Source of the DNA: Pseudomonas putida
GTDB taxonomy: Bacteria; Pseudomonadota; Gammaproteobacteria; Pseudomonadales; Pseudomonadaceae
Direction: 5' to 3'
Length of the DNA stretch: 64,000 bases
Assembly (NCBI RefSeq): GCF_016406145.1
Contig: NZ_CP066306.1
Coordinates: 5,622,501-5,686,500, forward strand
Shown here: one piece after another, positions 1-64,000 of the stretch
How positions within the stretch are numbered: the first letter of the stretch is position 1
Layout of the letters: every line of letters starts with the position of its first letter
Notes under the pieces: model-generated
The model's database searches: none
Seen by the model: only the letters and a program-made list of their open reading frames with translations
What the model was told of the DNA's origin: nothing
Position numbers and translations under genes: made by a program

Positions 1-1172
1 CCCAACACATCACCTAGAACTTCCTCCGTGTGCTCACCCAACAGCGGCGGCGCACGACGATACTCAACGGGGGTTTCCGATAACCTGATAGGGCTCGCCA
101 CCTGCGGCACACTCCCACCCAAGGCATGGGGCATGCTGACAGCCAGGCCGCGAGCAAGTACCTGCGGATCCTGGAACATCTGCGCCAGATCATTGATCGG
201 CCCACAAGGCACGCCTGCAGCCTCCAACTGGCTCACCCACTCAGCCGTTGTCTTGAACACCGTGGCCTGGCGTATCAAGGGAATCAGCTGCGACCGATTG
301 GCCACCCGCAGCTTGTTGGTTGCGAAGCGTGGGTCATCAGCCCATTGAGACTGACCAGCCACCTCGGCGAACTTGCGGAACTGGCCATCGTTGCCGACGG
401 TAAGAATGAAGTCGCCATCTGCGGTCGGGAAATCCTGATAAGGCACAATATTAGGATGTGCATTGCCCAGCCGTCGCGGCGGGTTGCCGGTAGTGAGGTA
501 GTTCATCGCCTGATTGGCCAAGCATGCTACCTGCACATCCAGCAAGGCCATATCGATGTGCTGCCCAATGCCGGCCTGGTCGCGATTGGCGAGGGCCGCC
601 AGCATGGCCACAGTCGAATACAGCCCAGTCAGAATATCGGTTAGTGCTACACCTACCTTTACAGGTCCGGCACCCTCCTCACCGTCCGGGCGCCCGGTCA
701 GGCTCATCAGCCCGCCCAGCCCCTGGATCATGAAGTCATAGCCAGCGCGCTTAGCGTAGGGCCCGGTCTGACCGAAGCCAGTGATCGAGCAATAGATAAG
801 CTGGGGATTCACCGACTTCAGGCTCGCGTAATCCAGCCCATAGGCAGCCAGCCCGCCAACCTTGAAGTTTTCGATGACGATGTCCGACTTCGCAGCCAGC
901 TCTCGCACCAGGCGCTGCCCCTCCGGCTGCGTAAAGTCGATCGTCACCGAACGCTTGTTACGGTTGGCCGACAAATAGTAAGCCGCCTCGCTGGTGTTCT
1001 CGCCTTGTTCATCCTTGAGGAAGGGTGGCCCCCAGGCGCGAGTATCGTCGCCGCTCCCTGGGCGCTCGACCTTGATCACATCGGCGCCCAGGTCAGCCAG
1101 AATCTGACCAGACCAAGGCCCAGCCAGCACACGGGAGAGGTCCAGCACCCGCAGATGAGATAGTGCGCCCAT
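1..1172 (-). CDS. gcdG: CaiB/BaiF-family CoA-transferase, probable glutarate CoA-transferase (3' end outside window)
   Basis: This is a class III (CaiB/BaiF) CoA-transferase that runs off the left edge, so its C-terminus is missing. The N-terminus MGALSHLRVLDLSRVLAGP is typical of the family. The likely catalytic aspartate, which forms the aspartyl-CoA anhydride in this family, is D179 in VGVALTDILTG. It begins 14 nt after the gcdH stop on the same strand, so the two probably form one operon. With gcdH and gcdR beside it, the expected job is succinyl-CoA:glutarate CoA transfer in glutarate/lysine breakdown. Family assignment is from sequence; the substrate is inferred from the neighbours. Confidence 0.88.
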   Translation of the reverse strand, partial: MGALSHLRVLDLSRVLAGPWSGQILADLGADVIKVERPGSGDDTRAWGPPFLKDEQGENTSEAAYYLSANRNKRSVTIDFTQPEGQRLVRELAAKSDIVIENFKVGGLAAYGLDYASLKSVNPQLIYCSITGFGQTGPYAKRAGYDFMIQGLGGLMSLTGRPDGEEGAGPVKVGVALTDILTGLYSTVAMLAALANRDQAGIGQHIDMALLDVQVACLANQAMNYLTTGNPPRRLGNAHPNIVPYQDFPTADGDFILTVGNDGQFRKFAEVAGQSQWADDPRFATNKLRVANRSQLIPLIRQATVFKTTAEWVSQLEAAGVPCGPINDLAQMFQDPQVLARGLAVSMPHALGGSVPQVASPIRLSETPVEYRRAPPLLGEHTEEVLGDVL

Positions 1173-1186
1173 GAACAGGCTCCTTA

Positions 1187-2368
1187 TCAATAGAAGGCTT
1201 GGATGCCGGTCTGCGCGCGCCCCAGTATCAGCGCATGTACGTCATGCGTGCCCTCATAGGTGTTGACCACCTCAAGATTGACCAGATGACGCGCGACGCC
1301 GAACTCGTCGGAGATACCGTTACCACCCAACATGTCACGGGCCATACGCGCAATGTCCAGCGACTTGCCGCACGAGTTGCGCTTCATGATCGAGGTGATT
1401 TCCACCGCAGCGGTGCCCTCGTCCTTCATACGCCCCAAACGCAGGCAGCCTTGGAGGGCCAGGGTAATTTCGGTCTGCATGTCGGCCAGTTTCTTCTGGA
1501 TAAGCTGATTGGCAGCCAGCGGGCGGCCGAACTGCTGACGGTCCAGGGTGTACTGGCGAGCGGTGTGCCAGCAGGCTTCAGCAGCCCCTAAAGCACCCCA
1601 GGAAATTCCATAACGGGCAGAGTTCAGGCAGGTGAATGGACCTTTGAGGCCACGCACATCCGGGAAGATGTTTTCCTCGGGCACGAACACATTGTCCATC
1701 ACGATTTCGCCGGTAATCGACGCGCGCAGCCCGACCTTGCCATGGATCGCCGGTGCACTGAGGCCCTGCCAACCCTTTTCAAGAACAAAGCCTCGGATAT
1801 CACCAGCGTCATCCTTGGCCCAGACCACGAACACATCGGCGATCGGGCTGTTGGTGATCCACATCTTGCTGCCGCTCAGGCGATAGCCGCCGTCCACCTT
1901 TCTGGCACGGGTGATCATCGAGCCCGGGTCGGAGCCATGGTTAGGTTCGGTCAGACCGAAGCAACCGATCCACTCACCGCTGGCAAGCTTGGGCAGGTAC
2001 TTCTGTTTCTGCGCTTCGGTACCGAACTCGTTGATCGGCACCATCACCAGTGAAGACTGCACACTCATCATCGAGCGATAGCCAGAGTCGATACGCTCCA
2101 CTTCCCGGGCAATCAGCCCGTAGCACACGTAGTTGAGCCCACTCCCGCCATATTGCTCGGGAATGGTTGCGCCCAGCAGGCCGACTTCACCCATTTCGCG
2201 AAAAATAGCGGGGTCGGTCTGCTCATGACGGAACGCCTCCAGCACGCGCGGGGCCAGCTTGTCCTGGGCGAACTGATAGGCGCTGTCACGAACCATGCGC
2301 TCTTCTTCAGTGAGCTGCTGGTCCAGCAGCAGCGGGTCGATCCAGTTGAAGCTTGCTTTACCGGCCAT
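1187..2368 (-). CDS. gcdH: Glutaryl-CoA dehydrogenase
   Basis: A 393-aa acyl-CoA dehydrogenase with full family length. It should oxidise and decarboxylate glutaryl-CoA to crotonyl-CoA using FAD, passing electrons to electron-transfer flavoprotein. The catalytic glutamate is E372 in [15 protein letters not shown], the position and context seen in glutaryl-CoA dehydrogenases, and the FAD/acyl-CoA region [17 protein letters not shown] is intact. It is the first gene of the gcdH-gcdG unit and is divergent from the LysR gene gcdR. The end product feeds the crotonyl-CoA/acetyl-CoA route of lysine and glutarate catabolism. Confidence 0.95.
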
Positions 2369-2460
2369 GAGCGAAATCCTCGAAATAGGGGAGCAGATTC
2401 TTGTGCCTTTGATCCTAGGCCTGATCTACAACGAGGACAAACGAGGATTGCGCACGTATT

Positions 2461-2477
2461 AGTGATAATTTATCACT
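2461..2477. promoter_or_regulatory. Perfect palindrome in the gcdH-gcdR divergent promoter (candidate GcdR operator)
   Basis: AGTGATAA-T-TTATCACT is a perfect 8-1-8 inverted repeat in the 162-bp divergent intergenic region, about 55 bp upstream of the gcdR start. It contains the T-N11-A pattern expected of LysR-type sites. Binding by GcdR is inferred from position and symmetry. Confidence 0.6.
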
Positions 2478-2530
2478 CCGAAACACTACAAAACCCCTTC
2501 TTGCAAATGCTATGAGTGAGGTTGCCGTAC

Positions 2531-3439
2531 ATGCGTCGCAAGATCCCCAGCACCACCGCATTAGTCTGCTTCGAAGCGGCAGCGCGCCACGAGAGCTTTA
2601 CCAAGGCCGCCCAGGAACTTGCATTGACCCAAGGCGCCGTCTGTCGCCAGATCGGCGGCCTCGAGGCGTTTCTCAACGTGGAGCTGTTCCGGCGCTCGCG
2701 GCGCGGCGTCAAGCTGACAGAGGCGGGACTGTCGTATAGCCGCCAGGTTGCCGCACAGCTGGATGCAGTAGAGCGTGACACCTTGTCGGTAATGCGCCAG
2801 CAAGGTGCCAACGTGATCGAACTGGCCGTGGTACCGACTTTCGGCACCCAATGGTTGCTGCCGCGCCTCAAGGACTTCCAGCAGCGACACCCGGATGTCA
2901 CCGTCAACCTCACCAACCGCACACGGCCGTTCCTGTTTGCCGATACCACGTTCGATGCCGCTATCTATTTTGGCGATGGCGACTGGTCAGGCACGCACTC
3001 CCACCGCCTGATGGGCGAAAACCCGGTACCCGTGTGCAGCCCGGCCTTGCTGGGCGGGCAAGGCATGCTCGACGCGACGCGAATCGCCAACCTGCCGCTG
3101 CTGCAGCAGACCACTCGGCCCTATGCCTGGCGCCAGTGGTTCAATGGTCTGGGCATGAACGTTTCCGGCGACATGACAGGCCCACGCTATGAACTGTTCT
3201 CAATGCTGGCCCAAGCTGCCATACACGAGATGGGCATCGCGCTGATACCACCGTTCCTGATCCAGCGGGAACTGGAGGAAGGCAGACTGGTGGTCGCTAA
3301 CAGATACGCCCTGTCCAGTGACAAGGCCTATTATCTGATGATTCCCGAGCGCAAGGCCGAATCGGCGTCGCTGCGGGCATTCCGTGATTGGCTGCTGGGG
3401 CAGGCACAGCATTACATCGCCCCTTCCCTACCCTTGTAG
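2531..3439 (+). CDS. gcdR: LysR-family transcriptional regulator of glutarate catabolism
   Basis: A LysR-type regulator of 302 aa with an N-terminal winged helix-turn-helix (about residues 10-65, containing FTKAAQELALTQGAVCRQI) and a C-terminal effector-binding domain. I chose the ATG giving MRRKIPSTTALVCFEAAARH because GAGG lies 9 nt upstream; a GTG five codons earlier is the alternative. It is divergent from gcdH-gcdG across a short region with a perfect palindrome, the classic layout for a LysR regulator and its target. Its inducer is probably glutarate or glutaryl-CoA, which is an inference from the neighbouring genes. Confidence 0.87.
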   Translation: MRRKIPSTTALVCFEAAARHESFTKAAQELALTQGAVCRQIGGLEAFLNVELFRRSRRGVKLTEAGLSYSRQVAAQLDAVERDTLSVMRQQGANVIELAVVPTFGTQWLLPRLKDFQQRHPDVTVNLTNRTRPFLFADTTFDAAIYFGDGDWSGTHSHRLMGENPVPVCSPALLGGQGMLDATRIANLPLLQQTTRPYAWRQWFNGLGMNVSGDMTGPRYELFSMLAQAAIHEMGIALIPPFLIQRELEEGRLVVANRYALSSDKAYYLMIPERKAESASLRAFRDWLLGQAQHYIAPSLPL

Positions 3440-3850
3440 TCAATTATTTTGAACACCTACAGATGTATGTTTTTGTCGCATATAAGAAAACTGTTCAGGT
3501 GAATCGAAAAACCCCAACAAAACCCCTAAACACGCGGCTTTCAGAGGGTTTTTACGACCTTCGCGAGTCCATCTGCGAAATCAACGCAAAAAATTTCAAA
3601 AAATCCCCTAATCTGCCAATAGCCCATGTTTGACGGGCTGCGCCCTATTCGTTGCGACATACAGTCACAGGGTGACTTGTAGTTTTAACTTCGTTTCGCT
3701 CCAGAACCGGTTGAAGGCCCTCGGGTTCGTCTGCAAAATGCTCCGCCCGCCCTGGATTCGGCGGACTGGCGCTCAACAGCCAAACCCGCGCACCATCCGA
3801 AGTGCGCTGGCTTCTATAAAGACAAAAAGGTCACCGCAGGAGAAATAGTC
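3440..3850. other. Gene-free region between gcdR and pntAA
   Basis: No convincing gene in 411 bp. The left part is AT-rich with a weak candidate gcdR terminator: AAACCC (3520) pairs with GGGTTT (3546) across a long loop and T residues follow. A small inverted repeat AGTCAC-AGG-GTGACT lies at 3663-3677. The pntAA promoter should be in the right part, but I cannot place it securely. Confidence 0.5.
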
Positions 3851-4972
<1,122 letters not shown>

Positions 4973-4983
4973 GGAGCACGACA

Positions 4984-5298
4984 ATGGAAGACATGCTGAT
5001 TTCCCATGGCATCTACAACCTGATCATCTTCGTGCTGGCCATCTATATCGGCTACCACGTGGTCTGGAACGTCACCCCGGCACTACACACGCCCCTGATG
5101 GCGGTCACCAACGCCATCTCGGCCATCGTCATCGTCGGCGCCATGCTGGCTGCCGCGCTGACCGTGACCCCGGCCGGCAAGCTGATGGGCACCCTGGCGG
5201 TGGCCCTGGCTGCGGTCAACGTGTTCGGTGGCTTCCTGGTCACCCGTCGCATGCTTGAGATGTTCAAGAAGAAAACCAAGAACGAGGCGCAGAAGTAA
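4984..5298 (+). CDS. pntAB: NAD(P)(+) transhydrogenase, alpha subunit part 2 (membrane domain)
   Basis: A 104-aa membrane protein with about three hydrophobic helices, corresponding to the C-terminal membrane part of a full-length PntA. The N-terminus MEDMLISHGIYNLIIFVLAI is typical of PntAB, and a lysine-rich tail (FKKKTKN) should face the cytoplasm. It starts 11 nt after pntAA with an AAGGAG-like site and ends 2 nt before pntB, so the three subunits are almost certainly co-translated. Together with the helices of PntB it forms the proton channel of the transhydrogenase. Confidence 0.94.
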   Translation: MEDMLISHGIYNLIIFVLAIYIGYHVVWNVTPALHTPLMAVTNAISAIVIVGAMLAAALTVTPAGKLMGTLAVALAAVNVFGGFLVTRRMLEMFKKKTKNEAQK

Positions 5299-5300
5299 GC

Positions 5301-6737
5301 ATGAGCATGAATCTGGTAACGCTCCTCTACCTCGTCGCCTCTGTCTGCTTCATTCAGGCGCTCAAAGGCCTGTCGCACCCGACCACGTCGCGGCGCGGCA
5401 ACCTGTTCGGCATGATCGGCATGGGGATCGCGATCCTCACCACGGTTGGCCTCATCTATAAGCTTGGGGCAGAGCTGGCAACTGCCGGGATTGGCTACGT
5501 CATCGTCGGCCTGCTGGTCGGCGGTACCGCTGGTTCGATCATGGCCAAGCGCGTAGAGATGACCAAGATGCCGGAGCTGGTCGCCTTCATGCACAGCATG
5601 ATCGGCCTGGCGGCGGTATTCATTGCCATCGCGGCAGTACTCGAGCCGCAATCGATGGGCATTGTCGCCAGCATCAGCGACCCGATCCCCACCGGTAACC
5701 GCCTGGAGCTGTTCCTTGGCGCTGCCATAGGTGCAATCACCTTCTCCGGTTCCGTGATCGCGTTCGGCAAGCTGTCGGGCAAGTACAAGTTCCGCCTGTT
5801 CCAAGGCGCACCGGTACAGTTCGCCGGCCAGCACAAGCTGAACCTGATTCTGGGCCTGACCACAATTGCCCTGGGCCTGCTGTTCACGTTCACCGGCCAC
5901 TACAGCGCCTTCACCTTGATGCTGGTCCTGGCCTTCATCATGGGTGTACTGATCATCATCCCGATCGGCGGTGCAGACATGCCGGTGGTGGTATCGATGC
6001 TCAACAGCTATTCGGGTTGGGCGGCGGCCGGTATCGGCTTCTCGCTGAACAACTCGATGCTGATCATCGCCGGCTCGCTGGTGGGCTCCAGCGGTGCGAT
6101 CCTCTCGTACATCATGTGCAAAGCGATGAACCGCTCGTTCTTCAACGTCATCCTCGGCGGCTTCGGCGGGGATACCGATACCGGCGCGGCGCAAGGCTCG
6201 AAAGAGCAGCGCCCGGTGAAGTCTGGCTCGGCCGACGACGCGACCTTCCTGCTGAGCAACGCCGACACGGTGATCATCGTGCCCGGCTACGGCCTGGCGG
6301 TAGCACGTGCCCAGCACGCGCTCAAGGAACTGACCGAGAAGCTGACCCACAACGGCGTGACCGTGAAGTACGCGATCCACCCGGTGGCAGGGCGCATGCC
6401 TGGGCACATGAACGTACTGCTGGCCGAGGCCGAAGTGCCCTACGACCAAGTGTTCGAGATGGAAGACATCAACGCTGAGTTCGGTCAGGCCGACGTAGTG
6501 TTGGTGCTGGGCGCCAACGACGTGGTCAACCCTGCGGCTAAGAACGATCCAAAGTCGCCGATCGCGGGCATGCCGATCCTGGAGGCTTACAAAGCCAAGA
6601 CCATCATCGTCAACAAACGCTCGATGGCCAGCGGCTACGCCGGCCTGGACAACGAACTGTTCTACCTGGACAAGACCATGATGGTGTTCGGTGACGCGAA
6701 GAAGGTCATCGAGGATATGGTCAAAGCCGTCGAGTAA
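5301..6737 (+). CDS. pntB: NAD(P)(+) transhydrogenase, beta subunit
   Basis: A 478-aa beta subunit. The first ~280 residues hold multiple membrane helices of the proton channel. The last ~190 residues are the NADP(H)-binding domain III, with GYGLAVARAQHAL, HPVAGRMPGHMNVLLAEA and GANDVVNPAAKNDPKSPIAG all intact. It is the last gene of the pnt operon and is followed 31 nt later by a strong rho-independent terminator. The complex supplies or balances NADPH in the cytoplasmic membrane. Confidence 0.95.
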   Translation: MSMNLVTLLYLVASVCFIQALKGLSHPTTSRRGNLFGMIGMGIAILTTVGLIYKLGAELATAGIGYVIVGLLVGGTAGSIMAKRVEMTKMPELVAFMHSMIGLAAVFIAIAAVLEPQSMGIVASISDPIPTGNRLELFLGAAIGAITFSGSVIAFGKLSGKYKFRLFQGAPVQFAGQHKLNLILGLTTIALGLLFTFTGHYSAFTLMLVLAFIMGVLIIIPIGGADMPVVVSMLNSYSGWAAAGIGFSLNNSMLIIAGSLVGSSGAILSYIMCKAMNRSFFNVILGGFGGDTDTGAAQGSKEQRPVKSGSADDATFLLSNADTVIIVPGYGLAVARAQHALKELTEKLTHNGVTVKYAIHPVAGRMPGHMNVLLAEAEVPYDQVFEMEDINAEFGQADVVLVLGANDVVNPAAKNDPKSPIAGMPILEAYKAKTIIVNKRSMASGYAGLDNELFYLDKTMMVFGDAKKVIEDMVKAVE

Positions 6738-6768
6738 CCCCGCTTCCACCACCCAGTGGAATATAAAG

Positions 6769-6802
6769 AAGCCCCGGCGAGATCCCTCCCGGGGCTTTTT
6801 CA
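6769..6802 (+). terminator. Rho-independent terminator of the pnt operon
   Basis: AAGCCCCGG and CCGGGGCTT form a 9-bp GC-rich stem, followed by a T-run (CTTTTTC). It lies directly after the pntB stop codon. Confidence 0.9.
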
Positions 6803-6925
6803 TTTTGGTGATCCAGATCAATGGCTGTATTCCCTGGCTCCTCATACGACCATGGTCGCGGGACGGCGCCGGGGTAAATCTCTAGACTGCGCTGCAGTAG
6901 CTTCAGTAGCCCGAGATAACAATCC

Positions 6926-8419
6926 ATGTACCGTGATCGTATCCGCTTGTCCTCCCTGCACAGCAAGGTAATGAGTGCGGCTGACGCCGCTGGCCTGATC
7001 GAGGACGGCATGACCGTCGGCATGAGCGGTTTCACCCGCGCCGGCGAAGCCAAGGCCGTACCGCATGCCTTGGCCGAACGCGCCAAGCTGTCGCCTCTGA
7101 AAATCAGCCTGATGACCGGCGCCAGCCTGGGCAATGACCTGGACAAGCAACTGACCGAGGCCGGCGTGCTGGCGCGCCGCATGCCGTTCCAGGTCGACAG
7201 CACCCTGCGCAAAGCCATCAACGACGGTCAGGTGATGTTCATCGACCAGCACCTGTCGGAAACCGTCGAGCAACTGCGTAACCAGCAGCTCAAACTGCCG
7301 GACATCGCGGTGATCGAAGCGGTGGCCATTACTGAACAGGGCCACATCGTACCGACCACCTCGGTGGGCAACTCGGCGAGCTTCGCGATCTTCGCCAAGC
7401 AGGTGATTGTCGAGATCAACCTGTCGCACAACGCCAACCTCGAAGGCCTGCACGACATCTATATCCCGACCTATCGCCCGACCCGCACGCCGATCCCGCT
7501 GGTGAAAGTGGATGACCGCATCGGCAGCACCGCGATCCCGATCGACCCCGCCAAGATCGTCGGCATCGTCATCAGCGATCAGCCAGATTCGCCCTCCACG
7601 GTGCTACCGCCGGATGATGAAACCCAGGCCATCGCCGACCACCTGATCAACTTCCTCAAGAACGAAGTGGATGCAGGCCGCATGACCAACAGGCTCGGCC
7701 CGCTGCAAGCCGGCATCGGCAGCATCGCCAACGCGGTGATGTGTGGCCTGATCGACTCGCCGTTCGAGGACCTGACCATGTACTCCGAAGTACTTCAGGA
7801 CTCGACCTTCGATCTGATCGACGCTGGCAAGCTGAGTTTTGCCTCAGGCAGCTCTATCACCCTGTCGGGGCGTCGTAATGCCGACGTATTCGGCAACCTG
7901 GAGCGCTACAAGGACAAGCTGGTACTGCGCCCGCAGGAGATCTCCAACCACCCTGAAGTCGTGCGCCGCCTGGGCATCATCGGCATCAACACGGCGCTGG
8001 AGTTCGACATCTACGGCAACGTCAACTCCACGCACGTCTGTGGCACCCGGATGATGAACGGTATCGGTGGCTCCGGCGATTTCGCCCGAAATGCTCACCT
8101 GGCCGTATTCGTCACCAAGTCGATCGCCAAAGGCGGGGCGATTTCCAGCGTGGTGCCCATGGTGAGCCATGTCGACCACACCGAGCACGACGTGGACATC
8201 CTGGTGACCGAACAGGGGCTCGCCGACCTGCGGGGCCTCGCGCCACGGGAACGGGCACGGGCGATCATCGATAACTGTGTCCACCCGGATTACCGTGCAG
8301 CGCTGAACGACTATTTCGATCGCGCTTGCCTGCGTGGCGGCCACACCCCGCATATCCTGCGTGAGGCGCTGAGCTGGCACGAAAATCTGGAAGAAAGTGG
8401 GCGTATGCTCGCCAGCTGA
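6926..8419 (+). CDS. Succinyl-CoA:acetate CoA-transferase / acetyl-CoA hydrolase family protein
   Basis: A 497-aa class I CoA-transferase of the acetyl-CoA hydrolase/transferase family. The probable catalytic glutamate is E288 in MYSEVLQD, equivalent to the glutamate that forms the glutamyl-CoA thioester in the AarC-type enzymes. The C-terminal GIGGSGDFARNA loop is also conserved. Members move CoA between succinyl-CoA and acetate, or hydrolyse acetyl-CoA, so the protein would detoxify or activate acetate in the cytoplasm. It is monocistronic, with a terminator before it and a promoter-like gap after it. Transferase is more likely than hydrolase given the intact motifs, but sequence alone does not settle this. 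Confidence 0.88.
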   Translation: MYRDRIRLSSLHSKVMSAADAAGLIEDGMTVGMSGFTRAGEAKAVPHALAERAKLSPLKISLMTGASLGNDLDKQLTEAGVLARRMPFQVDSTLRKAINDGQVMFIDQHLSETVEQLRNQQLKLPDIAVIEAVAITEQGHIVPTTSVGNSASFAIFAKQVIVEINLSHNANLEGLHDIYIPTYRPTRTPIPLVKVDDRIGSTAIPIDPAKIVGIVISDQPDSPSTVLPPDDETQAIADHLINFLKNEVDAGRMTNRLGPLQAGIGSIANAVMCGLIDSPFEDLTMYSEVLQDSTFDLIDAGKLSFASGSSITLSGRRNADVFGNLERYKDKLVLRPQEISNHPEVVRRLGIIGINTALEFDIYGNVNSTHVCGTRMMNGIGGSGDFARNAHLAVFVTKSIAKGGAISSVVPMVSHVDHTEHDVDILVTEQGLADLRGLAPRERARAIIDNCVHPDYRAALNDYFDRACLRGGHTPHILREALSWHENLEESGRMLAS

Positions 8420-8545
8420 TCTATAGCAGCGGTCTGCCTTTGCCAGCGGCCGCCACGCGCTCCTGACGCCACAGCAACACCTCGAGGGCTGCCCTGCAGC
8501 CCTTTCTCGGCTCAAGCCCGATTCAGCAAGCACTGAAGAATATAA

Positions 8546-8720
8546 AACTGTACTACTGTACTGTTAATTCTCCACGCTCCCGCCTACTCAAACCCATCTA
8601 AAACCTGAAAAAGCACCATAACGGTGCGGACCAGTACAGTTGCGCCTGTTTCGAGTGCAACAGTAGGGTTACACAGTTAACTGAACCATCGTAATGCAGT
8701 AGAACTGTATCTACTGTTAT
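8546..8720. promoter_or_regulatory. Motif-rich promoter region upstream of the DUF1127 gene
   Basis: The 375-bp gap after the CoA-transferase holds no gene but several copies of one motif. ACTGTACT occurs twice in tandem (8547-8562). CAGTACAGTT (8632-8641) is the same word inverted. AACAGTAG is at 8659. CAGTAG-N8-CTACTG (8697-8716), with AACTGTAT in the centre, lies about 80 bp before the start codon. This looks like a multi-site operator. The regulator is unknown; GntR/MocR-type proteins often bind such repeats. Confidence 0.55.
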
Positions 8721-8794
8721 GGACAGCAGAGGAGGATCATTGGCACCAGTTAAACCACTCCCTAGTCCCGCCATAAGCGGAAGGATGAAACATC

Positions 8795-9010
8795 ATGGAA
8801 CGTACCCTCAGTTCCGGTCTCGTTTTCGAAAACAACGCCCAGCAAACCAACGCTTCGCTGCCGCTGCGCGCGCTCTCTACCCTGCTGCTGTGGCAGCGAC
8901 GCATGGCCAGCCGCCGTCAGCTGGCGCGTCTCGATGCCCGCCTGCTGGCCGATGCCGGTATCAGCGAGTCGCAGCGTTACGAAGAGCTGAGCAAGCCGTT
9001 CTGGCGCTAA
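8795..9010 (+). CDS. Small DUF1127-domain protein
   Basis: A 71-aa basic protein. Its C-terminal ~45 residues match the DUF1127 (YjiS-like) pattern: LLLWQRRMASRRQLARLDARLLADAGIS, ending in PFWR. DUF1127 proteins are small and arginine-rich; in other bacteria some act in RNA turnover or phosphate/carbon metabolism, but no function can be assigned here. A good ribosome site (GGAAGGA) precedes the ATG. The gene stands alone between a repeat-rich promoter and a strong terminator, so it is probably regulated as a single unit. Confidence 0.85.
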   Translation: MERTLSSGLVFENNAQQTNASLPLRALSTLLLWQRRMASRRQLARLDARLLADAGISESQRYEELSKPFWR

Positions 9011-9049
9011 GCACCGGCTCGCCGGCTTCGGCTGGCACCGTGAATTCCC

Positions 9050-9083
9050 AAACCCGTTGCAGGAGACTGCAGCGGGTTTTTTT
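9050..9083 (+). terminator. Rho-independent terminator after the DUF1127 gene
   Basis: AACCCGTTGCAG pairs with CTGCAGCGGGTT (one G-T wobble) around a GAGA tetraloop, followed by a run of seven T. Confidence 0.92.
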
Positions 9084-9327
9084 ATGGGGTAGTTCCCTGC
9101 CACCCTTGAAGCAGAGCCTGCCGTCACTGAAAAGGTACAATTTTCAAAATATCAAAATAGACCATAACAGTTACCTTGTGCCCCGTTCATTAACATCCAT
9201 AAATTCCGGCGCGTGATACGCTTGACTGGGCAGTCTGGTAAAAACCAGATGTTCAAAGCCACCGTGACGAACCGTGTGAGCGTCCAATAAGCAGATCCAC
9301 CCGAATCTTCCCCAGGAGTGCACGACC
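9084..9327. promoter_or_regulatory. Promoter region of the DUF2388 cluster
   Basis: No gene seen. CCATAACAGT (9162-9171) is the exact reverse complement of ACTGTTATGG found at 8712-8721 before the DUF1127 gene. TTGACT at 9222 could be a -35 element. Just downstream a small hairpin TCTGGT-AAAA-ACCAGA (9234-9249) would lie near or in the leader. Confidence 0.4.
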
Positions 9328-9645
9328 ATGACCCGTAATTACCTGATTGGCGCAGCCCTGCTGCTCGGCCTGGCCGGCACTGCCCACGCCACCAGCTTCA
9401 TTGTCACTACTGATGCAGTCGTTGGCGCGGTTGCCGCCTCCACCGACGCTACCTCCGATGTGTCATCGTCTTTCCGTGATGACAAGATCGTTCAGGCCGC
9501 TCGAGACGATGCGGCCAGCTATGTGGGTAGCCAGGGCGCCATTCGCGGCGCCAAGCTCGAGAGCGCTTTGCTGCACATCCGCTCGAACATGCCAGCTCTG
9601 AAGGCCAGCGATGCGCAGTTGGCCCAGGCCATTCTGGCGATCTGA
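9328..9645 (+). CDS. Exported DUF2388 protein, copy 1
   Basis: A 105-aa protein with a clear signal peptide (MTRNYLIGAALLLGLAGTAHA, cleavage near A22) followed by a DUF2388 domain. This domain is known almost only from pseudomonads and has no assigned function. The mature part has the core K-I-V-Q-A-A-R-D-D-A-A-S-Y-V followed by G-x-I-R-G-A-K-L-E, and ends in LAQAILAI. It is the first of three tandem paralogues that lead into a large exported protein with two apparent active sites. CAGGAG lies 9 nt upstream of the ATG. Confidence 0.88.
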   Translation: MTRNYLIGAALLLGLAGTAHATSFIVTTDAVVGAVAASTDATSDVSSSFRDDKIVQAARDDAASYVGSQGAIRGAKLESALLHIRSNMPALKASDAQLAQAILAI

Positions 9646-9654
9646 CCTGCTGCA

Positions 9655-9690
9655 GCCCACAAGCGCTGGCCCTGGCCGGTACTTGTGGGC
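9655..9690. other. Hairpin between DUF2388 copies 1 and 2
   Basis: GCCCACAAG and CTTGTGGGC form a perfect 9-bp stem around an 18-nt GC-rich loop. No T-run follows, so it may be a weak terminator, a pausing site or an RNA-stability element that sets the level of copy 1 relative to the downstream genes. Confidence 0.5.
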
Positions 9691-9728
9691 TAGCCTTCGA
9701 CGTCCCTGTTCCTGTCGTAAGAAAGCCA

Positions 9729-10073
9729 ATGCGTTATCTGTTGCCGCTGCTGTTTTCCGTAGTCGCCATGGGCAGTGCCCATGCCATGGACACCACCACG
9801 CAAGGCCTAGTCATCACAGGCTACGTCACAAGCCAAGTCACGACTGCCCCATTCGACCGCAAGCTGGTCAGGCAGGCTCGCGATGATGCCGCTGCCTTCG
9901 TCGCCAGCGACGGCCTGATTCACGGAGCACGTCTGGAAGCAGCACTCAAGTCGCTGCGCCATGACGGCGCCCGTCAATCTGTCGGCGACCTTGAACTGGC
10001 AGAAGCAATTCTCGTCCAATCATTAAATCTGACTCCCTGTATTTCCGGAGATGCTCCATGCGTAAACCGCTGA
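9729..10073 (+). CDS. Exported DUF2388 protein, copy 2
   Basis: A 114-aa paralogue of the preceding gene. It has a signal peptide (MRYLLPLLFSVVAMGSAHAM) and the DUF2388 core KLVRQARDDAAAFVASDGLIHGARLEAAL. Unlike copies 1 and 3 it carries a C-terminal extension with two cysteines (TPCISGDAPCVN), which could form a disulfide in the periplasm. The start is preceded only by a weak AAGAAAG site. Its 3' end overlaps copy 3 by 16 nt in another frame, implying translational coupling. Function unknown. Confidence 0.85.
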   Translation: MRYLLPLLFSVVAMGSAHAMDTTTQGLVITGYVTSQVTTAPFDRKLVRQARDDAAAFVASDGLIHGARLEAALKSLRHDGARQSVGDLELAEAILVQSLNLTPCISGDAPCVNR

Positions 10074-10378
10074 TCGCCGCTACCCTCGGCATGTTGCTGC
10101 TGGCCGACCTGGCCCAGGCACAAACTCTGGTGGCCACCAGCAACATCATCGTGCGGGCCTTTGGCCGCTCGATCGACTTCACCTCTGACACCACCACCTC
10201 GATCCGCGACTCAAAGGTCGTGCGTGAAGCTCATGACGATGCCGCCAGCTTCGTCGCCAGCAACGGTGATATTCGTGGCGCCCAGCTTGAGGCCGCCTTC
10301 AACACCCTGCGCGAACGCGTGCCTGAAGCGCGCGGCGCCAGCGACCAGGTGCTGGCCGAAGCCATCCTGGCGCTGTGA
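10058..10378 (+). CDS. Exported DUF2388 protein, copy 3
   Basis: A 106-aa DUF2388 protein with a signal peptide (MRKPLIAATLGMLLLADLAQA) and the core KVVREAHDDAASFVASNGDIRGAQLEAA, ending LAEAILAL. A CCGGAG ribosome site sits inside the end of copy 2. Its TGA stop overlaps the GTG start of the next gene by 4 nt, so it is tightly coupled to the HExxH/Lnb-like protein. Function unknown; being small and secreted, the three copies could be structural or inhibitory partners, or substrates, of that protein, which is a guess from the layout. Confidence 0.87.
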   Translation: MRKPLIAATLGMLLLADLAQAQTLVATSNIIVRAFGRSIDFTSDTTTSIRDSKVVREAHDDAASFVASNGDIRGAQLEAAFNTLRERVPEARGASDQVLAEAILAL

Positions 10379-12333
10379 ACCACGTACGTGCCTGGTTGCT
10401 CGGCTGCGCCCTGACGCTGCTGGGCACGCCCGCCCTGGCTGACCTGCAGCTCGAGCTGCAGTCAGCCGGCCTGGCCCCACAGCAGGCTCAAGCCACCCAA
10501 GCCCTGCTTGATGAGGCTTTGGCCAAGCTCCCTCCCCGCTTCAAGCAACAGCTCAACCGGCGCATTGAGGTCAGCTGGAGCGACAACATGCCAGCCGATG
10601 CCTACGGGCAGGCCTCCTTGGTCTCGACCCTGCAGCTAAACAGGCGCCTGCTGGCCAACCTGACTGACGGCAGTGCTGCGCAGGAGCGCACCAATCGTCC
10701 GCATGGCACGGTGCGGGAAGAGTTGCTGGCTACAGTGCTGCACGAACTTACCCACATATACGACCGAGCCCGGCTCTGGCCCAGTGCTGAGCACTCGCTG
10801 ATCGCCCGCTGCAAGCGCCAGCAAGGCACCTTGGGCAAGGTCGGTCTACCCGAGCAGTGCCGCGGCCAGGCAGAGCGCCGCTTCACCCTGAGCGACGACC
10901 CACGCCTGCTCGACCTGGCCGGCTGGCAGCAATACGTCGGCCGCCGCGGTGAGCGTGAACAGCACAATGGCCAGTTCCTGCGCAGCCCCGACAGCTACGA
11001 GCTGAGCAGCCCCAAGGAATACATCGCGGTTAACATGGAGTACTTCCTCCTGGACCCGAGCTACGGCTGCCGTCGGCCAGCGCTCAATCAGTACCTGGCT
11101 GATCATTTCGGCTGGGCGCCCGAGCAGGCAACGTGCGCCAAGGGCTTGCCATTCCTCAACGCCGGCAGCGACTTCGCCCGCCAGCCGTTGGGCGAAATCG
11201 ACCCGGAACGGGTCTACGAAGTGGACTTTCTCCTGGCCGAGGCCAACCAGAACCTGGTGAGCCGCTGGGGCCACAGCATGCTGCGCCTGGTGATCTGCAA
11301 ACCCGGCCGCCCACGCGGGCCAGACTGCCGCCTGGACCTCGACCAGCACCTGGTGCTCTCCTACCGTGCCTTCGTCAATGACGTTCAACTGTCCAGCTGG
11401 GATGGCCTGGTTGGCGCCTATCCGTCAAGACTGTTCGTGCTACCGCTGGCCCAAGTGATCGACGAATACACCAAGACTGAACTGCGCAGCCTGGCGTCGG
11501 TGCCGTTGAAGCTCAACCGCGACGAAATTGAAAATCTGGTACGCCAGGCCGCCGAGATGCACTGGAGCTATGACGGCAACTACTGGTTCCTGTCCAACAA
11601 CTGTGCGGTGGAATCATTGAAACTGCTACGCAGCGGCACCGCCAACCCGCGCCTGAACGACCTCGACAGCATCATGCCCAACGGTTTGCTTGCAGTATTG
11701 AAGGGCCGGGGACTGGCCGATACCAGCGTGCTCGACGACCCGCGCGAAGCCTTGCGCCTGGGCTACCGTTTCGACTCCTATCGCGACCGCTATCAAGCGA
11801 TGTTCGATGTGCTGAAGAAACAGCTGCCAGTCAAGCAGGACAAGGTCGAGGACTGGCTGGCCCAGGACGCCGAACAGCGCCGCAGCTGGTTCTTGCAAGC
11901 CGACCTGCGCACCAGCGCCGCCTTGCTTCTGCTGGAACAGGCCAGCCTGCGCCGCCAACTGCTGCTGGCTCAGGATGAAGTGAAGCAGCGCTATCTGAAT
12001 GCGGCCGCGCTGAAAGATGGCAGTATCAACAAGGCCGACCAGACCCTGAAGCAGATGCTCGCCAACAGTGGCTTTCTCAGCCGCCCGGCCGAACTGCTGG
12101 ATACAAAGGGATACGGGCTACCGCAGCCGGACGAGCGCAAGCATCTGGAAAAAGTCAGTACTGAACGGCAGGCACAGTTGCTGCGCTTGAGCATTGACCT
12201 CGACAGAGAAGTGAGAGCGCTGCTGGAGCCTTCGCGAGCCAAGGAAATTGCTGCGGTCGAGGCCAATGTGAAGCTGATTGGTGAGCACCTGCGGGCGCTG
12301 CACAAAGCAGCAGGCGGCCTGCAACTGCCTTGA
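10375..12333 (+). CDS. Exported protein with HExxH motif and Lnb-like (DUF4105) domain
   Basis: A 652-aa protein with an N-terminal signal peptide (LLGCALTLLGTPALA) and a GTG start overlapping the preceding stop by 4 nt. An N-terminal domain (about 25-270) contains a metalloprotease-type HExxH at 123-127 (HELTH) with E222 in NMEYF as a possible third zinc ligand. The following region matches DUF4105, the domain of the Lnb lipoprotein N-acyltransferases of Bacteroides, with its key residues apparently present: H300 in RWGHSML and C410 in NNCAVES. The C-terminal 200 residues are helical. One polypeptide thus seems to hold two catalytic centres. The role in Pseudomonas is unknown; envelope protein processing or lipid transfer are candidates. 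Confidence 0.82.
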   Translation: MNHVRAWLLGCALTLLGTPALADLQLELQSAGLAPQQAQATQALLDEALAKLPPRFKQQLNRRIEVSWSDNMPADAYGQASLVSTLQLNRRLLANLTDGSAAQERTNRPHGTVREELLATVLHELTHIYDRARLWPSAEHSLIARCKRQQGTLGKVGLPEQCRGQAERRFTLSDDPRLLDLAGWQQYVGRRGEREQHNGQFLRSPDSYELSSPKEYIAVNMEYFLLDPSYGCRRPALNQYLADHFGWAPEQATCAKGLPFLNAGSDFARQPLGEIDPERVYEVDFLLAEANQNLVSRWGHSMLRLVICKPGRPRGPDCRLDLDQHLVLSYRAFVNDVQLSSWDGLVGAYPSRLFVLPLAQVIDEYTKTELRSLASVPLKLNRDEIENLVRQAAEMHWSYDGNYWFLSNNCAVESLKLLRSGTANPRLNDLDSIMPNGLLAVLKGRGLADTSVLDDPREALRLGYRFDSYRDRYQAMFDVLKKQLPVKQDKVEDWLAQDAEQRRSWFLQADLRTSAALLLLEQASLRRQLLLAQDEVKQRYLNAAALKDGSINKADQTLKQMLANSGFLSRPAELLDTKGYGLPQPDERKHLEKVSTERQAQLLRLSIDLDREVRALLEPSRAKEIAAVEANVKLIGEHLRALHKAAGGLQLP

Positions 12334-12344
12334 TTGCCCTCCTG

Positions 12345-12374
12345 GCCCTATCGCCGGCAAGCCGGCGATAGGGC
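12345..12374. repeat. Perfect hairpin between convergent genes (REP-like, possible bidirectional terminator)
   Basis: GCCCTATCGCCGGC and GCCGGCGATAGGGC form a perfect 14-bp stem with an AA loop, between the Lnb-like gene and the GFA gene. The ATCGCCGGC core recurs in several other gaps of the window. Confidence 0.7.
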
Positions 12375-12393
12375 GGGTAATGCCATCCAGAGG

Positions 12394-12795
12394 CTAGCGT
12401 TTTTCCTCTTCCTCTTCAGGCAACCCTTCATCCACATGCAGCCAGGGCAACCGGCTCCCGGTCCAGATGTGCCGCGTGGCCCGCACCCGTTCCGGGTGGT
12501 CCAGCGTCGCTACCGTCACATCGATGCTGCCCGGGCTATGCGACGTCACCAACGCCACATGTGCACCACAGTCACCGCAGAAGTAGCGCTTGCAACTGGC
12601 CGGTGCCACATAGCACTGCGGCCTGCCTGCCACCCATTGGAAATCGGAGCGAGGCACGGTGAGCCAGGTCACCAGCAGGCCGCCGCTGACCCGCCTGCAG
12701 ATCGAACAATGACAATGGGCGATATCCGTCAATTCACCCTTCAAGCAATAGCGCAAGGCGCCGCAATGGCAGCCACCTTCGGTTACCTCTGACAT
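12394..12795 (-). CDS. GFA/CENP-V family zinc protein
   Basis: A 133-aa protein of the glutathione-dependent formaldehyde-activating (GFA) fold. The zinc-binding cysteines are visible: C9 and C11 in GCHCG, C28-C30-C33 in CHCSIC, and the CGDC pair near residue 73. Family members include Gfa and S-(hydroxymethyl)glutathione-related proteins, but most are uncharacterised, so a formaldehyde role is not assured. The C-terminus ends in an acidic EEEEEKR tail. A strong GGAGG ribosome site precedes the ATG. It is convergent with the preceding gene and divergent from the citrate carrier. Confidence 0.85.
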   Translation of the reverse strand: MSEVTEGGCHCGALRYCLKGELTDIAHCHCSICRRVSGGLLVTWLTVPRSDFQWVAGRPQCYVAPASCKRYFCGDCGAHVALVTSHSPGSIDVTVATLDHPERVRATRHIWTGSRLPWLHVDEGLPEEEEEKR

Positions 12796-12922
12796 CTCCT
12801 ACCTCCCGTCGCCCTTTTCCTGGCGAAAGCTGGCTGAAAGCTTGCCCCCATAGGATAGCCACCACTACCGGCACAAGACCGGTCAGCCAGGGCACCCGGA
12901 ATCTTCCGCGCCCGGCCCAATC

Positions 12923-12933
12923 AACAACAACAA
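12923..12933 (+). promoter_or_regulatory. AACAACAACAA motif, possible Hfq/Crc site in the citMHS leader
   Basis: AACAACAACAA fits the A-rich AANAANAA motif to which Hfq-Crc binds on catabolite-repressed mRNAs of Pseudomonas. It lies 128 nt before the CitMHS start, further than usual, so its use depends on where transcription begins. Confidence 0.35.
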
Positions 12934-13061
12934 TGGTGATTCTGATGTGTTCCTGTGCCCGCCCTTTCGCAGTACCCCTCCGCTTGCTCCCCGCGCAGCG
13001 CTCAACGCGCTGATTCGCCCGATCGACTTTCCTTTCGCCGCGCCACGCCTGGAGTATTGCC

Positions 13062-14369
13062 ATGCTGACCTTCCTCGGCTTTGCCATGGTCATCACCTTC
13101 ATGTACCTGATCATGACCAAGCGCCTGTCGGCCTTGATCGCGCTGATCCTGGTACCGATCCTGTTCGCCCTGTTCGGTGGTTTTTCCGCCAAGATCGGCC
13201 CGATGATGCTCGAAGGCATCAGCAAGCTCGCGCCCACCGGCGTCATGCTGATGTTCGCCATCCTTTACTTCGCCCTGATGATCGACTCCGGCCTGTTCGA
13301 CCCGGCGGTGCGCAAGATCCTCAAGCTGGTCAAGGGCGACCCTCTGAAAGTCTCGGTCGGCACCGCCGTGCTGGCCCTGGTGGTCTCGCTGGACGGTGAC
13401 GGCGCCACCACCTACATGATCTGCTGCGCCGCCATGCTGCCCCTGTACAGCCGCCTGGGCATGAGCCCGCGGATCATGGCCGGCCTGATCATCCTCGCCG
13501 GTGGGGTAATGAACATGACCCCATGGGGCGGCCCCACTGCACGCGCAGCCAGTGCCCTGCACGTAGACCCTTCGGACATTTTCGTACCGATGATCCCGGC
13601 CATGGTCTTCGGCGTGCTGGCGATCCTGGCCATCGCCTACATGTACGGCAAGCGTGAGCGTGCCCGCCTGGGTGAACTGCACCTGCCTACCGACGACATT
13701 GATCACAGCGAAATCACCGTGTCGCAGTTCCCCGACGCACGCCGGCCGAAGCTTCTGTGGTTCAACGGTGCGCTCACCGCTGCGCTGATGGCTGCGCTGA
13801 TCGCAGGCCTGCTGCCACTGCCGGTGCTGTTCATGATCGCCTTCAGCATCGCCATGATCGTCAACTACCCTTGCCTTCAGCAGCAGAAGGACCGTATTGC
13901 CGCCCACGCAGGCAGCGTACTCGCCGTGACCGGGCTGATCTTCGCTGCCGGTATCTTCACCGGCATCCTGTCGGGCACCGGCATGGTCGAGGCCATGTCC
14001 AAAAGCTTGCTGGCGGTCATTCCCGAAGCACTGGGCCCTTACCTGGCGGTGATCACCGCGATCGTAAGCATGCCGTTCACCTTCTTCATGTCCAACGACG
14101 CCTTCTATTACGGGGTGCTGCCGGTGCTGGCCGAAGCGGCCAGCCACTACGGCATCAGCCCGGTGGAAATGGCCCGCGCTTCGATCGTCGGCCAACCGGT
14201 ACACCTGCTGAGCCCGCTGGTACCCTCGACCTACCTGCTGGTGGCGCTGGCAGGCATCGAATTCGGTGATCATCAGCGCTTCACCCTCAAGTGGGCAGTA
14301 CTGGTGTGCATGTGCATAATGCTCGCCGCACTGCTGATGGGCATTTTTCCGCTGTTCAGCAGTCTGTAA
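13062..14369 (+). CDS. CitMHS-family citrate/metal-citrate:H+ symporter
   Basis: A 435-aa inner-membrane carrier with about eleven to twelve hydrophobic helices, of the length expected for CitMHS proteins. Family features include the N-terminal LTFLGFAMVITFMYLIMTKRLSAL stretch (described by its key hydrophobic run) and the central DGDGATTYMI segment. Members import citrate complexed with Mg2+ or Ca2+ using the proton gradient. TGGAG lies 7 nt before the ATG. The gene stands alone; no two-component partner is adjacent. Substrate is inferred from the family. Confidence 0.88.
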   Translation: MLTFLGFAMVITFMYLIMTKRLSALIALILVPILFALFGGFSAKIGPMMLEGISKLAPTGVMLMFAILYFALMIDSGLFDPAVRKILKLVKGDPLKVSVGTAVLALVVSLDGDGATTYMICCAAMLPLYSRLGMSPRIMAGLIILAGGVMNMTPWGGPTARAASALHVDPSDIFVPMIPAMVFGVLAILAIAYMYGKRERARLGELHLPTDDIDHSEITVSQFPDARRPKLLWFNGALTAALMAALIAGLLPLPVLFMIAFSIAMIVNYPCLQQQKDRIAAHAGSVLAVTGLIFAAGIFTGILSGTGMVEAMSKSLLAVIPEALGPYLAVITAIVSMPFTFFMSNDAFYYGVLPVLAEAASHYGISPVEMARASIVGQPVHLLSPLVPSTYLLVALAGIEFGDHQRFTLKWAVLVCMCIMLAALLMGIFPLFSSL

Positions 14370-14442
14370 ATAAACGCCTGTCACCGCAACGCGAAGTGTC
14401 CCGTGCAGGGGCGCTTCGCCACTATCGCTCGAAGGAATATTC

Positions 14443-15213
14443 ATGGAATGGCTGACCAGCCCGGAAATCTGGGTTGCCTTTTTCACCCTCACTGCGCTTG
14501 AGATCGTTCTCGGTATCGACAACATCATCATGATCTCGATCCTGGTCAGCCGCATGCCTAAGCACATGCAGGCGCGCACCAGAATCTTCGGCCTGGCCCT
14601 GGCCATGGTCACCCGCATCTTGCTGTTGCTGTCGATCACCTGGGTCATGCGCCTGACTGCCGACCTGTTCGTGGTATTTGGCCAGGGCATCTCGGGCCGC
14701 GACCTGATTCTGTTCTTTGGCGGCCTGTTCCTGCTGTGGAAAAGCTCGCAGGAGATCTACCACGGCCTGGAAGGCGAGGACGAAAGCGGTGACGAGCCCA
14801 AGGGCAAGGGCGGCACGTTCCTCTTCACCATCATTCAGATCGCCATCATCGACATCGTCTTCTCCCTGGACTCGGTGATCACTGCTGTAGGCATGGTTTC
14901 GCATGTGCCGGTGATGGTCGCCGCAATCATCGTGGCAGTACTGGTGATGATGTTGTGCGCCGGTGCAATCAGCAACTTCATCGACAAACACCCTTCGCTG
15001 AAGATGCTTGCGCTTTCGTTCCTGATCGTTGTAGGCACCGTGCTGATCGCCGAATCTTTCGATGTGCACGTGCCCAAAGGCTACGTCTACTTCGCCATGG
15101 CGTTCTCCCTGGGGGTGGAGGCCATCAACATCCGCATGCGCACGGCCATGGCGCGCAAGCGTGGCAAGGAGCAAGACGCAGTGAAATTGCGCAAGGACAT
15201 TCCGGGTCAGTAA
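14443..15213 (+). CDS. TerC-family integral membrane protein
   Basis: A 256-aa membrane protein with the two signature acidic motifs of TerC proteins, LEIVLGIDNIIMISI near the start and DIVFSLDSVITAVGM in the middle, each in a membrane helix. Relatives (TerC, Alx, MeeF/MeeY) are linked to tellurite resistance and to manganese export for exoenzymes. AAGGAA precedes the ATG and a strong terminator follows the stop. The 73-nt gap upstream is too short for a manganese (yybP-ykoY) riboswitch, and I see none. Confidence 0.88.
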   Translation: MEWLTSPEIWVAFFTLTALEIVLGIDNIIMISILVSRMPKHMQARTRIFGLALAMVTRILLLLSITWVMRLTADLFVVFGQGISGRDLILFFGGLFLLWKSSQEIYHGLEGEDESGDEPKGKGGTFLFTIIQIAIIDIVFSLDSVITAVGMVSHVPVMVAAIIVAVLVMMLCAGAISNFIDKHPSLKMLALSFLIVVGTVLIAESFDVHVPKGYVYFAMAFSLGVEAINIRMRTAMARKRGKEQDAVKLRKDIPGQ

Positions 15214-15234
15214 GCACCGCGAACGCAGTATTCG

Positions 15235-15258
15235 AGGGCCCTCATCAGGGCCCTTTTT
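15235..15258 (+). terminator. Rho-independent terminator after terC
   Basis: Two AGGGCCCT words, each self-complementary, pair as an 8-bp stem around a CATC loop and are followed by a short T-run. Confidence 0.88.
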
Positions 15259-15441
15259 CATGCCTTGGATTTCATGACAGACAGGTTTCAAATGCTGGCC
15301 GAGCATGCCAAGCTGGCGATAGGTCCGCAAAACAACTAAAGCTTGAGTAAGCACTGGATAAAAACACCCACCCCCGGGCCAGGCTTACCGCTTCACCCAT
15401 TGGCTCCGCCTTTGGAGCCCGGATAAGAGGGGGGCTACACC

Positions 15442-17100
15442 ATGCTGACCCTGCTCAACCTGCTTTCCGCCGTCGCGTTGCTGGTATGGGGCACGCACAT
15501 CGTCCGTACCGGCATCCTGAGAGTGTTCGGCTCCAACCTGCGCCGGGTCCTGAGCCAGAACATGAACCGGCGACCATTGGCGTTCATCGCCGGTATCTTG
15601 GTCACGGCCGTGGTACAGAGCAGCAACGCCACCGCCATGCTGGTGACGTCATTCGTGGGTCAGGGCCTTATGGCAATGACCCCGGCACTGGCAATCATGC
15701 TCGGTGCCGATGTCGGTACCGCGCTGATGGCCAGGGTGCTTACCCTGGACCTTTCATGGCTTTCGCCGTTGCTGATATTCCTGGGCGTGATCTTTTTTCT
15801 GTCGCGCAAGCAGACGCGCGCGGGCCAGCTGGGCCGGGTAGGCATCGGCCTGGGCCTGATCATTCTGGCGCTGGAACTGATCGTTCAGGCGGCCACCCCG
15901 ATCACCCAGGCTCAAGGTGTGAAAGTACTGTTCGCCTCATTGACCGGAGACATCCTGCTCGATGCGTTGGTTGGCGCAGTGTTCGCCATGGTTTCGTACT
16001 CCAGCCTGGCGGCAGTGCTGCTGACCGCCACCCTGGCCGGCGCTGAACTGATCAGCCTGCCAGTGGCCATCGGCCTGGTGGTCGGCGCCAACATCGGCAG
16101 CGGGCTGCTGGCCTTTCTCAGCACCAGCATGCAGAACCCCGCGGGCCGGCGAGTAGCCTTGGGCAGCCTGTTATACAAGCTGATCGGCCTGGTGCTGATC
16201 ATACCGGTGCTGCATCCACTGGTGGCGTGGATGGACTCGCTGAGCTTCAGCCCACAGGAGCTGGTGATCGGCTTCCACCTGCTCTACAACACGCTGCGTT
16301 GCCTGGTACTGCTGCCCACCGTCAAGCCCATGGGGCGCCTGTGCAACTGCTTGTTGCCGGAGCGCGAGAACGGTAACGGCCAAGTGCGCCCACGCCACCT
16401 GGACGCCTCGGCACTCACAACACCCAGCCTGGCCTTGGCCAACGCTGCCCGCGAAACGTTGCGCCTGGGCGATATCGTCGACAGCCTGCTCGAGGCCATG
16501 CTCAACGCCCTGCGCGGCACCCAGACCGCCCTCCCACAGCAGGTCCGTGCCCTGGGCGAAGACGCCGAAGCGCTGTACAGCGCCATCAAACTGTACCTGG
16601 CCCAAATGCCCCGGGAAGACCTCAGCGATCAGGACAACAGGCGCTGGGCCGAAATCATCGAACTGGCGATCAACCTCAAGCTGGCCTGTGATTTGGTCGA
16701 ACGCATGCTGCGCAAGGTCCAACAGCAGAAGACCAGCCAACGCCGGGAGTTTTCCCAGGTCGGCCTGCAAGAGCTGACCGGCCTGCAAGAGCAATTGCTG
16801 ACCAACCTGCGCCTGGGCCTTTCGGTATTTCTCAGCGCCGACCCGGAAAGCGCACGCTTGCTGTTGCGGGAAAAACGCCGCTTCCGAGCCCAGGAAAGGC
16901 GCCTGGCCCATGCCCATGTCAGCCGCTTGCAACGCAAGGTGGTGCAAAGTATCGAGACCAGTTCGCTACACTTGGAGCTGATCGCTGACATGAAGCGGTT
17001 GAACTCTTTGTTCTGCAGCAGTGCCTATGTGGTACTGGGTGGCTCGGACACCGGCGGGCTATTGCTCGACAGCGTGCCGGACGAAGCCCGCCTACCCTGA
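15442..17100 (+). CDS. Na+/phosphate cotransporter family protein (NptA-like, PhoU-like C-terminus)
   Basis: A 552-aa protein. The N-terminal ~310 residues form the duplicated NptA membrane domain, with the QSSNATAMLVTSF motif in the first repeat and the degenerate SYSSLAAVLLTA in the second. The C-terminal ~200 residues are soluble, helical and PhoU-like. Members import or export inorganic phosphate with sodium. AGAGGGGGG gives a strong ribosome site. It is followed after 30 nt by the M16 peptidase on the same strand, so the two may be co-transcribed. Confidence 0.9.
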   Translation: MLTLLNLLSAVALLVWGTHIVRTGILRVFGSNLRRVLSQNMNRRPLAFIAGILVTAVVQSSNATAMLVTSFVGQGLMAMTPALAIMLGADVGTALMARVLTLDLSWLSPLLIFLGVIFFLSRKQTRAGQLGRVGIGLGLIILALELIVQAATPITQAQGVKVLFASLTGDILLDALVGAVFAMVSYSSLAAVLLTATLAGAELISLPVAIGLVVGANIGSGLLAFLSTSMQNPAGRRVALGSLLYKLIGLVLIIPVLHPLVAWMDSLSFSPQELVIGFHLLYNTLRCLVLLPTVKPMGRLCNCLLPERENGNGQVRPRHLDASALTTPSLALANAARETLRLGDIVDSLLEAMLNALRGTQTALPQQVRALGEDAEALYSAIKLYLAQMPREDLSDQDNRRWAEIIELAINLKLACDLVERMLRKVQQQKTSQRREFSQVGLQELTGLQEQLLTNLRLGLSVFLSADPESARLLLREKRRFRAQERRLAHAHVSRLQRKVVQSIETSSLHLELIADMKRLNSLFCSSAYVVLGGSDTGGLLLDSVPDEARLP

Positions 17101-17130
17101 TCTCGCCTACCTGGAGACCCAAGCTCGCCC

Positions 17131-18537
17131 ATGCGTTGCCTGACCTTCGTTTGCCTGCTGATCTGTAGCCTGCACTCATTCGCCCTCGATCGCTCGCGGG
17201 TCGAGGGCTACCTGCTGCCCAACGGTCTGCAGGTTGTCCTTAAATCCGGCTACGAACGCGATCATGTGGCGATCCGCCTGGTGGTGGGTGTGGGCCTGGA
17301 CGACTTCGACTGCGAGCAGAAAGAGTTGCCGCACCTGCTCGAGCACTTGCTGTTCAGCGGCATCGACGAGACCGGTGAGGGCGGCTTGGAAGAGCGCCTG
17401 CAGGCTTTGGGCGGCGAATGGAATGCCTTCACCAGCAGCGCCGACACCACCTTCGTCATCGAGGCCCCCGCGCGCAACCAGCGCAAAGTGCTCGACCTGC
17501 TGCTGGCGGTACTGCGCGACACCCGCATCGACGCCAAGGCGCTGGCCACGGCCAAGCGCATCATCGAACGTGAAGACGGCGGCCACTACGGCCACCTGCA
17601 ACGCTGGCTCGACCGCCAGGACATCGGCCATCCGGCCAGCGATCAGTTGGCAACCGAGCTGGGCCTCAAATGCCCGGAACGCTCCAACCTCGATGACATG
17701 ACACTAGAGCAGGTGCAGGCCCTGCGTGATCGCTGGTACGCCGCCAACAACATGACCTTGATCATGGTTGGCGGCCTCGATCGGCTGCTGCCGGCCTACC
17801 TGGAGCGCACCTACGGCGAGCTGCCCGCCACCGAGCCGCAGGAGCGGCGCAACCTGGAAAGCATCAGCCAGCAGGCCGAACAGCGACGCGACCTGACCCG
17901 TGGTTTTCTGGGCGACAGCGTCAAACTGCACTGGCTGTTCATCGAGCCGGTACTGGACAACGACCACCAGTCGACACTCGACCTGCTCTCACGCTATCTG
18001 GACTGGGCCCTGTACGACCAGTTGCGCCTGCGCAACGGCCTGTCCTATGGGCCTTCGGCACAACGCGAAAGCTTTGGTGACAGTGGCCTGCTCAGCCTGA
18101 ACGCTGACCTTGAGCGCGGCGACGTCGACAAGGCGGTCAAGGTGATGCAGGAACTGTTCGACCACTTGCGCGAGGATGGCCTTGATCCGGATACATTCGC
18201 CCGTATCAAGGAGGCCGCCGTCGCCAAGGAAAGCTGGAGTACCCAGGGCGATAGCGCGCTGGCCGATTATTACTGGGGGGCACTCAACGCCTACAGCAAC
18301 GGGCGGTTTGCCGACCCGGCCCGGCAGCTACGACAGGTCAGCCTGGAGCAGGCCAACGAGGCACTGAAGGCATTGCTCAAGGATGAAGGTTATCTGCGTA
18401 TCGAGAAGCCTTTGCTTGGATATGACGAGCTGTATGGGCTGATTGCGCTGTTACTGGGGGTGATCCTGGCTGCCGGGCTGCTGCGGCGCCGGCGTACTTC
18501 ACCCCAACCACCGAGCGGTGCTACACGGCAGCGGTGA
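17131..18537 (+). CDS. Exported, C-terminally anchored M16-family zinc peptidase
   Basis: A 468-aa M16 (insulinase/pitrilysin-type) peptidase. A signal peptide (MRCLTFVCLLICSLHSFA) precedes the catalytic domain, which has the inverted zinc motif HxxEH at 68-72 (HLLEH). E148, or E146, lies at the spacing expected of the third ligand. A second, inactive M16 domain follows. Residues about 430-452 form a hydrophobic helix (LIALLLGVILAAGLL) followed by RRRR, so the enzyme should be tethered to the inner membrane and face the periplasm. The substrate is unknown. Confidence 0.88.
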   Translation: MRCLTFVCLLICSLHSFALDRSRVEGYLLPNGLQVVLKSGYERDHVAIRLVVGVGLDDFDCEQKELPHLLEHLLFSGIDETGEGGLEERLQALGGEWNAFTSSADTTFVIEAPARNQRKVLDLLLAVLRDTRIDAKALATAKRIIEREDGGHYGHLQRWLDRQDIGHPASDQLATELGLKCPERSNLDDMTLEQVQALRDRWYAANNMTLIMVGGLDRLLPAYLERTYGELPATEPQERRNLESISQQAEQRRDLTRGFLGDSVKLHWLFIEPVLDNDHQSTLDLLSRYLDWALYDQLRLRNGLSYGPSAQRESFGDSGLLSLNADLERGDVDKAVKVMQELFDHLREDGLDPDTFARIKEAAVAKESWSTQGDSALADYYWGALNAYSNGRFADPARQLRQVSLEQANEALKALLKDEGYLRIEKPLLGYDELYGLIALLLGVILAAGLLRRRRTSPQPPSGATRQR

Positions 18538-18561
18538 TTCGGCGGTATCCTTTCGCCAGTA

Positions 18562-18587
18562 CCGGCCTCTTCGCGGGTTTACCCGCG
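18562..18587. repeat. P. putida-type REP element
   Basis: The sequence CCGGCCTCTTCGCGGG followed by TTTACCCGCG matches the hairpin core of the 35-bp REP family typical of P. putida chromosomes. It lies in the 90-bp gap before the DUF5924 gene. Confidence 0.8.
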
Positions 18588-18627
18588 ACGGCGCGGCACA
18601 GTCACCCTACCACTCTGTTGTATACCC

Positions 18628-19650
18628 ATGCCCCCTATTCCCCGTATCGTCCAGCGCGTCATCGAACTGCTCAAACGCTACCCCGGCATCATCGCGCTCG
18701 GCGGTTTCCTCTCAGGTATCGGCAGCTTCATTCTGGTCGACCGCCAAGCCAGCCTGGCCAGCTGGGTAGCCATTCTCATGCTGGTCAGCTGGATCTGGCT
18801 GATGCTGGAGAACACCCTGACAGGCCTGTTCGCCCGCACCTTCAAACGGGAAATTCCTCAGCCGCTGCTGCGCTACGCGACGCAGATGATCCACCAGGAA
18901 AGCCTGTTCTTCGTACTGCCGTTCTTTTTCATCACCACCACCTGGAACAGTGGCCAATTGGTGTTCACCGGCCTGCTCGGTGCCGCCGGGCTGGTCTCGA
19001 TCGTCGACCCGCTGTACTACAAGTGGCTCGCACCGCGGCGCTGGCTGTTCATGGCGCTGCACACCCTCACCCTGTTCGCCGCGCTGTTGACGGCACTGCC
19101 GATCATCCTGCACCTGACCACTGCGCAAAGCTTCAAGCTGGCACTGATTGCCGCCATGGTGCTGTCGTTCCCGAGCCTGGCCAGCAGTTTCCCGATCAAC
19201 ACTTGGCGCCGTGGCGTGGCGCTGGTACTGATGACCCTGGCGGTGGGCGGGGGCGGTTGGTTACTGCGCTCGTGGGTCCCACCGGCCACCCTGTGGATGA
19301 CCGAAGTGGCGGTCAGCACTGAGGTATTGAACCGCCAGCCCGGTGAATCGCTGGATGAAGTTGCCGCCAGCCGCATTCGCAGCAGTGGCCTGTATGCCTA
19401 CACCGCCATCAACGCACCGCGCGGCCTCAACGAGCGCATCTACCATGTGTGGCAGAAGGACGGCAAGGAAGTGGACCGTATCGCCCTGGATATCCATGGC
19501 GGGCGCAAGGAGGGCTACCGTGCGTGGACCCACAAGCAGAACTTCCCGCCAAACCCCGCAGGTAAATGGCAGGTGCGCGTGCTGACCGAAGATGGCCAAG
19601 TGATCGGTGTGCTGCGCTTCAAGGTGGTAGACGACGCGCCGGCGAAGTAA
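18628..19650 (+). CDS. DUF5924/DUF2914 membrane protein
   Basis: A 340-aa protein with six to seven predicted membrane helices in the first ~225 residues (DUF5924) and a soluble C-terminal DUF2914 domain (about 270-338), recognised by IYHVWQKDGKEV, GRKEGYRAWTHKQNFP and GKWQVRVLTEDGQVIG. The DUF2914 part probably faces the periplasm and resembles small beta-sandwich binding domains. No function is established. It precedes the MCE lipid-transport cluster by 123 bp but a REP-like hairpin separates them. Confidence 0.83.
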   Translation: MPPIPRIVQRVIELLKRYPGIIALGGFLSGIGSFILVDRQASLASWVAILMLVSWIWLMLENTLTGLFARTFKREIPQPLLRYATQMIHQESLFFVLPFFFITTTWNSGQLVFTGLLGAAGLVSIVDPLYYKWLAPRRWLFMALHTLTLFAALLTALPIILHLTTAQSFKLALIAAMVLSFPSLASSFPINTWRRGVALVLMTLAVGGGGWLLRSWVPPATLWMTEVAVSTEVLNRQPGESLDEVAASRIRSSGLYAYTAINAPRGLNERIYHVWQKDGKEVDRIALDIHGGRKEGYRAWTHKQNFPPNPAGKWQVRVLTEDGQVIGVLRFKVVDDAPAK

Positions 19651-19660
19651 GCGCTCCTGG

Positions 19661-19697
19661 GGGCCGGCTTGCCGGCGATTGGGCCGCAACGCGGCCC
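19661..19697. repeat. REP-like double hairpin
   Basis: GCCGGC-TT-GCCGGC is followed by GGGCCGC-AAC-GCGGCCC, the two-hairpin form of the local REP repeats. It sits after the DUF5924 stop and may help to end or stabilise the upstream transcript. Confidence 0.65.
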
Positions 19698-19773
19698 CAC
19701 AACACTCAGCACATTCTCAACAAACCCCGCCATGCCTGCTGCGCTATGATCAGTCTCTACGCCTGTCAGATGC

Positions 19774-20907
19774 ATGGAGCCTATGACTACCCCCAGCGCC
19801 ACCCTGGATACCAGTAGCCAACCGCCCTGCCTGCGCATTGCCGGTGACTGGACCCTGGCCCACTACGCCAGCCTCAAGCGCGACAGCGAACGCCTGCGTA
19901 CCCAATACGACGCCGACGCCGTAGCCGATCTCAGCCAACTGGGCCAGCTCGATACCGCCGGCGCCTCGCTACTGGCTGAGCTGCTGGGCTCTGAGCGCCT
20001 GTCGCACTGCACTCAAGAGCTGCCCGATGCCAGCCGCGCCCTGCTCAAGAACGTCTACTGCTCGGTTCAAGACTACTGCATCCCGGTAAAGGAACCCGAG
20101 CGCCATGTCTTGATCCTGCTGCTGGAGCGCATCGGCCGCGCGGTCAATACATTGTGGCAAGACACCCTGCAGTTGCTCGGCTTCATCGGCCTGATCCTCG
20201 AGACCCTGCTGCGCCGGGCCTTGCAACCGCATCGCTGGCGCCTCACCCCGGTTGTCTCGCATATCGAGCAGACCGGCCTGGACGCAGCGCCTATCGTCGC
20301 ATTGCTGACGTTTCTGGTGGGCGCGGTGGTCGCCTTCCTCGGGGCGACCGTGCTGGCCGATTTCGGCGCAACCGTGTTCACCGTCGACCTGGTGGCGTTC
20401 TCGTTCCTGCGCGAATTTGCCGTATTGCTGACCGCCATCCTGATGGCCGGCCGCACAGCCAGTGCCTTCACTGCGCAGATCGGCTCGATGAAGGCCAACG
20501 AAGAAATCGACGCCATCCGTACCCTGGGCCTGAACCCGATCGAACTGCTGGTCGTACCCCGGGTCTTGGCACTGCTGATCTCACTGCCGCTGCTGACCTT
20601 CGTCGCGATGATCTGCGGCATCGTCGGCGGTGCTGTGGTCTGCGCGCTTTCACTGGATATTTCGCCGGCCATGTTCCTCTCGCTGCTGCAAAGCGATATT
20701 GGCGTGCAGCACTTTCTCGTCGGCTTGGCCAAGGCCCCCTTCTTTGCCTTCCTGATCGCGGCCATTGGCTGCCTGGAAGGCTTCAAGGTCAGCGGCAGCG
20801 CTGAGTCGGTAGGCGCCCACACCACCTCCAGCGTGGTTCAGTCGATCTTCGTGGTCATCGTGCTCGATGCAGTGGCTGCGCTGTTCTGCATGGAGATGGG
20901 CTGGTGA
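19774..20907 (+). CDS. MlaE-type lipid ABC transporter permease with N-terminal STAS domain
   Basis: A 377-aa permease. About 110 N-terminal residues form a STAS-like domain (DLSQLGQLDTAGASLLAELLG), and the remainder is the MlaE-type membrane domain (LTAILMAGRTASAFTAQIGSM; IDAIRTLGLNPIELLVVPR). In E. coli the STAS protein MlaB is separate; here it is fused. It leads a four-gene operon with an ATPase, an MCE protein and a lipoprotein, each overlapping or within 3 nt of the next. The complex should move phospholipids or other lipids between inner and outer membranes. The ATG has a poor ribosome site, so an ATG three codons later is possible. Confidence 0.9.
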   Translation: MEPMTTPSATLDTSSQPPCLRIAGDWTLAHYASLKRDSERLRTQYDADAVADLSQLGQLDTAGASLLAELLGSERLSHCTQELPDASRALLKNVYCSVQDYCIPVKEPERHVLILLLERIGRAVNTLWQDTLQLLGFIGLILETLLRRALQPHRWRLTPVVSHIEQTGLDAAPIVALLTFLVGAVVAFLGATVLADFGATVFTVDLVAFSFLREFAVLLTAILMAGRTASAFTAQIGSMKANEEIDAIRTLGLNPIELLVVPRVLALLISLPLLTFVAMICGIVGGAVVCALSLDISPAMFLSLLQSDIGVQHFLVGLAKAPFFAFLIAAIGCLEGFKVSGSAESVGAHTTSSVVQSIFVVIVLDAVAALFCMEMGW

Positions 20908-21695
20908 GTGCCCCGGAAGCAGTGATCCAGGCGCGGGGCATCTGCAACCGCTTCGGCAGCCAGAGCGTGCACGAGAACCTCGATCTGGACCTTTACCGTG
21001 GTGAAATCCTGGCCGTGGTTGGCGGATCGGGTAGCGGCAAGTCGGTGCTGCTGCGCAGCATCATTGGGCTAAGGCTGCCGAACGAAGGCCAGATCAAGGT
21101 GTTTGGCCAGAACCTGGCCGGCCTGCATGAAGAGCAACGCTCATTGGTCGAACGACGCTTTGGCGTGTTGTTCCAGAAGGGTGCGCTGTTCTCCTCGCTG
21201 ACCGTCACCGAGAACGTCGCGTTACCACTGATCGAGCATGCAGGCCTGTCGCGCGCCGATGCAGAACATCTGGCCGGGGTGAAGCTAGCCTTGGCCGGCC
21301 TGCCGATTTCAGCCGCAGACAAGTACCCCTCTTCACTGTCTGGCGGCATGATCAAGCGCGCCGCACTTGCCCGCGCACTGGCCCTGGACCCGGACATCCT
21401 GTTCCTTGACGAACCCACTGCCGGCCTCGACCCGATCGGCGCCGCCGCCTTCGACCAACTGATCCTCACCCTGCGCGACGCCTTGGGCCTGAGCGTGTTC
21501 CTCATCACCCACGATCTGGACACGCTCTACACCATCACTGACCGCATTGCGGTGCTGTCGCAGAAGAAAGTGCTGGTGGCAGGCCCGCTGGCCCAAGTCG
21601 AACAGACCAACGACCCGTGGATTCACGATTACTTTCACGGCCCACGCGGGCGGGCGGCTGAACAGGCCGCCAACCGTGCCGGGCAGGAGCGCTGA
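20904..21695 (+). CDS. MlaF-type ABC transporter ATP-binding protein
   Basis: A 263-aa ATPase with Walker A GGSGSGKS, signature LSGGMIKRAALARALA and Walker B LDPDILFLDEPTAGLD. The LSGGM form of the signature is typical of the Mkl/MlaF branch. Its ATG overlaps the permease stop by 4 nt and the next gene begins 3 nt after its stop. It powers the lipid transporter encoded by its neighbours from the cytoplasmic side. Confidence 0.93.
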   Translation: MSAPEAVIQARGICNRFGSQSVHENLDLDLYRGEILAVVGGSGSGKSVLLRSIIGLRLPNEGQIKVFGQNLAGLHEEQRSLVERRFGVLFQKGALFSSLTVTENVALPLIEHAGLSRADAEHLAGVKLALAGLPISAADKYPSSLSGGMIKRAALARALALDPDILFLDEPTAGLDPIGAAAFDQLILTLRDALGLSVFLITHDLDTLYTITDRIAVLSQKKVLVAGPLAQVEQTNDPWIHDYFHGPRGRAAEQAANRAGQER

Positions 21696-21698
21696 ACG

Positions 21699-22637
21699 AT
21701 GGAAACCCGAGCTCATCACGTCCTCATCGGCCTGGTCACCGTGCTGGTGGTGGCCGGTGCCATGCTGTTTGGCCTGTGGCTGACCAAGTCCAGCGTCGAC
21801 GACGCCTTCAAGGACTACGAAGTGATCTTCAACGAAGCCGTGTCCGGGCTGTCCCGCGGCAGCCCCGTGCAATACAACGGCATCAAGGTCGGTGACGTGA
21901 CCAGCCTGCGCCTGGACCCCAAGGATCCGCGCCGGGTGCTGGCCCGGGTTCGTCTGAGCGGCGATACGCCGGTCAAGGAAGACACCCAGGCGAAACTGAC
22001 CCTCGCCGGCGTCACTGGCAACTCATTCATCCAGCTCAGCGGCGGCACTCCGAAAAGCCCAGAGCTCAAGGGCAAGGACGGCAAGTTGCCAGTGATAATC
22101 GCCTCGCCCTCCCCCATCTCGCAGCTACTCAATGACAGCAGCGACCTGGTCACCAACATCAACCTGCTGCTGCACAATGCGAACCAGATGTTCTCGGAAA
22201 ACAATATCGACCGCCTGAGCAACACCCTGGCCAATCTGGAACAGACCACCAGTGCGTTCGCCAACCACAAAGGCGGCATTTCCCAGGCCATAGAGCAGCT
22301 GGCCCAGGTCGGCAAACAGGCCAACGCCACGCTGGCCGAAACCCAAGCGCTGATGCGCAATGCCAACAGCCTGCTCGGCACCCAGGGCAAACAGGCCATC
22401 GGCAGCGCCGAGCAGGCCATGCAATCGCTGGCCGCCAGCACTGCGACCATCAACAGCCTGCTCAATGACAACCGCCAGTCCATCGACGACGGCGCGCAAG
22501 GCCTCAACCAGCTGACACCGGCCATCCGCGAACTGCGTGAAACCCTCAACTCACTCAAGGGCATTTCCCGACGCCTGGAAGCCGACCCGAGCGGCTACCT
22601 GCTTGGCCGCGACAATATCAAGGAGTTCCAGCCATGA
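21699..22637 (+). CDS. MCE/MlaD-family lipid-binding protein
   Basis: A 312-aa protein with one N-terminal membrane anchor (VLIGLVTVLVVAGAMLFGLWL) and one MCE domain at about residues 40-120 (FNEAVSGLSRGSPVQYNGIKVGDV). A long helical region follows, rich in Asn and Gln, that probably forms the periplasmic tunnel or barrel of the MCE hexamer. It is the substrate-handling subunit of the four-gene ABC system and overlaps the next gene by 4 nt. Substrate is unknown; phospholipid or sterol-like lipids are the usual cargo. Confidence 0.92.
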   Translation: METRAHHVLIGLVTVLVVAGAMLFGLWLTKSSVDDAFKDYEVIFNEAVSGLSRGSPVQYNGIKVGDVTSLRLDPKDPRRVLARVRLSGDTPVKEDTQAKLTLAGVTGNSFIQLSGGTPKSPELKGKDGKLPVIIASPSPISQLLNDSSDLVTNINLLLHNANQMFSENNIDRLSNTLANLEQTTSAFANHKGGISQAIEQLAQVGKQANATLAETQALMRNANSLLGTQGKQAIGSAEQAMQSLAASTATINSLLNDNRQSIDDGAQGLNQLTPAIRELRETLNSLKGISRRLEADPSGYLLGRDNIKEFQP

Positions 22638-23257
22638 AGCTGTCGCTGCGCCTGCTGGCCTTGACGGCCGCGCTGAGCCTGTCTGCCGCCTGCTCGATCC
22701 TGCCCCAGAGCGAGCCTGTGGATATCTACCGGCTACCGGTCAACCAAGCCAGCCACAGCGCGACCCCGGTGCCATGGTCGTTACGCTTGAACAAGCCGCT
22801 GGCAAGCGAAGTGCTGGCCGGGCCACGCATCGCTGTGATCCCCAAGGGCGACGTGGTCAGCAGCTACAAAGGCGCCCGCTGGAGCGACCCGGTGCCGTTG
22901 CTGTTACGCAACCGCCTGCTCGATGGCTTCCAGCGCGACGGGCGTGTACAGCGTCTGAGCGCCGACGACAGCAACCTACAGGCCGACTATGAACTGGCCG
23001 GTGAACTGCAGGCGTTTCAGAGCGAGTACCGGCCAACCGGTACGGTGGAGGTAGTGATCCGCTATGACGCGCGTCTGGTTCAGGGGCGCAGCCAGCGAAT
23101 CCTTGCCAGCAAGCGTTTCGAGGTGCGTCAGCCGCTGGTAGATACGCAGGTTTCGGCCGTGGTGGCCGGCTTCGGCGTGGCCAACGATCAACTCGCCGCG
23201 CAGGTGGTGAACTGGACCGTGGCGCAAAGTGCTCAGGCTCAGGCAAAGAACCAGTAG
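22634..23257 (+). CDS. ABC-type transport auxiliary lipoprotein (PqiC/DUF330-like)
   Basis: A 207-aa lipoprotein. The signal peptide ends in the lipobox LSAAC (Cys20), so it should be anchored in a membrane, most likely the outer one. The mature part has the family pattern VDIYRLPV near the start and RYDARLVQG in the second half. In Pqi- and MCE-type systems such lipoproteins contact the MCE protein and complete the path to the outer membrane. It ends the four-gene operon, and its last 19 bp overlap the convergent SpmAB-like gene. Confidence 0.88.
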   Translation: MKLSLRLLALTAALSLSAACSILPQSEPVDIYRLPVNQASHSATPVPWSLRLNKPLASEVLAGPRIAVIPKGDVVSSYKGARWSDPVPLLLRNRLLDGFQRDGRVQRLSADDSNLQADYELAGELQAFQSEYRPTGTVEVVIRYDARLVQGRSQRILASKRFEVRQPLVDTQVSAVVAGFGVANDQLAAQVVNWTVAQSAQAQAKNQ

Positions 23258-24468
23258 CAGACCAGGATGGCAGCAATGACACCGGACAGTTCGGCCAGCA
23301 AGGCGCACCCTACTGCATGGCGTACGCGCTGGATGCCGACAGCACCGAAATATACCGCCAGCACGTAGAACGTGGTTTCGGTGCTGCCCTGAACGGTAGC
23401 GGCTACAAGTGCCGGGAAACTGTCCACACCATGGGTCTGCATGGTCTCGATCAGCATCGCCCGCGCCGCACTGCCGGAGAACGGCTTGACCAATGCGGTC
23501 GGCAGGCCCTCGACGAAGCGGGTGTCCATACCCATCCAACTCACCGCGTGACGAATGCCATCCAATGCCAGCTCAAGGGCCCCGGAGGCGCGCAGCACAC
23601 CAACGGCCACCAGCATGGCCACCAGGTAGGGCAGCAGGCTCTTGGCCACGTCGAACCCTTCCTTGGCGCCTTCGACAAAGGCTTCATACACCTTCACCCG
23701 CTTCAGCGCACCGATTACCAGGAACAGCATGATCACACCAAACAGCGTGAGGTTGCCGAGGACAGACGACAGGCTGGCGAGCGCAGCAGCCGACAGGGTA
23801 CCGAGGAAAGCCATGAAGCCGCCCAGCAGCAGAGCACCCGGGATCATATAGGCCAGCACCACAGGGTCCCACAGGCGCAAGCGCTGCATCACCGCCACCG
23901 ATAGCAGACCGACCAGGGTCGAAACGCTGGTCGCCAGGAGGATCGGCAGGAACACCAGGGTCGGGTCAGTAGCGCCCTGCTGGGCGCGGTACATGAAGAT
24001 GGTCACCGGCAGCAGAGTCAGCGATGAGGCATTGAGCACCAGAAACAGGATCTGCGCGTTGCTCGCGGTAGTGCTGCTGGGGTTGAGCTCCTGCAGGGCG
24101 CGCATGGCTTTCAGGCCGATCGGAGTAGCGGCGTTGTCCAGGCCCAGACCGTTGGCAGCAAAGTTCATGGTGATGAGGCCCAGTGCCGGGTGGCCGGGCG
24201 GCACTTGCGGCATCAGCCGGGCGAACAGCGGGCCGAGCACTTTGGCCAGCCATTCCACGATACCGGCCTTTTCCGCGATCTTGAGGAAACCCAGCCAGAG
24301 GGTAAGGGTGCCGAACAGCAGGATCATGACCTCGACCGACAGCTTGGCCATGGCGAAGATGCTCTCGACCATCGCGGCGAAAATGCCGGCATTGCCGCCG
24401 ACCAGCCATTGGGCCAGGGCCGATACGGCCGCCACCAGGAAAAAGCCAAGCCAAAGGCCATTGAGCAT
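23239..24468 (-). CDS. Nucleoside-recognition (Gate) domain membrane protein, SpmA-SpmB-like fusion
   Basis: A 409-aa membrane protein with two Gate/nucleoside-recognition domains. The N-terminal half resembles spore maturation protein SpmA (FAANGLGLDNAATPIGLKAM), the C-terminal half SpmB (ALVKPFSGSAARAMLIETM; GSTETTFYVLAVYFGA). Bacillus has these as two proteins; a single fused chain is common in proteobacteria that do not sporulate, where the role is unclear. It probably acts as a small-molecule exporter or channel. GGGGA precedes the ATG. The name reflects similarity only. Confidence 0.87.
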   Translation of the reverse strand: MLNGLWLGFFLVAAVSALAQWLVGGNAGIFAAMVESIFAMAKLSVEVMILLFGTLTLWLGFLKIAEKAGIVEWLAKVLGPLFARLMPQVPPGHPALGLITMNFAANGLGLDNAATPIGLKAMRALQELNPSSTTASNAQILFLVLNASSLTLLPVTIFMYRAQQGATDPTLVFLPILLATSVSTLVGLLSVAVMQRLRLWDPVVLAYMIPGALLLGGFMAFLGTLSAAALASLSSVLGNLTLFGVIMLFLVIGALKRVKVYEAFVEGAKEGFDVAKSLLPYLVAMLVAVGVLRASGALELALDGIRHAVSWMGMDTRFVEGLPTALVKPFSGSAARAMLIETMQTHGVDSFPALVAATVQGSTETTFYVLAVYFGAVGIQRVRHAVGCALLAELSGVIAAILVCYWFFA

Positions 24469-24575
24469 CCGTGTGTTCCCCCAGAAAAGTGCCTGAATGA
24501 TAACGCACCAACGGCTGCTTTAGCCTGCTCTGGCCATTTCGCCGGTTCGCCGGCGATATGATCCCTACACATAGC

Positions 24576-24602
24576 AAAAAGCCCCGAATGAATCGGGGCT
24601 CA
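24576..24602 (-). terminator. Rho-independent terminator of gltP
   Basis: On the minus strand AGCCCCGA-TTCA-TTCGGGGCT forms a stem-loop followed by TTTTTGC, 18 bp after the gltP stop. Confidence 0.9.
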
Positions 24603-24620
24603 ATGTTCAACGCGTCAGGT

Positions 24621-25949
24621 TCAGCGCTTGGCGGTCTCGCCAACCAGCGCCGCTTCCTTCTTGTCCGCAATCAGCGAGGCGTAGTACTGCTCGCCCTTGG
24701 CGGCGTCGTACATGCCTTCCCAACGAGCGATCACCAGGGCAGCCAAGGCATTGCCGACCACGTTCAGAGCGGTACGCGCCATGTCCATGATCCGGTCGAC
24801 CCCCGCGATGAAGGCCAGGCCTTCCAGCGGAATGCCTACGCTGCCCAAAGTTGCCAGCAGGACCACGAACGATACGCCCGGCACACCGGCAATACCCTTG
24901 GAGGTCACCATCAGGGTCAGCACCAGCAGCAATTGCTGGCTCCAGGACAGGTCAATGCCGTACAGCTGGGCGATGAAGATCGCCGCGATGCTCTGGTACA
25001 GGGTCGAGCCGTCGAGGTTGAACGAGTAACCGGTCGGTACCACGAACGAGCAGATCGACTTCGGTGCACCGTACTTTTCCATCTTCTCGATGACGCGCGG
25101 CAGCACGGTCTCGGAGCTGGAAGTGGAGTAAGCCAGGATCAGCTCATCTTTCATGATGCGCATGATCTTGATTACCGAGAAGCCGAACAGGCGGGCTACA
25201 AGGCCCAGCACCATGAAGGCGAAGAAGGCGATGGCGAAGTACACCAGCAGCACCAGCTTGGCCAGAGGCAGCAGCGAGCTGAAGCCGAAGTTGGCGACCG
25301 TCACGGCGATCAGTGCGAATACGCCGATCGGGGCGTAGTTCATGATCATGTGGGTGACCTTGAACATGGTCTCCGACACGCCCTGGAACGTACGCACCAG
25401 TGGTTCACGCAGGTCTGCCTGCAGGCTCGACAGGCCCAGGCCGAAGAGCACCGAGAAGAAGATGATCGGCAGCATCTCGCCACGCATCAGCGCCGCGAAG
25501 ATGTTCGACGGGATCAGGTTCAGCAGGGTCTCGATGAACGCATGCTCATGCTGCACCTCGGCGGCGGTCGCCTGGTACTTGGAGATGTCCACGGTGCCCA
25601 GGGTGCTCATGTCGATGCCGGCGCCCGGGTGGAACAGATTTGCCAGGACCAGGCCGACAACGATGGCGATGGTCGTCACCACCTCGAAGTAGATGATGGT
25701 CTTCAGGCCGATGCTGCCCAGTTTCTTCGCGTCGCCAACCCCGGCGATGCCCACGATCAGCGACGAAATCACGATCGGGACGACGATCATCTTGATCAGG
25801 CGAATGAAGATGTCACCGGCGGGCTGGAGAACGTTGCTGATCCACCATGCCTTTTCTGCACTGAAATGATTCAGTAGCGCGCCGATTGCAACGCCCAGGA
25901 CCAGACCGATGACGATCTGCCAGGCGAGGCTCAGTTTTGCCTTCTTCAT
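24621..25949 (-). CDS. gltP: Proton/glutamate-aspartate symporter (DAACS family)
   Basis: A 442-aa dicarboxylate/amino acid:cation symporter. The start MKKAKLSLAWQIVIGLVLG is favoured over an upstream in-frame start because AAAGGG precedes this ATG. Family motifs include the serine-rich reentrant loop STSSSETVLPRVIEK and the NLDGSTLYQS transport motif of helix 7. It imports glutamate and aspartate across the inner membrane with protons. It is monocistronic, with a strong terminator and a long upstream gap. A C4-dicarboxylate preference cannot be excluded from sequence alone. Confidence 0.92.
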   Translation of the reverse strand: MKKAKLSLAWQIVIGLVLGVAIGALLNHFSAEKAWWISNVLQPAGDIFIRLIKMIVVPIVISSLIVGIAGVGDAKKLGSIGLKTIIYFEVVTTIAIVVGLVLANLFHPGAGIDMSTLGTVDISKYQATAAEVQHEHAFIETLLNLIPSNIFAALMRGEMLPIIFFSVLFGLGLSSLQADLREPLVRTFQGVSETMFKVTHMIMNYAPIGVFALIAVTVANFGFSSLLPLAKLVLLVYFAIAFFAFMVLGLVARLFGFSVIKIMRIMKDELILAYSTSSSETVLPRVIEKMEKYGAPKSICSFVVPTGYSFNLDGSTLYQSIAAIFIAQLYGIDLSWSQQLLLVLTLMVTSKGIAGVPGVSFVVLLATLGSVGIPLEGLAFIAGVDRIMDMARTALNVVGNALAALVIARWEGMYDAAKGEQYYASLIADKKEAALVGETAKR

Positions 25950-26684
25950 GTCTTTACCCTTTGTTCTAGTGATCACGGGCACCGACCGGAAAAGCACGTA
26001 ACAGAGCCGTTGGCAACGTCACGGGCATCGTACAGCTTCCGTCCGGAGGCCTCATGTAAGGACACCGCAAGCGAGCGACAGGGCGCTCGGGCCAGCGAAA
26101 AGGCGGCAACTATTGCGATGGGCAAGGACGAAATCTAATGCCGGAAGCGCATGCCCCATACCGATTCGGCATACAGCAATGCGTCAAAATGGGGCATACG
26201 CAAGTCATTGATTTATAACGTTCGGAAACCCGAACAAGACCAAACCGCCAGATCTCGGCTGATTTGGCAGTATGCAGAAGAAGGAATTGATGGCCTGTTC
26301 GACAATCCGAATGGCCGAAATGACACTTAGCCACGACAGGGCTGGACGAAAAAAAATTGATGTGCGGTCAAGACAAAATGTGTCTCAGCAAGAAAAAGCT
26401 GAAAGCAAGACGTGGAAACGAAGATGGCATCTCGGAAGCCAGGCCAGGTTTCTGTGGGAAAAATCACTCCCTGACCTGAACCTCCGATATTGCCTTGCCT
26501 GACCCGGCCCATTGCTGGAGGTACTCCCTGTACCCCTAGGCCACTCCGATCCTGCAACAATCAGAACAGCCCGGCCCCTTGGTCATGTGCAGCCCCTCCT
26601 CGGGGCGGCGCATCATAGAAGCGAGAACTATAGAAAGGTTCCGCGTCTATTACGTGACAGTGCGCGACCTATCGTCCGTGACAC
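25950..26684. other. 735-bp gene-free region between gltP and ivy
   Basis: I find no convincing protein gene. The centre is less GC-rich than its surroundings and contains an inverted repeat ATGCCCCAT (26151) / ATGGGGCAT (26189), three CATAC words at 26157, 26170 and 26195, and a perfect hairpin GTTCGG-AAAC-CCGAAC (26220-26235). Near the right end GCCCC-TCCTC-GGGGC (26593-26607) may end the ivy transcript. The gltP promoter must lie in the left part. A small RNA is possible but no promoter/terminator pair is clear. Confidence 0.5.
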
Positions 26685-27155
26685 TCAGTACCAGTTCGGG
26701 TCACGCTTGAGCTGCTCCTTCAGCATCGCCTGCATGCCTTCGTCCGGCTCACCCAGCCAACGATACTGCGCATGGCGGGTTGGAGCCTTGTCACTCGGCA
26801 GGCCCTCGGGTACCTCAACCAGCATCCCGTAGGCGTCATCCTTGTCCCAGCTGAACGCTACGATCAGGCGTTTATAGGTGCATTTGTCCTTCGATTCACA
26901 CAGCGGGCCGACCAGGTATTTATCACCATCCTCGGTCACTGCGGACATCTGCTCCTGCGCACTGCCCGTAAGGTTCATCACCCAGTCGGGCAGGCGTTCC
27001 TCGCCTTTGATCGCGTCCTGCCAGGTTTCCCGGTACTCAGGGTCAGAGCCGAGCAAGTTGTCGGCGCTGACCTGGCCATCATTGGCCGCCATCGCCGCTG
27101 CGCTACCACCCAACAGCAGAGCGGCAGCTACGGCGTTGCAAAGCTTCCTGCTCAT
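26685..27155 (-). CDS. ivy: Ivy-family C-type lysozyme inhibitor
   Basis: A 156-aa exported protein: signal peptide MSRKLCNAVAAALLLGGSAAAMA, then the Ivy fold. The order of landmarks matches E. coli Ivy: WQDAIKGEERLPDWVM, then DGDKYLVGPLC, then the disulfide loop CESKDKC in place of CKPHDC, then LIVAFSWDKDDAYGML. The loop normally plugs the lysozyme active site. The central histidine is missing from this loop, so affinity could differ. It starts 2 nt after the DUF1328 gene stop and is the last gene of a small envelope operon. Confidence 0.85.
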   Translation of the reverse strand: MSRKLCNAVAAALLLGGSAAAMAANDGQVSADNLLGSDPEYRETWQDAIKGEERLPDWVMNLTGSAQEQMSAVTEDGDKYLVGPLCESKDKCTYKRLIVAFSWDKDDAYGMLVEVPEGLPSDKAPTRHAQYRWLGEPDEGMQAMLKEQLKRDPNWY

Positions 27156-27157
27156 CT

Positions 27158-27376
<219 letters not shown>

Positions 27377-27661
27377 TTAGAACACCCAGCGTTGCTGGGG
27401 CACGACTTTTTCAACTGTGGCCGGCGAGGGGTTGGCCGAAGGCAGCTTTTGGGCTGCCCTCACCAATGTGTTGGCACGTGTCGCCTGGATCTGCGCCAGC
27501 AGCGCAGTCTGCGCCGCAACCTGTTCAGTGAGTCGCGCGGTCTGCCAGCTGTAGTAAAAAAGGCCTGCGGCCAAAGCCAGCAGCAACGCCATACCCAATA
27601 TCAGGAACTGGCGCAGTGGCAGTGCGGCGATCTGCGAACGGTTGACGGATTGGCGGTTCAT
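27377..27661 (-). CDS. Hypothetical single-pass membrane protein
   Basis: A 94-aa protein of no recognised family, starting MNRQSVNRSQIAALPLRQF with AGGAG 8 nt upstream (an in-frame ATG eleven codons earlier lacks such a site). One membrane helix (LILGMALLLALAAGLFYYSW) is followed by a short predicted coiled coil (ARLTEQVAAQTALLAQIQATRANTL, described here by its heptads) and a proline/valine tail. It is the first gene after a strong candidate sigma-54 promoter and is followed 57 bp later by the DUF1328 gene and ivy, hinting at a role in the envelope. Confidence 0.7.
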   Translation of the reverse strand: MNRQSVNRSQIAALPLRQFLILGMALLLALAAGLFYYSWQTARLTEQVAAQTALLAQIQATRANTLVRAAQKLPSANPSPATVEKVVPQQRWVF

Positions 27662-27707
27662 GCCGGCTTCTCCTGCTGTAATTTTTCTATTCAAACCTGA
27701 ACAGGTA

Positions 27708-27726
27708 ATTGCAGCCTGCGTGCCAG
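27708..27726 (-). promoter_or_regulatory. Candidate sigma-54 (RpoN) -24/-12 promoter
   Basis: The minus strand reads CTGGCACGCAGGCTGCAAT, matching the consensus YTGGCACGrNNNTTGCW at all key positions but one, with exact GG-N10-GC spacing. Transcription would start about 35-40 nt before the 94-aa protein gene. Use by RpoN is inferred from the sequence. Confidence 0.62.
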
Positions 27727-27768
27727 CCGTTCGATTTCTAATAATTCTTTATAAATCAGTCACTTAGG

Positions 27769-27838
27769 CAATCATATGATTGGGCCTGAGGACGTATCCT
27801 GCACGATGCCCGCCTTAGCGTCGTGCGTATTGCACGAT
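27769..27838. promoter_or_regulatory. Palindromes upstream of the sigma-54 element (candidate enhancer sites)
   Basis: CAATCATATGATTG is a perfect 14-bp palindrome at 27769-27782. Further upstream, two TGCACGAT copies (27800 and 27831) flank TCGTGC (27821), giving TCGTGC-GTATT-GCACGA. They lie about 45-115 bp from the -24 box, the usual distance for NtrC-family enhancer sites. Confidence 0.45.
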
Positions 27839-28660
27839 TCATCCTTCAACCTTGGTCGCCACCTTGAGCAGATCGGCATCCACCCCACGTACCCCAATGA
27901 TTTGCCGCGCGATCTCAACGGCGATGGTTTTCTGCTCGCTGCTGACCACCTCACCCGACAGCCGCACCATGCCGCCCTCACTGGCCACCTTGATGTTCAG
28001 GCCATCAAGGTTGCGGCTGAAACGGAAGCTGTTCTGGATCTTGTCGATCACCCAACTGTCACTTGGCTGCGGCCCGGTGGACACGCCCACTGGCGTTTCG
28101 CGAGCCTGGGCCATGGCTGCGGAATCCAGACTGACCAGGTTGTTGACCAGATGCACACCGTCAGTGGTCCGCGCCACCACCCCAGCCAGTTCCTTGGCTT
28201 CAGCGCTGTCGACCTTGCCGCGCAGGGTGATCACACCTTCACTGCTCTGTACCTCGATAGGCGCCTTCTGCGTCGTACGGCTCCACAGCAGACGCGCACG
28301 GATGACGGCAGCCAGGGTGGCATCCTCAAGACGCTGAGCGTAAGCCCGCAATTCGAGCGGGCGCTCGACCAGACCGGCGTTGACCTGCAACTGGTTATCG
28401 ACCTGCTCGATGCCTCGAGTCGCCTGTGCGACGTGTTCGGCCAGCTGACGCTCAACCTCATTCTCGACCTCACCCGTCAGGCGTGCCCGCTTTCCATCCA
28501 CCTCGACCTCAATGCGAAACGGGTTGAGCATGCGATTGAGCGCCAGCGCCGTCTGTAGGGAGCCCTCCAGGCGTGCATCCTGAACAGGGTCGGCAAACGC
28601 TGGGCTGCAAATGGACAACAGGCTGGCCGTCAACACAACCATTCGAGTGGTAAAAGGCAT
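27839..28660 (-). CDS. Exported protein with three BON domains
   Basis: A 273-aa protein with a signal peptide (MPFTTRMVVLTASLLSICSPAFA) and three BON domains at about 25-95, 110-185 and 205-272. Each repeats the pattern V-x-V-x-x-x-G-x-x-x-L-x-G-x-V: ARLTGEVENE, ITLRGKVDSA and VRLSGEVVSS. BON domains bind phospholipid or peptidoglycan surfaces; OsmY and DolP are relatives that guard envelope integrity. AAGGAG supports this ATG over one 18 codons upstream. It is divergent from algB. Confidence 0.87.
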   Translation of the reverse strand: MPFTTRMVVLTASLLSICSPAFADPVQDARLEGSLQTALALNRMLNPFRIEVEVDGKRARLTGEVENEVERQLAEHVAQATRGIEQVDNQLQVNAGLVERPLELRAYAQRLEDATLAAVIRARLLWSRTTQKAPIEVQSSEGVITLRGKVDSAEAKELAGVVARTTDGVHLVNNLVSLDSAAMAQARETPVGVSTGPQPSDSWVIDKIQNSFRFSRNLDGLNIKVASEGGMVRLSGEVVSSEQKTIAVEIARQIIGVRGVDADLLKVATKVEG

Positions 28661-28714
28661 GACCGCACTCCTTCTGTAGGCTAAATCCACAAATCGTCGC
28701 AACCAATGTGCCAC

Positions 28715-28740
28715 CTCAATGCTCTAAGGCAAGCATTGAG
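28715..28740. promoter_or_regulatory. 9-bp inverted repeat between the BON gene and algB
   Basis: CTCAATGCT-N8-AGCATTGAG is a perfect inverted repeat in the divergent 210-bp gap, 55 bp from the BON start and 131 bp from the algB start. It is not followed by a T-run, so an operator is more likely than a terminator. The binding protein is unknown. Confidence 0.5.
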
Positions 28741-28870
28741 ATATCGCGGGTTCACGGCATTCTTTGGCCATTGGCTAGCATGCATAGGACAGAATCCTTC
28801 AGAATTGACCATGCAACTTGCCCGATTTTTCCCACACTAAATGAAGATCTTTCCCAAAGGAGCGCTGGAA

Positions 28871-30213
<1,343 letters not shown>

Positions 30214-30217
<4 letters not shown>

Positions 30218-31992
30218 GATGGCCAATGAAGCTGCGTACGCGCCTCTTCCTCAGCATTTCAGCGCTGATCACAGTCGCTCTGCTGGGGCTGATGCTAGGC
30301 TTGGTCAGCGTCTTGCAAATGACTGCCTCGCAGCAAGCGTCGGTGCGCAATACCACCCATGTTCTGGAAATAGGCTTGAAGCTACGGCAGAACCTGGGCG
30401 AGCAACTGATGCTCATCCTCGATGCGCAAACTTCGCCTCAGAGCCTGCGAGCGCTGCAAGAGAATTTCCAGGACCTACTTGACCAAGGGCTCGCCCAAGG
30501 CGGTGAACGTACCGGCTTCAGCAAGGCCAGCAGCAACTATCAAACCTTCCTGAGTGCCTATCGCCAAAGCCCTGCACCGGCAAACAGCATGGGTGCCGAC
30601 CAGCCACTGGGCGCCGCGTTCAACCAAGTGCGCACCGATCTGATCGATTCGCACAAGCTTGCCATCGATTACATCACTCGCAGCGAACAACTGTCCCGCG
30701 ACCGCGCTTTACTGGTCAGTGGTGTACTCGGCCTGACGGGCTTGGTGGTGCTGATGCTCGGCTTCTTTACCGCTCACAACATCGCCCGCCGCTTCGGGCA
30801 ACCCATCGAAGCCCTGGCCAAAGCTGCAGATCAACTCGGCCAAGGTAACTTCGATGTCACGTTACCCGTCAGTCAAGCCATAGAAGTCAACCAGCTGACC
30901 CGCCGCTTCGGGCTGATGGCCGAGGCGCTGCGCAAGCACCAGGAAACCAACGTCGATGAACTGCTGGCCGGCCAACAACGCCTGCAGGCTGTGCTCGACA
31001 GCATCGACGATGGCCTGCTGATCATCGACCGCCAAGGCCACCTGGAGCATCTCAACCCGGTCGCCCAGCGCCAGCTCGGCTGGAGCAACAACCGCCTGGG
31101 CAGCCCCTTGGCAGAGGCACTGCAGCGCCCAGAGCTGGAGCAACAGCTGCGCCAGGTGCTGCGCGGAGGTAGCCTGGACCGCCCACCTGAGGACCTGAGT
31201 ATCGAGGTTGATGAAGAATCACGCCTGCTGTCCTACAGCCTGACCCCGGTCAGCCACCCGCAAGGACCGATTCTCGGTGCCGTGATGGTGCTGCACGATG
31301 TGACCGAGCAGCGCGCTTTCGAGCGTGTGCGTAGTGAGTTCGTACTACGCGCCTCCCACGAACTGCGTACGCCGGTCACCGGCATGCACATGGCCTTCGG
31401 CCTGCTGCGAGAGCGCGTGAAGTTTCCACCGCAGGCGCGTGAGAATGACCTGTTGGAGACCATCGGCGAGGAAATGCAACGCCTGACCCAGCTTATCAAC
31501 GACCTGTTGAATTTCTCTCGCTACCAGAGCGGGCTGCAAAAACTCGAACTCGCCCCCTGCGCCATCGACGAACTGCTCGAACGTGCCCAGGTACGGTTCA
31601 GCGAGCAGGCATCAGTCAAGCAGATCGAGCTGATCAAGGCGCTGGAACCACCGCTGCCTCGGATCCAGGCCGACATCGCCCAACTGGATCGCGTGCTCGA
31701 CAACCTGCTGCACAACGCCATTCGGCATACCGGCAGCGGGGGGCGAATCCGTCTACATGCGCGACGCCACGCAGAACGCGTCATCATCAGTGTCGAGGAC
31801 AATGGCGAAGGCATTGCCTACGGACAGCAGGGGCGGATTTTCGAACCCTTTGTACAGGTCGGGCGCAAGAAGGGCGGGGCCGGGCTGGGCCTGGCATTGT
31901 GCAAGGAAATCGTGCAATTGCACGGCGGCCGCATGGGCGTCTTCTCCCGGCCTGGGCAAGGGACCCAGTTCTACATGGCTCTTCCGGTCTGA
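30214..31992 (+). CDS. kinB: Sensor histidine kinase KinB
   Basis: A 592-aa membrane kinase. A helix near residues 8-30, a periplasmic loop and a second helix near 165-187 are followed by HAMP, a PAS domain (QAVLDSIDDGLLIIDRQGHL), HisKA with H382 in RASHELRTPVTGMH, and a HATPase domain (EDNGEGI, GLGLALCKEIV). MKLRTRLFLSISALITV is the sequence expected of Pseudomonas KinB. It overlaps algB by 4 nt. KinB both phosphorylates and dephosphorylates AlgB in P. aeruginosa. Two small hairpins (GACC-TGCAAA-GGTC and CGTTG-AGGA-CAACG) follow the stop codon. Confidence 0.94.
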
Positions 31993-32049
31993 GTTCTTGA
32001 CCTGCAAAGGTCGTTGAGGACAACGCCTTGCCGGCCACCGCAAGTACGT

Positions 32050-33678
32050 TCAAGGTTCATCATCTATCCGCGGCCTCCGGACCTGCCGCCCTCGCGTCAC
32101 CAACTCGACGAACTGCCGGGCATTAAGCGGATGGGCGAACAGCCAGCCCTGGCCATAATTGACGCCCTCACTGTTGAGCAACACCGCCTGGGCCTCGCAC
32201 TCTATGCCTTCGGCTATCACCCGTAGATGAAGGTCATGGGCCATGCGAATGATATGAGGCGCCACCCCACTGCTGGCGGCGTCATGCCCGAGCGCGTCGA
32301 TGAAGGCCTTGTCGATTTTCAGGCAGTCCACCGGCAAGGTCTGCAGATAAGCCAGGCTGCAGTAGCCAGTACCGAAGTCATCGATCAATACCTGATGCCC
32401 CACCGCACGAAGCGCCTGCAGGTTGTCACGGGCCACCACCACATCGATCAGTCCCCGCTCGGTAACCTCGAAGGCAATCTGGCTGGCAGCCACCCTGTGC
32501 AGTGCCAGCAACCGTGCCGCCACCCGGCCAATGCGCGGGACCATCACATCACAGGCGGCCAGGTTCACCGAGATGTAAAGGTTGCGGTGCGAACGCAGCA
32601 ACTGGCCAAGTTGCTCAAGCACCCGTTGCAGCACGAAATCAGTGATCTGGCGAATCTGCCCGGTATTTTCGGCCAGCGGAATGAACAGGTCCGGGCTGGT
32701 AAGGGTCCCGTCAGGGCGCCGCCAGCGTACCAGCGCCTCAGCGCCCACGCAGCGGCGGCTGTCGAGCTCGATGATCGGCTGATAGAGCACCTGCAGTTCA
32801 CCGCGGCGTAAAGCGTTCTGCAACTCTGAGCTCATGGAACGCCTTTGCAGGATCAGCTGCAGTACCAGCCAGCCGATACAACAGGCAGCCAGAACACTAC
32901 CGGGGAACAGCAGCCAGAGCATGCCGTTCATCCTCAATGGCAGGCTGGCACGCGGTGCGATCAGCACAAGCTGGTAATCGGGCGATTTGGTCAGCATGCG
33001 ATAGACAAGGCGGTCGTGCAGCTCGAACAACGAATTGCCGCTGGGTGGCGGCCAATGCTCAGCTGGCGGCCAGACTTGTGGCGGCCCCAGTACTGGTATC
33101 GCTCTGGTGCCATTGTCCAGCACCACCAACAGGCTTCCTCCGGGCGGCAGGTCAACCACGTCGGTCAAATGCCCGCGCGACGTCGAGACCAGGAAGTTGC
33201 CCCGTGCAAGCATCAACGCCGCAAGGTTTTCGTTGGGTTCGGTGGTGGTATTGAGCCAATAGCTGTAGGTCGGGCCCTGGATGTCCGGAGCCCGCGTGGG
33301 CACGAAAGCCCGTGCCCCGCCGCGGTTGGAGCAGGCGACATTGACGTCTACGTATGCCGCCTCATAAATGAAACGCGAGCCCAGCCCAACTTGCTGCAAC
33401 AACGCCAGCATCGCCGGGTTGCAGCCGCGCAAAGGCTGCGCCTGCAGGTCATCGACCCCTTCACGCAGTTGACCGAAAACTTGCTCGAGGCGATCAAGAA
33501 AACGCTCGCCCTGAGCATTCATCTGCGCACTCTCGCTCTGCTTCATCTGCTGCAGCGCAATACCGATACTAGCAGTCAGCAACACCGCAGCGCTGGCCAA
33601 CGCTGCCAGGGAGGCCAGCATCCAGGGACGGTAAAAAAATTGGCGCAACGCAGTTATCAGAGCCGACATGGGCAGCAT
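32050..33678 (-). CDS. CSS-motif EAL-domain c-di-GMP phosphodiesterase
   Basis: A 542-aa membrane phosphodiesterase. Two helices (about 22-42 and 236-260) bracket a periplasmic CSS-type domain with two cysteines, C86 (RGCNP) and C116 (ACSNRG). The cytoplasmic EAL domain has the key residues: GAEALVRW, NLAACDV, EVTERGL and DDFGTGYCSL. In the E. coli CSS family (PdeB, PdeC) the disulfide made by the DSB system keeps the enzyme less active and free thiols activate it. It should degrade c-di-GMP in response to periplasmic redox state. A start three codons later is also possible. Confidence 0.9.
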   Translation of the reverse strand: MLPMSALITALRQFFYRPWMLASLAALASAAVLLTASIGIALQQMKQSESAQMNAQGERFLDRLEQVFGQLREGVDDLQAQPLRGCNPAMLALLQQVGLGSRFIYEAAYVDVNVACSNRGGARAFVPTRAPDIQGPTYSYWLNTTTEPNENLAALMLARGNFLVSTSRGHLTDVVDLPPGGSLLVVLDNGTRAIPVLGPPQVWPPAEHWPPPSGNSLFELHDRLVYRMLTKSPDYQLVLIAPRASLPLRMNGMLWLLFPGSVLAACCIGWLVLQLILQRRSMSSELQNALRRGELQVLYQPIIELDSRRCVGAEALVRWRRPDGTLTSPDLFIPLAENTGQIRQITDFVLQRVLEQLGQLLRSHRNLYISVNLAACDVMVPRIGRVAARLLALHRVAASQIAFEVTERGLIDVVVARDNLQALRAVGHQVLIDDFGTGYCSLAYLQTLPVDCLKIDKAFIDALGHDAASSGVAPHIIRMAHDLHLRVIAEGIECEAQAVLLNSEGVNYGQGWLFAHPLNARQFVELVTRGRQVRRPRIDDEP

Positions 33679-33756
33679 CCAGTTGATATACAGGGTATAG
33701 CAACTGAATGGCGTGTTGGCTTGGCCGTTTGGCGGAGCCCAAGGGTGCGCGGAGGA

Positions 33757-34533
33757 TCAGCGCATCCGGTTGAGTACTTGAAGCATGGCAGCTGTCTGCG
33801 CATCGGGCATGCCGTCGAAGCGCTGTGGCCGGAAACGCATCTGGAACGCCGCAATGACATGGCGGGTAGCGACATCGAGCTGCCCGGTCTGTTCGATGGC
33901 GTAGCCGAAGCGCGCCAGCTCTTGCTGGTACCAACCTATGCTCGGCGGATTGACGTTGAAATACGCCTGCTGGCGCGCCACGGCATTAGGCTCTGGCCAA
34001 ACCCCAAGCCCCGCATCGGCCAGACGCTTCCATGGGAACAGCGGCCCCGGGTCCAGTTTGCGCAAGGGTGCGATATCACTGTGGCCAATGATATGGCGAG
34101 GGTCGATGTTGTTACGTTTGACGATATCCGTGAGCAGCGCGATCAGAGACTGAATTTGCGCTTCGCTGTAGGGGTACCAGACTCGCCCGTTGGGCGTGGT
34201 GTCAAAGCCTGGGTTGACGATCTCGATGCCGATCGAGCTCGAGTTCAACCAGGTTCGCCCCTGCCATTGGCTGTCCCCGGCATGCCAGGCACGACGGCTT
34301 TCATCGACCAGTTGGTAAACCGTGGCCGGGCCATCTCCGATCAAGTAGTGGCTGCTGACCTCGCCATGGGTAAGCAGTGCCAGCGAACGCTCCAGCGAGG
34401 CATTGGTGTAATGCAGCACAACGAACTGGATGCGGTTGTCATGGTTGGCCGAGGGGTGGCTGCGGTCGATACGCAGGCCGGTCGAACAACCGGCCAGAAC
34501 GATCAGCAAAAATGCAATGAGCAACGCTTTCAT
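33757..34533 (-). CDS. ampDh2: Lipoprotein N-acetylmuramoyl-L-alanine amidase (AmpDh2-type)
   Basis: A 258-aa amidase_2 zinc enzyme that cleaves the amide between MurNAc and L-Ala in peptidoglycan or anhydro-muropeptides. The signal peptide MKALLIAFLLIVLAGC ends in a lipobox LAGC, placing it in a membrane. Zinc ligands are visible in VVLHYTN, HAGDSQW and HSDIAPLRKLDPGP. A C-terminal peptidoglycan-binding domain (VATRHVIAAFQMRFRPQRFDG) follows. I start at this Met, thirteen codons inside the longer frame, because it gives a proper lipoprotein signal. The position between kinB and a diguanylate cyclase matches the ampDh2 locus of P. aeruginosa. Confidence 0.9.
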   Translation of the reverse strand: MKALLIAFLLIVLAGCSTGLRIDRSHPSANHDNRIQFVVLHYTNASLERSLALLTHGEVSSHYLIGDGPATVYQLVDESRRAWHAGDSQWQGRTWLNSSSIGIEIVNPGFDTTPNGRVWYPYSEAQIQSLIALLTDIVKRNNIDPRHIIGHSDIAPLRKLDPGPLFPWKRLADAGLGVWPEPNAVARQQAYFNVNPPSIGWYQQELARFGYAIEQTGQLDVATRHVIAAFQMRFRPQRFDGMPDAQTAAMLQVLNRMR

Positions 34534-34598
34534 GGAAGAAGCCAGGGTGATTAGCCAGTGACGCGTTAGCATAACGTATGCGCACCCGGCTCACCCGC

Positions 34599-36560
34599 TC
34601 AGCTTTGTTCCACCCGATTACGGCCCAGGTCCTTGGCCCGGTACAGCGCCGCATCAGCACGCTTTAGCACCTGATCATCGCGCTCACCCGAGCGGAATGC
34701 GCTCAAACCGATGGAGGCGGTGATAACCACCCGTTCGCCCTTGAAATGGAACGGACACGCTTCGATCGCGGCACGCAGCACCTCGGCCACTTGCGCAGCT
34801 ACGGTGGGTGACGTCTGCGCCAGCAACAGTACGAACTCCTCGCCACCGAAACGGGCGATGAAATCGCGCGGCCGCAAGCGCTTGCGCAACTGGTCAGCGA
34901 CGATCTTCAGTACCTTGTCGCCCGCCAGATGGCCATAGCTGTCATTGATGCGCTTGAAATGGTCCAGGTCGAGAATCGCCATCGCCAAGTGGCCGCCGTT
35001 CTCCTGCCAGGCCTGCATTTCGCGCTCTACCTGCTCGCTCCAGGCCGCGCGATTGGGCAGCCCGGTCAGCGGGTCGATCAATGCCTTCTGCCGCGTTTCC
35101 TCAAGGTGTTCGCGGTAGCCGAGGGCCTCCTGCTCCATGTTCGCGACGCGCTCGGCTAAGCCCTGAAGGCGCCCGGCCAGCTCCTGTTCGCGGCGGTCAC
35201 GCTCATGCTGATGCTCATCCATTGTGACCAGCAGCCCTTCCAGGCGGTTCTCGAGAATGTGCTTGAGGCTGTCCACATCGACCGCCCCTTGCACGCTGCT
35301 TTGCAGGCCATCGACCTGTTCACGCAGCTGGCTGTCAAGCTCGCGTGCAGCAGAACTGTTGTCGGCATGACCGGCACTGGCTTCATGAAGGTGGCTCTGG
35401 AAGCTCTCGAGACGCTCATTGAGCTGCTGCAGGTAAGTCTCGAATTCGTGCTGCCCGCTGTCGGTGATCGCCAGCATGAGCACGGCCAGGTCATCGAGCA
35501 CCGGGATCAGCTCATACCAGTTCAGCCCCCGTGCCACGCGCTCGCGCATTTCCAGTGCCTGGGCTTTGTGGCGTTCGGGTAGGCTGAGGTCATCGAGCAG
35601 GCCGATCAGGGTTTGCTCGATATGCGCGGCAACCTGACTGTAAGGCGGCTCGACTGCATCAGGGAGTGAATAGGGTCCGTCTTCGCCGAAGGTTTCTTCC
35701 AGGGGCTTGAGCGCTTGTGGCTCATCGACCTGTATTGGCAGCTCGGTTCGAGCGCCCTCGATGCGCTGCGGTTGCTCAGCACAGACGGGTGCAACCTCGA
35801 CCGGCTCCTGTGCGTGCGGCTCAGGCTCGCCTGGAACGGGCGGTGCGGCAACAGGCGTTTCAGGCACCACAGGCACTGGGTTATGAACCTCAGGTGCTAC
35901 CAACGGCTGCAGCTCGTCGATATCCCGGGGTGGTAGATCCACCAGCACCGGACCGTCCGGCAATGGCTGCAGTTCAGGCGCAGCGATTGCAGAAGGGGCC
36001 GCCGGCTCTAAAGAGTTGTCACCCCGCGGTTCGCTCTCGCGGTTGCCGAACAAGCGCTGCAAAAAGCCCGGCCTGGCATCCTCATCCGGCCTGTTCAACG
36101 ATGACAGCGCCCGCCCCTGCAACCCGCTCAGCTCTCCGAGCAGCGGCGGCAACTCGCGCGACTGGCTGACGCCGCCGTCGAGTTTCTTCGCCAGTTTCTT
36201 GAGCGATCGCGATACATCACCAGACAACGGCAGGCCTTGCAGCTGCGTCACGAGCGCGGTCAGCGCATCGCTGACCTGGTTCATGCGGGTTTCGCGGCGT
36301 TGCTCGGAGTCGAGCACGGCCTTTTCAAGACGGGGGATCAACCCGGCAAGCCCGGCATCCATATTGTCGCTGCGAATGACCTCACGCATTTCCTTCATGC
36401 ATTGGTCCACCGCCTTGTCGCTGCCTTCAGCGGCCAGGGTACTGCGCACCAGGCCTCGACGCAGCAGGTCAAGCCGCGCTGCCCATCGCCGCTCCAGCTT
36501 TTCCTGCTGTTCGATGCTTTTAAGGTATTTTTCTTTCCAGCGCTCGGCTTCTTCGGTCAT
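34599..36560 (-). CDS. dgcH: Diguanylate cyclase with long coiled-coil N-terminus (DgcH-like)
   Basis: A 653-aa soluble protein. Residues 1-130 are rich in charged coiled coil, 160-270 is a Pro/Glu-rich linker (VPETPVAAPPVPGEPEPH), 300-470 is again coiled coil, and the C-terminus is a GGDEF domain with active GGEEF at 572-576. R563-x-x-D566, five residues before it, is an intact inhibitory I-site for product feedback. It makes c-di-GMP in the cytoplasm. The gene position next to EEP and dsbA corresponds to dgcH of P. aeruginosa; the symbol rests on that synteny. Confidence 0.9.
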   Translation of the reverse strand: MTEEAERWKEKYLKSIEQQEKLERRWAARLDLLRRGLVRSTLAAEGSDKAVDQCMKEMREVIRSDNMDAGLAGLIPRLEKAVLDSEQRRETRMNQVSDALTALVTQLQGLPLSGDVSRSLKKLAKKLDGGVSQSRELPPLLGELSGLQGRALSSLNRPDEDARPGFLQRLFGNRESEPRGDNSLEPAAPSAIAAPELQPLPDGPVLVDLPPRDIDELQPLVAPEVHNPVPVVPETPVAAPPVPGEPEPHAQEPVEVAPVCAEQPQRIEGARTELPIQVDEPQALKPLEETFGEDGPYSLPDAVEPPYSQVAAHIEQTLIGLLDDLSLPERHKAQALEMRERVARGLNWYELIPVLDDLAVLMLAITDSGQHEFETYLQQLNERLESFQSHLHEASAGHADNSSAARELDSQLREQVDGLQSSVQGAVDVDSLKHILENRLEGLLVTMDEHQHERDRREQELAGRLQGLAERVANMEQEALGYREHLEETRQKALIDPLTGLPNRAAWSEQVEREMQAWQENGGHLAMAILDLDHFKRINDSYGHLAGDKVLKIVADQLRKRLRPRDFIARFGGEEFVLLLAQTSPTVAAQVAEVLRAAIEACPFHFKGERVVITASIGLSAFRSGERDDQVLKRADAALYRAKDLGRNRVEQS

Positions 36561-36657
36561 GCCTGGATCCGCAACGGGTGATGCATCGGTGGGCTATGGT
36601 TACACGCTGTCGGCGCACGGCTGGAACTCTTGAGTGCTCCAATAGCCTTTTGCTGAT

Positions 36658-37512
36658 CTAGCTCAGGGCCGGAAGCGTATCCACAGTCAATGCATCAGGC
36701 AATCGGATCTCTACTGCGACCGGAAGATGATCGGAAATAGGTTGGGCCAGCACCTCGACCCGCTCCAGGGTCAGGCTAGGGCTGAGCAGGATGTGGTCCA
36801 GGCACCGCTGCGGGCGCCAGCTGGGAAAGGTGGCTTCGACCTGAGGTGCAATCAGGCCCAGATCACGCAATGGAGAATGGTCGAGCAGGTCGTTGGCATG
36901 GGTGTTCATGTCGCCCATCAGGACCTGATGGCGGTATCCACCGATCAGTTCACGGATGTAGGCAAGCTGGCGAGCGCGGGTCCTGGCACCAAGCGCAAGA
37001 TGCATCATGACCACGATCAGCGCGTCCTCGCCTTCACCGAAGCGCACCAGGATCGCACCGCGGCCGGAGGGACCGGGCAGAGGGTGATCTTCCAGCAGAT
37101 GCGGCTTGAGGCGGCTGAGTACGCCATTGCTGTGCTGGGCGAAATGCCCAAGGTTGCGGTTGAGCTGTTGGTACCAGTAAGGGAAGCCCCCCAACTGGGC
37201 CAGGTGCTCCACCTGATTGACGTAACCAGAACGAAGGCTGCCGCCATCTACTTCCTGCAAGGCCACCAGGTCGAAATCATTGAGCAGGTCGCCGATTTTC
37301 TGCAGATTGCCGGCGCGCCCGGTGTGCGGCAGCAGATGCTGCCAGCTGCGGGTCAGGTAGTGCCGATAGCGCTCGGTACTTATGCCGACCTGGATATTGA
37401 AGCTGAGCAGCCGCAGGCGACCATCTTCCGGCAGGCCATTGGCCTGCAGATGATGCTCGTTGACCTGCGGCTGGTGCAGGCCAACCCCTCGCGCGGTTCT
37501 GAAGCGGGGCAT
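36658..37512 (-). CDS. Endonuclease/exonuclease/phosphatase (EEP) family hydrolase
   Basis: A 284-aa metal-dependent hydrolase of the EEP fold. Catalytic landmarks are LSFNIQVG near residue 37, the metal ligand in ALQEVDGG, VVMMHLALG, GDMNTHAND and the terminal SDHLPV. The fold covers DNA repair nucleases, sphingomyelinases and inositol phosphatases, so the substrate cannot be named. It begins 11 nt after the dsbA stop on the same strand, so it is probably co-transcribed with dsbA. No signal peptide is seen; it should be cytoplasmic. Confidence 0.85.
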   Translation of the reverse strand: MPRFRTARGVGLHQPQVNEHHLQANGLPEDGRLRLLSFNIQVGISTERYRHYLTRSWQHLLPHTGRAGNLQKIGDLLNDFDLVALQEVDGGSLRSGYVNQVEHLAQLGGFPYWYQQLNRNLGHFAQHSNGVLSRLKPHLLEDHPLPGPSGRGAILVRFGEGEDALIVVMMHLALGARTRARQLAYIRELIGGYRHQVLMGDMNTHANDLLDHSPLRDLGLIAPQVEATFPSWRPQRCLDHILLSPSLTLERVEVLAQPISDHLPVAVEIRLPDALTVDTLPALS

Positions 37513-37523
37513 GGGTTCGCCGC

Positions 37524-38159
37524 TTACTTAGCGGCGCGCTCCTTGTCGATCAACTGGTCGGCGACATTCAGCACACCTTCCGGACCTTGAGCTGTGCCGA
37601 GGTCAAAACGGTACTTGCCATTGACCACCATGCTAGGTACGCCAGTGATTTCGTACTTTTTCGCCAGCTCCTTGGCCTGGTTGACCTGGCCCTTGATGGC
37701 GAACGAGTTGAAGGTGGCGAGGAACTTGTCCTTGTCGACGCCCTGGGTGGCGAGGAAGTCAGCCATGTCCTGGGGATCGGTCAGGCGCTTGCGCTGGTTC
37801 TGAATGGCATCGAACACCGCCGCGTGAACCTTGTGCTCGACGCCCATGGCTTCGAGGGTCAGGAACATTTGGCCGTGGGCGTCCCATGCACCGCCGAACA
37901 TCGCAGGCACGCGTTTGAAGTTGACGTCCTTCGGCAGTTTTTCAACCCAAGGGTTGATCACCGGCTCGAAGTGATAGCAATGAGGGCAGCCGTACCAGAA
38001 CAGCTCGACCACTTCGATCTTGCCGGGAACGGACACCGGAACAGGGTTGCTCAGCTCGAGGTACTCCTTGCCGGCCGTGACAGGCTCCGCAGCCTGAACG
38101 GCGGACATACCGAATACGCTGGCGGCGACCAGCGCAGCGCTGAGAATCAGTTTACGCAT
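37524..38159 (-). CDS. dsbA: Periplasmic thiol:disulfide interchange protein DsbA
   Basis: A 211-aa exported thioredoxin-fold protein with a signal peptide (MRKLILSAALVAASVFGMSAVQA). The active site C58-P-H-C61 and the cis-proline loop TGVPSMVVNGKY are intact. It introduces disulfides into secreted proteins and is reoxidised by DsbB. AGGAG lies 5 nt before the ATG. It is probably co-transcribed with the EEP gene downstream. Local clients could include the cysteine-bearing periplasmic domain of the CSS-EAL phosphodiesterase. Confidence 0.95.
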   Translation of the reverse strand: MRKLILSAALVAASVFGMSAVQAAEPVTAGKEYLELSNPVPVSVPGKIEVVELFWYGCPHCYHFEPVINPWVEKLPKDVNFKRVPAMFGGAWDAHGQMFLTLEAMGVEHKVHAAVFDAIQNQRKRLTDPQDMADFLATQGVDKDKFLATFNSFAIKGQVNQAKELAKKYEITGVPSMVVNGKYRFDLGTAQGPEGVLNVADQLIDKERAAK

Positions 38160-38255
38160 GCTTTACTCCTGAGCAGTCTTTGGTCGCCTCGACACGACCT
38201 GTGTTGAGACAGGTCGGGAAGGGCCCGAGTTCTGTAGTGTACCGGCTGCGGACTG

Positions 38256-38282
38256 AAAAAAGGGCGGTCCGCGCCGCCCTTT
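38256..38282 (-). terminator. Rho-independent terminator after the cytochrome c4 gene
   Basis: On the minus strand GGGCGG-CGCGGA-CCGCCC is followed by a run of six T, 46 bp after the cc4 stop and before dsbA. Confidence 0.9.
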
Positions 38283-38328
38283 CATCTTTAGCGTTGCAGC
38301 ATTAACCGAATGTTAATGCGCAGATATC

Positions 38329-38946
38329 TCAGTGAAGGCCCTGGATATAACTGGCCAACGCTTCGATATCATGGTTGCTCAGCTTGCCGGCTATGGTCCG
38401 CATGGTCATGGCATCACCATCATTGGTGCGGTTGCCTTCGCGGAAGTCGGTGAGCTGCTTGGTCACGTACTGCGAATGCTGGCCACCCAGGTGCGGAAAG
38501 CCCGCCAGCGCGATGCCTGCGCCATTGGGCGAGTGGCACCCGGTGCAGGCAGGCATGCCTTTTTCAAGATCGCCGCCATTGAACAGCGCCCGGCCACGCT
38601 CGACCAACTTGGGGTCGGCGGCACCGACGCTGCCTTTCTGGCTGGCGAAGTAGGCGGCGATGTCGGCCAGGTCCTGGTCGTTGAAGTTGGCCAGCATGCC
38701 GGTCATCTCCAGTACGGTACGCTTGCCGGACTTTATGTCATGCAACTGTTTTTCGAGATAGCGCTGGCCCTGGCCGGCCAGTTTCGGAAAATTGGGCGCC
38801 AGGCTATTGCCGTCGGGGTTGTGGCAGGCACCACAGATGGCGGTCTTGGCCTGGCCGGCGGCGGCATCGCCTTTGACAGGTTCTGCAGCAGTGGCCGCAC
38901 CTGCGACACCCATGGTCAACAGCAGACTCACGACTAGTTTGTTCAT
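38329..38946 (-). CDS. cc4: Di-heme cytochrome c4
   Basis: A 205-aa periplasmic cytochrome with a signal peptide (MNKLVVSLLLTMGVAGAATA) and two heme c sites, C38-G-A-C-H42 and CTGCHS in the second half. Each half ends with a methionine-bearing segment (MTGMLANFNDQDLADIAAYF; MRTIAGKLSNHDIEALASYI), as expected from a duplicated c4 protein. It carries electrons from the bc1 complex to terminal oxidases. The single-heme cytochrome gene lies 31 bp upstream on the same strand, so both may be one unit. Confidence 0.93.
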   Translation of the reverse strand: MNKLVVSLLLTMGVAGAATAAEPVKGDAAAGQAKTAICGACHNPDGNSLAPNFPKLAGQGQRYLEKQLHDIKSGKRTVLEMTGMLANFNDQDLADIAAYFASQKGSVGAADPKLVERGRALFNGGDLEKGMPACTGCHSPNGAGIALAGFPHLGGQHSQYVTKQLTDFREGNRTNDGDAMTMRTIAGKLSNHDIEALASYIQGLH

Positions 38947-38977
38947 CAGCTAATCCAACACGGCTAAGGGTGAAATG

Positions 38978-39280
38978 TTATGTATCGGGACTGCCGCTCA
39001 TCCAAAGGATGACCAAACGGTAGTCCTCGGCACTGCAGTCCATGCACAATCCACGCGGCGGCATAGCCTTGAAACCCTGAGTCACATGCGCCATGAGTAC
39101 CTCCATGCCTTGCGCCAGCCTTGGCTCCCAGGCTGCCCGGTCACCCTTCTTGGGCGCCTGTGGCAACTGCCCGGCGTGACAGGCCGCACACGTGCGGTTG
39201 TACAACGCCTCGGGATCCTGTGTAGCCTGTGCGCTGAAAAACGGCAGGAACATACCGACAGCTAGCAGCCATTTCGCCAT
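38978..39280 (-). CDS. Mono-heme cytochrome c5-type protein
   Basis: A 100-aa exported cytochrome with signal peptide ([19 protein letters not shown]) and one heme site CAACH. The pair of cysteines in [12 protein letters not shown] near the C-terminus is typical of the c5 family, where it forms a disulfide. The start was taken at MAKWLL because the much longer upstream frame has no credible sequence. It precedes cc4 and probably serves the same respiratory chain in the periplasm. Confidence 0.88.
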
Positions 39281-39473
39281 GCGGAACGACCTGACAGGGT
39301 TGGGGGACGCGCTGCGTTCTGATGCGCGAGCTATTGTTCGACACCCCATGCCCGTTCTCCTTCGCTGGGAGAATGAGCACACAAATACTGGGGCATTATA
39401 TACTTCCGCCATCCAAACGGAAACGACACCGCTTGCCGGCCTAGGCTTTGGCAACACCCACATCGGATATCCC

Positions 39474-40106
39474 ATGCAAGTCAAGAACCCCATCCTCGGC
39501 CTCTGCCAGAAAGCCACATTCGCCCTCAGCGCTGCCAAGGTCGAACAATGCCCGGACGACCAGGGTTACGAGGTGGCTTTTGCCGGCCGTTCCAACGCCG
39601 GCAAATCCAGCGCCCTCAATACCCTGACTCATGCCAGCCTGGCGCGAACCTCGAAAACTCCAGGGCGCACCCAGCTGTTGAATTTCTTCAGTCTGGACGA
39701 TGAACGGCGTTTGGTCGACCTGCCAGGTTACGGATATGCAAAAGTCCCGATCCCGCTCAAGCAGCATTGGCAGCGTCACCTTGAGGCCTACCTTGGCAGC
39801 CGCGAATGCCTGCGCGGCGTCATCCTGATGATGGATGTGCGCCACCCGATGACCGACTTCGACAAGATGATGCTCGACTGGGCCCGGGCAAGCGGCATGC
39901 CGATGCACATCCTGCTGACCAAGGCCGACAAGCTGACCCACGGCGCAGGCAAGAACACCCTGCTCAAGGTGCAGTCGGAAATCCGCAAAGGTTGGGGGGA
40001 TGGCGTGACCATCCAGCTGTTCTCGGCCCCCAAGCGTCTGGGGCTGGAAGAGGCCTACAAGGTGCTGGCGGGCTGGATGGAGCTGGAAGACAAGCCGGTA
40101 GCCTGA
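39474..40106 (+). CDS. engB: Ribosome biogenesis GTPase YihA/EngB
   Basis: A 210-aa small GTPase needed for 50S subunit maturation. G1 is G38-R-S-N-A-G-K-S-S46, G3 is DLPGYGYAK and G4 is TKAD. The start [16 protein letters not shown] fits the family; a longer upstream extension has no support. Its place next to polA, with a small RNA gene between, is conserved across gamma-proteobacteria. It is divergent from the cytochrome pair. Confidence 0.94.
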
Positions 40107-40116
40107 AGCGACTTCA

Positions 40117-40166
40117 TCGCCGGCAAGTCGGTTTCCCACCCTGTGGGGGCCGGCTTTTGGCGATAA
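40117..40166. repeat. REP-like hairpin after engB
   Basis: ATCGCCGGCAAGTCGG and CCGGCTTTTGGCGAT form an imperfect outer stem around an inner CCCAC-CCT-GTGGG hairpin. It lies just after the engB stop and probably marks the end of that transcript. Confidence 0.55.
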
Positions 40167-40197
40167 TGCAAGCATCGCCACGCCAAATTTCGGGCAA

Positions 40198-40325
40198 AAA
40201 AAACCCCGGACTTCGTATGGGGAGGGGGAAGTTCGGGGTCCAAGTCCGGACCGCTAGGGCGGGGTCCAGATATCTGCCAACACTTAACACAACATAGGAG
40301 CATCGAAGGGCTTCACCAGCCATTC
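40198..40325 (-). ncRNA. ersA: ErsA-type small RNA (Spot 42 locus)
   Basis: The 368-bp gap between polA and engB is where pseudomonads encode the Hfq-dependent small RNA ErsA, in the same locus as enterobacterial Spot 42. On the minus strand a sigma-22-like promoter would start an RNA of about 128 nt; ErsA of P. aeruginosa is 132 nt. Predicted structure: a first hairpin TCTGGACC / GGTCCGGA with a C-rich loop, then the terminator stem CCCCGAACTT / AAGTCCGGGG (one mismatch), whose loop holds the C-rich stretch CCCCCTCCCC, followed by eight T. C-rich single strands are the usual seed for targeting GA-rich ribosome sites. Start and strand are inferred from sequence. Confidence 0.75.
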
Positions 40326-40331
40326 AGTTAC

Positions 40332-40359
40332 TCTGAGTTCCGCTTCACCGGTTTAGTTC
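40332..40359 (-). promoter_or_regulatory. Candidate AlgU (sigma-22) promoter of ersA
   Basis: The minus strand reads GAACTA, then 17 nt, then TCAGA, close to the AlgU consensus GAACTT-N16/17-TCTGA. It would place the RNA start about 7 nt downstream, near 40325. ErsA of P. aeruginosa is known to depend on AlgU. Confidence 0.6.
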
Positions 40360-40474
40360 CAGAGCCCTCAAAACTATTTGCGATAGTTTCATGAAACCGT
40401 AGTACTAATGGCATCGAGCCATGCCGGGATCCGCGTCGCTACAACCCGGATCCTACACAGGTTTCTCTGCTCAA

Positions 40475-43222
40475 TCAGTGAGCTTCGTCCCAATTCGAAC
40501 CAACGCCGACCTCGACCAGCAGTGGTACATCCAGTTGCGCGGCCTTGCTCATCTGCCCGCGAATTTCATCTTTCACCTGGTCTACGAGGTCTTCGCGCAC
40601 TTCAAGCACCAATTCGTCGTGGACCTGCAAGATAACGCGAGCATCGAGGCCGCTTTCGCTCAGCCAGTTGTCAACGTTAACCATTGCCCGTTTGATGATG
40701 TCGGCGGCGGTACCCTGCATCGGTGCGTTGATCGCCGTGCGCTCGGCGCCCTTGCGTAGGGCCGGATTCTTGGCGTTGATGTCCGGCAGGTAAAGCCTGC
40801 GGCCGAACAAGGTCTCGACGAAGCCTTGCTCGGCAGCCTGGGCGCGGGTGCGTTCCATGTAGGCCAGTACGCCTGGGTAACGGGCGAAATAGCGGTCGAT
40901 GTAATCCTGCGACTGCTTGCGGTCTACACCGATCTGCTTGGCCAGGCCGAATGCGCTCATACCGTAGATCAGGCCAAAGTTGATGGCTTTCGCGCTACGA
41001 CGCTGATCGGTGGTGACTGCTTCCAGAGCTACGCCAAAAACTTCCGCAGCCGTGGCACGGTGCACATCCAGGTTATTGCGGAAGGCGTGCAGCAGGCCTT
41101 CGTCCTTGGCCAGGTGGGCCATGATGCGCAGTTCGATCTGCGAATAGTCCGCCGCCAGCAGCTTGTAGCCCGGGCTGGCGATGAACGCCTGGCGGATACG
41201 CCGGCCTTCGGCGGTACGGATAGGAATATTCTGCAGGTTCGGGTCGCTGGACGACAGGCGCCCAGTGGCGGCCACGGCCTGCTGGTAAGACGTGTGGATA
41301 CGCCCGGTTCGCGGGTTGATCTGCCCCGGCAACTTGTCGGTGTACGTGCTCTTGAGCTTGCTCAGGCTGCGGTACTGCATCAGTACCTCCGGCAACGGAT
41401 AACCTTGCTCGGCCAACTCGTCCAGTACTGCTTCGGCCGTGGATGGCTGGCCCTTGGCGGTCTTGCTCAGCACCGGCATGCCGAGCTTGTCGTAGAGGAT
41501 CGAGCCGAGCTGTTTGGGCGAGCCGAGGTTGAATTCCTCACCCGCCAGCTCATAAGCCCGACGCTCGAGATCGGCCATTTTCACGCCCAGCTCACCGCTC
41601 TGTATCTGTAACAAAGCAGCATCAACCAGCGCGCCCTGGCGCTCGATCTTGGCCAGCACCGGCACAAGCGGCATCTCGATATCCATCAGCACCGGCAGCA
41701 CGCTCGGTGTCTGCGCAAGGCGGGCCTGCAGCGCCTGATGCAGGCGCAGGGTAATGTCGGCATCTTCGGCAGCGTAAGGGCCAGCCTTATCCAGGTGGAT
41801 CTGGTTGAAGGTCAGCTGTTTGGCGCCTTTGCCGGCGATGTCTTCGAAAGCGATGGTGGCGTGGTCGAGATACTTCTGCGCCAGGCTGTCCATATCATGA
41901 CGGGTCGCAGTGGAGTTGAGCACATACGATTCAAGCATGGTGTCATAGGCAACGCCCTGCATCTGGATCGCCGGCGAGCCATTGGCAAGGATGTTGATAT
42001 CGTACTTGGCGTTCTGCCCAACCTTTTCCTTGGCCGGGTCTTGCAGAAGCGGTTTCAATGCCAGCAACACGGCTTCGCGATCCAGTTGCACCGGCGCGCC
42101 TTCATAGTCGTGTGCCAACGGTACGTAAGCCGCTTCATGGGGTTCGACAGCGAAGGACAGGCCGACCAGCTGTGCCTTTTGCGCATCGAGGCTGGTGGTC
42201 TCGGTATCGAAAGCGAACAGCGGTGCCTGACGCAGCTTTTCCAGCCAGGCATCGAAGCGAGCCTGATCAAGGATGGTTTCGTATTTGGGCTCGACCTTGG
42301 CCGCAGGCGCCTCCAGTGGCGCAACTTCATCGCCAGCCCTGGCTGCGTCCCGCTGAACGTCGGCGATCCAGCTCTTGAATTCCATCTCGGTGTAAAGTGC
42401 CAGCAGCGCTTCACGGTCCGGCTCGCCGCACACCAGTGCGTCCACTTCGATATCCAGCGGCACATCGACTTTGATGGTCGCCAGTTCGTAGGACAAAAAC
42501 GCCGCGTCACGGTGTTCTTCGAGCTTGGCCGGCAGGGTCTTGGCGCCACGAATCGCCAGTGCCGGCACCTTGTCCAGGTTGGCGTACAGGTCGCTGAGGC
42601 CGCCGCCGATACCGGTCAGCAGCCCTACTGCGGTTTTTTCACCGACCCCAGGTACGCCTGGGATGTTGTCGACCTTGTCGCCCATCAGGGCGAGGAAATC
42701 GATGATGTGCTCCGGGCCGACGCCGAACTTCTCATGCACGCCTGCCACATCCAGCACACTGCCAGTCATGGTGTTGACCAGGGTAACGTGGCCGTCTACC
42801 AGCTGCGCCATATCCTTGTCACCGGTCGAGATGATCACTGGCCGCCCCTTTGCCGCACTGCTGCGCGCCAGCGTGCCGATCACGTCGTCGGCCTCGACCC
42901 CCTCGACGCACAGCAGCGGGTAACCCAGAGCCTTGACGCTGGCATGCAGCGGCTCTACCTGCACCCGCAGGTCGTCCGGCATGCTGGGGCGGTTGGCCTT
43001 GTACTCGGCGAACATGGCATCGCGGAAGGTACCGCCCTTGGCATCGAACACCACGGCGAACAGGCTGTCGGGGTATTGCTTGCGCAGGCTCTTGAGCATG
43101 TTCAACACACCCTTGACCGCGCCGGTGGGCATGCCCTTGGAAGTGGTCAGCGGCGGCAGCGCGTGGAAGGCGCGGTAAAGGTAAGAGGAACCGTCCACCA
43201 GGACGAGGGGCGCTTGGCTCAT
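40475..43222 (-). CDS. polA: DNA polymerase I
   Basis: A 915-aa family A polymerase with all three activities. The 5'-3' exonuclease (1-290) has [10 protein letters not shown] and [11 protein letters not shown]; the 3'-5' exonuclease (about 310-500) keeps [11 protein letters not shown]; the polymerase domain has motif [18 protein letters not shown] and motif [10 protein letters not shown]. The start [17 protein letters not shown] was chosen over one four codons upstream. It works in Okazaki fragment processing and repair. It is divergent from the DUF2782 gene. Confidence 0.97.
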
Positions 43223-43296
43223 GAGCAGAATCAACCTTTTCGGCGGGTCCGGAGCTAGAATAGCCGGATCAATGACGACAAAGGGACAAGGTTATC

Positions 43297-43584
43297 ATGC
43301 GTACACTCAATCGCCTGTTACTGCTCAGCCTGTTGGCAACCATGCCAGTCGTCACCCTGGCGGCGGACGACGCCCCCTCGGCAGATCCCGAGGTGACCAT
43401 TCGCACGGAAGGCGATAAAACCATCCAGGAATACCGGCAGAACGGCTTCCTGTATGCGATCAAGATCACGCCGAAAAACGGCAAGCCTTATTTTCTGGTA
43501 CGCGCCGATGGCTCTGATGGCAATTTCATTCGTTCCGACCAACCGGACATGCTGATTCCGTCCTGGAAGATCTTCGAGTGGTAA
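43297..43584 (+). CDS. Exported DUF2782 protein
   Basis: A 95-aa protein with a signal peptide (MRTLNRLLLLSLLATMPVVTLA) and a DUF2782 domain: VTIRTEGDKTIQEYRQNG, then IKITPKNGKPYFLVRADG, ending SWKIFEW. The family is small, conserved in Pseudomonas next to polA and thrB, and has no known function. It precedes thrB by 69 bp and may be co-transcribed with it. Confidence 0.88.
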   Translation: MRTLNRLLLLSLLATMPVVTLAADDAPSADPEVTIRTEGDKTIQEYRQNGFLYAIKITPKNGKPYFLVRADGSDGNFIRSDQPDMLIPSWKIFEW

Positions 43585-43611
43585 TCTGACGCGTACCGTT
43601 CACATCAACCT

Positions 43612-43643
43612 GGCACTTCCCGGCGGAAGTGCCCGTATGGGCA
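43612..43643 (+). promoter_or_regulatory. Overlapping hairpins just upstream of thrB
   Basis: GGCACTTCC-CGGC-GGAAGTGCC (43612-43633) is a perfect 9-bp stem. TGCCC-GTAT-GGGCA (43630-43643) overlaps its right arm, so only one can form. The thrB ATG follows 10 nt later with no clear ribosome site. A translational switch or weak terminator is possible; neither is shown. Confidence 0.4.
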
Positions 43644-43653
43644 TTCTTTCATC

Positions 43654-44604
43654 ATGTCAGTCTTCACCCCCGTGACCCGGCCTGAGCTGGAAACCTTTCT
43701 GGCGCCGTATCAGCTGGGCCGTCTGCTCGATTTCCAGGGCATTGCCGCCGGCACCGAAAACAGCAATTTCTTCGTCAGCCTCGAACAGGGGGAGTTCGTC
43801 CTGACGCTGATCGAGCGCGGCCCCAGCGAGGACATGCCGTTCTTCATCGAACTGCTCGACACGCTGCACGCCGCCGATATGCCGGTGCCTTACGCCATAC
43901 GTGACCGTGACGGCAATGGCCTGCGCGAGCTGTGCGGCAAGCCGGCACTGCTGCAGCCAAGGCTGTCGGGCAAGCACATCAAGGCGCCGAACAACCAGCA
44001 CTGCGCCCAGGTAGGTGAGCTGCTGGCGCACATCCACCTGGCCACCCGCGAGCACGTCATCGAGCGCAAGACCGATCGCGGCCTGGACTGGATGCTCGCC
44101 AGCGGTGCCGAGCTGATGCCGCGCCTCACGGCAGAACAGGTTGCCCTGTTGCAGCCGGCGCTGGACGAAATCATCGCGCACAAAGCGCAGATCCTGGCAT
44201 TGCCGCGGGCCAACCTGCATGCCGACCTGTTCCGCGACAACGTGATGTTCGAAGGCACCCACCTGACCGGCGTGATCGACTTCTACAATGCCTGCTCGGG
44301 GCCGATGCTGTACGACATCGCCATCACCGTGAATGACTGGTGCCTGGATGAAACCGGCGCGATCGATATGCCTCGTGCCCAAGCCCTGCTGGCGGCCTAT
44401 GCTGCGCTACGGCCATTCACAGCAGCCGAGGCCGAGCTCTGGCCGCAGATGTTGCGGGTCGGGTGCGTGCGCTTCTGGCTGTCGCGTTTGATCGCGGCCG
44501 AGTCGTTTGCCGGGATGGATGTGATGATCCATGACCCGAGCGAGTTCGAGGTGCGTCTGGCGCAGCGCCAGCAAGTGGCTTTGCACCTGCCGTTCGCGCT
44601 CTGA
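43654..44604 (+). CDS. thrB: Homoserine kinase
   Basis: A 316-aa homoserine kinase of the type found in Pseudomonas (ThrB II, aminoglycoside phosphotransferase fold), unrelated to the GHMP-type ThrB of E. coli. The catalytic loop LHADLFRDNVMFEG and the metal motif GVIDFYNACSG are intact, and the N-terminal GTENSNFFV forms the nucleotide loop. It phosphorylates homoserine on the way to threonine in the cytoplasm. It follows the DUF2782 gene and ends just before a REPIN. Confidence 0.93.
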   Translation: MSVFTPVTRPELETFLAPYQLGRLLDFQGIAAGTENSNFFVSLEQGEFVLTLIERGPSEDMPFFIELLDTLHAADMPVPYAIRDRDGNGLRELCGKPALLQPRLSGKHIKAPNNQHCAQVGELLAHIHLATREHVIERKTDRGLDWMLASGAELMPRLTAEQVALLQPALDEIIAHKAQILALPRANLHADLFRDNVMFEGTHLTGVIDFYNACSGPMLYDIAITVNDWCLDETGAIDMPRAQALLAAYAALRPFTAAEAELWPQMLRVGCVRFWLSRLIAAESFAGMDVMIHDPSEFEVRLAQRQQVALHLPFAL

Positions 44605-44622
44605 CCGAAGCGCCACCGCTCT

Positions 44623-44739
44623 CTGCAGGAGCGGCCTTGTGTCGCGAAAGGGCTGCGCAGCAGCCCCAGACATATCTGCGGCAGCGCGATATCCGGGGCC
44701 GCTTTGCGGCCCTTTCGCGACACAAGGCCGCTCCTACAG
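44623..44739. repeat. REPIN (two inverted REP sequences)
   Basis: Two 31-bp arms (44623-44653 and 44709-44739) are reverse complements with a single mismatch. Each contains GGAGCGGCCTTGTGTCGCG or its complement. Between them lie GGGCTGC-GCA-GCAGCCC and GGGCCGC-TTT-GCGGCCC. This is the REP-inverted-REP arrangement that RAYT transposases move. It sits between convergent thrB and znuA and could end both transcripts. Confidence 0.85.
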
Positions 44740-44755
44740 CGCCTATGCAAATGGC

Positions 44756-45664
44756 TTAAAGCTGCTCCAGGCACCCTGCCAGCTCACCGCCCAGCTTTTC
44801 CAGCAAACGCTCGTAACCCTTGGCATCCACTGCGTCGTTCCCGCCCAACGCATCCAGCTCAGCCAACCGCACCGGCAGACCGGCCGTCAGCGTCTCAGCC
44901 AAGCGCGGTCGCAGCGGCGGCTCACTGAACACGCAGGTCTTGCCCACTTCCTGTAGACGCTTGCGCATGGCAGCGACATGCTGCGCCCCCGGCTGCACTT
45001 CGGCCGCCACGCTGAACACACCCGCGTGCTTGAGCCCATAAGCAGACTCGAAGTAGTCAAACGCTTCGTGGAACACGAAGTAAGGCTTGTCGGCAATACC
45101 CGCCACCCGGGCCTTGATGCGTGCATCCAGGCCATCGAGGCGTTCAGAGAAGGCCTTCAGGTTGCTCTGATAGCGCGCAGCATTGGCAGGGTCCGCCGAC
45201 GCCAGGTCTGCCGCCATCTTCGCCGCAATCACCCGGGCGTTAACTGACGACAACCACAAATGCGCGTCCAGGCTGCCCGGACGATGATCGTGGTCATGAT
45301 CGTCATGCGCTTCTTCATCGTGTGAATGGCTGTCCTCGCCAAAGTGGCGCAACTGCATGCCCGGCAGCGACTGAACAGCCACGACAGGTTTGCTGCGGCT
45401 GCCCAACACCCGCGGCAGGAAGCCTTCCATGTCGGGGCCGATCCAGTACAGCAGATCGGCATCGCCGACACGGCGCACGTCGGACGGGCGCAGGGCATAG
45501 TGGTGCGGCGAGGCGCCAGGAGGCAGCAGCACCTCGGGGCTGCCAACCCCGTCCTGCACAGCGGCGGCAATCTGCTGCAACGGTTTGATACTGGTCAGCA
45601 CACGCACGTCGGCTTGCGCCGAGCAGGCGATAAAAGCGACAAAAAGCACAAGCAATCGGGACAC
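44756..45664 (-). CDS. znuA: Zinc ABC transporter substrate-binding protein ZnuA
   Basis: A 302-aa periplasmic zinc-binding protein with a signal peptide (VSRLLVLFVAFIACSAQA). The cluster A-I landmarks include LPPGASPHHYAL, and the hallmark His/Asp-rich loop (HSHDEEAHDDHDHDH) is present. I start at a GTG because the upstream frame crosses the Zur box and has no support. It is divergent from zur with a Zur box between. It delivers zinc to ZnuB/ZnuC, encoded on the other side of zur. Confidence 0.92.
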   Translation of the reverse strand: MSRLLVLFVAFIACSAQADVRVLTSIKPLQQIAAAVQDGVGSPEVLLPPGASPHHYALRPSDVRRVGDADLLYWIGPDMEGFLPRVLGSRSKPVVAVQSLPGMQLRHFGEDSHSHDEEAHDDHDHDHRPGSLDAHLWLSSVNARVIAAKMAADLASADPANAARYQSNLKAFSERLDGLDARIKARVAGIADKPYFVFHEAFDYFESAYGLKHAGVFSVAAEVQPGAQHVAAMRKRLQEVGKTCVFSEPPLRPRLAETLTAGLPVRLAELDALGGNDAVDAKGYERLLEKLGGELAGCLEQL

Positions 45665-45691
45665 GATGAATACTCGACTCGGCAGAAACAG

Positions 45692-45704
45692 GTAACATAA
45701 TAAC
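45692..45704. promoter_or_regulatory. Zur box between znuA and zur
   Basis: GTAACATAATAAC, or GTTATTATGTTAC on the other strand, matches the AT-rich palindromic Zur consensus of gamma-proteobacteria. It lies 28 bp before the znuA start and 27 bp before zur, where binding would block both promoters when zinc is plentiful. Confidence 0.72.
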
Positions 45705-45730
45705 GTCTCTATCCAGAACCGTCGCTGCTC

Positions 45731-46216
45731 ATGTCCATCACGCCGCTGGCCCACCGTCCCCACGATCACTCTCACTGCGTGCACAGCGCCCTGACCGAGG
45801 CCGAGGTGCTGTGCACCCGCCAGGGCCTGCGCCTGACTGCACTGCGCCGGCGTGTGCTGGAGCTGGTGTGGCAGAGCCACAAGCCGCTGGGCGCCTACGA
45901 CATCCTCGCCGTGCTCAGCGAACAGGATGGCCGGCGTGCTGCGCCACCGACCGTTTATCGGGCGCTGGACTTCCTGCTGGAAAACGGCCTGGTACACCGC
46001 ATCGCCTCACTCAACGCCTTCATCGGTTGCAGCCACCCCGAGCACGCGCACCAGGGCCAGTTCCTCATCTGCCGCGAATGCCACGTCGCCATCGAACTGG
46101 AGCAGGACAGCATCAGCGATGCGATCCTCACCAGCGCCAAAGGCGTGGGTTTCAGCGTGGAAACGCAGACGGTGGAAATAGTCGGCCTGTGCGGTAATTG
46201 CCGGGGCGCGGCATGA
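45731..46216 (+). CDS. zur: Zinc uptake regulator Zur (Fur family)
   Basis: A 161-aa Fur-family repressor. The N-terminus is histidine-rich ([12 protein letters not shown]), the winged helix follows ([19 protein letters not shown]), and the structural zinc cysteines are in CRECH and CGNC. It senses cytosolic zinc and represses zinc uptake genes. Its stop overlaps the znuC start by 4 nt, so regulator, ATPase and permease form one transcript, auto-regulated through the box upstream. Confidence 0.94.
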
Positions 46217-46986
46217 GCGACGCACTGATCCGCCTGGAGCAGGTCGGCGTTACGTTCGGCGGCGAAGCCGTGCTCGACAGCATCGACCTGTCGGTGGCAC
46301 CCAGCCAGATCGTCACCCTGATCGGCCCCAACGGCGCAGGTAAGACTACCTTGGTACGAGCTGTGCTCGGGCTGCTCAAGCCGCACCGCGGTACAGTCTG
46401 GCGCAAGCCGAAGCTGCGTATCGGCTACATGCCGCAAAAAATCCAGGTGGACGCCACGCTGCCGTTGTCCGTGCTGCGCTTTCTGCGCCTGGTACCCGGT
46501 GTTGACCGGCAGGCAGCGTTGTCGGCACTGCAGGAAGTGGGCGCCGAACAGGTCATCGACAGCCCGATCCAGACCATTTCCGGCGGCGAGATGCAACGCG
46601 TGCTACTGGCCAGAGCGCTGTTGCGCGAGCCCCAGCTGCTGGTACTGGATGAGCCGGTACAAGGCGTCGACGTGGTCGGCCAGACCGAGCTGTATAACCT
46701 GATCACTCGCCTGCGCGACCGCCATGGTTGCGGGGTATTGATGGTCTCGCACGATCTGCACCTGGTGATGAGCGCCACCGACCAGGTGGTCTGCCTCAAT
46801 CGGCATGTGTGCTGCTCCGGCCACCCCGAGCAGGTCAGCAACGACCCCGCCTTCGTCGAACTGTTCGGCCAGAACGCACCAAGCCTGGCCGTCTATCACC
46901 ACCACCATGATCACAGCCACGACCTGCATGGCTCGGTGGTCGCCCCTGGCACCCATGTTCACGGAGACCACTGCAAGCATGGCTGA
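46213..46986 (+). CDS. znuC: Zinc ABC transporter ATP-binding protein ZnuC
   Basis: A 257-aa ATPase with Walker A GPNGAGKT, signature [15 protein letters not shown] and Walker [13 protein letters not shown]. The C-terminal ~30 residues are very histidine-rich ([23 protein letters not shown]), which may store or sense zinc at the transporter. The start [10 protein letters not shown] overlaps the zur stop by 4 nt; the znuB start lies 8 nt inside its end. It drives zinc import. Confidence 0.94.
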
Positions 46987-47761
46987 TTTTCTTCTTTACG
47001 CCCTGCTCGCGGGTCTTTCCCTGGCGCTGGTGGCTGGCCCGCTGGGCTCCTTCGTGGTGTGGCGGCGCATGGCCTATTTCGGCGATACCTTGTCCCACGC
47101 AGCGCTGCTGGGCGTGGCCATGGGCTTCGTGCTGGACGTCAGCCCGGCGCTGGCGGTAACCGTGGGGTGCCTGTTGCTGGCGTTGCTGCTGGTGACCCTG
47201 CAGCAACGCCAGCCGTTGGCGTCCGACACGCTGCTCGGCATCCTCGCGCCCAGCACCTTGTCGTTGGGCCTGGTGGTGCTGAGCTTCATGCACGACGTAC
47301 GCATCGACCTGATGGCCTACCTGTTTGGCGACTTGCTGGCCATCAGTACCACTGATCTGGCCTGGATCCTGGGCGGCAGTGCGCTGGTACTGCTGCTGCT
47401 TGCAGTCCTTTGGCGACCGTTGCTGGCGGTTACCGTCCACGAAGAGCTGGCCATGGTTGAAGGTCTGCCAGTCGCTGGCTTGCGCCTGGCGCTGATGCTG
47501 CTGATTGCCGTGGTCATCGCCGTTGCCATGAAGATCGTCGGCGTGCTGTTGATCACCTCTCTGCTGATCATCCCTGCCGCTGCGGCACAGCGCCATGCGC
47601 GCTCGCCGGAGCAGATGGCAGTGGGGGCCAGCCTGCTGGGCGTCGCGGCCGTCTGCGGCGGCCTGGCCATGTCCTGGTTCAAGGACACCCCAGCCGGCCC
47701 ATCGATCGTGGTCTGCGCGGCAGTGCTATTCTTGCTGAGCCTGGCTCTGCCCAAACGTTGA
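46979..47761 (+). CDS. znuB: Zinc ABC transporter permease ZnuB
   Basis: A 260-aa permease of the ABC-3 family with about eight to nine hydrophobic helices. Landmarks are [15 protein letters not shown] near residue 35 and the [11 protein letters not shown] coupling segment. It starts inside the end of znuC at [14 protein letters not shown]. It forms the channel for zinc in the inner membrane and completes the zur-znuC-znuB operon. Confidence 0.93.
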
Positions 47762-47888
47762 AAAGCGGGATGCCCCATGGCACACCCTGCAACCTTTTCG
47801 CAGGTAAAGGGTCTGTAAGACTTGTTTTCGAGCGTGCGCACCTGGGTGTAGACTTGCTCGCTTTTTGCGCAAATAGAGAGTCGCAGGA

Positions 47889-48596
47889 ATGAAGCCGTTC
47901 GCATCCCGTTATCTGCTTGTTGCCGTGTTTTCCCTGTTCCTGGCCGCTTGTTCAAGCGCGCCGGTCGAGCAGACCGGTGCACCTGCCCAAGCCGATGCCT
48001 GGCAGCAGCTGCAGCAAAGTATCAACAGCAATGAGTTGGCCACGGCCGAAGATCAGCTTGCCTTGTTGCAGGCTCAATCGCCCGACGATGGCCGCCTGGA
48101 ACAGTACCAGCGGCAGCTGGCTGAGGCTTACCTCAAACGCAGCCAGATCGTCCTTCAGAAGGGTGACGTCAACGCTGCCGCCACAGCGCTGGCACGTGCC
48201 CGCGCACTGATGCCGCAGGCACCTGCCGTGACTGGCGGTGACGCAGTCTCGCAGGCACGCAAGGCTGAGCTGGAAAAAGCCGAAGCTGCCTTGAAGGCTG
48301 CCGAGGCCAAGCCCAAGGCGCGTGTGATTGACCCAACCGCGCCTAGCACGGTCATTGCACTGAAGACCACGGACATCAGTGCCATGCGCCGGCAGCTCGA
48401 TGAAATTGCCACTGATGTGGTGAATTATCAGTGCGAAGTGGTGTTTCAGGTACCTCGCACCGAAGATGCGCCTTGGTTGAAGACCTTGCTGGAAAAGCGG
48501 GTTCTGAAGATCGACAGCAGCTTTGAACTTGAGCAAAAACACGAGATTCAGCGTAAGTTGCCCGCTCAGGTGGTATTGGTACCGCATCAGCGTTGA
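47889..48596 (+). CDS. Putative lipoprotein of unknown function
   Basis: A 235-aa lipoprotein: signal peptide MKPFASRYLLVAVFSLFLAAC with lipobox LAAC, then a helical, Ala/Gln-rich region (about 30-150) resembling TPR-like repeats, a short Ala/Lys linker (EKAEAALKAAEAKPKAR) and a compact C-terminal part (YQCEVVFQVPRTEDAPW). I recognise no named domain. The same gene follows znuB in other pseudomonads. It probably resides in a membrane facing the periplasm. Confidence 0.78.
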   Translation: MKPFASRYLLVAVFSLFLAACSSAPVEQTGAPAQADAWQQLQQSINSNELATAEDQLALLQAQSPDDGRLEQYQRQLAEAYLKRSQIVLQKGDVNAAATALARARALMPQAPAVTGGDAVSQARKAELEKAEAALKAAEAKPKARVIDPTAPSTVIALKTTDISAMRRQLDEIATDVVNYQCEVVFQVPRTEDAPWLKTLLEKRVLKIDSSFELEQKHEIQRKLPAQVVLVPHQR

Positions 48597-48606
48597 TATT
48601 TCTGGA

Positions 48607-48633
48607 GCCCATCGCCGGCAGCCGGCGATGGGC
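48607..48633. repeat. Perfect hairpin between convergent lipoprotein and katE genes
   Basis: GCCCATCGCCGG-CAG-CCGGCGATGGGC is a perfect 12-bp stem, sharing the ATCGCCGG core with other REP-like hairpins in the window. It may act as a two-way transcript end. Confidence 0.65.
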
Positions 48634-48648
48634 ACCAAAAGCAGCGTC

Positions 48649-50793
48649 TCACGCAGGGATCGCCTCTGCAGCCGCCTCCCGCTCCCAGACCCGATGCCCT
48701 TCCACGGCTTTGACGAAGGCATCCACCGCTTTCTGATCATCCCCAAGCAACAAGCCTTTGTCCTCCTTCAGGCCCAAGCTACCCAGCAAAGCTTTGGCCT
48801 CTTTGGCCAACACGATCGCCTTCAAATGCTTGTAACTCTCGAGCAGGAAGTGCTTGGCCACACCACTGCCGCTCAAGGCATCGATTGAAGCCTTACCTCC
48901 CGGCACCACTATCCCGTCGAACATGATCGACGGCATACCCTCGATCGAAGCATCTACCGGCAATTGCTTGCCATCGGCGCTCTTCACCGGCGCCGAGGAT
49001 GGCCCAAGCAGCATGGGCCGCGCGCTTTGTGCTTCAAGCGCCTTGACCAGCCTGTCGACGCTCGCGGCGTCCACGCCATCGGCGACCACAACGGCAATCT
49101 TGCGCCCCTTGATGCCCACATCTCCGGGGTGGTTCATCTGGCTCAAAGCCTTGGACTGCGCAAGCTTGCTACCTTTGACCTGAACCGTGCCCTGCTTGGG
49201 CGCCGGCAAGCCGAGGTTGGCCGCCACTGCCGCTGCCAGCTTCAGGTCGATATTGGCCAGAATCTCATTGACCTCACGCGCGCGGATTTCTTCGCGCTCC
49301 ACCTTGCCCAACTCGAAGCTGTAAGCCTTGATGATGTGCTGCTGCTCGGTCGGGCTCATGCTCTGGAAGAACAGCCGCGCCTGCGAGAAATGATCGCCGA
49401 ACGACTCGCTGCGCTGGCGGATCTTGTGTGCCTCGATGCGCTCCTGATAGCTCTCGAAGCCACCATCCTGCGCCGCCGGCGGCGTTTCCCGCGGCCAGCC
49501 GCCATCGATCGAGTTGGGTTCGTAGGAAGCACGGCCCTTGTCGATGGTCATGCGGTGCATGGCGTCACGCTGGCCACTGTGGTTCGGCGCTACCGGCCGA
49601 TTGATCGGGATCTCGTGGAAGTTTGGGCCGCCCAGGCGGCTGATCTGTGTGTCGGTATAGGAGAACAGGCGGCCCTGTAGCAGTGGGTCGTTGCTGAAAT
49701 CGATGCCCGGCACGATATGGCCAGGGCAGAAAGCGACCTGCTCGGTCTCGGCGAAGAAGTTGTCCGGGTTGCGGTTGAGCACCATCTTGCCGAGCGGCGT
49801 CACCGGTACCAGCTCCTCGGGGATCAGTTTGGTCGGGTCGAGCAGGTCGAAATCAAACTTGTGCTCATCGGCCTCCGGAACGATCTGCACACCCAGTTCC
49901 CACTCGGGGTAATCGCCCGTCTCGATCGCGTCCCACAGATCACGGCGATGGTAGTCGGTGTCCTTGCCTGCCAGCTTCTGGGCTTCGTCCCACAGTACCG
50001 AATGCACGCCTTGCCGTGGCTTCCAGTGGAATTTGACGAAGCTGGCCACACCTTGGGCATTGATCAGGCGGAAAGTATGCACGCCAAAGCCTTCCATCAT
50101 CCGCAGGCTCCGCGGGATGGCGCGGTCGGACATGGCCCAGATGACCATGTGCGCCGACTCAGGTACCAGCGAGACAAAATCCCAGAACGTATCGTGGGCT
50201 GAGCCGCCAGTGGGCATCTCATTATGCGGTTCAGGTTTGACCGCATGCACGAAGTCGGGAAACTTGATGGCATCCTGGATGAAAAACACCGGCATGTTGT
50301 TGCCAACCAAGTCAAAATTGCCTTCATCGGTATAGAACTTCACAGCAAAGCCACGCACGTCGCGCACCGTGTCACCCGACCCGCGCGGGCCTTGCACGGT
50401 GGAGAAGCGCACAAAGACCGGGGTTGTCTTTTCAGGGTCCTGAAGGAAACCGGCCTTGGTCAGTTCGCTATGGTTGCCGTAACTCTGAAAGTAGCCGTGG
50501 GCACCGGTACCTCGGGCGTGGACGATCCGCTCGGGAATGCGCTCGTGGTCGAAGTGGGTGATCTTCTCGCGCATGATGAAGTCTTCGAGCAGCGATGGCC
50601 CACGAGCACCAGCCTTCAGGCTGTTCTGGTTGTCGGCTATCTTCACACCCTGGTTGGTACGCAGGGCCTGGCCAGTGGCATCGCTGCGAAACGCCTCCAG
50701 GCTCTGCAGCTTGGCGTTGGTGTTGGCGCGGTCGGGGGTCTGCGTGCCGGCGGCCTCACTGTGCTTGGGCGCGTCCGTTTTCTTGCTGGTCAT
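48649..50793 (-). CDS. katE: Catalase HPII (large-subunit, clade 2)
   Basis: A 714-aa heme catalase that destroys hydrogen peroxide. The catalytic histidine is H92 in [12 protein letters not shown], the distal asparagine lies in [11 protein letters not shown] and the proximal heme tyrosine in [14 protein letters not shown]. The C-terminal ~150 residues form the flavodoxin/DJ-1-like domain typical of large-subunit catalases ([24 protein letters not shown]). AGGAG precedes the ATG. In related bacteria expression rises in stationary phase under RpoS; I do not see a clear promoter here. Confidence 0.95.
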
Positions 50794-51019
50794 GGTCGGC
50801 TCTCCTCATCAGTCTTCAGGCTTGCCCTCTCAGGGCTCGTTCAAGTAGTGACTAGAGGGCTTTGGCGAGCGTTCAATCGGGATTACCAGTTGTCGCGTTA
50901 TGCCTGATGGATTGGTCCATTACGAAATAAATGCTAAGAACAACTATTGGAAAAGGCTAAAATGCGCCACCCCAGCCAACCGCTGACCCAAATTCCATGC
51001 GCCCCACAAGGTTCGCTAC

Positions 51020-52027
51020 GTGATCGAGTTCCAACATGTACACAAGACCTACCGCGTCGCCGGTAGGGAAATCCCCGCTCTGAACCCAACCAGCCTGACC
51101 ATCGAAGACGGCCAGGTGTTCGGCCTGATCGGCCATTCCGGCGCAGGCAAAAGCACCATGCTGCGCCTGATCAACCGGCTGGAAGAGCCCTCTGGCGGCA
51201 AGATCATCGTCGACGGCGAAGACGTTACCGCCTTCAACGCCAACCAGCTGCGCGGCTTCCGCCAGCAAGTCGGGATGATCTTCCAGCACTTCAACCTGCT
51301 GGCCTCCAAGACCGTCGCCGACAATGTCGCCCTGCCGCTGGCTCTGGCGGGCGAGCTGTCGCGGGCCGAAATCGACAAACGCGTCACCGAGCTGCTGGCC
51401 CGCGTGGGCCTGTCGGACCACGCCAAAAAGTACCCGGCGCAGCTCTCCGGCGGCCAGAAGCAGCGCGTCGGCATCGCCCGTGCCCTGTCGACCAACCCGA
51501 AGATCCTGCTGTGCGACGAGGCCACCAGCGCCCTCGACCCGCAAACCACCGCATCGGTGCTGCAGTTGCTGGCCGAGATCAACCGTGAGCTGAAGCTGAC
51601 CATCGTGCTGATCACCCACGAGATGGACGTGATCCGCCGGGTCTGCGACCGCGTCGCGGTGATGGACGCCGGCCATATCGTCGAGCAAGGCTCGGTAGCA
51701 GACGTGTTCCTCCACCCGCAGCACCCCACCACCAAACGATTTGTCCAGGAAGACGAGCAGGTCGATGAAGGCGAGCAGCGCGACGATTTTGCCCACGTCC
51801 CGGGCCGCATCGTGCGCCTGACCTTCCAGGGCGACGCCACCTATGCGCCGCTGCTGGGCACCGTGGCCCGCGAAACCGGGGTGGACTACAGCATCCTCGC
51901 CGGGCGTATCGACCGCATCAAGGATGTGCCCTATGGGCAGCTGACCCTGGCCGTCACTGGCGGCGACATGGAAGCGGCGTTCGACCGCTTCACGGCAGCT
52001 GACGTACATATGGAGGTACTGCGTTGA
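51020..52027 (+). CDS. metN: Methionine ABC transporter ATP-binding protein
   Basis: A 335-aa ATPase with Walker A GHSGAGKS, signature [15 protein letters not shown] and Walker [15 protein letters not shown]-terminal NIL regulatory domain (about 255-335) binds methionine and gives transinhibition in MetN. The GTG start has AAGG upstream. Its stop overlaps the metI start. It leads metN-metI-metQ; the 226-bp gap before it contains the katE and metN promoters but I see no SAM riboswitch. Confidence 0.93.
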
Positions 52028-52698
52028 TGGACGCCCTGAATTTCTTCACCAACGTCGACTGGGCCGAAATCTGGCTGGCCACCATCGACACCATGATCAT
52101 GCTGTTCGGTTCGCTGTTCTTCACCGTGCTGCTGGGCCTGCCACTGGGCGTGCTGCTGTTCCTCTGCGGGCCGAAGCAGATGTTCGAACAGCGGGGCGTG
52201 TATGCGCTGCTGTCGCTGGTGGTCAACATTCTGCGCTCGCTGCCGTTCATCATCCTGTTGATCGTGATGATCCCGATCACTGTGCTGATCACCGGTACCT
52301 CGCTGGGCGTTGCCGGCGCCATTCCGCCGCTGGTGGTAGGTGCCACGCCGTTCTTCGCCCGCTTGGTGGAAACCGCCCTGCGTGAAGTGGACCGCGGCAT
52401 CATCGAGGCCACCCAGTCGATGGGTGCCACCACCCGCCAGATCATCACCAGTGCGCTGTTGCCGGAGGCCCGCCCGGGCATCTTCGCAGCCATTACCGTC
52501 ACCGCCATCACCTTAGTCTCGTACACCGCCATGGCCGGCGTGGTCGGCGCTGGCGGCCTGGGCGACCTGGCCATCCGCTTCGGCTACCAGCGTTTCCAGA
52601 CCGATGTAATGGTGGTCACCGTGGTACTGCTGCTGGTTCTGGTTCAAGTACTGCAGAGCGTGGGCGACAAACTGGTCGTGCATTTTTCCCGTAAGTAA
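52027..52698 (+). CDS. metI: Methionine ABC transporter permease
   Basis: A 223-aa inner-membrane permease with five predicted helices. The EAA coupling motif is the stretch from EATQSMGATTRQIITSALLP, and SLPFIILLIVMIPIT is typical of MetI. I start at the ATG that overlaps the metN stop (TGATG). It forms the channel for D- and L-methionine in the MetNIQ importer. Confidence 0.93.
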   Translation: MDALNFFTNVDWAEIWLATIDTMIMLFGSLFFTVLLGLPLGVLLFLCGPKQMFEQRGVYALLSLVVNILRSLPFIILLIVMIPITVLITGTSLGVAGAIPPLVVGATPFFARLVETALREVDRGIIEATQSMGATTRQIITSALLPEARPGIFAAITVTAITLVSYTAMAGVVGAGGLGDLAIRFGYQRFQTDVMVVTVVLLLVLVQVLQSVGDKLVVHFSRK

Positions 52699-52762
52699 CC
52701 CCAATGGGGTCGGCCCGGCCGACCCGTTCGGGGGCCGTCGCGGCCCTCACAAGGAGTGATTC

Positions 52763-53533
52763 ATGAAGAAGCTGCTTGCTGTCGCTGCCGCTGTCGCGGC
52801 GTTCTCGGCCCACGCCGGTGACCTGACTGTCGCCGCCACCCCGGTGCCGCACGCCGAAATTCTCAACTTCGTCAAACCGCAGCTGGAAAAAGAGGGTGTA
52901 AACCTGAAGGTGAAAGAGTTCACCGACTATATCCAGCCGAACGTACAAGTCGCAGAGAAGCGCCTTGATGCCAACTTCTTCCAGCACCAGCCGTACCTGG
53001 ATGAGTTCAACAAGGCCAAGGGCACCAACCTGGTCAGCGTTGCCGGCGTGCACATCGAGCCGCTGGGCGTCTATTCGGCCAAGATCAAGAAGCTCGACGA
53101 ACTGCCTTCCGGTGCCACCGTGGTCATCCCCAACGACGCCACCAACGGCGGCCGTGCCTTGCTGCTGCTGGACAAGGCCGGCGTAATCAAGCTCAAGGAC
53201 AACAGCAATATCCTGTCGACCGTGAAGGACGTTGTCGCGAACCCGAAGAACGTGAAGTTCCGTGAGCTCGAAGCGGCCACCATCCCGCGTGTTCTGACCC
53301 AGGTCGATGCTGCCCTGATCAACACCAACTACGCGCTGGAAGCCAAACTGAACCCTGAAAAAGACGCGCTGGCCATCGAAGGCAGCGACTCACCGTACGT
53401 GAACATCCTTGTTGCCCGCCCGGACAACAAGGACTCGCAAGACATGAAGAAACTGGCGGCTGCCCTGCATTCGCCTGAGGTGAAGCAGTTCATCACCGAG
53501 AAGTACAAAGGCGCTGTAGTGCCGGCGTTCTGA
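52763..53533 (+). CDS. metQ: Methionine-binding protein MetQ (NlpA family, no lipobox)
   Basis: A 256-aa binding protein with the NlpA-family pattern AATPVPHAEILNFVKPQLE, and DYIQPNVQVAEKRLDANFFQHQPYLD in its first half, split here by key motifs. The signal peptide MKKLLAVAAAVAAFSAHA has no cysteine at its end, so unlike E. coli MetQ this copy should be a soluble periplasmic protein. AAGGAG precedes the ATG. It lies 64 bp after metI with a GC-rich gap and is expressed with metNI. Confidence 0.92.
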   Translation: MKKLLAVAAAVAAFSAHAGDLTVAATPVPHAEILNFVKPQLEKEGVNLKVKEFTDYIQPNVQVAEKRLDANFFQHQPYLDEFNKAKGTNLVSVAGVHIEPLGVYSAKIKKLDELPSGATVVIPNDATNGGRALLLLDKAGVIKLKDNSNILSTVKDVVANPKNVKFRELEAATIPRVLTQVDAALINTNYALEAKLNPEKDALAIEGSDSPYVNILVARPDNKDSQDMKKLAAALHSPEVKQFITEKYKGAVVPAF

Positions 53534-53536
53534 TCA

Positions 53537-53571
53537 GAAATCTCCGGGCCGCTTTGCGGCCCCAGGATTTC
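53537..53571 (+). terminator. Hairpin after metQ
   Basis: GAAATC and GATTTC enclose the strong stem GGGCCGC-TTT-GCGGCCC. There is no long T-run, so termination is likely but not certain. Confidence 0.55.
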
Positions 53572-53587
53572 ATCAGCATGCAAAAAC

Positions 53588-53608
53588 CGTTGGCCTGCTT
53601 TGCAGGCC
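53588..53608 (-). terminator. Terminator-like hairpin after the mocR gene
   Basis: On the minus strand GGCCTGC-AAA-GCAGGCC is followed by AACGG and TTTTT, 22 bp after the stop of the MocR gene. The flanking GGCGACACCAGGCCG is REP-like. Confidence 0.6.
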
Positions 53609-53629
53609 TTTGGCGACACCAGGCCGCCC

Positions 53630-55156
53630 CTACCTCCAGGCCTTGCGCAAGCGCATCAACGCCTCAGCAATCTCTCCCTCTGGCACTGCCGCAAACCCAA
53701 GCACCAACCCCGCGCGTTTATCCACAGGCACTTCGCTGTCCTCAAGCCAGTAACTGCTAAGCGGATTCACCTCCACACCCACCGCTTCGGCCTTGGCTAT
53801 CAAGTCCTGCTCGCGTGCAAAGTTATCCACATCGACTTTCACATGCAGCCCAGCTGCCACATCCGGCATCCCCGCCAGCCCAGAAACATCCACAGGCCAC
53901 CCGGCCTTCAGCACATTACGCCGGCTCAGCGCCGCACGGCGCATGCGGCGTATATGCCTCTGAAAATGCCCCTGGGCCATGAACTCGGCCATCACGCACT
54001 GGGTTCCCACCTCGGAATGCCGCACTGCCAGCGCCCTGCCCTGGCTGAAAGCCTGCACCAACCGCGCCGGCAGTACCAAGTAGCCAAGGCGCAGCGCTGG
54101 GAAAGCGATCTTGCCAAAGGTACCGACGTACAGCACCCGCCCTTGCCGGTCCAAAGCCGCCAACGGCGCCAGCGGTGCTCCGTTGTAACGGTACTCACCG
54201 TCATAGTCATCTTCGATGATCCAGCCATCCTGGCGCTCGGCCCAGGCCAGCAACGCCAAGCGCCGGGCCAGGCTCATGGTCACCCCAGTCGGGTACTGAT
54301 GCGCTGGGGTGACGTAAACCAAGCGACAGTCGCCAGCGAGTGCAAGCCTGGTGCAGTCGAGGCCTTCTTCATCTACCGGCACACCCCTCACCCGCCCGCC
54401 CGCTACTGCAAACGCGTGCCCGGCAGCACGATACCCGGGATTTTCCACAGCCACCTCATCCCCGGGCTGCAACAACAACTGTGCACAAAGGCTAATTGCC
54501 TCCTGCGCACCACTGGTGATCACAATTTGTCCAGCCGTGCACGACATACCCCTCGACCGACGTAGATACGCAGCGATCAATTCACGCAGTAACGGCTCGC
54601 CCGCCGGGTCGCCATAGCCAAGGTGCGCTGGATCGGGATTTCGCCAGAAGCCCGCTTGCAGCTTGGCCCAGACCTCAAAGGGGAACAGATCGAAGGCTGG
54701 AACACCTACCCGAAATGCCCGTGGCGGGCCAACTTTTGGGGATGGCAGATGGTTACTTTTCAGACGCTCCAAACGCTCACTGGAACGCCCACATCTGGAT
54801 AAATCATCAGTGCTTTCTGAGCATTTTGTGGATAACCCTGTTGATAAGCCATGGGATAACCCTGTGGACAGTTGTGTGGATAGTTTCGGCAGATGGCAAA
54901 CATAAGTGCCATCTCCTACCCGGCTTTCTATGTAGCCTTCGGCATACAGTTGGTCATAGGCACGCACCACGCTGTTGCGCGAGAGCCCGAGCATACCCGC
55001 CAAGTCTCGTGTCGCCGGCAGGCGCGTGCCGCTGCTCAAGCGCCCATCCAGCACGCGAGCGCGCAGCGCTTGATAGAGCTGTTGACTCAGCCCTCGGCGC
55101 TGGTCGAGGACGATCCCGGCGGGATCGAATGGCAATACCAAAGGGCGCTCGCTCAT
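53630..55156 (-). CDS. MocR-family (GntR-aminotransferase) transcriptional regulator
   Basis: A 508-aa regulator. An N-terminal GntR winged helix (about 20-88; LPATRDLAGMLGLSRNSVVRAYDQL) is joined to a type I aminotransferase-like domain (about 145-508) with the PLP lysine K349 in GTFGKIAFPALRLG and D316 in IIEDDYDGEYRYNG. Such proteins sense PLP-linked metabolites. The linker is odd: residues 91-112 are a tandem four-residue repeat (LSTQ LSTG LSHG LSTG LSTK). Its DNA is a 12-bp array of DnaA-box-like words. The gene is divergent from paiB, and the short gap holds ATTGG/CCAAT inverted words. Effector and targets are unknown. Confidence 0.9.
   Translation of the reverse strand: MSERPLVLPFDPAGIVLDQRRGLSQQLYQALRARVLDGRLSSGTRLPATRDLAGMLGLSRNSVVRAYDQLYAEGYIESRVGDGTYVCHLPKLSTQLSTGLSHGLSTGLSTKCSESTDDLSRCGRSSERLERLKSNHLPSPKVGPPRAFRVGVPAFDLFPFEVWAKLQAGFWRNPDPAHLGYGDPAGEPLLRELIAAYLRRSRGMSCTAGQIVITSGAQEAISLCAQLLLQPGDEVAVENPGYRAAGHAFAVAGGRVRGVPVDEEGLDCTRLALAGDCRLVYVTPAHQYPTGVTMSLARRLALLAWAERQDGWIIEDDYDGEYRYNGAPLAPLAALDRQGRVLYVGTFGKIAFPALRLGYLVLPARLVQAFSQGRALAVRHSEVGTQCVMAEFMAQGHFQRHIRRMRRAALSRRNVLKAGWPVDVSGLAGMPDVAAGLHVKVDVDNFAREQDLIAKAEAVGVEVNPLSSYWLEDSEVPVDKRAGLVLGFAAVPEGEIAEALMRLRKAWR
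53718..53726 (+). other. DnaA-box-like 9-mer inside mocR
   Basis: Perfect TTATCCACA on the plus strand, inside the coding sequence near the C-terminus of the MocR protein. Confidence 0.5.
53823..53831 (+). other. DnaA-box-like 9-mer inside mocR
   Basis: A second perfect TTATCCACA on the plus strand, exactly 105 bp from the first. Confidence 0.5.
54827..54886 (-). repeat. Tandem 12-bp array of DnaA-box-like sequences in the mocR linker
   Basis: Five boxes start at 54827, 54839, 54851, 54863 and 54875, exactly 12 bp apart and all in one orientation. Read on the minus strand they are TTATCCACA (perfect), TTATCAACA, TTATCCCAT, CTGTCCACA and CTATCCACA. They encode the LST(G/Q) repeat of the protein. 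Spacing and orientation are seen directly; DnaA binding is an inference. Confidence 0.6.
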
Positions 55157-55245
55157 CGCATTGGACCTATCAAAATCACTGTCAATGGCTCTTAACCTGA
55201 ACCAATAGCCTGCCTACGATGAAGCCAATCGACAAGGATCCGCAC

Positions 55246-55875
55246 ATGTACAACAGCAAACCGCATCAGGAACACAACCTTGAGCGCCTGCATCAACAGA
55301 TGCGCGAGACCCGCCTGGCCCTGCTCGTCACCCACGGCGAGCAAGGTCTGCTGGCCAGTCACATACCAGTGTTGATCGATACCAGCGAAGGTGACTTGGG
55401 CACCGTTTACGGGCATCTGGCCCGTGCCAACCATCAGTGGCAGGCCTTGGAGCAAGGTGTAGAAGCCTTGTTGGTATTCGCCGGCCCTGACGCTTATGTC
55501 AGCCCCGGCTATTACCCGAGCAAGCTCGACAACCCCAAGGTTGTGCCCACCTGGAACTACTTGGCGGTGCATGCCTACGGTGCCGCTGAAGTGGTACAGG
55601 GCGGCCCCGACCTGCTGGATATCGTCAGCCGCCTGACCGACCTGCACGAGCAAGGACGCGGCGCCCCATGGAAAGTCGCCGATGCACCCAGCGATTACAT
55701 CGAAGGCATGCTCCGCGCCATCGTCGGCTTCCGTCTTCCCATCGCACGTCTGCAGGGGGCACGCAAACTCAGCCAGAACCGCTCGGCGCAGGACATCGAA
55801 GGCGTACGCCAAGGCTTGGCCAGCAGTACCGACACACTAAACAATCACCTGGCGGCGCAGATGCGCACGCTCTGA
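55246..55875 (+). CDS. PaiB-family FMN-binding protein / negative regulator
   Basis: A 209-aa protein of the PaiB family (FMN-binding split barrel). MYNSKPHQEHNLERLHQQM, HIPVLIDTSEGDLGTVYGHLARAN and YVSPGYYPSKLDNPKVVPTWNY are family landmarks. I start at this ATG, with AAGGA 8 nt upstream, because PaiB proteins begin M-Y; an ATG nine codons earlier is the alternative. In Bacillus PaiB represses degradative enzymes and sporulation genes with the acetyltransferase PaiA; here two GNAT genes follow, which mirrors that link. It is divergent from the MocR gene. Confidence 0.87.
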   Translation: MYNSKPHQEHNLERLHQQMRETRLALLVTHGEQGLLASHIPVLIDTSEGDLGTVYGHLARANHQWQALEQGVEALLVFAGPDAYVSPGYYPSKLDNPKVVPTWNYLAVHAYGAAEVVQGGPDLLDIVSRLTDLHEQGRGAPWKVADAPSDYIEGMLRAIVGFRLPIARLQGARKLSQNRSAQDIEGVRQGLASSTDTLNNHLAAQMRTL

Positions 55876-55887
55876 AGGAATAGCCCC

Positions 55888-56334
55888 ATGCCCGACGTCA
55901 TCCTGCGCCCTGTCAGCGTCAACGACCACGCCGCGTGGCTGCCCCTGTGGCAGGCCTACCTGCGCTTTTATCAAACCGAACTGGCCGATGAAGTCAGCGC
56001 CGTGACATGGCAACGCATCCTCGACTCGCAGGAGCCGACCCATTCGGCGCTGGCCTGGATCGACGGCAAGGCGGTAGGCATGGTCAACTGGATCTATCAT
56101 CGAACCAACTGGAGCATTGGTAACGCCTGCTACCTGCAGGATCTGTACGTTGACGGTAAGCAGCGCGGCCTGGGCGTTGGCCGGCAGCTGATCGAGCTGG
56201 TCAACGCCAGTGCCAAAGCGGCCGGCTGTTGCAAGGTGCACTGGCTGACGCATGAAACCAACGCTACCGCCATCGGCTTGTACGAGCAGGTCGCCGAGCG
56301 ACCCGGCTTCATCCAATTTCGCCAAACGCTCTGA
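55888..56334 (+). CDS. GNAT-family N-acetyltransferase
   Basis: A 148-aa GNAT protein. The acetyl-CoA motif QRGLGVGRQLIELV (pattern Q/R-x-x-G-x-G) follows the strand YLQDLYVDG, and a late helix ETNATAIGLYEQV completes the fold. It begins 12 nt after the paiB-like gene and precedes a second GNAT gene by 14 nt, so the three form one operon, probably under MocR. The acceptor is unknown; polyamine or amino-acid derivatives are plausible by analogy with PaiA. Confidence 0.88.
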   Translation: MPDVILRPVSVNDHAAWLPLWQAYLRFYQTELADEVSAVTWQRILDSQEPTHSALAWIDGKAVGMVNWIYHRTNWSIGNACYLQDLYVDGKQRGLGVGRQLIELVNASAKAAGCCKVHWLTHETNATAIGLYEQVAERPGFIQFRQTL

Positions 56335-56348
56335 GACGGGAGCTACGC

Positions 56349-57023
56349 ATGATTCAACCAAGTAACTGGCAACCTGCAGCCCTGCCCCAGGCCGAACCGC
56401 TTGAAGGGCGTTTCGTCCGCCTGGAGAAGCTCGATCCGGCGGGTCATGCGGACGATCTCTGGGAGGTGCTGCAAGGTCCGCACTCTGATCCCGCACTGTG
56501 GGACTACCTGCCGTACGGCCCGTTTGCCGAGCGCGGTCCGTTCGATCAATGGCTTGCAGAAAATGCCGCCAGCCGCGATCCGCTTTTTTACAGCGTCATC
56601 GACCGCAGCAGCGGCCAGGTACAAGGCATTCTAAGCCTGATGTCGATCGTGCCTGCCCATGGTCGCATCGAGATCGGCCATGTTGCCTTTGGCGCACCCA
56701 TGCAACGCTCCCCCAAGAGCACCGAGGCGGTATACCTGCTGGGCAAGCTTGGTTTTGAACTGGGTAATCGCCGACTGGAATGGAAGTGCAACAACGCCAA
56801 TGCCCGCTCCAAGCGCGCAGCGGAGCGCTTTGGCTTCATCTACGAAGGTGTGTTCCGCAATCACATGGTGATCAAGGGCCAGAATCGCGACACGGCCTGG
56901 TACTCGATTACCGATGAAGAATGGCCTGCAGTGGCCGCCGCTTTCGAGCGCTGGCTGAATGCCGACAACCAGCGCCCCGAAGGCCAATCGAAAACGCTGG
57001 AAGCCTGCCGGGAGCAGGGCTGA
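56349..57023 (+). CDS. GNAT-family N-acetyltransferase (RimJ/RimL-like)
   Basis: A 224-aa acetyltransferase of the larger RimJ/RimL type. LEGRFVRLEKLDPAGHADDL opens the domain; IEIGHVAFGAPMQRSPKSTEA and RLEWKCNNANARSKRAAERF form the acetyl-CoA and acceptor regions; the segment GFIYEGVFRNHMVIKGQNRD ends it. It is the third gene of the paiB-GNAT-GNAT unit and ends 3 bp from the convergent methyltransferase gene. The acceptor is unknown. Confidence 0.87.
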   Translation: MIQPSNWQPAALPQAEPLEGRFVRLEKLDPAGHADDLWEVLQGPHSDPALWDYLPYGPFAERGPFDQWLAENAASRDPLFYSVIDRSSGQVQGILSLMSIVPAHGRIEIGHVAFGAPMQRSPKSTEAVYLLGKLGFELGNRRLEWKCNNANARSKRAAERFGFIYEGVFRNHMVIKGQNRDTAWYSITDEEWPAVAAAFERWLNADNQRPEGQSKTLEACREQG

Positions 57024-57026
57024 TGC

Positions 57027-57926
57027 TCAGCTCAGGTTACGCTTGAGTTCAGCGATGTGCTCTGGCCCGATGCCACAGCATCCGCCGAGCAGGCTGGCGC
57101 CGCGCTGGCGCCAATCCTGGGCCCAGCTCAAGTAACCCGGCGGGTCAAGGTCTTCGCGCAGCTCATCCAGGCCATCGTTGGCGGTGGCGTCCTTGGGTTG
57201 CGGCGGGAAGGCGTTAGCGTAGGCGCCGATAGCGATATCCACACCCAGGCGCTCGAACACTTCGCGCGCAGCGTCGATGGCAGCTCCGATCACTTCCGGT
57301 TGGCTGCAGTTGAACAGCATGGCTTTGACGCCCAGCGTTGCTACTGCTTCGGCAGCGGCGGTCACACTTTCACCAGAACGCAGCTGCGGTACGTCGCCGA
57401 CCTCTTCATCCTGCAAAGTGAACGACACCCACAACGGCTTGCCATCTGCTGGCAACTGGCCGGCAACTGCCTGCACTTCTGCGATCGCACTCTGAGTCTC
57501 GGCCAGCCACAGATCGACATACGGTGCCAGGCCCACCACCAATGGGAGCAATACCTCAGACACGCGCTGTGGCTCGAACAGGTCAGGGCGGTAGGAGCCG
57601 AACAGCGGTGGCAATGAGCCGGCGACTCGCACTGGCCGCGGGCTGGCATCCGCCGCAGTACGCGCCAGCTGACCAGCGGTGGCGGCCAAGGCGAAGCCTT
57701 CATCAGCGAAGCGGTCTTCACCGATATGGAACGGCACCACTGCATAACTGTTGCTGGTGATCACCGCAGCACCGGCTTCGATATAGGCCGCATGCACCGC
57801 CACTACGGCTTCCGGAGCTTCGCTCAGTGCAAGCGCCGACCACTCCGGCTGGCGGAACGGCGCGCCTCGGCGCTGCAGCTCCCGACCCATACCGCCATCA
57901 AGAATTTCCAACGTCCGCTCGCCCAT
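57027..57926 (-). CDS. Homocysteine S-methyltransferase family protein
   Basis: A 299-aa zinc methyltransferase of the MmuM/BHMT fold. Start MGERTLEILDGGMGRELQR is supported by GGAAG upstream. Zinc cysteines are seen: LFNCSQPEV in the middle and the GGCCGIGPEHI pair at the C-terminus. It should transfer a methyl group from S-methylmethionine or a related donor to homocysteine, giving methionine. It is divergent from an amino-acid ABC transporter, which may import the methyl donor; that link is an inference. Confidence 0.9.
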   Translation of the reverse strand: MGERTLEILDGGMGRELQRRGAPFRQPEWSALALSEAPEAVVAVHAAYIEAGAAVITSNSYAVVPFHIGEDRFADEGFALAATAGQLARTAADASPRPVRVAGSLPPLFGSYRPDLFEPQRVSEVLLPLVVGLAPYVDLWLAETQSAIAEVQAVAGQLPADGKPLWVSFTLQDEEVGDVPQLRSGESVTAAAEAVATLGVKAMLFNCSQPEVIGAAIDAAREVFERLGVDIAIGAYANAFPPQPKDATANDGLDELREDLDPPGYLSWAQDWRQRGASLLGGCCGIGPEHIAELKRNLS

Positions 57927-58032
57927 ATAACTTCCACTTATATTGATATGAATAATATTCACTGGTGGCTTTAAACTTATAACTATTAAATATCGAAATC
58001 TGATTTTTTAACAACTTTTTCCAGGTGTCTTC

Positions 58033-58854
58033 ATGCGTTTGCCTTCCTTGCTTTGCGCAGGCCTTCTGGCCTTTAGCGCCACCTCTGCAGCCTTTGCCGG
58101 TGCCACACTGGACCGCGTCGAGTCGCGCAAGGAAGTCGTCAACGTACTGATGGAGAGCTACCCGCCGTTCTCCTTCCTAAATGAACAGAACCAGCTCGAT
58201 GGTTTTGACGTCGATGTGGCCAAGGCGGTCGCGGCTAAACTCGGCGTGAAGCTTCGACTGGAAACACCATCCTGGGATGTCATTGCTGCAGGCCGCTGGA
58301 GTGGTCGCTACGACCTGTGTATCTGTTCGATGACGCCGAGCAAGGCCCGCGCCGAGGTGTTCGACTTCCCGGTGGAGTACTACGCCTCACCTGCGGTGAT
58401 CGTGGTCAACGCCAAGGATGAGCGGATTCACGCGGCCAAGGACCTCGACGGTCTCAAGGTTGGCCTGACCAGCGCTTCCAGCTATGAGAGCTACCTGAAC
58501 AAGAACCTGGTAATCGAAGGCGCGGAAGACCAGAAGATCGAGTACCCCTTCGACTTCGTCCAGATAGCCCCCTATGACACCGACAACGTCGCCTTCCAGG
58601 ACCTCGGCCTGGGTGCAGGCGTGCGCCTGGATGCGATCCTGACCAACTTGGTGACCGCGCAGCCACGCCTGGCCCAGGACAAGCGCTTCAAACTGGCAGG
58701 GGCGCCGCTTTACGAGGAGCCCAACTCAGTCGCCATCGAGAAAGGCGATCCAGAGTGGGACGCCAAGCTGCGCCAGGTTTTCGCCGAGCTGAAGGCCGAT
58801 GGCACGCTGGCCAAGCTGTCGCAGAAATGGATCGGCGCCGACATCAGTAAATGA
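58033..58854 (+). CDS. Amino-acid ABC transporter substrate-binding protein
   Basis: A 273-aa family 3 solute-binding protein. Signal peptide MRLPSLLCAGLLAFSATSAAFA; then VNVLMESYPPFSFLNEQNQLDGFDVDVAKAV split into its usual landmarks YPPFSF and GFDVDVAKAVA; WDVIAAGRWSGRYDLCICSMT and the C-terminal LRQVFAELKADGTLAKLSQKW. It should bind a polar or sulfur-containing amino acid in the periplasm. AGGTG precedes the ATG, and its stop overlaps the permease start by 4 nt. Confidence 0.9.
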   Translation: MRLPSLLCAGLLAFSATSAAFAGATLDRVESRKEVVNVLMESYPPFSFLNEQNQLDGFDVDVAKAVAAKLGVKLRLETPSWDVIAAGRWSGRYDLCICSMTPSKARAEVFDFPVEYYASPAVIVVNAKDERIHAAKDLDGLKVGLTSASSYESYLNKNLVIEGAEDQKIEYPFDFVQIAPYDTDNVAFQDLGLGAGVRLDAILTNLVTAQPRLAQDKRFKLAGAPLYEEPNSVAIEKGDPEWDAKLRQVFAELKADGTLAKLSQKWIGADISK

Positions 58855-59672
58855 GCGCCCATCAACCTGCACCCAAGCCCGTCGTCGCCGCGACGGGTTC
58901 ACGCCTGTTCGGCTTTCGCACCCGCCTGTACCTGACGTGGCTAGTGTTGCTGTTGCTGTTCGTGGGCTTCTTTCTCAGCTTTGATCTGAAATTCTCGATC
59001 ATCGTCGAGAAGTTCCCCAACCTGGCAGGCTTCAAGCTCGGCCCCAATGGCTTCCTGCAGGGCGCTGCGCTGACCCTGTTCCTGTGCTTGTGCTCTATGG
59101 TGGTGTCGGTGCTGTTGGGCTTTGCCGCCGCCCTGGCACGGTTGTCGAAGAGTGCGCTGCTGTTCGGCGTGGCCAGCTTCTACACCTCGTTTTTCCGCGG
59201 CACGCCGCTGCTGATCCAGATCCTGTTGATCTACCTCGGCTTGCCCCAAGTGGGCCTGGTGCCAGGTGCAATCGCAGCGGGCATCATCGCCCTGTCGCTC
59301 AATTATGGCGCTTACCTGAGCGAAATCTTCCGAGCCGGCATCATTGGCGTTGCCGTGGGCCAGCGCCATGCAGCGCTCGCCCTGGGCATGCGCCCGGTGG
59401 CGATCTTCTGGCACATCACCCTGCCCCAGGCCATGCGCACCATCATCCCGCCAAGCGCCAACCAGTTCATCTCGATGCTCAAGGACTCGTCGCTGATTTC
59501 GGTGATGGGTGTCTGGGAAGTCATGTTCCTGGCCCAGTCGTATGGGCGCTCAAGCTATCGCTACCTAGAGATGCTGACGACAGCTGCGGTGATCTACTGG
59601 GTGCTCTCGATCCTGCTCGAACTGGCCCAGGCCAGGCTGGAGCGGCATTTTGGCAAGGGCTATCAGCGCTAG
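58851..59672 (+). CDS. Amino-acid ABC transporter permease (HisMQ family)
   Basis: A 273-aa permease of the polar amino-acid family. It has one extra N-terminal helix (LYLTWLVLLLLFVGFFLSF) before the common core, the FFRGTPLLIQILLIYLGLP segment and the EAA coupling motif GQRHAALALGMRPVAIFWHI. The gene overlaps the binding protein gene and is the last of the unit: no ATPase gene follows, because the next gene lies on the other strand. A distant or shared ATPase must power it. Confidence 0.9.
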   Translation: MSAHQPAPKPVVAATGSRLFGFRTRLYLTWLVLLLLFVGFFLSFDLKFSIIVEKFPNLAGFKLGPNGFLQGAALTLFLCLCSMVVSVLLGFAAALARLSKSALLFGVASFYTSFFRGTPLLIQILLIYLGLPQVGLVPGAIAAGIIALSLNYGAYLSEIFRAGIIGVAVGQRHAALALGMRPVAIFWHITLPQAMRTIIPPSANQFISMLKDSSLISVMGVWEVMFLAQSYGRSSYRYLEMLTTAAVIYWVLSILLELAQARLERHFGKGYQR

Positions 59673-59758
59673 GTCCAGCGGAACCGAGGGGGGTATTTGA
59701 GCTGTGGCGCCCTTGAGAACGAGCGCCATCCGCATCGCAAGGAGCCTGACAACCACCC

Positions 59759-59783
59759 AAAAAAAGGGGAGCATCCGCTCCCC
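59759..59783 (-). terminator. Rho-independent terminator of the pyc operon
   Basis: On the minus strand GGGGAGC-GGAT-GCTCCCC is followed by a run of T, 32 bp after the pycB stop. Confidence 0.92.
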
Positions 59784-59815
59784 AGAGGTTAACCGCTTGT
59801 AGATGAGGGCTTATG

Positions 59816-61624
59816 TCAGCCCTCGATCTCGATAAGGATCTCACCCGGAGTCACGCGATCGCCCTTGGCCACGTGGATGGCCACGACCTTGCCGGCGATG
59901 GCCGCCTGCACTTCGGTTTCCATCTTCATTGCTTCGGTGATCAGCACTGCCTGGCCAGCCTTGACTGTGTCGCCTTCCTTGACCAGTACATCGACGATGT
60001 TGCCCGGCATGGTGGTGCTGACGTGGCCTGGCGCACTGGCCTGCTTGCGCTTGCTGCTGCCGCCGCCAACAAACTCGTTGAGGGGCTCGAACACCACTTC
60101 TTCTGGCATGCCGTCGATCGACAGGTAGAAGTGGCGCTTGCCTTCGGCCTTGACGCCCACACCGGTGATGTCGACGCGGTAGGTTTCACCGTGCACGTCG
60201 ATTACGAACTCGGTTGGCACACCTTCACCACCCGGGGCGGCGACTGCACCGGCTTCCGGGATCGGCAGCAGCGCTTCGGGGGTCAGGGTGCCGGCTTCAC
60301 GCTCTTCGAGGAACTTACGGCCAATGTCCGGGAACATGGCGAAGGTGAGCACATCTTCCTCGCTGTGCGCCAAGGCGCCGATGTCGGCACGCAGTTTGGT
60401 CATTTCCGGCTTGAGAAGATCGGCCGGGCGCACATCGATCACGTCTTCGCTGCCGATCGCCTGGCGGCGCAGTTGCTCATTGACCACGCCCGGCGCCTTG
60501 CCGTAACCGCCTTGCAGGTACAGCTTCACTTCGTTGGTGATGGTCTTGTAGCGTTCGCCGGCCAGTACGTTGAAGAACGCCTGGGTACCGACGATCTGCG
60601 AGGTCGGGGTCACCAGAGGTGGGAAGCCAAGGTCTTCTCGCACCCGCGGGATCTCGGCCAGCACCTCGTTCATGCGGTTGAGCGCGCCCTGTTCCTTGAG
60701 CTGGTTGGCAAGGTTGGAAATCATCCCGCCTGGCACCTGGTTGACCTGTACGCGGGTGTCCACCGCAGTGAACTCGCTTTCGAACTGGTGGTACTTTTTG
60801 CGCACGGCATAGAAGTACAGGCCGATTTCCTGCAGCAGTTCCAGGTCCAGACCGGTGTCGAACTCGCTGCCCTTGAGCGCGGCTACCATCGACTCGGTAC
60901 CCGGGTGGCTGGTCCCCCAGGCAAAGCTGGAGATGGCGGTGTCGATATGGTCAGCACCGTTTTCCACAGCCTTGAGCTGGCACATGGCGGCCAGGCCGGC
61001 AGTATCGTGGGAATGGATGAACACAGGCAGCGACTGCTCGGCCTTCAGCGCCTTGACCAACTCGCCGGTGGCATACGGGGTCAAAAGGCCAGCCATGTCC
61101 TTGATCGCCACCGAGTCGCAACCCATGGCTTCCATCTGCTTAGCCTGGTTCACGAAGGCTTCGATGGTGTGCACCGGGCTGGTGGTGTAAGCGATGGTAC
61201 CTTGGGCGTGCTTACCGGCAGCCTTCACCGCCTCGATGGCCACGCGCAGGTTACGCACATCGTTCATTGCGTCGAAGATACGGAACACGTCGATGCCATT
61301 GACCGCCGCCTTGGCCACGAACGCCTTGACCACGTCATCGCTGTAGTGGCGGTAGCCCAGCAGGTTCTGCCCGCGCAGAAGCATCTGCAGGCGGGTGTTG
61401 GGCAGCGCATTGCGCAGTTTACGCAGGCGCTCCCACGGGTCTTCCTTGAGGAAGCGCACGCAGGCATCGAAAGTGGCGCCGCCCCAGACTTCCAGCGACC
61501 AGTAGCCGACCTTGTCGAGCTTGTCGCAGATCGGCAGCATGTCTTCGGTACGCATGCGGGTAGCCAGCAGGGACTGGTGGGCGTCACGCAGGATTGTGTC
61601 GGTAACAAAGATCTTCTTGGACAT
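59816..61624 (-). CDS. pycB: Pyruvate carboxylase subunit B (carboxyltransferase plus biotin carrier; OadA-like)
   Basis: A 602-aa subunit. The N-terminal carboxyltransferase barrel (to about 310) has TILRDAHQSLLATRMRTEDM; the PYC/OadA domain follows; the C-terminus is a biotinyl domain with the biotin lysine in EAMKMETEV. The Ala-Pro-rich linker usual before the biotin domain is short. With PycA it makes oxaloacetate from pyruvate, feeding the TCA cycle. AGGAG precedes the ATG. The gene lies 98 bp after pycA, with a repeat in the gap. Homologous oxaloacetate decarboxylase alpha chains look alike, but the pairing with a biotin carboxylase favours pyruvate carboxylase. Confidence 0.93.
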   Translation of the reverse strand: MSKKIFVTDTILRDAHQSLLATRMRTEDMLPICDKLDKVGYWSLEVWGGATFDACVRFLKEDPWERLRKLRNALPNTRLQMLLRGQNLLGYRHYSDDVVKAFVAKAAVNGIDVFRIFDAMNDVRNLRVAIEAVKAAGKHAQGTIAYTTSPVHTIEAFVNQAKQMEAMGCDSVAIKDMAGLLTPYATGELVKALKAEQSLPVFIHSHDTAGLAAMCQLKAVENGADHIDTAISSFAWGTSHPGTESMVAALKGSEFDTGLDLELLQEIGLYFYAVRKKYHQFESEFTAVDTRVQVNQVPGGMISNLANQLKEQGALNRMNEVLAEIPRVREDLGFPPLVTPTSQIVGTQAFFNVLAGERYKTITNEVKLYLQGGYGKAPGVVNEQLRRQAIGSEDVIDVRPADLLKPEMTKLRADIGALAHSEEDVLTFAMFPDIGRKFLEEREAGTLTPEALLPIPEAGAVAAPGGEGVPTEFVIDVHGETYRVDITGVGVKAEGKRHFYLSIDGMPEEVVFEPLNEFVGGGSSKRKQASAPGHVSTTMPGNIVDVLVKEGDTVKAGQAVLITEAMKMETEVQAAIAGKVVAIHVAKGDRVTPGEILIEIEG

Positions 61625-61631
61625 TCTTATC

Positions 61632-61720
61632 TCCTCATGGCGACAAGCTTCAAGCTACGAGCCGCAAGAAAAAGCCGATTCGCTTCAACTTGCAGCGGGT
61701 CGCTCACAGCTTGCAGCTGC
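61632..61720. repeat. REP-like repeat between pycA and pycB
   Basis: The gap inside the operon holds AGCTTCAAGCTACGAGCCGC near one end and CTTGCAGC with AGCTTGCAGCTGC near the other, words that pair as an inverted element. AGCTTCAAGCT-type repeats are scattered through P. putida genomes. It could stabilise or uncouple the two halves of the transcript. Confidence 0.55.
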
Positions 61721-61722
61721 AT

Positions 61723-63138
61723 TCATAGGCCTGCGTGGGCGGCGATGGCGGCGGCGATGGCCAGGGCCAGCTCTTCGGGTTTGCGCTTGATCGAGTAGTT
61801 GGTCAGTTCAGGGTGGCTTTCGACGAAGCTGGTGTTGAACTGGCCGCTACGGAATTCTGGGTTGCGCAGGATTTCCTGGTAGTACGCGGCAGTGGTCTTC
61901 ACCCCTTGCACGCGCATGTCGTCCAGGGCCCGTAGGCCACGGTCCATGGCTTCTTCCCAGGTCAACGCCCACACCACCAGTTTCAGGCACATGGAGTCAT
62001 AGAACGGTGGGATGGTGTAACCGGTGTAGATCGCTGTATCGGTGCGCACACCCGGGCCGCCGGGGGCGTAGTAACGGGTGATCTTGCCGAAACTGGGCAG
62101 GAAGTTGTTCTTCGGGTCTTCAGCGTTGATGCGGAACTGCAACGCGTAGCCGCGGTGCTGAATGTCTTCCTGCTTGACTGACAGCGGCAGGCCCGAGGCG
62201 ATGCGGATCTGCTCGCGGACCACGTCGATACCGGTAATTTCTTCGGTGATGGTGTGCTCGACCTGCACGCGAGTATTCATTTCCATGAAGTACACCTCGC
62301 CATCGGCGAGCAGGAACTCCACAGTACCGGCGTTCTCGTAGTTCACAGCCTTGGCTGCCCGGACCGCCAGGTCACCGATATAGGCACGCTGTTCGGGAGT
62401 GAGTTGGGGGCTTGGGGCAATTTCGATGAGCTTCTGGTTGCGGCGCTGGATCGAGCAATCACGCTCGAACAGGTGCACCACATTGCCGAAGCTGTCGCCC
62501 AGGATCTGCGCCTCGATGTGCTTGGGGTTGACGATACACTTTTCCAGGAACACTTCCGCTGAACCGAAGGCCTTGGTAGCTTCGGAGATGACACGGGGGA
62601 AGTTCTGCTCCAGCTCTTCACGGCTGTTGCAACGGCGAATGCCCCGGCCGCCACCGCCGGAGGTGGCCTTGAGCATCACCGGGTAACCGATACGCTCGCC
62701 TTCGCTAAGGGCTTCGTGGATGTCGGCAACGTTGCCTTCGGTACCTGGGGTAACGGGCACGCCGGCCTGAATCATGGTGCGGCGCGCTTCTGTCTTGTCG
62801 CCCATTCGGCGAATGACCTCAGCGGCAGGGCCGATGAACTTGATACCGCGCTCGGCGCAGATCTCTGCTAGCTCCGCGTTTTCCGACAGGAAACCGTAGC
62901 CCGGGTGCAGGGCATCACAGCCGGTTTCCACAGCAAGATTCACCAGCTTGCGCGGGTTCAGGTAGCCAGCCAGCGGCTCGGCACCAATGCTGTAGGCCTC
63001 GTCAGCGCGCTTGACGTGCAAGGCGTGGCGGTCGGCGTCGGAATAGATCGCGACAGAGCGAATGCCCATCTCGGCGCAGGCACGCACGATGCGGACTGCG
63101 ATTTCACCCCGGTTGGCGATCAGGATTTTTTTTATCAC
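61723..63138 (-). CDS. pycA: Pyruvate carboxylase subunit A (biotin carboxylase)
   Basis: A 471-aa biotin carboxylase of the AccC fold that carboxylates biotin with ATP and bicarbonate. Landmarks: ILIANRGEIAVRIVRAC at the start, glycine-rich KATSGGGGRGIRR for ATP binding, EMNTRVQVEHTITEEITG for catalysis. It begins with GTG. The pairing with a biotin carrier subunit and the LysR gene next to it matches the two-subunit pyruvate carboxylase of Pseudomonas, distinct from AccC of acetyl-CoA carboxylase. It is divergent from pycR. Confidence 0.93.
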   Translation of the reverse strand: MIKKILIANRGEIAVRIVRACAEMGIRSVAIYSDADRHALHVKRADEAYSIGAEPLAGYLNPRKLVNLAVETGCDALHPGYGFLSENAELAEICAERGIKFIGPAAEVIRRMGDKTEARRTMIQAGVPVTPGTEGNVADIHEALSEGERIGYPVMLKATSGGGGRGIRRCNSREELEQNFPRVISEATKAFGSAEVFLEKCIVNPKHIEAQILGDSFGNVVHLFERDCSIQRRNQKLIEIAPSPQLTPEQRAYIGDLAVRAAKAVNYENAGTVEFLLADGEVYFMEMNTRVQVEHTITEEITGIDVVREQIRIASGLPLSVKQEDIQHRGYALQFRINAEDPKNNFLPSFGKITRYYAPGGPGVRTDTAIYTGYTIPPFYDSMCLKLVVWALTWEEAMDRGLRALDDMRVQGVKTTAAYYQEILRNPEFRSGQFNTSFVESHPELTNYSIKRKPEELALAIAAAIAAHAGL

Positions 63139-63245
63139 TGGAGTCTTCCCAAAGCCGTAGGAACAGTCGAGCCGGTTCTACCGGTCGGCGCGTGACCAAG
63201 CGTCGCTGGCCAGTCGCATATTCACCCTAGCGCTGTAGGTCGATA

Positions 63246-63265
63246 AACAAAAATCAATATTTGTT
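63246..63265. promoter_or_regulatory. Inverted repeat in the pycA-pycR gap (candidate PycR site)
   Basis: AACAAA-N8-TTTGTT, with further AT matches inside, is a 20-bp AT-rich inverted repeat 107 bp before the pycA start and 63 bp before pycR. It contains T-N11-A and suits a LysR regulator of the divergent pair. Confidence 0.5.
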
Positions 63266-63328
63266 AGAGCCTGTATTAGCAAAAGCTTATAGTTAGGTAA
63301 CAAGGTTTTACCGGAGCTTAGAATAAAA

Positions 63329-64000
63329 ATGCGTAAGTCCTTGATGCGTATGACTTTGCGTCAGTTGCAGGTCTTCAATGAAGTGTGCGATTTGCGCTCA
63401 TACAGCCGCGCCGCTGAGGAGATGGCCCTAACGCAACCCGCCGTTAGTCTACAAATTCGTCAGCTGGAAGAGCTGGTAGGGCAACCGCTGTTCGAATACG
63501 TCGGCAAGAAGCTCTACTTGACCGAAGCCGCCGAGGCCCTGCAACGCGCCAGCCGGGACATTTTCGGACGCCTGGAAAGCCTCGACATGCAGCTTTCCGA
63601 CATGCAGGGCTCACTGCAAGGGCAACTGAAACTGGCGATCGAATCCAGCGCCAAATACTTCGTCCCACACCTGTTCGCCGCCTTCAAGCAACGTCACCCG
63701 GAGGTCAATCTGACCCTTACCGTGGTCAACCGCGCCCAAGCGATTCGACGCCTTTCCGACAACCGCGACGACCTGATCATCATGTCCATGGTGCCGCAGG
63801 ACATGGGCCTGGAGTTCCTGCCGTTTCTCAACAACCCGATCATCGCCGTGGCGCCGCCGGACCATGCTTTGTGCAAACTCGAGCAGTTGCGCCTGCAGGA
63901 CCTGGAGCCTCATACACTGCTGGTCCGTGAACAGGGTTCAGGGACGCGCAAAGCCTGCGAGGAGTACTTCAAGGACAAGCGTGTGCACTTCACCCAGACG
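63329..64000 (+). CDS. pycR: LysR-family regulator PycR (3' end outside window)
   Basis: The first 224 residues of a LysR regulator, cut by the right edge. The start MRKSLMRMTLRQLQVFNEV is followed by the helix-turn-helix SYSRAAEEMALTQPAVSLQI and the start of the effector domain (LKLAIESSAKYFVPHLFAAF). It is divergent from pycA-pycB. In P. aeruginosa the gene next to pyruvate carboxylase is pycR, which controls that operon and affects lipid metabolism and virulence; the name here rests on this synteny. Confidence 0.88.
   Translation, partial: MRKSLMRMTLRQLQVFNEVCDLRSYSRAAEEMALTQPAVSLQIRQLEELVGQPLFEYVGKKLYLTEAAEALQRASRDIFGRLESLDMQLSDMQGSLQGQLKLAIESSAKYFVPHLFAAFKQRHPEVNLTLTVVNRAQAIRRLSDNRDDLIIMSMVPQDMGLEFLPFLNNPIIAVAPPDHALCKLEQLRLQDLEPHTLLVREQGSGTRKACEEYFKDKRVHFTQT

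Follow-up and report, generated by a model that had tools for sequence, protein, structure and literature searches.

A conserved row of DnaA-box-like words within the mocR gene of Pseudomonas: a candidate DnaA assembly site near the replication origin

The window, i.e., the whole stretch of 64,000 nucleotides analyzed here, corresponds to C1:5622501-5686500 of genome G000. Because dnaA starts at base 401 of contig C1 (5,774,421 bp), the mocR gene carried by the window is located approximately 98 kb from dnaA. The mocR product is a MocR-type regulator with a GntR domain and an aminotransferase class I/II domain. In the linker between the two domains, five words resembling TTATCCACA follow each other in exact 12-bp steps and in one direction (b1 to b5; Table 1). 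The words are in frame and encode Leu-Ser-Thr.

Table 1. Features of the mocR locus, with positions counted from the first nucleotide of the window.
Feature	Sequence	Position	Strand	Remark
mocR, host gene		53630..55156	minus	508 aa; GntR and aminotransferase domain, from domain assignment
b1	CTATCCACA	54875..54883	minus	1 mismatch to TTATCCACA
b2, weak box	CTGTCCACA	54863..54871	minus	2 mismatches to TTATCCACA
b3, degenerate word	TTATCCCAT	54851..54859	minus	3 mismatches to TTATCCACA
b4, weak box	TTATCAACA	54839..54847	minus	1 mismatch to TTATCCACA
b5, strong anchor	TTATCCACA	54827..54835	minus	0 mismatches
Near-box outside the 12-bp register	TTATCCAGA	54794..54802	minus	Absent from the initial annotation
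Block A	TGGGCCAAGCTG	54659..54670	minus	Codon scan
Block B	GGACAAATTGTGATCACC	54515..54532	minus	Codon scan; matches the loose Fis consensus
Block C	AGCCTTTGTGCACAG	54479..54493	minus	Codon scan; includes TTGTGCACA
Near-box opposed to the row	TTTTCCACA	54441	plus	Absent from the initial annotation
Perfect box, judged outside the element	TTATCCACA	53823..53831	plus	Perfect in 21/116 array genes
Perfect box, judged outside the element	TTATCCACA	53718..53726	plus	Perfect in 29/116 array genes

An initial annotation of the window had described five words in 12-bp steps and one orientation, one of them perfect (54827), and had placed them in the linker as a Leu-Ser-Thr repeat. All of this was confirmed, but the one to two mismatches given for the imperfect words did not hold for 54851 (TTATCCCAT), which has three. 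The two perfect boxes at 53718 and 53823 that were described along with the array are present on the plus strand, but were ruled out as parts of it, since each is perfect in just a minority of the array genes. Tandem Repeats Finder detected only 1.9 copies on the array.

The window contains 20 words with at most one mismatch to TTATCCACA versus 6.0 expected, a number reached in none of 100 shuffles. When the linker codons were redrawn from local usage with the protein kept fixed, none of 20,000 redraws reached the observed four words with at most one mismatch. A count of TTATCCACA across the genome, as had been proposed initially, gave 115 copies versus 12 for the reversed word. For 112 copies a position on C1 was assigned, for 100 from the listed hits and for 12 by a scan confined to C1 without its last 421 bases, and 38 of these were found no more than 100 kb from oriC. 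When boxes up to 5 kb from the origin were set aside, 97 of the remaining 105 with an assigned position were located within 1 Mb of it, where 35% would be expected. A box excess was also seen in three relatives. The density of TTATCCACA on C1 was observed to drop sharply approximately 1 Mb from the origin, from 30-190 per Mb inside this distance to 5 per Mb at 1-1.5 Mb and about 1 per Mb beyond. The oriC region of the same genome contains TTATCCACA, TTATCAACA, and TTGTCCACA. As TTATCCACA is enriched around the origin, box counts alone are weak evidence there, and the three perfect boxes per 1.5 kb, first taken to be far above the ~0.01 expected by chance, are less remarkable than claimed. The strong evidence for the array is its conservation rather than the number of words.

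The mocR gene was searched for in 149 genomes of the same genus with a match threshold of E 1e-100 and was matched in 141, leaving eight without a match at this threshold. Three matches were not scored, one for an internal stop (L219) and two for being partial (L210 and L221). The array was found in 116 of the 138 scoreable genes and was lacking in 22. Two array genes (L179 and L190), for which the linker pattern did not work, were assigned by visual inspection. The array is an all-or-none trait: 114 linkers have three to six words with at most one mismatch and 22 have no near-box at all, while none was scored with one or two. Linkers span 62-96 residues in 114 array genes and 42-47 residues in 21 of the 22 no-array genes. 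The remaining one, L147 (genome G129), has no array despite a linker of 61 residues, and L026, from a collection of named loci, likewise combines a 61-residue linker with no boxes. This collection overlaps partly with the 149 genomes; it holds 56 named loci, and 54 were counted after L053 and L055 had been set aside (rows after L056 are outside the count). Forty-five of the 54 carry the array, e.g., records titled P. putida, P. fluorescens, P. fulva, P. fragi, P. lundensis, and P. syringae. Those without it are L026 and eight short-linker records, e.g., P. alcaligenes, P. marincola, and Stutzerimonas stutzeri. A Pseudomonas-like mocR with the array is also present in L005 (85% identity; record titled Pantoea sp.) and L010 (77% identity; record titled MAG Paucimonas sp.), both of which may be mistitled. 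Absence from close relatives had been named as an observation that would speak against a functional array, and the 116 of 138 same-genus genes do not bear this out.

By parsimony on the gene tree the array state requires three changes, and the array genes do not form a single clade under midpoint rooting. The two long-linker losers, L147 and L026, are not nearest neighbors in this tree; just two such losses are known, and their independence is perhaps doubtful. The losers G129 and G149 were searched for an array that had moved elsewhere, and each gave two box pairs with at most one mismatch, none of them in mocR. Box pairs at the pitch of the array and with up to three mismatches were found 13 times in the window's genome versus once for the reversed pattern, the best being the mocR pair and a pair at C1:95827 with one mismatch each. 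Pitch-matched pairs fell in mocR in all six array genomes searched, and in none of seven genomes with an array-less mocR and three without mocR (0 to 4 pairs per genome).

The codons of b5 are close to invariant in the 116 array genes, with TTA in 114, TCC in 116, and ACA in 116, whereas these codons make up 2.3%, 12%, and 8.3% of the Leu, Ser, and Thr codons elsewhere in mocR. Synonymous changes were counted on a tree built from the rest of mocR (tree length 23.9). They numbered 0 at S93, 3 at T94, 1 at S97, 0 at T98, 1 at L108, 0 at S109, and 0 at T110, compared to means outside the array of 22 for Ser, 29 for Thr, and 30 for Leu. Three or fewer synonymous changes were seen in 13 of 19 columns in the array and in 4 of 421 columns outside the element (F10, E133, S325, and G348). 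Within the array L92, the first codon of b1, and V96 were free to change (27 and 14 changes, respectively). The excess conservation of box bases at synonymous sites that the initial annotation had proposed to look for is therefore present, the synonymous sites of the array being almost frozen.

The words are also retained where the protein changes. The residue preceding Ser-Thr in b2 varies (V, L, P, or I) and the word stays box-like. The b4 residues read LPT, LST, LSP, or FST, and the word has exactly one mismatch, at various positions, in 108 of the 116 genes and is perfect in three. Box b5 is perfect in 114 genes and b1 has no or one mismatch in 107, while b2 has one mismatch in 81, two in 35 and is never perfect, and b3 has at least two in 103. 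On the tree the word changed once for b5, compared to 33, 42, 46, and 24 times for b1, b2, b3, and b4, respectively. A further perfect TTATCCACA, b6, a second strong box in most relatives, is found 46 bp past b5 in 88 of 116 genes and lies in another reading frame (K-V-I-H-S). Its valine codon is GTT in 91 of 93 cases, GTT accounting for 6.3% of the valines elsewhere. The b6 box is gone in 22 of 116 genes, the window's gene among these. The number of codons from b5 to b6 is fixed in 114 of 116 genes although the intervening codons are hypervariable. It is near certain that the letters of the array are under selection at the level of DNA. From a nearly invariant b5, a b2 that is never perfect, and a b4 that rarely is, we infer selection for a strong anchor with weak neighbors.

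A scan of 445 codon columns exposed three more blocks, termed A, B, and C, which were found post hoc. TGGGCCAAGC of block A occurs in 97 of 116 array genes and in 1 of 23 no-array genes (the 22 scored genes and L026). The corresponding numbers are 103 of 116 and 0 of 23 for CAAATnGTGATCAC of block B and 115 of 116 and 0 of 23 for CTTTGTGCACA of block C. The same residues are encoded by ordinary, varied codons in 21 no-array genes. Both long-linker losers lack blocks B and C, and L147 retains A. From block C, CTTTGTGCACAG is found exactly once in the window's genome, and TTGTGCACA differs from a box by two nucleotides. Block B fits GnnYAnnnnnTRnnC, given as the Fis consensus in passages of PMC4245941, in 116 of 116 genes; this pattern is loose, with a second match elsewhere in the window's element. 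The window's genome encodes a frame of 115 residues with a Fis-type HTH_8 domain. Since the blocks, approximately 300 bp downstream, are frozen only together with the array, array and blocks look like one element of about 405 bp (54479-54883). The element lies within the intact mocR frame and is thus coding, with its candidate sites ~270-680 bp into the gene and away from the gene start.

Distances to dnaA were obtained from the 109 of 141 genomes in which mocR and dnaA are on one contig. For 95 array genomes the median was 90.7 kb. The distance was 49-175 kb in 93 of these, i.e., less than 200 kb and origin-near as in datA, and the exceptions were G094 at 275 kb and G029 at 1.34 Mb. A distance was available for twelve no-array genomes. 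It exceeded 1 Mb in G041 (1.37 Mb) and G129 (2.11 Mb) and ranged from 64 to 126 kb in the other ten. In the genome of L026, mocR is on contig C7, 703-748 kb from the contig ends, and dnaA is on C1; because they are on separate contigs, this mocR is at least 0.70 Mb from dnaA. Both long-linker losers are thus far from dnaA compared to 2 of 95 keepers (Fisher p 0.0013), which suggests, from two cases, that the array is needed only near the origin. Origin-near genes can do without it, as seen in ten of the twelve no-array genes whose distance is known; 21 of the 22 no-array genes belong to the short-linker class, which is array-free even near the origin.

Other clusters of DnaA boxes were observed outside mocR. 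One of these was seen in the window's own genome (L240, C1:5139500-5142500) and in three relatives (L241 in G129, L242 in G108, and L243 in G132). It is located ~0.53-0.70 Mb from dnaA next to a gene for a short-chain dehydrogenase, apparently in intergenic DNA. Its spacing is approximately 207, 12, 156, and 103 bp, with the pair TTAACCACAGACTTATCCACA in the three relatives and the related pair TTTTGCACAGAGTTATCCACA in the window's genome. This cluster is a candidate for a datA or DARS locus of Pseudomonas. A 1.9-kb segment ~76 kb from the origin (L225, C1:5697904-5699757) contains six perfect TTATCCACA, which fall in the reading frames of two CobW-type proteins and one DUF1826 protein. On the opposite side, ~96 kb from the origin, four perfect boxes are located at and in a dprA-like gene (L223, C1:95827-97186), starting with the pair TTACCCACAAACTTATCCACA just ahead of the frame. 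In G041, G138, and G014 (L231, L232, and L234), which lack either the mocR array or mocR itself, TTATCCACA and TTATGCACA are separated by 176-177 bp, and a near-box is found 12 bp from TTATCCACA; this is perhaps another conserved DnaA cluster. The no-array genome G008 has two pairs CTATCCACAGGCTTATCCACA outside frames of at least 110 aa (L236 and L237), one of them ~35 kb from dnaA.

For sites outside the origin that tune initiation by binding DnaA, E. coli provides the best-known examples, and these are non-coding. The conserved b5 carries the word TTATCCACA, which passages of PMC4285127 give as the high-affinity DnaA box of P. putida, and DnaA is very probably the reader of the conserved letters. 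We consider it somewhat probable that the element of ~405 bp in mocR (54479-54883) is a DnaA assembly site with a datA-like damping role. DnaA would nucleate on the strong box b5, and ATP-DnaA would spread cooperatively and head-to-tail over the weak boxes. According to passages of PMC4285127, weak boxes in E. coli oriC are filled mostly by ATP-DnaA while strong boxes nucleate. The element would be duplicated early after initiation, and the doubled site could then sequester ATP-DnaA or speed up its hydrolysis, which would damp re-initiation in the manner of the E. coli datA locus. Block B could recruit an architectural protein, e.g., Fis.

More tentatively, a replication-control element may have been built into the MocR linker as a cooperative site for ATP-DnaA, with ~20 extra residues serving the DNA, weak boxes held at intermediate strength to sense the ATP-DnaA level, blocks 300 bp away recruiting a partner, and the whole kept only near the origin; we regard this fuller model as possible. 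The titrating or timing locus hidden in coding DNA that was proposed initially is partly supported, as it withstood the synonymous-site and presence checks but loses the boxes at 53718 and 53823. If the proposal is right, a conserved DnaA site outside the origin resides in an open reading frame, so replication control can hide in genes, unseen by annotation, and the needs of DNA can shape a protein linker. Synonymous recoding would erase the element and leave the protein unchanged, which makes for a clean test. Among the literature matches listed, none concerned a DnaA site in mocR or a datA or DARS locus of Pseudomonas ('datA' also matches 'data'), and none was a DnaA ChIP-seq data set for P. 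aeruginosa. As no datA or DARS of the genus was among these matches, the element would raise the question of how Pseudomonas times replication.

The array could instead be a dense item in an origin-centered field of boxes that soaks up DnaA without forming any special complex. Such titration would account for the concentration of boxes around the origin (97 of 105 less than 1 Mb away) and the excess in the three relatives, and PMC12371093 reports that origin-near boxes titrate DnaA on the E. coli chromosome. Titration alone, however, requires neither a 12-bp pitch, nor weak boxes that are kept weak, nor frozen blocks 300 bp away, and the other boxes in mocR are not conserved; we regard this explanation as unlikely. 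Less likely again is that oligomers of DnaA-ADP on the element release ADP, raise ATP-DnaA, and promote initiation as at DARS. Several boxes and a distal Fis-like block recall DARS2 (passages of PMC4245941 and PMC5742627), and the Fis consensus at block B is present throughout the array genes, but this consensus is loose and matches elsewhere in the element too. In DARS cores, as described in passages of PMC5742627, box I is opposed to boxes II and III, and the loci are intergenic and located between oriC and the terminus. The mocR row is one-way and origin-near, and the lone opposed near-box at 54441 has at most one mismatch in just 37 of 116 array genes.

DnaA is also a transcription factor. 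With a host gene that is itself a regulator, DnaA or another protein on the element might regulate mocR or a neighbor, as a road-block or a repressor, and play no part in timing. We find this improbable, since the sites are well inside mocR rather than at the gene start and the box word is that of the origin. It is very improbable that the element acts at the RNA level or is read by some protein besides DnaA: the letters would be conserved whichever factor reads them and blocks A and B are unlike DnaA boxes, but the array words match the words of the origin. An RNA element was rejected, as no Rfam family was found on the element and its folding was ordinary, no better than that of shuffles (z 0.39). 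A coding micro-repeat that merely resembles DnaA boxes, the alternative put forward in the initial annotation, fits the in-frame period of 12 in an inter-domain linker, but is practically eliminated by fixed rare codons, synonymous change near zero where the usual rate would be expected, residue changes that keep the word, an out-of-frame box, co-conserved blocks, and the codon redraws.

Clusters of DnaA boxes outside the origin that repress untimely initiation are named for Bacillus subtilis and Streptomyces coelicolor in passages of PMC5742627, and in this respect the element in mocR would resemble them. The origin-centered density of boxes is similar to that of E. coli, where boxes are enriched at the origin and titrate DnaA there; the passages of PMC12371093 that describe this cover one Salmonella in addition to strains of E. 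coli and are concerned with box density, not with a conserved element in coding DNA. With DARS1 and DARS2 the element shares the presence of several boxes, and with DARS2 also a distal block that is Fis-like, but its row lacks the opposed box of the DARS core. The likeness to datA is closer. It consists of a box cluster outside oriC, with one direction for b1-b5 and b6 and an origin-near position, and passages of PMC5742627 describe datA as origin-near with essential boxes that share one direction. On the other hand, datA, like DARS, is described as non-coding (passages of PMC12371093) and needs an IHF site between its boxes, whereas the element in mocR is coding, has a 12-bp row, and is much nearer the origin. 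The IHF consensus was found perfect in 0 of 116 array genes and with at most one mismatch in 58, compared to ~31 in letter shuffles, and 36 of these matches are at b5 itself; an IHF site is not convincing. Being coding and without a convincing IHF site, the element is not filed as datA despite the shared direction and place. With the low-affinity arrays of oriC it shares weak boxes in a row that are anchored by strong ones, an arrangement that favors ATP-DnaA in E. coli (passages of PMC4285127), although the mocR array is not at dnaA and is within a gene. By analogy, the element in mocR would work most like a DnaA assembly site of the datA or oriC type.
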